This document shows, in pieces, positions 1-17,103 of a DNA stretch of 17,103 bases; position 1 is the stretch's first letter; the number at the start of each line of letters is the position of its first letter. This stretch comes from Solirubrobacterales bacterium (GTDB taxonomy: Bacteria > Actinomycetota > Thermoleophilia > Solirubrobacterales > Solirubrobacteraceae). Below the pieces are notes generated by a model. That model was not told the DNA's origin, made no database searches, and worked only from the letters and a program-made list of their open reading frames with translations. A program made the translations under genes and the position numbers. Location of the stretch: contig PMKB01000254.1 of assembly GCA_003157595.1 (NCBI GenBank), positions 1 to 17,103 on the forward strand, given 5' to 3'.

Positions 1-395
1 AGCGGCAGCGGCGCCCCGGCCCACAGCAGCACGCGAACGCTCACACGCTCGGCGAGGTCCCCGAGCAGATCACGCAGCCTCGCCGCCCCGTCATCGCGGG
101 TAAGCCCGAAATCCGCCGTCACATGCCAGCCAGCGATGTGAATACTCGAACGGGCCCCCGCAAGCGTCTGCGCGAGCAGCGGCAGCGCCTGGGCCCCGTC
201 GATGAGGACCTCGAGGTCATTGCCTGCGCTCGGCGGCGGGTCGCCTGCTGCCCACAACGATGCCGCCACTTCCGGAGGATCGAGCCGCTCGAGCTGACGT
301 GCGCGGCTCAGCCGGCGACGGTGGTGCCTGCGAATCGACGACTCGACGCGCTCCCCGATCCACCCGTCGAGACGTCCGATCACGCGGTCTCCCAC
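1..395 (-). CDS. Phospholipase D-like protein, N-terminal part (runs off left edge)
   Basis: This minus-strand frame is open from 449 to the window edge, and its first usable start is GTG at 395 (a second GTG lies at 383). About 131 residues are visible. After a basic N-terminal helix the protein reads NDLEVLIDGAQALPLL, then SSIHIAGWHVTADFGL, and ends in SVRVLLWAGAPLP. This is the first strand-helix-strand unit of the phospholipase D / cardiolipin synthase fold, where a substrate-positioning segment precedes the first HKD motif. No HKD motif is visible because the gene is cut by the edge, so catalytic activity cannot be judged. Members of this family hydrolyse or transfer phosphatidyl groups of membrane lipids. 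A TAGGCT hexamer sits 7 nt before GTG 395 and supports that start. The fold assignment is fairly sure; the substrate is unknown. Confidence 0.78.
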   Translation of the reverse strand, partial: MGDRVIGRLDGWIGERVESSIRRHHRRRLSRARQLERLDPPEVAASLWAAGDPPPSAGNDLEVLIDGAQALPLLAQTLAGARSSIHIAGWHVTADFGLTRDDGAARLRDLLGDLAERVSVRVLLWAGAPLP

Positions 396-986
396 GCCCC
401 AGAGCCTATCCCGCCGAGTTTGCCGCCAGCAGCCCGCCGCACTGCGTTGCTACCCATCCAGAACTGTAGTTCGAAATCAGGCCCTCGGCGGCCAGCCCGC
501 GGGCCTGCTGCGACCGAGCGAGCTACGAACCGATCGGAGCGCGGACGTTCCGAGCGGGGTCTGGAAGTAGCCCGACGGATAGTGCAGGGGCCGCCGGTCG
601 AGTCGCAGGTAAGAGCGGGAAGCACCGGGCGTTGACGCAGAGGGCAACCGAACGCATCCGCCACCGCCTCGACACTCGGTGACGCGACTCGCCGCGAGCA
701 CAAGGCGCGGTCCACGATCGGGCTCGACGTCACGTCCGGGGGCACTGGGTCCGCAGCTTCGACGCACGCTGGAAGACCGATCCACATCCACCGGGCGGCT
801 TCTACGAGTCCGACGACGGGCTCACGATCCAGAGTGCTTGCGCGGCGATGACGCTGCGCCATACAGTAATCGGTCGCCGTCGCGACTGGTCACGCCCCTT
901 TGGGAGCGCGCGCGACCGGTCGCTGCGGAAGCTCGCTTTGCTCTGTGCTGGGAGGGGTTTTAGTTCGCTGCGCTCCGTGAGACAGG
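396..986. other. Gene-poor, probably decayed region
   Basis: About 590 bases lie between the phospholipase D-like start and the HipA relic without a frame I can defend. Several frames stay open for 80-160 codons on both strands, which is expected at this GC content. Their translations are rich in Arg, Ser, Pro and Ala and show no family motif. A short plus-strand stretch near 740-850 (HWVRSFDARW...GGFYESDDGL) and a minus-strand stretch near 560-610 (RPLHYPSGYFQTP) look more protein-like. They may be remnants of broken genes, but I cannot assign them. Confidence 0.4.
403..408 (-). promoter_or_regulatory. Putative -10 element of the phospholipase D-like gene
   Basis: TAGGCT on the minus strand lies 7 nt upstream of GTG 395. 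The spacing fits transcription starting at or next to the start codon, as at four other genes in this window. No -35 element is evident. Confidence 0.4.
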
Positions 987-1895
987 ATGGCTCAGTTCGT
1001 CGCGCTGCTGTCCGCGGGTACGGTTACGACGGGCGCTTCGTTCGTCGCCCTAGGCGGATCCGTGGCGACAGTGGATTACTTGGTGAGCGATTCGAGTGCG
1101 ATGTCGGGGTCGCGTAGCGCGGCGATTTGGATTGGCTGGCGTGAGCGGATCAGTGCCTGGACGTGCTCGTTGACGTCCCACACGTTGACGTTCATGCCGG
1201 CGATCAAACCGGAGCCGTCGCGTTTCCCAGGGCTCGTTGACAACGAGGCGTTCTGCATGGACATCGCACGTGCGGTGGAGTTGCCGACAGCATCCGTTAG
1301 CCGTCACGCCAGTTCCAGCGGACTGCCGTACCTGTTGGTCGAACGCTACGACCGTGATGAAACCGCGGATCCGATTCGTAGGCTTCACCAGGAGGACGTC
1401 TGTCAGGCGATCGGTCATCCGAGCGATCGCAAGTATCAAGCCGAGGGAGGCCCGGGCGTCGCCGATACCGTCGCGCTGCTGCGCGCGAGCTCGGCCGTCC
1501 CGGCGCAGGATCTCCCGACATTCTGGCGTGCGCTCGTATTCAACTGGCTGATTGGGAACTGCGACGGCCACGCCAAGAACTTCTCGCTGCTCTACGACGC
1601 CGCCGCGCCGACGCTCGCGCCGCTGTATGACCTCGTCAGCACGGTCGTGTATCCGGAGCTGACGACCAGGCTCGCGATGACGCTGGACGGGGCACGGGCG
1701 ATCGAAGAGGTCACGCCGGACGCCTGGGCGCTGCTCGCGAGAGAAACCGGCTTCAGCGCCCGCTTCGCGCGCAGCGCGACCGAGGCCATGATCGAGCGCG
1801 TCGTGGACGAATCTGGCCGGCTTGCGGCAGAGCCGCGGCACGACAATCCGACCGCGAAGCAGATTCGGGAGGGCATTCTCGAGCGAGCCCTCTGA
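987..1895 (+). pseudogene. HipA-type kinase relic lacking the N-terminal half
   Basis: From about residue 70 (ATG at 1194) the frame matches the C-terminal kinase portion of HipA toxins: PAIKPEPSRFPGLVDNEAFC, then PYLLVERYDRD, LHQEDVCQAIG, KYQAEGGPG, the catalytic NCDGHAKNFSLLYD, and the metal-binding YDLVSTVVYPEL. HipA proteins are serine kinases that phosphorylate targets such as glutamyl-tRNA synthetase and induce dormancy. Usual HipA length is about 400-440 residues. Only about 230 family-like residues remain here, and the N-terminal domain and the ATP-binding serine loop are missing. Residues 1-69 do not resemble HipA. No HipB antitoxin gene lies upstream. I therefore read it as a truncated relic. 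A standalone short protein from ATG 1194 cannot be excluded, but without the nucleotide loop it should not be an active kinase. Confidence 0.75.
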
Positions 1896-1907
1896 ACCCG
1901 GCACGAC

Positions 1908-1945
1908 GGGCCGCTGCGGCGCCGTGGCGGCCGCAGCGTCGGCCC
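1908..1945 (+). terminator. GC-rich hairpin after the HipA relic
   Basis: The left arm GGGCCGCTGCGGC (1908-1920) pairs with the right arm at 1930-1945 with one bulged base. The hairpin begins 12 nt after the HipA relic stop. No T-run follows, so it is at best a weak or factor-assisted terminator. Confidence 0.4.
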
Positions 1946-2083
1946 GAGAGACTGCGAGGCGGTAGCGATCGGTAGCAGGCACGGGCGAAATCGTGCGGTA
2001 CGCACGTGGTTTCGCAGCACTCGTCGCACCCAATGTCTCCAGTTCAGCCTGAACAGCTGGACCAGAAAGGCTCCTCTAGCCCG

Positions 2084-2161
2084 ATGCTCGTTGCGACGAT
2101 CACCGAAGCAGAGAACCGGCCGAGCGCGCTGATCGATCGCGTCCGAGGTGGGGAATCCCCC
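2084..2161 (+). pseudogene. Phd/YefM-type antitoxin N-terminal fragment
   Basis: ATG at 2084 opens a frame reading MLVATITEAENRPSALIDRV followed by RGGES. This is the start of Phd/YefM-family antitoxins, typically of the form TxTEAKNRLSALxDRVxxGE. In intact antitoxins this N-terminal fold binds the operator DNA and is followed by a toxin-binding tail, giving about 80-90 residues. Here the similarity stops after the GGE turn, and the next bases form a terminator-like hairpin. The frame continues, but its sequence is antisense to the LuxR gene. No toxin gene follows. I infer a deletion that removed the rest of a toxin-antitoxin pair. Confidence 0.6.
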
Positions 2162-2189
2162 GAGAAGCCCCGATCCTTCGGGGTTTCTC
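2162..2189 (+). terminator. Intrinsic-type terminator hairpin
   Basis: GAGAAGCCCCG pairs with CGGGGTTTCTC across a short ATCCTT loop (one G-T pair), and TCTCGTTCTT follows on the plus strand. It lies between the antitoxin fragment and the 3' end of the LuxR gene. It could stop plus-strand read-through into the LuxR gene or terminate that gene from the other side. Confidence 0.6.
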
Positions 2190-2227
2190 TCGTTCTTGGT
2201 GAAGGGCGTGCGCGTGGGTGGGTGCCG

Positions 2228-3073
2228 TCACGTCTGTGCGGTTGCCCAGGCGAGCTGGGCAGCCCGCGAGCGGCCGCTCACCTGAAGCGTCCGATAGCAG
2301 TGCTCGAGATGCTTCTGCGCAGTACGAACGCCGATGCCGAGGGCCGCTGCGGCGTCCTGGTCGGAGTGCCCCATGGCCACCAGCCGGAGCATCTCGGACT
2401 GGCGCCGCGTGAGGCCGAGTGCGCGCAGGTCTGCGATCAGTATCTGCCGGCCGGCTCCGTTCGCCAACAGCGTGTGCGCGAGCGCGTTGCGGTAGGTCTG
2501 GATGAGGTAGGGGCGGGTGAGATTGAGCAGGTCGCGATCGGCCGCCGTGAAGTCGCGCGTGCCACGGCTGAGGGCGACCCCCAGCATTCGCTGCGAGGCG
2601 GATGGCAGCGTGAACGCAATCTGGTACTCGACCCCGAGTGGTTGGTAGACCTCGCGGTATATGCCCAGTCGGTGCAGCTCACGTCGCGTGAGGATGTCGG
2701 AGAACCGCGTGGCCCGACCGTCGTGCGTGCGAAGGTAGTACGCAACGAGCGGGTTCTCCAGTGCGTAGCGGGCAAACGCGACGTGGAGCTCGGGGGGCAC
2801 CGCGGGGTCGGTCCGCGAGACGGTATGGGGAAGATCGGCCGGGAGCTCGTTCAACGCACACCACCTGGCCCCTACCGCGTCGCGCAGCGCTGTGAGCAGC
2901 GCGCCGCAGAACTCCTCGAGCTCGAGCAGCCCGATCACCTCGCCGATCAGGTTCAGCGCGCGCCGGTGCAACGTGGGTGCAATCGATCGAACGCTACTGC
3001 GTCCGCACGTGCCGGGTTGCACCTCTACGTCGCCACTACGTAGTTCCGACACACGCGGCTGTGTGTCCACCAC
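2228..3073 (-). CDS. GAF-LuxR family transcriptional regulator
   Basis: This is a DNA-binding regulator of about 281 residues if translation starts at GTG 3073. The last ~60 residues form a LuxR/FixJ helix-turn-helix: LGLTRRQSEMLRLVAMGHSD, then AAAALGIGVRTAQKHLEHCY and LQVSGRSRAAQLAW. The preceding ~170 residues (from LHRRALNLIGEVIGLLELEE to DLLNLTRPYLIQTYRNALAH) look like a GAF-type sensory fold. There is no receiver domain with a phospho-acceptor Asp. The frame stays open to 3238, but the extra N-terminal residues look random, no clear ribosome-binding site marks any start, and GTG 3052 is also possible. The gene is divergent from the surface-protein gene at 3298, which makes that gene a natural candidate target. 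The ligand is unknown. Confidence 0.82.
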   Translation of the reverse strand: MVDTQPRVSELRSGDVEVQPGTCGRSSVRSIAPTLHRRALNLIGEVIGLLELEEFCGALLTALRDAVGARWCALNELPADLPHTVSRTDPAVPPELHVAFARYALENPLVAYYLRTHDGRATRFSDILTRRELHRLGIYREVYQPLGVEYQIAFTLPSASQRMLGVALSRGTRDFTAADRDLLNLTRPYLIQTYRNALAHTLLANGAGRQILIADLRALGLTRRQSEMLRLVAMGHSDQDAAAALGIGVRTAQKHLEHCYRTLQVSGRSRAAQLAWATAQT

Positions 3074-3297
3074 GGCATCGTCACAGGGATTTCGCTGACC
3101 GCGCGACTGCAGCAGACGCTGCGGAGAACCGGATGCGCAGAAGTTCTCTCGCCACCGCGAGCACCGCGGGTAATGTGCGCCGCTGAGTGGATCCGCTCCG
3201 CTGCGGACTCGGCGCTGCGTCGTCACCTTGGATGACATGCCGGGTTCGCGGGTGCTCCGGGTCAGCTGCGTCGCTGATTACTACGAAGGGACTCATC

Positions 3298-5325
3298 GTG
3301 ACCCGAATCTGCTCGGTCCTGATAGGCATGTTGGCCCTTGGCGCTCTGGCGACCTCGGCGACGACCGCGCAGGCGGCGGGATGCTCGGATACCTGGATCG
3401 GGCCAGGTGGGAACACGTCGGCTCCGACCAGCGGCAGTTGGGGAGTTCCAGCCAACTGGTCGACCGGCGCTATCCCGGGGAACACGGACAACGTCTGCGT
3501 CACCGGCACCGGCACCTACACGGTGACGGTGGCGCCCTGGTCCCTGGGGACCGCTGACCCCAACAACAACGGCGCCAACGTGAACTCGCTCACGCTTGGT
3601 GGATCGAGTGGCGCCCAGACGCTCTACGTCGATGGCGAGGCCAGCATCTCCAACAGCAACGAGACCGTGAACAACACCTTCCTGTCCATGGCCGCTGCCA
3701 GCACGGTCAACACGACGGGCACGCTGGAGCTCGATTCGACCGCCGGCGGAAACCCCACGTCGGGCACGCCGGCGTCGCAGAGCGGCGGCGGAGCGACGGT
3801 CAGCGGCGGACCCTTGCTCAACTACGGCCACATCGTGACGCAGCAGGAGGATCCGAGTACGAACCCGGGTGCCGGCACGTTCTTCGGGCTCTACGGCTTC
3901 ACGAACGAGGCTGGCGCAAGCGTGCAGATCAACACCGGAACCCTGACCGAGAGTCAGGCGAACACGTGGACGGCGACCAACGACGGCACGATCACGGTCG
4001 CTTCGGGAGCCTCGTGGGTGCTGACTCCCAACACCTTCAGCACGGCGTCCTTCAACAACGACGGGTCGGTCGTCAACGACGGATCGATCACCGATAGCGG
4101 CGCGACGTGGGCGCAGAGCGGCGGCTCGGTGTCGGGTGGCGCGGTGGTTCTCCAGAACGCCGCGACGCTGGCGGACTCGGCCGGAACGGCATCTTTCCTA
4201 CAGAACTACGGCACCGTCACGATCACCGGGACGATCCCGGCCGGGCAGACCGTCACCGTGCAGGGAGAGCCCTACAACTCGGGCGGGGAGACCTACTACA
4301 GCATCACCACATCGCTCGACGGCGCCCAACTCGTCAACGACGGCACACTCGTGCTCGACGCCGACGGAACCGGCAACACGAGCGGCGGCGCGGTCTACGT
4401 CACCGACGGCTCGATTCAGAACAACGGCGCGATCAACGCCGAGGTAGTGGACCCCTCGTGGGCGGTGCATCTCCAGGCGGGTCTCGCCAACACCCACGCG
4501 GGCACGATGACCGTCACCGGCGGCTCGCTCGACCAGGACAGTGGAACGGCGACCACCAACGACGGTGTCGTGACGCTCGGGCCTGGAGCCGTGTACCTGC
4601 TGGACGAGGCCGCCTCCTTCGTCAACGCCAGCGACGGCACGGTCTCGCCCCAGCTTGCGGGTGCCACGAGCATCGGCACGTTCCAGCTGAGCGGCCCGTG
4701 TTGCAACGGACCCGGCACATTCACCGCCGGTGGCACCCTGCTGGCGGATCTCACCGGCGGCTTCCTGCCGATCGCCAATCAGGAATTCCAGCTCTTTGCG
4801 CTCACGGGAGGAAAGTTCACGGGCACCTTCGCCACGGTTGGCAACAGCTTCACGGCCGACTACACGAAGGAAGCCGCGAGTCCAGCGTTCGTCGGAGCGA
4901 TCTACCAGTCGACCCCGCCGGCGCCGCCTCCCGTGCACGTCGGCTCGATCTTGGGCGGCCACGGCAAGCTCACGCTGGCGCTCTCATGTCCGGCAGGCGG
5001 GGCCGCGTGCGCGACCTTGAGCGTGACGGCCAGGGTCACCGAGCACCTCAGGGGCGGAAAGATCACCGCGATCACCGCACGCAAGAAGAAGAAAGCTCAC
5101 ACGCAGACGAAGCAGGTTGTGATCGCGACCGCCGGCGCCTCGCTGGCCGCGGGCGCCACCAAGACGCTCACGCTGACGCTCAACGCGGCCGGGAAGGCAC
5201 TGCTCAAGAAATACGGCAAGCTCACGACGATCGTGACCGCCAGTTCGGGCGGCAAGACGCTCGAGACAGCCACCGTCCGCGTGCAGAAGCCCGCGAAGCC
5301 AAAGAAGAAGAAGAAGAAGAAGTAG
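3298..5325 (+). CDS. Secreted beta-rich surface protein with poly-lysine C-terminus
   Basis: The start is GTG 3298, preceded by GAAGGGA at 7-nt spacing; the product is 675 residues. A Sec signal peptide covers about residues 1-26 (MTRIC, a hydrophobic core, then ATSATTAQAAG). The mature protein begins CSDTWIGPGGNTS with SWGVPANWSTGAIPG and TGTYTVTV, as in extracellular beta-helix proteins. It continues for about 500 residues of Gly/Thr/Asn/Ser-rich repeats of the type NDGTITVASGA, NDGSITDSGA, NDGTLVLDADG, which suggests a right-handed beta-helix. The last ~115 residues form a separate beta-domain (LALSCPAGGAACATLSV...LNAAGKALLKKYGKLTTIVT), a type I associate with Thermoleophilia surface proteins. 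The protein ends in PAKP plus seven lysines encoded by AAG repeats. There is no sortase motif or terminal membrane segment; the basic tail may bind acidic wall polymers. Adhesin or matrix protein is an inference. Confidence 0.8.
   Translation: MTRICSVLIGMLALGALATSATTAQAAGCSDTWIGPGGNTSAPTSGSWGVPANWSTGAIPGNTDNVCVTGTGTYTVTVAPWSLGTADPNNNGANVNSLTLGGSSGAQTLYVDGEASISNSNETVNNTFLSMAAASTVNTTGTLELDSTAGGNPTSGTPASQSGGGATVSGGPLLNYGHIVTQQEDPSTNPGAGTFFGLYGFTNEAGASVQINTGTLTESQANTWTATNDGTITVASGASWVLTPNTFSTASFNNDGSVVNDGSITDSGATWAQSGGSVSGGAVVLQNAATLADSAGTASFLQNYGTVTITGTIPAGQTVTVQGEPYNSGGETYYSITTSLDGAQLVNDGTLVLDADGTGNTSGGAVYVTDGSIQNNGAINAEVVDPSWAVHLQAGLANTHAGTMTVTGGSLDQDSGTATTNDGVVTLGPGAVYLLDEAASFVNASDGTVSPQLAGATSIGTFQLSGPCCNGPGTFTAGGTLLADLTGGFLPIANQEFQLFALTGGKFTGTFATVGNSFTADYTKEAASPAFVGAIYQSTPPAPPPVHVGSILGGHGKLTLALSCPAGGAACATLSVTARVTEHLRGGKITAITARKKKKAHTQTKQVVIATAGASLAAGATKTLTLTLNAAGKALLKKYGKLTTIVTASSGGKTLETATVRVQKPAKPKKKKKKK
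5302..5322 (+). repeat. (AAG)7 microsatellite encoding the C-terminal lysines
   Basis: Seven perfect tandem AAG codons directly precede the TAG stop at 5323. A perfect trinucleotide run can change length by slippage without breaking the frame, so the number of terminal lysines could vary between strains. Confidence 0.85.
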
Positions 5326-5390
5326 CGACGGTCCCGGGCGTGGTCACTTCGCTCCCCTGCGGCGGCGCGGTGTCCACTGGATGCGGTCGG

Positions 5391-5837
5391 TCAGTGATCC
5401 GGGATCGAGGCGCCGATGCGTCCCATGATGCGGACGAGGTCGGCGACATCGCGGTCGTCGAGCGCATCGCCGAAGGTCTGCTGCAGCAGCTCGTGGTGGC
5501 TTCGCCTCGCCTTCTTCACAAGCGATCGACCACGCGGTGTGATCGTTGCGAACGTCGTGCGCGCGTCGTCCGGATCGGGGACACGCTGAATCAGAGCGGA
5601 CGCCTCCATCCGGTCGACCAGCTTCGACAGGCCCGACGGAGAGAGCACGATCGATGACGCAAGCTCACTCAGCCGCAGCGCTCCGCCGGCCATCTCGACG
5701 TGTGTGAGCACGTCGTAGCGGGCAATCGAGAGGCCGTGGTCACGGCGCAAGCTCGCCTCGAGCTGATCCCAGAGCCGGGCGTGTGTGCGCAAGAGCGCCA
5801 GCCACGCCGCCATCCAGCGACCGTAGTCGTCAGCCAT
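5391..5837 (-). CDS. MarR family transcriptional regulator
   Basis: The 148-residue product has the usual MarR length and layout: N-terminal dimerisation helix (WMAAWLALLRTHARLWDQLE), winged helix-turn-helix from about residue 35 to 105 with recognition helix LSPSGLSKLVDRMEAS (65-80) and wing RVPDPDDARTTFATITPRGR (85-104), and a C-terminal dimerisation helix. MarR proteins are dimeric repressors that leave DNA on binding a small phenolic ligand or on oxidation. ATG 5837 lies 6 nt after a TAGACT element, so transcription may begin at the start codon itself. The gene is divergent from the VOC gene at 6012, and the shared region holds two palindromes of MarR type. I infer autorepression plus repression of the VOC gene. 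The ligand is unknown. Confidence 0.92.
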   Translation of the reverse strand: MADDYGRWMAAWLALLRTHARLWDQLEASLRRDHGLSIARYDVLTHVEMAGGALRLSELASSIVLSPSGLSKLVDRMEASALIQRVPDPDDARTTFATITPRGRSLVKKARRSHHELLQQTFGDALDDRDVADLVRIMGRIGASIPDH

Positions 5838-5843
5838 GCTCCC

Positions 5844-5872
5844 AGTCTAGAACGAAATAGTTGACATGCCAA
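5844..5872 (-). promoter_or_regulatory. marR promoter, probably leaderless
   Basis: On the minus strand TTGGCA (5872-5867) and TAGACT (5849-5844) are 17 bp apart, and the ATG begins 6 nt further on. Transcription would start at or near A5837. The -35 box is one half of operator 1. Confidence 0.6.
5861..5872. promoter_or_regulatory. MarR operator 1
   Basis: TTGACATGCCAA fits the palindrome TTGnCATGnCAA; the flanks extend it to AGTTGACATGCCAAGT. Its left half is the -35 box of the rightward promoter and its right half the -35 box of the leftward promoter. One bound dimer would therefore block both. Confidence 0.65.
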
Positions 5873-5890
5873 GTGTAGTGGCGATATAAG
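5861..5890 (+). promoter_or_regulatory. Sigma-70-type promoter of the VOC gene
   Basis: A perfect -35 TTGACA (5861-5866) and a good -10 TATAAG (5885-5890) are separated by 18 bp. The predicted transcription start is near 5897, which gives a leader of about 115 nt before GTG 6012. Confidence 0.65.
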
Positions 5891-5902
5891 TTGGCATGAC
5901 AA
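5891..5902. promoter_or_regulatory. MarR operator 2
   Basis: TTGGCATGACAA is a second copy of the TTGnCATGnCAA palindrome; the extended form AGTTGGCATGACAAGT differs from operator 1 at two of 16 positions. It starts exactly 30 bp after operator 1 and covers the predicted rightward transcription start. Confidence 0.65.
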
Positions 5903-6011
5903 GTATCGCGGCGTGGCCGAAGGTATTCGCGTGGCATCCGATCGCAACCGCGGGTCATGTCGCAGACTTCGTCGGATCGTCGTCGTTGGCTCGACTACAA
6001 AGGAGGCTCAG

Positions 6012-6395
6012 GTGGTGGGACAGAACAGAATCTCGGCGGTCGTATGCTCGACCGATCTGGCGCGGAGCCAGGACTTCTACGAACAGAACGTTGGGCTGAC
6101 GCTCTCGCACGAGACAATCGAGAACCATCTCGTGTTCGAGTGCGGTGACGGCACGAGTCTGCTGGTCTACGGGCGCGCCAATCCCAACCAGGCAGACCAC
6201 ACCCAGGTGCGGTTCTGGTCGGCCGATGTGGCAGCCGACGTCCGCGAACTGACGCAACGAGGCGTCGCTTTCGAGCAGTACGACTTCCCGACGTTCAAGA
6301 CCGTGGGCTCCATCGCCACGACCCCGGGGATCGGAAGCTCGGCATGGTTCAAGGACCCCGACGGCAACACGATCGCGTTGTTCCAGCCCGAATAG
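6012..6395 (+). CDS. VOC-fold protein (glyoxalase/bleomycin-resistance superfamily)
   Basis: GTG 6012 is chosen because AAAGGAGG (5999-6006) lies 5 nt upstream, giving 127 residues, the usual single-VOC length. The frame is open further upstream, but that sequence is Arg-rich and unlike a VOC protein. Two beta-alpha-beta-beta-beta units are visible: ISAVVCSTDLARSQDFYEQNVGL with HLVFECGDGTSLLVY, then TQVRFWSADVAADVRELTQRGV with SAWFKDPDGNTIALFQ. The positions that usually supply the first and last metal ligands carry Ser (residue 8) and Ala (residue 122) instead of His and Glu. Metal-dependent glyoxalase or dioxygenase activity is therefore unlikely. Ligand binding or sequestration, as in resistance proteins, is a better guess. 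Divergence from the MarR gene and the shared operators suggest induction by a small toxic molecule. Confidence 0.85.
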   Translation: MVGQNRISAVVCSTDLARSQDFYEQNVGLTLSHETIENHLVFECGDGTSLLVYGRANPNQADHTQVRFWSADVAADVRELTQRGVAFEQYDFPTFKTVGSIATTPGIGSSAWFKDPDGNTIALFQPE

Positions 6396-6419
6396 TGGCC
6401 GGCGGCGCCTGGGCCTGGG

Positions 6420-6437
6420 GCCGTCGGATGCGACGGC
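6420..6437 (+). terminator. Short hairpin after the VOC gene
   Basis: GCCGTCG and CGACGGC form a perfect 7-bp stem around loop GATG, 25 nt after the VOC stop. There is no T-run, so termination here is uncertain. Confidence 0.35.
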
Positions 6438-6487
6438 GCGGCGACGCCCGCGACGCGATCGTCGTCCAGCGTCGCTGCGCCGCGAGA

Positions 6488-6493
6488 TAGGGT
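6488..6493 (+). promoter_or_regulatory. Putative -10 element of the HipA-like kinase gene
   Basis: TAGGGT lies exactly 6 nt before GTG 6500. No -35 is evident and no strong ribosome-binding site intervenes, which fits a leaderless transcript. Confidence 0.45.
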
Positions 6494-6499
6494 GCCACC

Positions 6500-7270
6500 G
6501 TGTCGATCGCAACCGCTCTGCGCCGCGTCTCGGCGACACGCTATGCCACGCCGCTGCGCGAGGGTGGCTCGTTACCCGGGCTGGTCGAGGCCGACGACAG
6601 TGGGCTCTATGTGACGAAGTTCCGGGGTGCGGGCCAGGGTCCTCTGGCGCTGGTCGCCGAGGTGATCGTGGGTGAACTCGCTCGCGCGGTGGGACTGCCC
6701 GTTCCCGAGCAGGTGATCGTGGCGATCGATCCGGCGCTCGGCCTGGCCGAGCCCGACCCCGAGATCCAAGATCTGATCGTGGCGAGCTCCGGCGAGAATC
6801 TCGGCGTGGATTTTCTGCCCGGCGCCGCGGGCTATTCGGCGGCGCTCGGATGGACGCCGGATCCGCTGCTCGCGGCCGAGGTCGTGTGGCTCGACGCACT
6901 CGCCACCAATGTCGACCGCACGGCGCGGAACCCCAACCTGCTGCTCTGGCACGACCAGCTCTGGCTGATCGACCATGGCGCCACGCTGTATCTGCAACAC
7001 CGCGGCCTGCGTCCGGTGGAGCAGGCGAGCCGGCCGTTCCCGCAGATCGCCGAGCACGTATTGCTTGCGGCCGCCGGCTCGATCACCGCCGCGGACGAGC
7101 GCCTCGCACCGCAAATCGATCGCGCGCTGCTCGCGTCGATCGCCGATCTGGTGCCGGCGGACTGGTTCGGCGCCGATCCTGCGCAGACCTACGTGGAATA
7201 CCTGGCGCGGCGACTCGAGCCGCCGCGCCACTTCGTGCAGGAGGCAGAGGATGCCCGAGCCTCGGCGTAG
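6500..7270 (+). CDS. HipA-like kinase domain protein (paired with DUF3037)
   Basis: The 256-residue protein from GTG 6500 resembles the short HipA-like kinase family (HipA_2 type), not full HipA. Kinase-like elements occur in order: VTKF with Lys40, a helix with Glu54 (LVAEVIVGELARAVGLPVPE) as its likely partner, a catalytic-loop-like NVDRTARNPN with Asp139 and Asn144, and LIDHGATL with Asp158 in the place of the DFG aspartate. This set suggests an ATP-binding phosphotransferase, although the substrate is unknown. It lacks the N-terminal HipA domain and no HipB-like gene is nearby, so toxin function should not be assumed. The next gene, DUF3037, overlaps its 3' end by 20 bp, a pairing I recognise from other bacteria. 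A leaderless promoter is likely. Such proteins are sometimes mislabelled as aminotransferases. Confidence 0.82.
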   Translation: MSIATALRRVSATRYATPLREGGSLPGLVEADDSGLYVTKFRGAGQGPLALVAEVIVGELARAVGLPVPEQVIVAIDPALGLAEPDPEIQDLIVASSGENLGVDFLPGAAGYSAALGWTPDPLLAAEVVWLDALATNVDRTARNPNLLLWHDQLWLIDHGATLYLQHRGLRPVEQASRPFPQIAEHVLLAAAGSITAADERLAPQIDRALLASIADLVPADWFGADPAQTYVEYLARRLEPPRHFVQEAEDARASA

Positions 7271-7640
7271 CGCGTTCTCCTACGCGATCGTCCGCGTCGT
7301 CGCGCATGTGGAGCGCGGCGAGGGCTTCAACGCCGGCGTCGTGCTGTTCTGCCGCCAACTCGACTTCCTGGCAGCTCGCGTGGCGCTGGACGAGCGCCGG
7401 CTCGCAGTGCTCGCCCCGGACGTGTCGCCCGACACGGTCCGCCCGCAGCTTGAGGCAATCGTGCGCATCGCCGGCGGAGACCCGGCCGGCGGTCCGATCG
7501 CCGCCCTGCCTGCGTCGGAGCGCTTCGGCTGGCTTGTCGCTCCCGCGAGCACCATCATCCAGCCCTCGCCCGTCCACACCGGGCTGTGCGAAAACCCGCA
7601 AGACACACTGGCTGAGCTGTTCGCCGACCTGGTCGGCTAG
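7251..7640 (+). CDS. DUF3037 domain protein
   Basis: The 129-residue protein starts at ATG 7251. A strong AGGAGG (7239-7244) lies inside the end of the kinase gene at 6-nt spacing, so the two genes are translationally linked. The sequence matches DUF3037 along its whole length: FSYAIVRVVAHVERGEGFNAG, VVLFCRQLDFLAARVALDE, ALPASERFGWLVAPASTIIQ and PSPVHTGLC. The invariant-looking QPSPVHTGLC near residues 104-113 is a good candidate for a functional site. No signal peptide or membrane segment is seen, so it is probably cytosolic. DUF3037 has no established function. The overlap suggests that it is a partner, substrate or regulator of the HipA-like kinase. Confidence 0.88.
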   Translation: MPEPRRSAFSYAIVRVVAHVERGEGFNAGVVLFCRQLDFLAARVALDERRLAVLAPDVSPDTVRPQLEAIVRIAGGDPAGGPIAALPASERFGWLVAPASTIIQPSPVHTGLCENPQDTLAELFADLVG

Positions 7641-7727
7641 CTGCGGTTGCGGGCTGCCGGATAGAGCGGCGCTCGGCGAGCCCTCCGAAGCAAACGCCTC
7701 GGCGAAGCTCCGCGGGGGAGGTCTAAA

Positions 7728-9245
7728 CTGGCGTCCCTGTCTGCGCCTGTTCCTGATCCGTCCGCTCGCGTAACGCGCCGCCAGTTCCTCGGCGGGGCCG
7801 CCGCCGTCGGGTCGCTCGGCGCCGTCGGCGCCGGCGCCAAGCTGATCGGCGCCTCCCGCAGCTCGCTCGCTCGCACCACCGCGATCAACGAATTCGGTTC
7901 GGTGCCGGCGGCGAGCACGCCGATGTTCCACTCGCGTCCGGATCTGCGTATCCCGACGTTCGCGGTCGATGTGAACAAGCCGGGTACAGCGCCAGGCTTG
8001 ATCTTCGTCGGCCCCTATGGTGCCCCGAAGGGCCAGGCCGGAGCGATCATCGCCGACAGCTCGGGACAGGCCGTCTGGGAGTACCCGTCCGATCTCGAGA
8101 TCGATAATTTCGGGGTCCAGACCTATCAGGGCCGACCGGCGCTGGCCTGGTGGCAGGGAAAGATCGCCTACAGCCACGGCGTGGGCTCCTACGTGATCGC
8201 GAACGACTCCTACGAGCAGATCGCGCACGTGCAGGCAGGCAACGGTCTCAGCGGCGATCTGCACGAGTTCCTGCTCACCTCGCGGGGGACTGCGCTGCTC
8301 ACGTGCTACCGGATCACGCATGTCGACCTGCGCTCGGTCGGTGGCTCACGCAACGGCGCCGTCCAGGACGCGTGCTTCCAGGAGGTCGACCTGGCGAGCG
8401 GGCGGGTGCTGCTCGAATGGCACAGCCTCGGCCATATAGCCCTCGCGGAGTCCTACTGGCCGGTCGGTGAGCTCTGGGACTACGTGCATCTGAACTCGAT
8501 CGATGTCGACGTCGACGGGAACCTGCTCGTCTCATCGCGCAACACACACACCGTCTACAAGGTCGACCGCCGCTCCGGCGAGATCATCTGGCGCCTGGGC
8601 GGCAAGCACAGCGACTTCGCGATGGGCGCCGGCGCAACGTTCGCCTGGCAGCACGACGTGCGCATCCACCCCGGTGGCACGATGACAATCTTCGACAACG
8701 AGGGCTCGCCGTTCGTCGCCGGTGGGCAGTCGCGGGCGATCGTGCTGGCCGTCGACCAACGACGCATGACGGCGGACCTGCGGCACGAGTATCGCCACCC
8801 GAGCCCGCTGGCGGCCTCGAGCAAGGGCAGCGTCCAGTTGCTGCCAAACGGAAACGTGTTCGTCGGCTGGGGAGCTGAGCCGTTCATCTCGGAGTTCTCG
8901 CCGTCGGGTGATCTGCTCTTCGATGCGCGGCTCGGCGACTCATACATCTTCTACCGCGCCTTCCGCATGCCCTGGACACCGAACGCGCCCGGCACCCCGG
9001 CGGTGGTGACGGAACGCTCAGGCGCAAACAGCAACGTCTACGTCAGCTGGAACGGCGACACTCGCGTCACGCGCTGGACCGCGCTCGCAGGGACCAGCCC
9101 GACCAACCTGGCTCCCGTCGAAACCGTCCCCCGAACCGGCTTTGAAACCGTCATCCGCGTCCCCGGCAAGTTCACCCGGCTGCGCGTCCGCGGCATCGAT
9201 GCGACCGGGGCGACGGTCACCACCACGGCCCTGCTCACAACCTGA
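7728..9245 (+). CDS. Tat-exported arylsulfotransferase-family protein, CTG start
   Basis: The conserved region carries arylsulfotransferase (ASST) motifs: LHEFLLTSRGTALLT, DYVHLNSIDVDVDGNLLVSS, VYKVDRRSGEIIWRLGGKHS and WQHDVRIHPGGTMTIFDNEG. The His in QHD (about residue 309) is the likely catalytic His. ASST enzymes move sulfate between phenolic compounds through a sulfo-histidine. The protein is predicted to be a beta-propeller followed by a C-terminal Ig-like domain (about 430-505). GTG 7902 would lose the upstream in-frame Tat signal TRRQFLGGAAAVGSLG (residues 16-31). The frame is closed by TAG at 7662-7664, and between there and the Tat motif no ATG, GTG or TTG exists. CTG 7728 lies 6 nt after GGAGG (7717-7721), so I place the start there, giving 505 residues. 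It is probably periplasmic or extracellular. The substrate is unknown. Confidence 0.85.
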   Translation: MASLSAPVPDPSARVTRRQFLGGAAAVGSLGAVGAGAKLIGASRSSLARTTAINEFGSVPAASTPMFHSRPDLRIPTFAVDVNKPGTAPGLIFVGPYGAPKGQAGAIIADSSGQAVWEYPSDLEIDNFGVQTYQGRPALAWWQGKIAYSHGVGSYVIANDSYEQIAHVQAGNGLSGDLHEFLLTSRGTALLTCYRITHVDLRSVGGSRNGAVQDACFQEVDLASGRVLLEWHSLGHIALAESYWPVGELWDYVHLNSIDVDVDGNLLVSSRNTHTVYKVDRRSGEIIWRLGGKHSDFAMGAGATFAWQHDVRIHPGGTMTIFDNEGSPFVAGGQSRAIVLAVDQRRMTADLRHEYRHPSPLAASSKGSVQLLPNGNVFVGWGAEPFISEFSPSGDLLFDARLGDSYIFYRAFRMPWTPNAPGTPAVVTERSGANSNVYVSWNGDTRVTRWTALAGTSPTNLAPVETVPRTGFETVIRVPGKFTRLRVRGIDATGATVTTTALLTT

Positions 9246-9275
9246 CCGACCGCCGTGGGCGCGGCTGGAACAGCG

Positions 9276-9299
9276 TCGCCCCGGCTCGCCGCGGGGCGC
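9276..9299 (+). terminator. GC-rich hairpin after the arylsulfotransferase gene
   Basis: CGCCCCG (9277-9283) and CGGGGCG (9292-9298) form a 7-bp stem about 30 nt after the stop. No T-run follows. The rest of 9300-9514 shows no other feature I can name. Confidence 0.35.
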
Positions 9300-9514
9300 C
9301 GGCGCGCACACGCCGACCCGATCCCGAGCCTCACGTCCCGCCTCCGTAGTTAGCCGCGCCGGGGCTGTGGGCCTCAGCCGATGCAATGCGCCCGCCGTTC
9401 GGGACGATCGGTGGCAGTGGGGTTCACATCGAACAGGAGATGCCCGCGAGCGTCACCCCGTGCGCGGGGGCAACTTCGCCGCACCGACCAGCCCGCCGGG
9501 CTGGCGGAGCAGTC

Positions 9515-10342
9515 GTGACCGCGAATCTGCAGCGGCGCCTGTTCGCAGAGTTCCTCGGCTCAGCATTCCTTGGCGCGCTCGTGGTCGGCGCGGGCATCGC
9601 GGCGGCCGCGCTGTCGCCCGCCGACACGGGTCTCGAGCTGTTCGAGTGCGCCGCGGTCGTCGGCGCCGGTCTGTTCACGATCATCCTGATGATCGGCCCG
9701 GTCTCGGGCGGCCACGTCAATCCCGTCGTCTCGCTCGTCGATGCGAGCTTCGGCGGCCTGTCGTGGCGTGACGCGTTCGCCTACATCCCGGCGCAGGTCG
9801 CCGGCTGCGTCAGCGGAGCGATCGTCGCGAACGCGATGTTCGCCAAGAGCGCCGTCAGCATCGCGACCACACACCGCGCATCGGGCGCACACCTGCTCGC
9901 CGAAGTGGTCGCCACACTCGGCCTGCTGCTCGTGATCTTCTCCCTGGCCCGCACCAGGCGCGCCGGGTCGGCGCCCGCCGCCGTCGGCGCATACATCGCC
10001 GCGGCCTGCTTCTTCACCAGCTCGAGCGTCTGCGCAAACCCGGCGCTCGCGGTCGGGCGGATCTTCTCGAACAGCTTCGCCGGCTTCGCGCCGGCGTCCG
10101 TCCCGGCGTTCGTGGTCGCGCAGCTGGCCGGCGGGCTGCTGGCGATCGCCGTCGTGCGGATCCTCTACCCGGACGTCACGGCGGCGGACGCTGCGCGGGT
10201 CCTGCTGCCGCACACGGACGGGCGCGCGAGATCCGACGGCGCGGCCGAGGACGACGCGACGGCCGACGGCCGCGCGAGGCAGGGCGCGCGTGCGCAGGCG
10301 CCGGGTGCGCGCCGGCGGCGTGCACGGCGCGTCCTGGGCTGA
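9515..10342 (+). CDS. MIP/aquaporin family channel
   Basis: GTG 9515 is preceded by GGCGGAG at 5-nt spacing and gives 275 residues; the frame is open upstream, but that part is not membrane-like. Six hydrophobic segments fit the MIP fold. The two half-helix motifs are GGHVNPV (Asn69) after the second segment and CANPA (Asn175) after the fifth. MIP channels pass water, glycerol or small neutral solutes. The residue after the second NPA is Leu178 instead of the usual selectivity-filter Arg, and the sequence ANPALAVGRIFSNSFAGFAP resembles the actinobacterial subgroup often found beside arsenate-resistance genes. No ars gene is visible here. From about residue 233 a charged Arg/Asp/Ala-rich tail extends past the fold and is probably cytosolic and disordered. 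The solute is unknown. The peptidase gene starts 16 nt downstream. Confidence 0.87.
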   Translation: MTANLQRRLFAEFLGSAFLGALVVGAGIAAAALSPADTGLELFECAAVVGAGLFTIILMIGPVSGGHVNPVVSLVDASFGGLSWRDAFAYIPAQVAGCVSGAIVANAMFAKSAVSIATTHRASGAHLLAEVVATLGLLLVIFSLARTRRAGSAPAAVGAYIAAACFFTSSSVCANPALAVGRIFSNSFAGFAPASVPAFVVAQLAGGLLAIAVVRILYPDVTAADAARVLLPHTDGRARSDGAAEDDATADGRARQGARAQAPGARRRRARRVLG

Positions 10343-10346
10343 CCGA

Positions 10347-10352
10347 TAGTCT
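10347..10352 (+). promoter_or_regulatory. Putative -10 element of the M20 peptidase gene
   Basis: TAGTCT lies exactly 6 nt before ATG 10359, and there is no Shine-Dalgarno-like sequence in the gap. This suggests a leaderless start independent of the aquaporin gene. Confidence 0.45.
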
Positions 10353-10358
10353 GCGGCC

Positions 10359-11687
10359 ATGGATCCGCACCTGCTGGACGAGCTGATCGACTGGCTGGCG
10401 ATTCCCTCGGTATCCACTGGCGGCGGCGATCCGGCGGCGATCGAGCGCGCTGCCTCCTGGGTGCTGGAGCGGGTGGTGGCCGCCGGGGGGGAGGGCGAGC
10501 TTGTGCGAATCGGCGATGGCAACCCGCTGGTCGTCGGCGAGCTTCGGGCCGCCGACCCCGCCGCTCCGACGGTGCTGATCTACGGCCACTACGACGTGCA
10601 GGGGCCGGGCCCGGACGAGCTTTGGTCCTCGCCGCCGTTTGAGCCCGAGGTTCGTGACGGGCGCCTTTACGCCCGCGGAGCCTCGGACGACAAGGGCAAC
10701 TTCCTGCCGCTGCTGCACGTCGCCTGCGCGCTGGCGGCTGCCGGCGAGCTGCCGGTGCACGTGCGTGTGCTGGTCGAGGGCGAGGAGGAGCGCGCCGGCG
10801 ACGCGGTTGCCACCTGGGTGCGCGAAGACACGCGCGGCGCCGACGTCGCGATCGTCTTCGACAGCGGCATGCCCGACGCCGAGACGCCGTCGATCACCGT
10901 CGGCCTGCGCGGCGTCGTGATGGTCCACCTCGACGTGCGCACCGCCGAGCGCAACCTCCACTCCGGCATGTACGGCGGGAGCGTGCTGAACGCGCTGCAC
11001 GTGCTGCACCGACTGCTCGCGGTGGTCCTGCCCGGTCCGGACGGGCGCGTGCGCGAGGAGCTGCGCGCCGGGATCATCCCGCCCGCGCCGGCTGAGCTGG
11101 CCTCCTGGGAGCGGCTGCTGCCTGGCGAGCAGGCGCTGGAGCTGGTCGGCGGCCGCCCGGTGCATCCCGGGGCGGGCGCCGAGTATTACGAGCGAAACGG
11201 CGCCGACGCCGCGCTGGACGTCAATGAGATCGTCGGCGGCGAACCGCGCACGGTCGTCCCGGCCCAGGCGCAGGCGACCTTGTCGCTGCGTCTGGCCCCG
11301 GGACAGGATCCCGAGCAAATGCAGGCGACGCTGCGCGGTCTTCTGCGCGCCGCGCTGCCGCATGGCGCCGAGCTCGAGCTGAGCGGCAATTGCGCCGCGC
11401 CGGCGCTGTTTGCGCCCGACGAGCCCGCACTGTGCCTCGCGGCAGACGCGCTGCGCCGCGCCTGCGGCCGCGAGCCGGCATTCATTCGCTGCGGCGGCAG
11501 CATCCCGATCGTGGCCGCCATGGCCGCTCGCGGCTACCCCGTGATCGTGGGCGGCTTCGGGCTGCCGCAGGATGCGGTGCATGCGCCGGATGAGTCCTAC
11601 TCGCTGCACAGCCTCGAGTGGGGCGAGGCCGCGGCGCGCGAGCTCTACCACGCGCTGGCGAACCTGCCGCCGCGCGCCGGCAGCTGA
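10359..11687 (+). CDS. M20/M25/M40 family metallopeptidase (dipeptidase-like)
   Basis: The 442-residue protein has the full M20 layout: a two-metal catalytic domain interrupted by a dimerisation lid. Metal ligands and catalytic residues are visible in order: GHYDVQ with His77 and Asp79, ARGASDDKGNF with the bridging Asp110, EGEEE with the general-base Glu142 and metal Glu143, FDSGMPD with Asp168, and a late His in DAVHAPDESYSLHSLEWG. The lid begins around RTAERNLHSGMYGG (194-207). The sequence is closest in style to cytosolic dipeptidases and carnosinase-like enzymes, which cleave dipeptides or similar amide bonds with zinc or manganese. No signal peptide is seen. The start lacks a ribosome-binding site but has a TAGTCT 6 nt upstream. 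Family and catalytic competence are sure; the substrate is not. Confidence 0.93.
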   Translation: MDPHLLDELIDWLAIPSVSTGGGDPAAIERAASWVLERVVAAGGEGELVRIGDGNPLVVGELRAADPAAPTVLIYGHYDVQGPGPDELWSSPPFEPEVRDGRLYARGASDDKGNFLPLLHVACALAAAGELPVHVRVLVEGEEERAGDAVATWVREDTRGADVAIVFDSGMPDAETPSITVGLRGVVMVHLDVRTAERNLHSGMYGGSVLNALHVLHRLLAVVLPGPDGRVREELRAGIIPPAPAELASWERLLPGEQALELVGGRPVHPGAGAEYYERNGADAALDVNEIVGGEPRTVVPAQAQATLSLRLAPGQDPEQMQATLRGLLRAALPHGAELELSGNCAAPALFAPDEPALCLAADALRRACGREPAFIRCGGSIPIVAAMAARGYPVIVGGFGLPQDAVHAPDESYSLHSLEWGEAAARELYHALANLPPRAGS

Positions 11688-11708
11688 GCGGACCCGCGCG
11701 GGCGCAAG

Positions 11709-11740
11709 GCCGAGCGCGGCACACGAGGGGTGCGCTCGGC
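11709..11740 (+). terminator. Hairpin between the M20 peptidase and DUF2277 genes
   Basis: GCCGAGCGC (11709-11717) and GCGCTCGGC (11732-11740) form a perfect 9-bp stem with a 14-nt loop. It ends immediately before the TAGGCT element of DUF2277. It may terminate the peptidase transcript or act as a promoter-proximal site. There is no T-run. Confidence 0.4.
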
Positions 11741-11746
11741 TAGGCT
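11741..11746 (+). promoter_or_regulatory. Putative -10 element of the DUF2277 gene
   Basis: TAGGCT lies exactly 6 nt before ATG 11753, and the same hexamer precedes the phospholipase D-like gene. A leaderless start is likely. Confidence 0.45.
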
Positions 11747-11752
11747 GATGGC

Positions 11753-12037
11753 ATGTGTCGAAACATCCGCACCCTCTACAACTTCGAGCCCTCGGCGAAC
11801 GGCGAGGAGGTTCGGGCGGCGGCGCTCCAGTACGTCCGCAAGGTGAGCGGCTTCGCGAAGCCATCGCAGGCAAACGCGGAGGCGTTCGAGCGCGCGGTCG
11901 ATGCGGTGGCGCAGGCATCACAGCGCCTGCTGGCCGAGCTTGTCACCACCGCGCCGGCCAGGGACCGCGAGGTCGAGGCCGCCAGGGCGCGGGCCCGTGC
12001 AGCCGAGCGGTTTCCCGCGGTCACCGCCGGAGGCTAA
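11753..12037 (+). CDS. DUF2277 family protein
   Basis: The 94-residue protein matches DUF2277 end to end. It opens with the family signature MCRNIRTLYNFEPSANGEE, followed by VRAAALQYVRKVSGFAKPSQ, AFERAVDAVAQASQRLLAEL and a basic helical tail REVEAARARARAAERFP. The invariant-looking CRNIR at residues 2-6, with Cys directly after the initiator Met, is the feature to note. The middle is predicted to be helical. No signal peptide or membrane segment is present. The family is widespread but its function is unknown. The gene is monocistronic by position, and its TAA (12035-12037) overlaps the stop of a convergent small gene. Confidence 0.9.
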   Translation: MCRNIRTLYNFEPSANGEEVRAAALQYVRKVSGFAKPSQANAEAFERAVDAVAQASQRLLAELVTTAPARDREVEAARARARAAERFPAVTAGG

Positions 12038-12204
12038 CGCGCGGCCGAGCGCGGCGGTGCTGGTTCGCCGACCGGTACGGTCGCGATCGCACCGCAGCCG
12101 GCGCACGTCCACGCCACCGAGCAGGGATCGACCTTCATCACGACCGGGCAACCCCAGGCGTGGGATGGACAGTTGCGGCTGGAAAGGCTCGGTTGATGGG
12201 GCAT
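12034..12204 (-). CDS. Small putative zinc-ribbon protein, 56 residues
   Basis: ATG 12204 opens a 56-residue frame on the minus strand that starts MPHQPSLSSRNCPSHAWGC, continues PVVMKVDPCSVAWTCAGCGA and ends ATVPVGEPAPPRSAAR. Cysteines at 12, 19, 28, 34 and 37 and His15 give CxxH and CxxC pairs spaced like a small zinc ribbon, and the Trp and Gly residues around them look conserved in type. Codon third positions are mostly G or C after the first ten codons. No clear ribosome-binding site precedes the ATG; GTG or ATG codons at residues 22-23 are possible but would lose the first Cys pair. Its TAG (12036-12034) overlaps the DUF2277 TAA in a tail-to-tail arrangement. I do not recognise a named family. 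It could be a nucleic-acid- or metal-binding protein, or a chance frame. Confidence 0.55.
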   Translation of the reverse strand: MPHQPSLSSRNCPSHAWGCPVVMKVDPCSVAWTCAGCGAIATVPVGEPAPPRSAAR

Positions 12205-12236
12205 CGCTGCGAGTAGCGTCCTACCGTCGGAAGACT

Positions 12237-12256
12237 GGATCCTCGATCGAGGATCC
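12237..12256. repeat. 20-bp perfect palindrome
   Basis: GGATCCTCGA is followed directly by its reverse complement TCGAGGATCC with no spacer. It lies about 33 nt upstream of the small zinc-ribbon gene. No T-run follows on either strand, so a protein-binding site is more likely than a terminator. Confidence 0.75.
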
Positions 12257-12275
12257 GGCGTTCATGCGGTCAACG

Positions 12276-12319
12276 TCGCGCTTCATTGTTGCAAATGATC
12301 GCGCTTTGTTGTTGCAAAT
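12276..12319. repeat. Two tandem direct repeats, 23-bp period
   Basis: TCGCGCTTnnTTGTTGCAAAT occurs at 12276-12296 and again at 12299-12319, with 19 of 21 positions identical and 2 bp between copies. The copies are AT-rich against a GC-rich background. A further inverted element, CGCTTT...AAAGCG, overlaps the second copy. The region lies between the methyltransferase stop and the zinc-ribbon gene, a position suited to regulator binding. Confidence 0.7.
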
Positions 12320-12378
12320 AAAGCGATCGGATCGTTCGTTGTCAGCGACCGGCGCCCGGTGCGGCGGCTCGCGGCAAC

Positions 12379-13152
12379 TCAGCCCGAGCGGCGCACGCGC
12401 CAGATGTGCTCCATCGGCCAGCGCAGCGCCCAGGCGCGATCGGCCTCATCGCGGTAGCTGCTGGTCGCGCCGGGCGGCGGGCGCAGCTCGACCAGATCCT
12501 CGACTGCAAGCCCGTTCGCGCGGAACAACCGGATCCAGCTGCCGTAGGGGAGTTGGAAGCAGACCGCTTCCCCCGGCTCTTCGAGCGCGTGCAGGTCCCA
12601 GTAGTCGCGTGCGAGCCGCTCGCTCGGATGTTCGGCCCCGGCAGCCCAGGCGCTGTCGAGGATCGGCGTGTGCGTCAAGAATGCGAGCAGTCCGCCGGGG
12701 CGAAGCAGGCGGGCTGCCTCGGGCACGGTCAGGTGAGGATCGGCGAAGGTCATCGCGCCGTGGTCGCAGAAGACGATGTCGAATGACGCGTCATCGAACG
12801 GGGTTGCCTCGGCGCTGGCATGCACAAGCGGGAAATCCACCCCCGCCTGCGCCATCAGCGCCCGCGCGTGCTCGAGCTGGCGCGCCGAGTTGTCGAGCCC
12901 GGTGGCCCTGGCGCCGAGCGCGGCCAGCGCGATCGACCACTGCGCGGCGCCGCAGCCGAACTCGAGAACATCGAGGCCACCGACGTCGCCGAGCACCCGC
13001 AGCTGCGACTCCGGCAGCTGCCACACGCCCCACGCGGCCCCGCCGGAGGCCGCCAGCTGGGGCCCGTGCACGCGCTGGTAGTCGGCTGAGCGCTCATCCC
13101 ACAGACGCCGGTTGCGTGAGGCGTGATCGCAGAGGCCGGGCTCGTCGCTCAC
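12379..13152 (-). CDS. Class I SAM-dependent methyltransferase
   Basis: The 257-residue protein has a Rossmann-type methyltransferase core. Motif I is VLEFGCGAAQWSIALAALG (62-80, with Glu64, Gly66 and Gly68), the acidic residue after strand 2 is Asp87 in TGLDNS, SAEATPF (113-119) marks the adenine-binding loop, FDIVFCDHGAM (124-134) is motif IV-like, and LLRPGGLLAFLTHTP (149-163) is the post-motif loop and strand. It transfers a methyl group from S-adenosylmethionine; the acceptor is not evident. The Trp-rich C-terminal third (DYWDLH, YGSWIRLF, RWPMEHIWRVRRSG) should form the acceptor pocket. The start is GTG 13152; an imperfect AAGACT element lies 6 nt upstream. It is 24 nt from the preceding small gene and may be co-transcribed with it. 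Confidence 0.9.
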   Translation of the reverse strand: MSDEPGLCDHASRNRRLWDERSADYQRVHGPQLAASGGAAWGVWQLPESQLRVLGDVGGLDVLEFGCGAAQWSIALAALGARATGLDNSARQLEHARALMAQAGVDFPLVHASAEATPFDDASFDIVFCDHGAMTFADPHLTVPEAARLLRPGGLLAFLTHTPILDSAWAAGAEHPSERLARDYWDLHALEEPGEAVCFQLPYGSWIRLFRANGLAVEDLVELRPPPGATSSYRDEADRAWALRWPMEHIWRVRRSG

Positions 13153-13176
13153 ACGGGCAGTCTTCCAGAAGCGCGC

Positions 13177-13500
13177 TCAGCCCAGTTGATGGATGAGGCA
13201 CAGGTGCTGGAGCTGGCTCATCGCCTCGTCCGGCTCGCGCGGCAGCCGGGCGAGGGCCGCGACCGCCGCCTGCACGTCGGCGAGCGTCGCATCACGAGCC
13301 TCCACGGCGAACCGCGCCACCCAGCGCAGCGCCGCTCGCTCGTAGCGGTCGGGATCGTGGTCGCGGATCAGCAGGCAGACCCGCAACGCGTCGTCCAGGC
13401 GGATCGTCGGCAGCTCGCCGGCCGCGGCGCGCACGAGCTGCAGGTTCCCCCGCTCCAGAGCCCTACGAAACCGCCCGTACGCTGACCCCTGGCTCGTCAT
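13177..13500 (-). CDS. Small conserved-looking helical protein of unknown function
   Basis: ATG 13500 gives 107 residues starting MTSQGSAYGRFRRALERGN. A TTG start at 13527 would add nine residues but would put the palindrome at 13502-13515 inside the gene, so I prefer the ATG. The sequence is helical and Ala/Arg/Leu-rich: LVRAAAGELPTIRLDDALRV, then CLLIRDHDPDRYERAALRWV and ARFAVEARDATLADVQAAVA. Proteins of this appearance occur in other actinobacteria without a described role. There is no signal peptide, membrane segment or metal motif. The perfect LexA-type palindrome overlapping its start suggests DNA-damage control. It is followed 24 nt later by the methyltransferase gene and preceded by the end of the hopanoid operon. 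Confidence 0.72.
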   Translation of the reverse strand: MTSQGSAYGRFRRALERGNLQLVRAAAGELPTIRLDDALRVCLLIRDHDPDRYERAALRWVARFAVEARDATLADVQAAVAALARLPREPDEAMSQLQHLCLIHQLG

Positions 13501-13501
13501 A

Positions 13502-13515
13502 CGAACGTATGTTCG
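13502..13515. promoter_or_regulatory. Putative LexA (SOS) box
   Basis: Read on the minus strand the site is CGAACATACGTTCG, a perfect match to the Gram-positive/actinobacterial pattern CGAAC-RNRY-GTTCG. It ends 1 nt before ATG 13500, so bound repressor would cover the promoter-proximal region. Confidence 0.55.
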
Positions 13516-13532
13516 CACGCTAGTCAAACGGT

Positions 13533-13549
13533 CGCGGCCACCGGCCGCG
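13533..13549 (-). terminator. Hairpin after the hopanoid operon
   Basis: CGCGGCC and GGCCGCG form a perfect 7-bp stem with a 3-nt loop, about 18 nt after the hpnH stop. No T-run follows on the minus strand. It probably ends or attenuates the operon transcript. Confidence 0.5.
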
Positions 13550-13567
13550 CATGAGGCTTCAGCTTTT

Positions 13568-14572
13568 TTAGGCTTCGCGGAGCGCGCGCAGCGACTGGCG
13601 CAACGAACGGCTCGTGGCGATCACGGCCGAGGGCTCGTAACCGCAGTGCGCCATGCAGTTGTTGCAGCGCTCGTCCTTGCCGCGACCGTAGAGCTCCCAG
13701 TCGGTCTCCTCGACGAGCTCGCGGTAGGTCTTCACGTAGCCGTCGCTCATCAGATAGCAGGGTCGCTGCCAGCCGAGCAGCGAGTAGCTCGGGATCGCCC
13801 AGGCGGTGCAGTCGAAGTCGGCCTTGCCCTCGAGGAAGTCCAGGAACAGCGGGCTGTGGTTGAGCCTCCAGCGCCGTCGGCGCCCGTCGGAGAAGGCCTC
13901 GCGGAAAAGCTTGCGCGTCTGCTCGACGCCGAGGAAGTGGTCCTGGTCGGGCGCCTTCTCGTAGGCGTAGGCGGGGGAGATCATCATCGCGTCGACCTTT
14001 AGCTCGTCATTGAGGAAGTCGAGCACGCGGCGAACCGTGTCGGGCGAGTCGTTGGTGAAGAAGGTCGTGTTCGTCGTGACGCGGAAGCCCCGGCGTTTGG
14101 CCTCGGCGATCGCCTCCACCGCCTTGTCGAACACGCCGTCGCGGCAGACCGACTCGTCGTGACGTTCGCGCAGGCCGTCGAGGTGAACCGCCCAGGCGAA
14201 GTACTGGGATGGCTTGAAGAGGTCCATCTTCTTTTCCATCAGCAGCGCGTTGGTGCACAGGAACACGTACTTGCGCCGCCGGATCAGCTCGGAGGCGATC
14301 ACGTGGATGTCGGGGTGGATCAGCGGCTCGCCGCCCGCGATCGAGACCATCGGGGCGCCGCTCTCCTCGATCGCCGCGATCGCATCCTCGACCGGCATGC
14401 GACGGCGCAGGAGCTCGTCGGGCTGCTGGATCTTGCCGCAGCCGGCGCACGCCAGGTTGCACTGATAGAGCGGCTCAAGCTCCACCAGCAGCGGGAAGCG
14501 CCGTCGCCGCGCCAGGCGCTGACGCATGATGTAGGCGCCGATCCGAAGGCTCTGGCGCGCGGGAACGGGCAC
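13568..14572 (-). CDS. hpnH: Adenosyl-hopene transferase HpnH (radical SAM)
   Basis: The 334-residue protein (GTG 14572) matches HpnH. In hopanoid producers HpnH adds a 5'-deoxyadenosyl radical to the C30 hopene (diploptene) to form adenosylhopane, the first step of the C35 side chain. The radical SAM cluster motif CNLACAGC uses Cys38, Cys42 and Cys45; IAGGEPLIHPD (78-88) is the SAM-contacting GGE motif. PLLVELEPLYQCNLACAGCG and the C-terminal RCNNCMAHCGYEPSAV are typical of the family, as is MMISPAYAYEKAPDQDHFLG. The gene begins 3 nt after the HpnG-IspH stop and is therefore translationally linked to it; it is the last gene of the operon. An Arg-rich N-terminal helix may contact the membrane. 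Confidence 0.95.
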   Translation of the reverse strand: MPVPARQSLRIGAYIMRQRLARRRRFPLLVELEPLYQCNLACAGCGKIQQPDELLRRRMPVEDAIAAIEESGAPMVSIAGGEPLIHPDIHVIASELIRRRKYVFLCTNALLMEKKMDLFKPSQYFAWAVHLDGLRERHDESVCRDGVFDKAVEAIAEAKRRGFRVTTNTTFFTNDSPDTVRRVLDFLNDELKVDAMMISPAYAYEKAPDQDHFLGVEQTRKLFREAFSDGRRRRWRLNHSPLFLDFLEGKADFDCTAWAIPSYSLLGWQRPCYLMSDGYVKTYRELVEETDWELYGRGKDERCNNCMAHCGYEPSAVIATSRSLRQSLRALREA

Positions 14573-14575
14573 AGC

Positions 14576-16156
14576 TCAGATTCCCCGATCCCCAGCCGGA
14601 GCGGCCGGCTGCGCACGGACCTGCGGCGGCAGGTTGAAGCGGGTCTCCTCGGTCGCGACGGTGAGCTCGCGCAGCGTCAGGGCGCCGAGGCCACCGAGCG
14701 CGCTGACGACCTCCTGCACGAGCGACTCCGGGGCCGAGGCTCCGGCGGTCACGCCGAGCCGCGTGATTCCGACGAGCAGTTCGGGCGCGATGTCCTGCGC
14801 GCGCTCGACGAGCGAAGCGCGGCAGCCGGAGCGCTCCGCCACCTCGACGAGGCGCCGCGAGTTCGACGAGTTATGCGATCCGACCACGAGGATCAGCTCG
14901 CAGTCGCGCGCGATCGCACGCACCGCGTCCTGGCGGTTCTGGGTCGCGTAGCAGATGTCCTCGGAAGCGGGGACGACCAGCGCGGGGAAGCGTTCCCGCA
15001 GTGCGTCGACGATCGAAGCGGTCTCATCCACGGCGAGTGTTGTCTGGGTGAGCACCGCAACACGGTCGGAGTCTTGCAGGTCCAGGGCGCGGGCCTCGTC
15101 GATGCTCGCGATGACCCGCGTGTGGCCCGGGGCCTCGCCGACCGTGCCCTCGACCTCCTCGTGGTCCTCGTGGCCCACGAGCACGATCTTGTAGTCCCCG
15201 GCTGCGAAGCGTCGCGCTTCGGCGTGAACCTTGGCGACCAGCGGGCAGGTCGCGTCGATCACGTCGAGTTGGCGTTCGACCGCGTGCCGGCGCACCGCCG
15301 GCGAGACGCCGTGGGCCGAGAAGATCACGGTCGCGCCGGGCGGCACCTCGTCGACGTCGTCGACGAATACGGCGCCGCGGCGTTCGAGCTCCCCGACGAC
15401 GTGGGCGTTGTGGACGATCTGCTTGCGCACGTACACCGGCGCGCCGCGCTGCGCGAGCGCCCGCTCGACGATCTCGACCGCCCGCGTCACACCGGCGCAC
15501 GAGGCCCGCGGCGCCGCGAGCACGACCTCGCGCTCGCCCAGCGCCTGCGCCCAGGTCTCAAGCAGCGAACTCGCCTCGCGCAGCGCGCGAAAGGCCCGAC
15601 GCGCGGCAACCGCCGTCCGCGCGGGATGGCGGAACTCGTAGCGCGGCGTGTCCAGCACGACTCGCAGCGTCATCAGCGGTTGCGCGCCGGCATGGTGGTC
15701 GGCGAGCCAGGCGGACTCCATGTCCACCGCCAGCGCGCCGGCCAGCGCGAGCTCGCGCCGGCGCTCGCCGAACACCAGCCCGCTGCTCGAGACGATCGGT
15801 CCGATGTGCACGCGCAGCCCGCCCCGGCGCAGGACGCCGGCGAGGATCGTGGGATCGGGGCAGGGCAGCGTCTTTGAGTCCGTGCGCAACTCGCTGGGGA
15901 GCACGACGTCGCCGGGCTGCAGCTGCGAGTCGAGCGCTCCGCAGACGCCGGCGATCAGTGCCGAACGCTGCTCTGGCTGATGCGTCAGGCGTGCGGCGGC
16001 GCGAGCGCGGCGGGGACCCATGCCGATCTTCTCGACGCGACTCCACGGAGCCCCTGCGCGAATCGCGCGGGCCTCGAGCGCCATCGGCGCGAGGACCAAC
16101 AGGTCGGTGTTCTGGCGTTCGGCGCCGTGAACGCTGGGGTGCGAGCGCCGCTTCAT
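14576..16156 (-). CDS. hpnG-ispH: Fused HpnG nucleosidase - IspH (HMBPP reductase)
   Basis: ATG 16156 overlaps the cyclase TGA as ATGA, and the 526-residue frame holds two complete enzymes. Residues 1 to about 205 are HpnG-like phosphorylase-family nucleosidase (LLVLAPMALEARAI, KIGMGPRRA, LIAGVCGALDSQLQPGDVVL, AVDMESAWLA with Glu147), which removes adenine from adenosylhopane. Residues 209-510 are IspH, the iron-sulfur enzyme that reduces HMBPP to IPP and DMAPP. Its cluster cysteines are Cys220, Cys304 and Cys402. Substrate residues include His249 (IVHNAHVV), His282 (SAHGVS), His329/Glu334 (GHEDHEEVEGTVGE), Thr372, Ser427/Asn429 and Ser474 (GVTAGAS). The join is short (LETWAQALGERE) and no frame break is seen. 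Both halves look catalytically complete. A pyrimidine- or purine-nucleosidase role for the N-half is possible but unlikely given the operon. Confidence 0.93.
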   Translation of the reverse strand: MKRRSHPSVHGAERQNTDLLVLAPMALEARAIRAGAPWSRVEKIGMGPRRARAAARLTHQPEQRSALIAGVCGALDSQLQPGDVVLPSELRTDSKTLPCPDPTILAGVLRRGGLRVHIGPIVSSSGLVFGERRRELALAGALAVDMESAWLADHHAGAQPLMTLRVVLDTPRYEFRHPARTAVAARRAFRALREASSLLETWAQALGEREVVLAAPRASCAGVTRAVEIVERALAQRGAPVYVRKQIVHNAHVVGELERRGAVFVDDVDEVPPGATVIFSAHGVSPAVRRHAVERQLDVIDATCPLVAKVHAEARRFAAGDYKIVLVGHEDHEEVEGTVGEAPGHTRVIASIDEARALDLQDSDRVAVLTQTTLAVDETASIVDALRERFPALVVPASEDICYATQNRQDAVRAIARDCELILVVGSHNSSNSRRLVEVAERSGCRASLVERAQDIAPELLVGITRLGVTAGASAPESLVQEVVSALGGLGALTLRELTVATEETRFNLPPQVRAQPAAPAGDRGI

Positions 16157-17103
16157 GCGCAGCGCGCCAGCGCCATGATCGGGAACACGAGCCGATAGAG
16201 GTGGTAGTTGATGTAGAAGTGACCGGGAAATCCGGTTCCGGTGTACTCCGGCTCGTCCCAACCGCCGTCGTCGCGCTGGGACGCCACGAGGAAGCGGATG
16301 CCGCGGCGAACGGCCAGCGAGCGCTCGCCGGCCGCATGCAGCGCGAGCAGCGCCCACGCCGTCTGTGACGCGGTGCTGGTGCCGCGGCCGATCGCGGCGG
16401 GATCGACGTATGAGCGTGGATCCTCGCCCCAGCCGCCGTCGGGGTTCTGGTGGTTCTCGAGCCAGCGGACCGCGCGCCGGATGCGCTCGTCGCTGCGCGG
16501 CACTCCGGCGGCCACCAGCGCCGGGACCGACGCACCCGTGCCGTAGATGTGATTGACGCCCCAGCGGCCGAACCAGGATCCCTCCGGCTCCTGCTCGGCG
16601 CTGAGCCAGACCAGGCCGCGGCGCGCCGCGTCGGTGTCGGCGCGCCCAAGCGCGGCAAGCATCTCGAGCGCATGCGCGCTGACGTCGGCGCTCGGCGGAT
16701 CGATGACCTCGCCGAAGTCCGAGAACGGCAGCTCGCGGAGCATCCGCTTGGTGTTCGCCGCGTCGAACGCGCCCCAGCCGCCACCGGCATCCTGCATCCC
16801 CTCGACCCATTCGACCGCGCACGCGATCGCCTGCTCGACGCGGTCGGCGTCAGGGTGGTCCACGCGCAGCAGGGCCAGCACGACCTCGGCCGTGTCGTCC
16901 ACGTCGGGGTAGTAGTCGTTGTCGAACTCGAACGACCAGCCGCCCGCCTTCAGGCTGGGGCGGCGCACCGACCAGTCACCCGCGAGCAGCACCTGCTCGT
17001 CCATCAGCCAGTCGGCCGCGCGCACGAGCGCCGGGTCATCGGCCGCCGTGCCGGTGTCGGCGAGCGCGACGATCGCCAGCGCGGTGTCCCAGACCGGCGA
17101 CTG
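16153..17103 (-). CDS. shc: Squalene-hopene cyclase, C-terminal half (runs off right edge)
   Basis: The last 316 residues of the cyclase are visible; the family is usually about 630-680 long, so the N-terminal half and start lie beyond the window. The catalytic motif DVDDTA (Asp67, Asp69 and Asp70 of the visible part) protonates squalene to begin cyclisation to hopene and hopanol. Family hallmarks include QSPVWDTALAIVAL, GGWSFEFDNDYYPD, WGAFDAANTKRML, GSWFGRWGVNHIYGTGA and GTGFPGHFYINYHLYRLVFP. Several QW repeats (GSW, GGWGED, GGWDE) that brace the barrel are present. The enzyme is a monotopic inner-membrane protein. Its stop overlaps the HpnG-IspH start by 4 bp, so it is the upstream gene of a tightly coupled hopanoid operon. 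Confidence 0.96.
   Translation of the reverse strand, partial: QSPVWDTALAIVALADTGTAADDPALVRAADWLMDEQVLLAGDWSVRRPSLKAGGWSFEFDNDYYPDVDDTAEVVLALLRVDHPDADRVEQAIACAVEWVEGMQDAGGGWGAFDAANTKRMLRELPFSDFGEVIDPPSADVSAHALEMLAALGRADTDAARRGLVWLSAEQEPEGSWFGRWGVNHIYGTGASVPALVAAGVPRSDERIRRAVRWLENHQNPDGGWGEDPRSYVDPAAIGRGTSTASQTAWALLALHAAGERSLAVRRGIRFLVASQRDDGGWDEPEYTGTGFPGHFYINYHLYRLVFPIMALARCA

What the first reader, a model, noticed from the sequence alone, without database searches (positions are those of the whole stretch)
14576..16156. One polypeptide joins HpnG (hopanoid side-chain maturation) to IspH (isoprenoid precursor synthesis)
A single uninterrupted 526-codon frame encodes an HpnG-like nucleosidase and a complete IspH, with all three cluster cysteines and the main substrate residues visible. 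IspH genes are known beside hopanoid genes, but fusion to HpnG is unusual to my knowledge. The two halves catalyse non-consecutive steps: IspH acts far upstream of squalene, HpnG after cyclisation. The fusion may fix stoichiometry or bring precursor synthesis to the cyclase at the membrane. If the genome has no other ispH, the essential precursor pathway depends on this fusion.
Basis: partly seen in the sequence, partly recalled or inferred. Interest (0 to 1): 0.75.

Follow-up and report, generated by a model that had tools for sequence, protein, structure and literature searches.

The report
Hopanoid HpnG-like enzyme fused to IspH
In many soil actinobacteria the enzyme that trims a membrane-lipid side chain is joined in one protein to a spare copy of the last enzyme that makes the lipid's building blocks; the join is real, but the spare copy is an extra and several relatives appear to have thrown it away.

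Summary
On the minus strand, 16156..14576 is one 526-codon frame: an HpnG-like nucleosidase (residues 1-205) followed by a complete IspH, between squalene-hopene cyclase and HpnH. It is no artefact: 120 of 120 listed relatives of the first half (568 found) carry both domains. It is not rare: near full-length fusions occur in 29 of 399 sampled genomes of the class, window included, and in other Actinomycetota such as Amycolatopsis, Pseudonocardia and Actinopolymorpha. The domain pair was printed in 2015 for Frankia (PMC4746011), unlinked to hopanoids. Fused IspHs fall in one clade apart from housekeeping copies, keep the catalytic residues checked and sit in an shc-hpn operon. Best reading: a second IspH dedicated to hopanoids, joined to HpnG for co-expression, with two independent activities. 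The halves decay apart: 28 of 129 proteins of one survey lack the IspH core, and one lineage lost HpnG residues but kept IspH. No activity was measured.

The parts
14576..16156 (-). whole fusion gene, 526 codons plus stop
   Evidence: Pfam and NCBIfam
15542..16156 (-). HpnG-like half (residues 1-205); E28, E147 and D169 taken as its catalytic set (set recalled from MTA/SAH nucleosidase; E147 and D169 align, E28 lies outside that alignment)
15533..15562 (-). junction, residues 199-208; modelled with high confidence, no long loose linker
   Evidence: predicted structure
14579..15541 (-). IspH half (residues 206-526); cluster cysteines C220, C304, C402
16153..17025 (-). squalene-hopene cyclase, C-terminal part, cut by the contig end; its stop overlaps the fusion's ATG by 4 bases
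13568..14572 (-). HpnH, adenosyl-hopene transferase (528.1 bits, cut-off 225.05), 3 bases after the fusion's stop

Best explanation
The protein is bifunctional. Its N-terminal half removes adenine from the adenosylhopane made by HpnH, giving ribosylhopane. Its C-terminal half is a second HMBPP reductase (IspH) that makes IPP and DMAPP. The IspH half is an accessory copy tied to the hopanoid operon: when shc and hpnH are expressed, extra capacity at the last MEP step comes with them, so that squalene supply can rise without the housekeeping ispH. The join works mainly as co-expression in one translation unit; the two active sites act independently, with no channelling. Shown: the domains, the conserved residues, the operon place, the second ispH, one IspH clade. 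Inferred: both activities, the supply role and the absence of channelling.
For: Second stand-alone ispH in the genome, in 25 of 28 other genomes of the class with a near full-length fusion (about 2.8 absences are expected from the stated completeness, own arithmetic) and in 9 of 9 named genomes, one of which, Conexibacter sp. S30A1, is also among the 28. 48 of 48 fused IspHs in the tree lie in one clade (SH-aLRT 99) with 4 stand-alone IspHs, apart from housekeeping copies; fused rows alone as one clade are not rejected. 17 of 18 active-site columns have the same majority residue in fused, housekeeping and neighbouring unfused IspH. In Conexibacter sp. S30A1 one run of genes holds shc, hpnC, hpnD, hpnE, the fusion and hpnH. 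In family f7 a separate hpnG stands before ispH in 37 loci, 27 of them within 25 bases. For 2 of the 4 stand-alone IspHs of the clade the neighbours were typed: both lie next to a dxs, one also next to a polyprenyl synthetase. The halves decay apart. Model: mean pLDDT 89.5; target-normalised TM 0.96 to IspH and about 0.66 to MTA/SAH nucleosidase.
Against: No activity, expression or flux was measured. If more IspH were simply useful, loss of its core in many proteins shows that the benefit is small or conditional. A confident junction and long conservation leave room for a physical role. TIGR03468 cut-off not met. 3 of 28 fusion genomes show no other ispH, though all three are drafts of about 290-300 contigs. 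Two columns, A375 and A471, differ between fused and housekeeping IspH and stand close in sequence to active-site residues.
Confidence: 0.68

Rival explanations
1. Physical coupling: HpnG, which works on a membrane lipid, holds IspH near the membrane so that IPP and DMAPP are made close to the squalene and hopene enzymes, or fixes a 1:1 ratio that matters.
For: Confidently modelled short junction; conserved order shc, fusion, hpnH; a similar localisation idea is proposed for IspH-UbiA in PMC4746011.
Against: HpnG without IspH is common: 48 of 120 HpnH loci of the class (a few are cut by contig ends, and L035 belongs to a genome with a fusion elsewhere). IspH core absent in 28 of 129 rows of another survey. 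HpnG residues lost in one lineage beside a second HpnG.
Confidence: 0.14
2. The IspH half is mainly structural or a redox sensor for HpnG, with little reductase activity.
For: In 28 of 129 rows the core with the cysteines is gone but most of the C-terminal third stays; one such short form is predicted to fold well, pLDDT 91.2.
Against: The 11 IspH residues checked are all present in the window protein and in nearly all fused rows. In the short forms the C-terminal third evolves faster (mean identity 0.485 against 0.637 at HpnG identity 0.55-0.65). In Phytohabitans flavus against P. suffuscus its dN/dS is about 1.1 (0.27/0.24) against 0.43 for HpnG; against P. maris the two short forms give about 0.54 and 0.75, HpnG 0.46 and 0.54 (three pairs, one genus). 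It may persist only because in-frame deletions keep the spacing to hpnH (inference).
Confidence: 0.07
3. Two proteins are made, by an internal start near residue 205 or by cleavage.
For: In-frame GTG at codon 212 of the window gene; 28 of 59 distinct junctions have an ATG, GTG or TTG in the 13 codons scanned.
Against: Of those 59 junctions, 5 have an ATG and 2 a start with a ribosome-site-like stretch; codon 212 of the window lies just outside the scan. No protein data.
Confidence: 0.06
4. The fused IspH-like half has moved to the unassigned reduction of ribosylhopane to bacteriohopanetetrol.
For: It is fused to the enzyme expected to make ribosylhopane; PMC12583986 states that the enzyme for the step to bacteriohopanetetrol has not been established (passage). 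Columns A375 and A471 differ from housekeeping IspH.
Against: 17 of 18 active-site columns share the majority residue with housekeeping IspH; the half is absent in many clusters that keep HpnG and HpnH; the chemistry differs from HMBPP reduction (recalled).
Confidence: 0.03
5. Assembly or frameshift artefact.
For: The genome is a draft (358 contigs, 73% complete).
Against: Same join in 120 of 120 listed relatives and on the record titled complete genome of Conexibacter sp. S30A1.
Confidence: 0.01

Closest known systems
UDP/PNP phosphorylase-IspH of Frankia sp. QA3, EUN1f, EAN1pec (Rao et al. 2015, PMC4746011; sections 16 and 22 read)
   Same: Same two Pfam-level domains in one protein
   [quoted passage not shown] not named HpnG; the word hopanoid does not occur in the held text. 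No Frankia sequence was compared here.
IspH-RPS1 and IspH-UbiA fusions (PMC4746011)
   Same: IspH as one half of a fusion; in the RPS1 case IspH stays active when the partner repeats are removed (passages)
   Different: Partners are S1 repeats or a prenyltransferase, the latter at the C-terminus of IspH; reported from anaerobes
IspDF
   Same: Fusion of isoprenoid enzymes for non-consecutive steps, described as common (PMC13001223, passage)
   Different: Both halves belong to the MEP pathway
Stand-alone HpnG of hopanoid clusters
   Same: Similar sequence and place before hpnH in many clusters
   Different: No IspH half; the curated HpnG model scores the fused half below its cut-off

Membership tests
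IspH (HMBPP reductase) | curated model score | tested here: met
   TIGR00216 310.5 against 187.85; PF02401 307.3 against 24.5; NF002190 395.6 against 389. Narrower equivalogs are missed: NF002189 434.3 against 444, NF002188 401 against 420, NF002187 233.1 against 276.
IspH (HMBPP reductase) | three cluster cysteines and substrate residues | tested here: met
   C220, C304, C402, H249, H282, H332, E334, T372, S430, N432, S474 present; roles recalled from E. coli IspH, mapping
IspH (HMBPP reductase) | fold | tested here: met
   Foldseek target-normalised TM 0.96 to IspH:HMBPP structures, on a predicted model
IspH (HMBPP reductase) | HMBPP reductase activity | not testable with these tools
   needs purified protein
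HpnG | curated model TIGR03468 cut-off | tested here: not met
   74.9 against 187.1; 75.2 for Conexibacter sp. S30A1
HpnG | nucleosidase/phosphorylase fold and catalytic residues | tested here: met
   MTA/SAH nucleosidases; E28, E147, D169 present; that these are the catalytic set is recalled
HpnG | gene beside shc and hpnH | tested here: met
HpnG | adenine removal from adenosylhopane | not testable with these tools
   needs assay
Frankia UDP/PNP-IspH fusion | same domain order and common descent | not tested
   no Frankia sequence was fetched

The most novel reading that the evidence does not exclude
The fused IspH-like half, sitting on the enzyme expected to make ribosylhopane, catalyses the unassigned reduction of ribosylhopane to bacteriohopanetetrol, in addition to or instead of HMBPP reduction.
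Probability: 0.03. Interest if true: 0.9.

Novelty: new member of a known kind. Interest (0 to 1): 0.42.

Why it matters
It turns a domain pair that was set aside in 2015 as possibly random into a conserved feature of many actinobacterial hopanoid clusters, with a testable reading: hopanoid producers carry their own dedicated last step of isoprenoid supply. It offers natural experiments (full fusion, IspH core deleted, HpnG residues lost) for asking when a second IspH pays. It also warns that source names mostly call these proteins plain IspH, which hides the HpnG half.

Tried and rejected
Triple fusion: P0099 (821 aa, with HpnH domains) looks frameshifted by eye in several stretches and was not used. 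Fusion in G555: the 39-524 match proved to be IspH only. Two independent recruitments of IspH (fused, and f7 neighbours): not claimed, since one clade for both is not rejected (p 0.274). HpnG tree: poorly resolved, fused and stand-alone interleaved, 12 changes of label, 3 forced by starred branches; it cannot tell loss of IspH from repeated fusion. Selection on the IspH remnant: a predicted fold for it, faster evolution and a dN/dS near 1 in one of three Phytohabitans pairs against it; left open. Rows dropped: 195 IspH domains were thinned at 88% identity within each label to 131; with all 131 the clade held 49 fused and 6 others; L162_H, L166_H, L085_F and L172_H were then left out as long rows. 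L047_F1 had been mislabelled fused and was relabelled stand-alone. HpnG rows: 195 thinned to 125. By a slip, alignment A3 for the model holds only the IspH half of L084. Papers: no paper naming the HpnG-IspH fusion, or tying it to hopanoids, was seen in searches (listings, and passages of those opened); PMC4746011 came up in 86 and 95.

Full report
Observation. The window is contig C50 of a draft genome (358 contigs, 73% complete). Its minus strand holds a 526-codon frame at 16156..14576. Residues 211-487 match PF02401 (307.3 bits) and 44-170 match PF01048 (47.5 bits). NCBIfam gives IspH (TIGR00216) above its cut-off and HpnG (TIGR03468) at 74.9 bits, under its cut-off of 187.1. Upstream is squalene-hopene cyclase, cut by the contig end, whose stop overlaps the fusion's ATG by 4 bases; 3 bases downstream starts HpnH (528.1 bits).

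Is it real? With residues 1-205 as query, 568 relatives were found; of the 120 listed, 120 carry both Pfam domains. The HpnG half of the Amycolatopsis rubida protein found 677, of which 114 of the 120 listed carry both. Of 59 distinct junctions, 28 have an ATG, GTG or TTG in the 13 codons scanned, 5 an ATG, and 2 a start with a ribosome-site-like stretch: no conserved internal start. An AlphaFold2 model has mean pLDDT 89.5 and pTM 0.86; Foldseek pairs its parts with IspH (target-normalised TM 0.96) and MTA/SAH nucleosidases (about 0.66).

The second ispH. The genome holds another, stand-alone ispH at C83:5682-6512. In the IspH tree it groups with the housekeeping copies of G142 and G121, same genus. 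I searched 38 genomes of the class for PF02401. Of the 28 among them with a near full-length fusion, 25 have two or more matches and 3 (G194, G185, G331) one; from their stated completeness about 2.8 absences are expected (own arithmetic). Nine named genomes all have a separate full ispH; in 7 the fused one is full too, in the two Phytohabitans species below it is a remnant. So the essential pathway is not shown to depend on the fusion.

Distribution. In the class, 29 of 399 genomes, the window's included, have a match from residue 18 or earlier to 507 or later. HpnH passes its cut-off in 119 of 399. Those 119 genomes have 120 HpnH loci, window included; I fetched the others and sorted all 120: 29 fused, 37 with hpnG and ispH as separate neighbours, 48 with HpnG only, 5 with neither, 1 with IspH only. 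Five of the last six stop at a contig end near HpnH. A scan of named genomes with the HpnG half kept 80 of 117 loci: 48 fused, 32 HpnG only; several are the same contigs as above. Fused there: Conexibacter sp. S30A1, six Amycolatopsis species, Pseudonocardia, Nonomuraea cavernae, two Actinopolymorpha, three Phytohabitans (two as remnants), three Acidimicrobiaceae drafts and others. HpnG only: Myxococcota, Chloroflexi, many Acidimicrobiia, some Solirubrobacterales and others. In 200 genomes of the family of Pseudonocardia alaniniphila, 29 have a match over nearly the whole length, 2 of these with stops inside (frames not checked one by one). In 396 genomes of the phylum sample, 5 do, the window's included, and the other 4 proved fused. 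Outside Actinomycetota no fused locus was seen, but one database cluster, P0086, is named after an Acidobacteriota draft on a 7-kb contig, which may be a misplaced contig. The scan patterns came from the window's own order, so absence elsewhere is not shown.

Operon. In Conexibacter sp. S30A1 (L028; same contig as L223) the genes shc, hpnC, hpnD, hpnE, fusion, hpnH follow one another (HpnD scores 271.5, just under its cut-off of 278.6), with 4-base overlaps at shc/hpnC, hpnD/hpnE and hpnE/fusion. In the 37 unfused neighbour loci, all of family f7, hpnG precedes ispH; 27 of 37 gaps between the matched domains are 25 bases or less, the rest up to 229; where shc is on the contig the order is shc, hpnH, hpnG, ispH.

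Descent. IspH domains (195, thinned to 131, then 4 long rows left out) give a tree in which 48 of 48 fused rows and 4 stand-alone rows form one clade (SH-aLRT 99), apart from housekeeping copies; the 18 neighbouring unfused rows form another (99). With all 131 rows the clade holds 49 fused and 6 others. Fused rows alone as one clade are not rejected (p 0.567, likelihood 5.18 higher), nor is fused plus neighbouring (p 0.274). Of the 4 stand-alone members, the neighbours of 2 were typed: both lie next to a dxs, one also next to a polyprenyl synthetase. One origin of the fused IspH is the simplest reading; the HpnG tree is too weak to confirm it.

Catalytic residues. Over 83 rows (75 different sequences; the window protein stands twice), each of the 11 IspH residues is kept in 80 or 81 rows; the exceptions are Phytohabitans flavus and P. 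suffuscus, whose IspH core is deleted, the cut contig L260 and the broken frame L275. Between 49 fused, 60 housekeeping and 18 neighbouring IspHs, 17 of 18 active-site columns share the majority residue; the eighteenth varies in all (the list of columns is recalled). Two other columns, A375 and A471, are Ala in most fused but Ser in most housekeeping IspHs and stand close in sequence to active-site residues; what they do is unknown. In the HpnG half, E28, E147 and D169 are kept in 79, 79 and 75 of 83 rows; D169 is Glu in five. In L033 all three are changed, and in L073 and L290 (one contig, fetched twice) D169 is changed and the other two lie off the contig; in both genomes a second, stand-alone HpnG lies in the same cluster.

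Decay. In the Amycolatopsis-type survey, 28 of 129 rows (26 of the 120 listed proteins plus two Phytohabitans) lack most of the IspH core but keep most of its C-terminal third; most also keep its first strand. On a tree of the HpnG half the state needs at least 22 changes, 8 forced by well-supported branches. That tree is weakly resolved, the label is almost as scattered as in shuffles (mean about 25.6), and counts cannot tell gain from loss, so 'many times' is likely, not proven. Some short forms may be cut database proteins, but P. flavus and P. suffuscus are strains with chromosome records. The remnant evolves faster than the same part of full proteins (0.485 against 0.637 at HpnG identity 0.55-0.65). 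Between P. flavus and P. suffuscus its dN/dS is about 1.1 against 0.43 for HpnG; against P. maris the two give about 0.54 and 0.75, against 0.46 and 0.54 for HpnG. Yet one short form, P0152, is predicted to fold well (pLDDT 91.2). So the IspH half is dispensable in many lineages; whether its remnant does anything is open.

Mechanism. From papers: HpnH adds the deoxyadenosyl radical to diploptene; HpnG, called a putative phosphorylase, removes adenine to give ribosylhopane; the enzyme that makes bacteriohopanetetrol from it has not been established (PMC12583986, passages). The two active sites lie far apart in the pathway and act on unrelated substrates, so channelling is unlikely (inference). 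The best reading is a hopanoid-dedicated second IspH joined to HpnG for co-expression. A precedent for fusion across non-consecutive steps is IspDF (PMC13001223, passage).

Prior art. Rao et al. 2015 (PMC4746011; sections 16 and 22 read, other passages by search) list a UDP/PNP phosphorylase-IspH fusion in Frankia sp. [quoted passage not shown] PMC5462960 (passages) says that in most SD1 Acidobacteria hpnH, shc and ispH form a cluster, although another passage of it names ispA there. No paper that names the fusion as HpnG-IspH or ties it to hopanoids was seen.

Verdict. Real, conserved, and already glimpsed in print; the added part is its identity, context, breadth, single IspH clade and one-sided decay. 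Interest 0.42.

Noticed in passing
L257, L287 (Phytohabitans flavus, P. suffuscus) and 26 of the 120 proteins listed: HpnG fused to an IspH that has lost most of its core but keeps most of the C-terminal third; the deletion ends differ between proteins.
   Followed up: partly
L033; L073 and L290 (one contig): HpnG half of the fusion has changed catalytic-type residues while a second, stand-alone HpnG stands before hpnH in the same cluster.
   Followed up: partly
L075, L077, L078, L081, L239: The Asp that matches D169 of the window protein is Glu in these fused proteins.
   Followed up: no
window protein residues 375 and 471: Ala in most fused IspHs, Ser in most housekeeping IspHs; the only two columns that passed the filter for a consistent difference.
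   Followed up: no
L298, L305: Stand-alone IspHs whose rows fall in the fused clade lie next to a dxs gene, one also next to a polyprenyl synthetase.
   Followed up: partly
L040-L044 and others of family f7: hpnG and ispH as separate, often nearly touching genes after hpnH: a possible picture of the state before a fusion, or a parallel recruitment.
   Followed up: partly
window 3187-5325, + strand: 712-aa frame with a Ser/Thr/Gly-rich body and a lysine-rich end; not examined.
   Followed up: no
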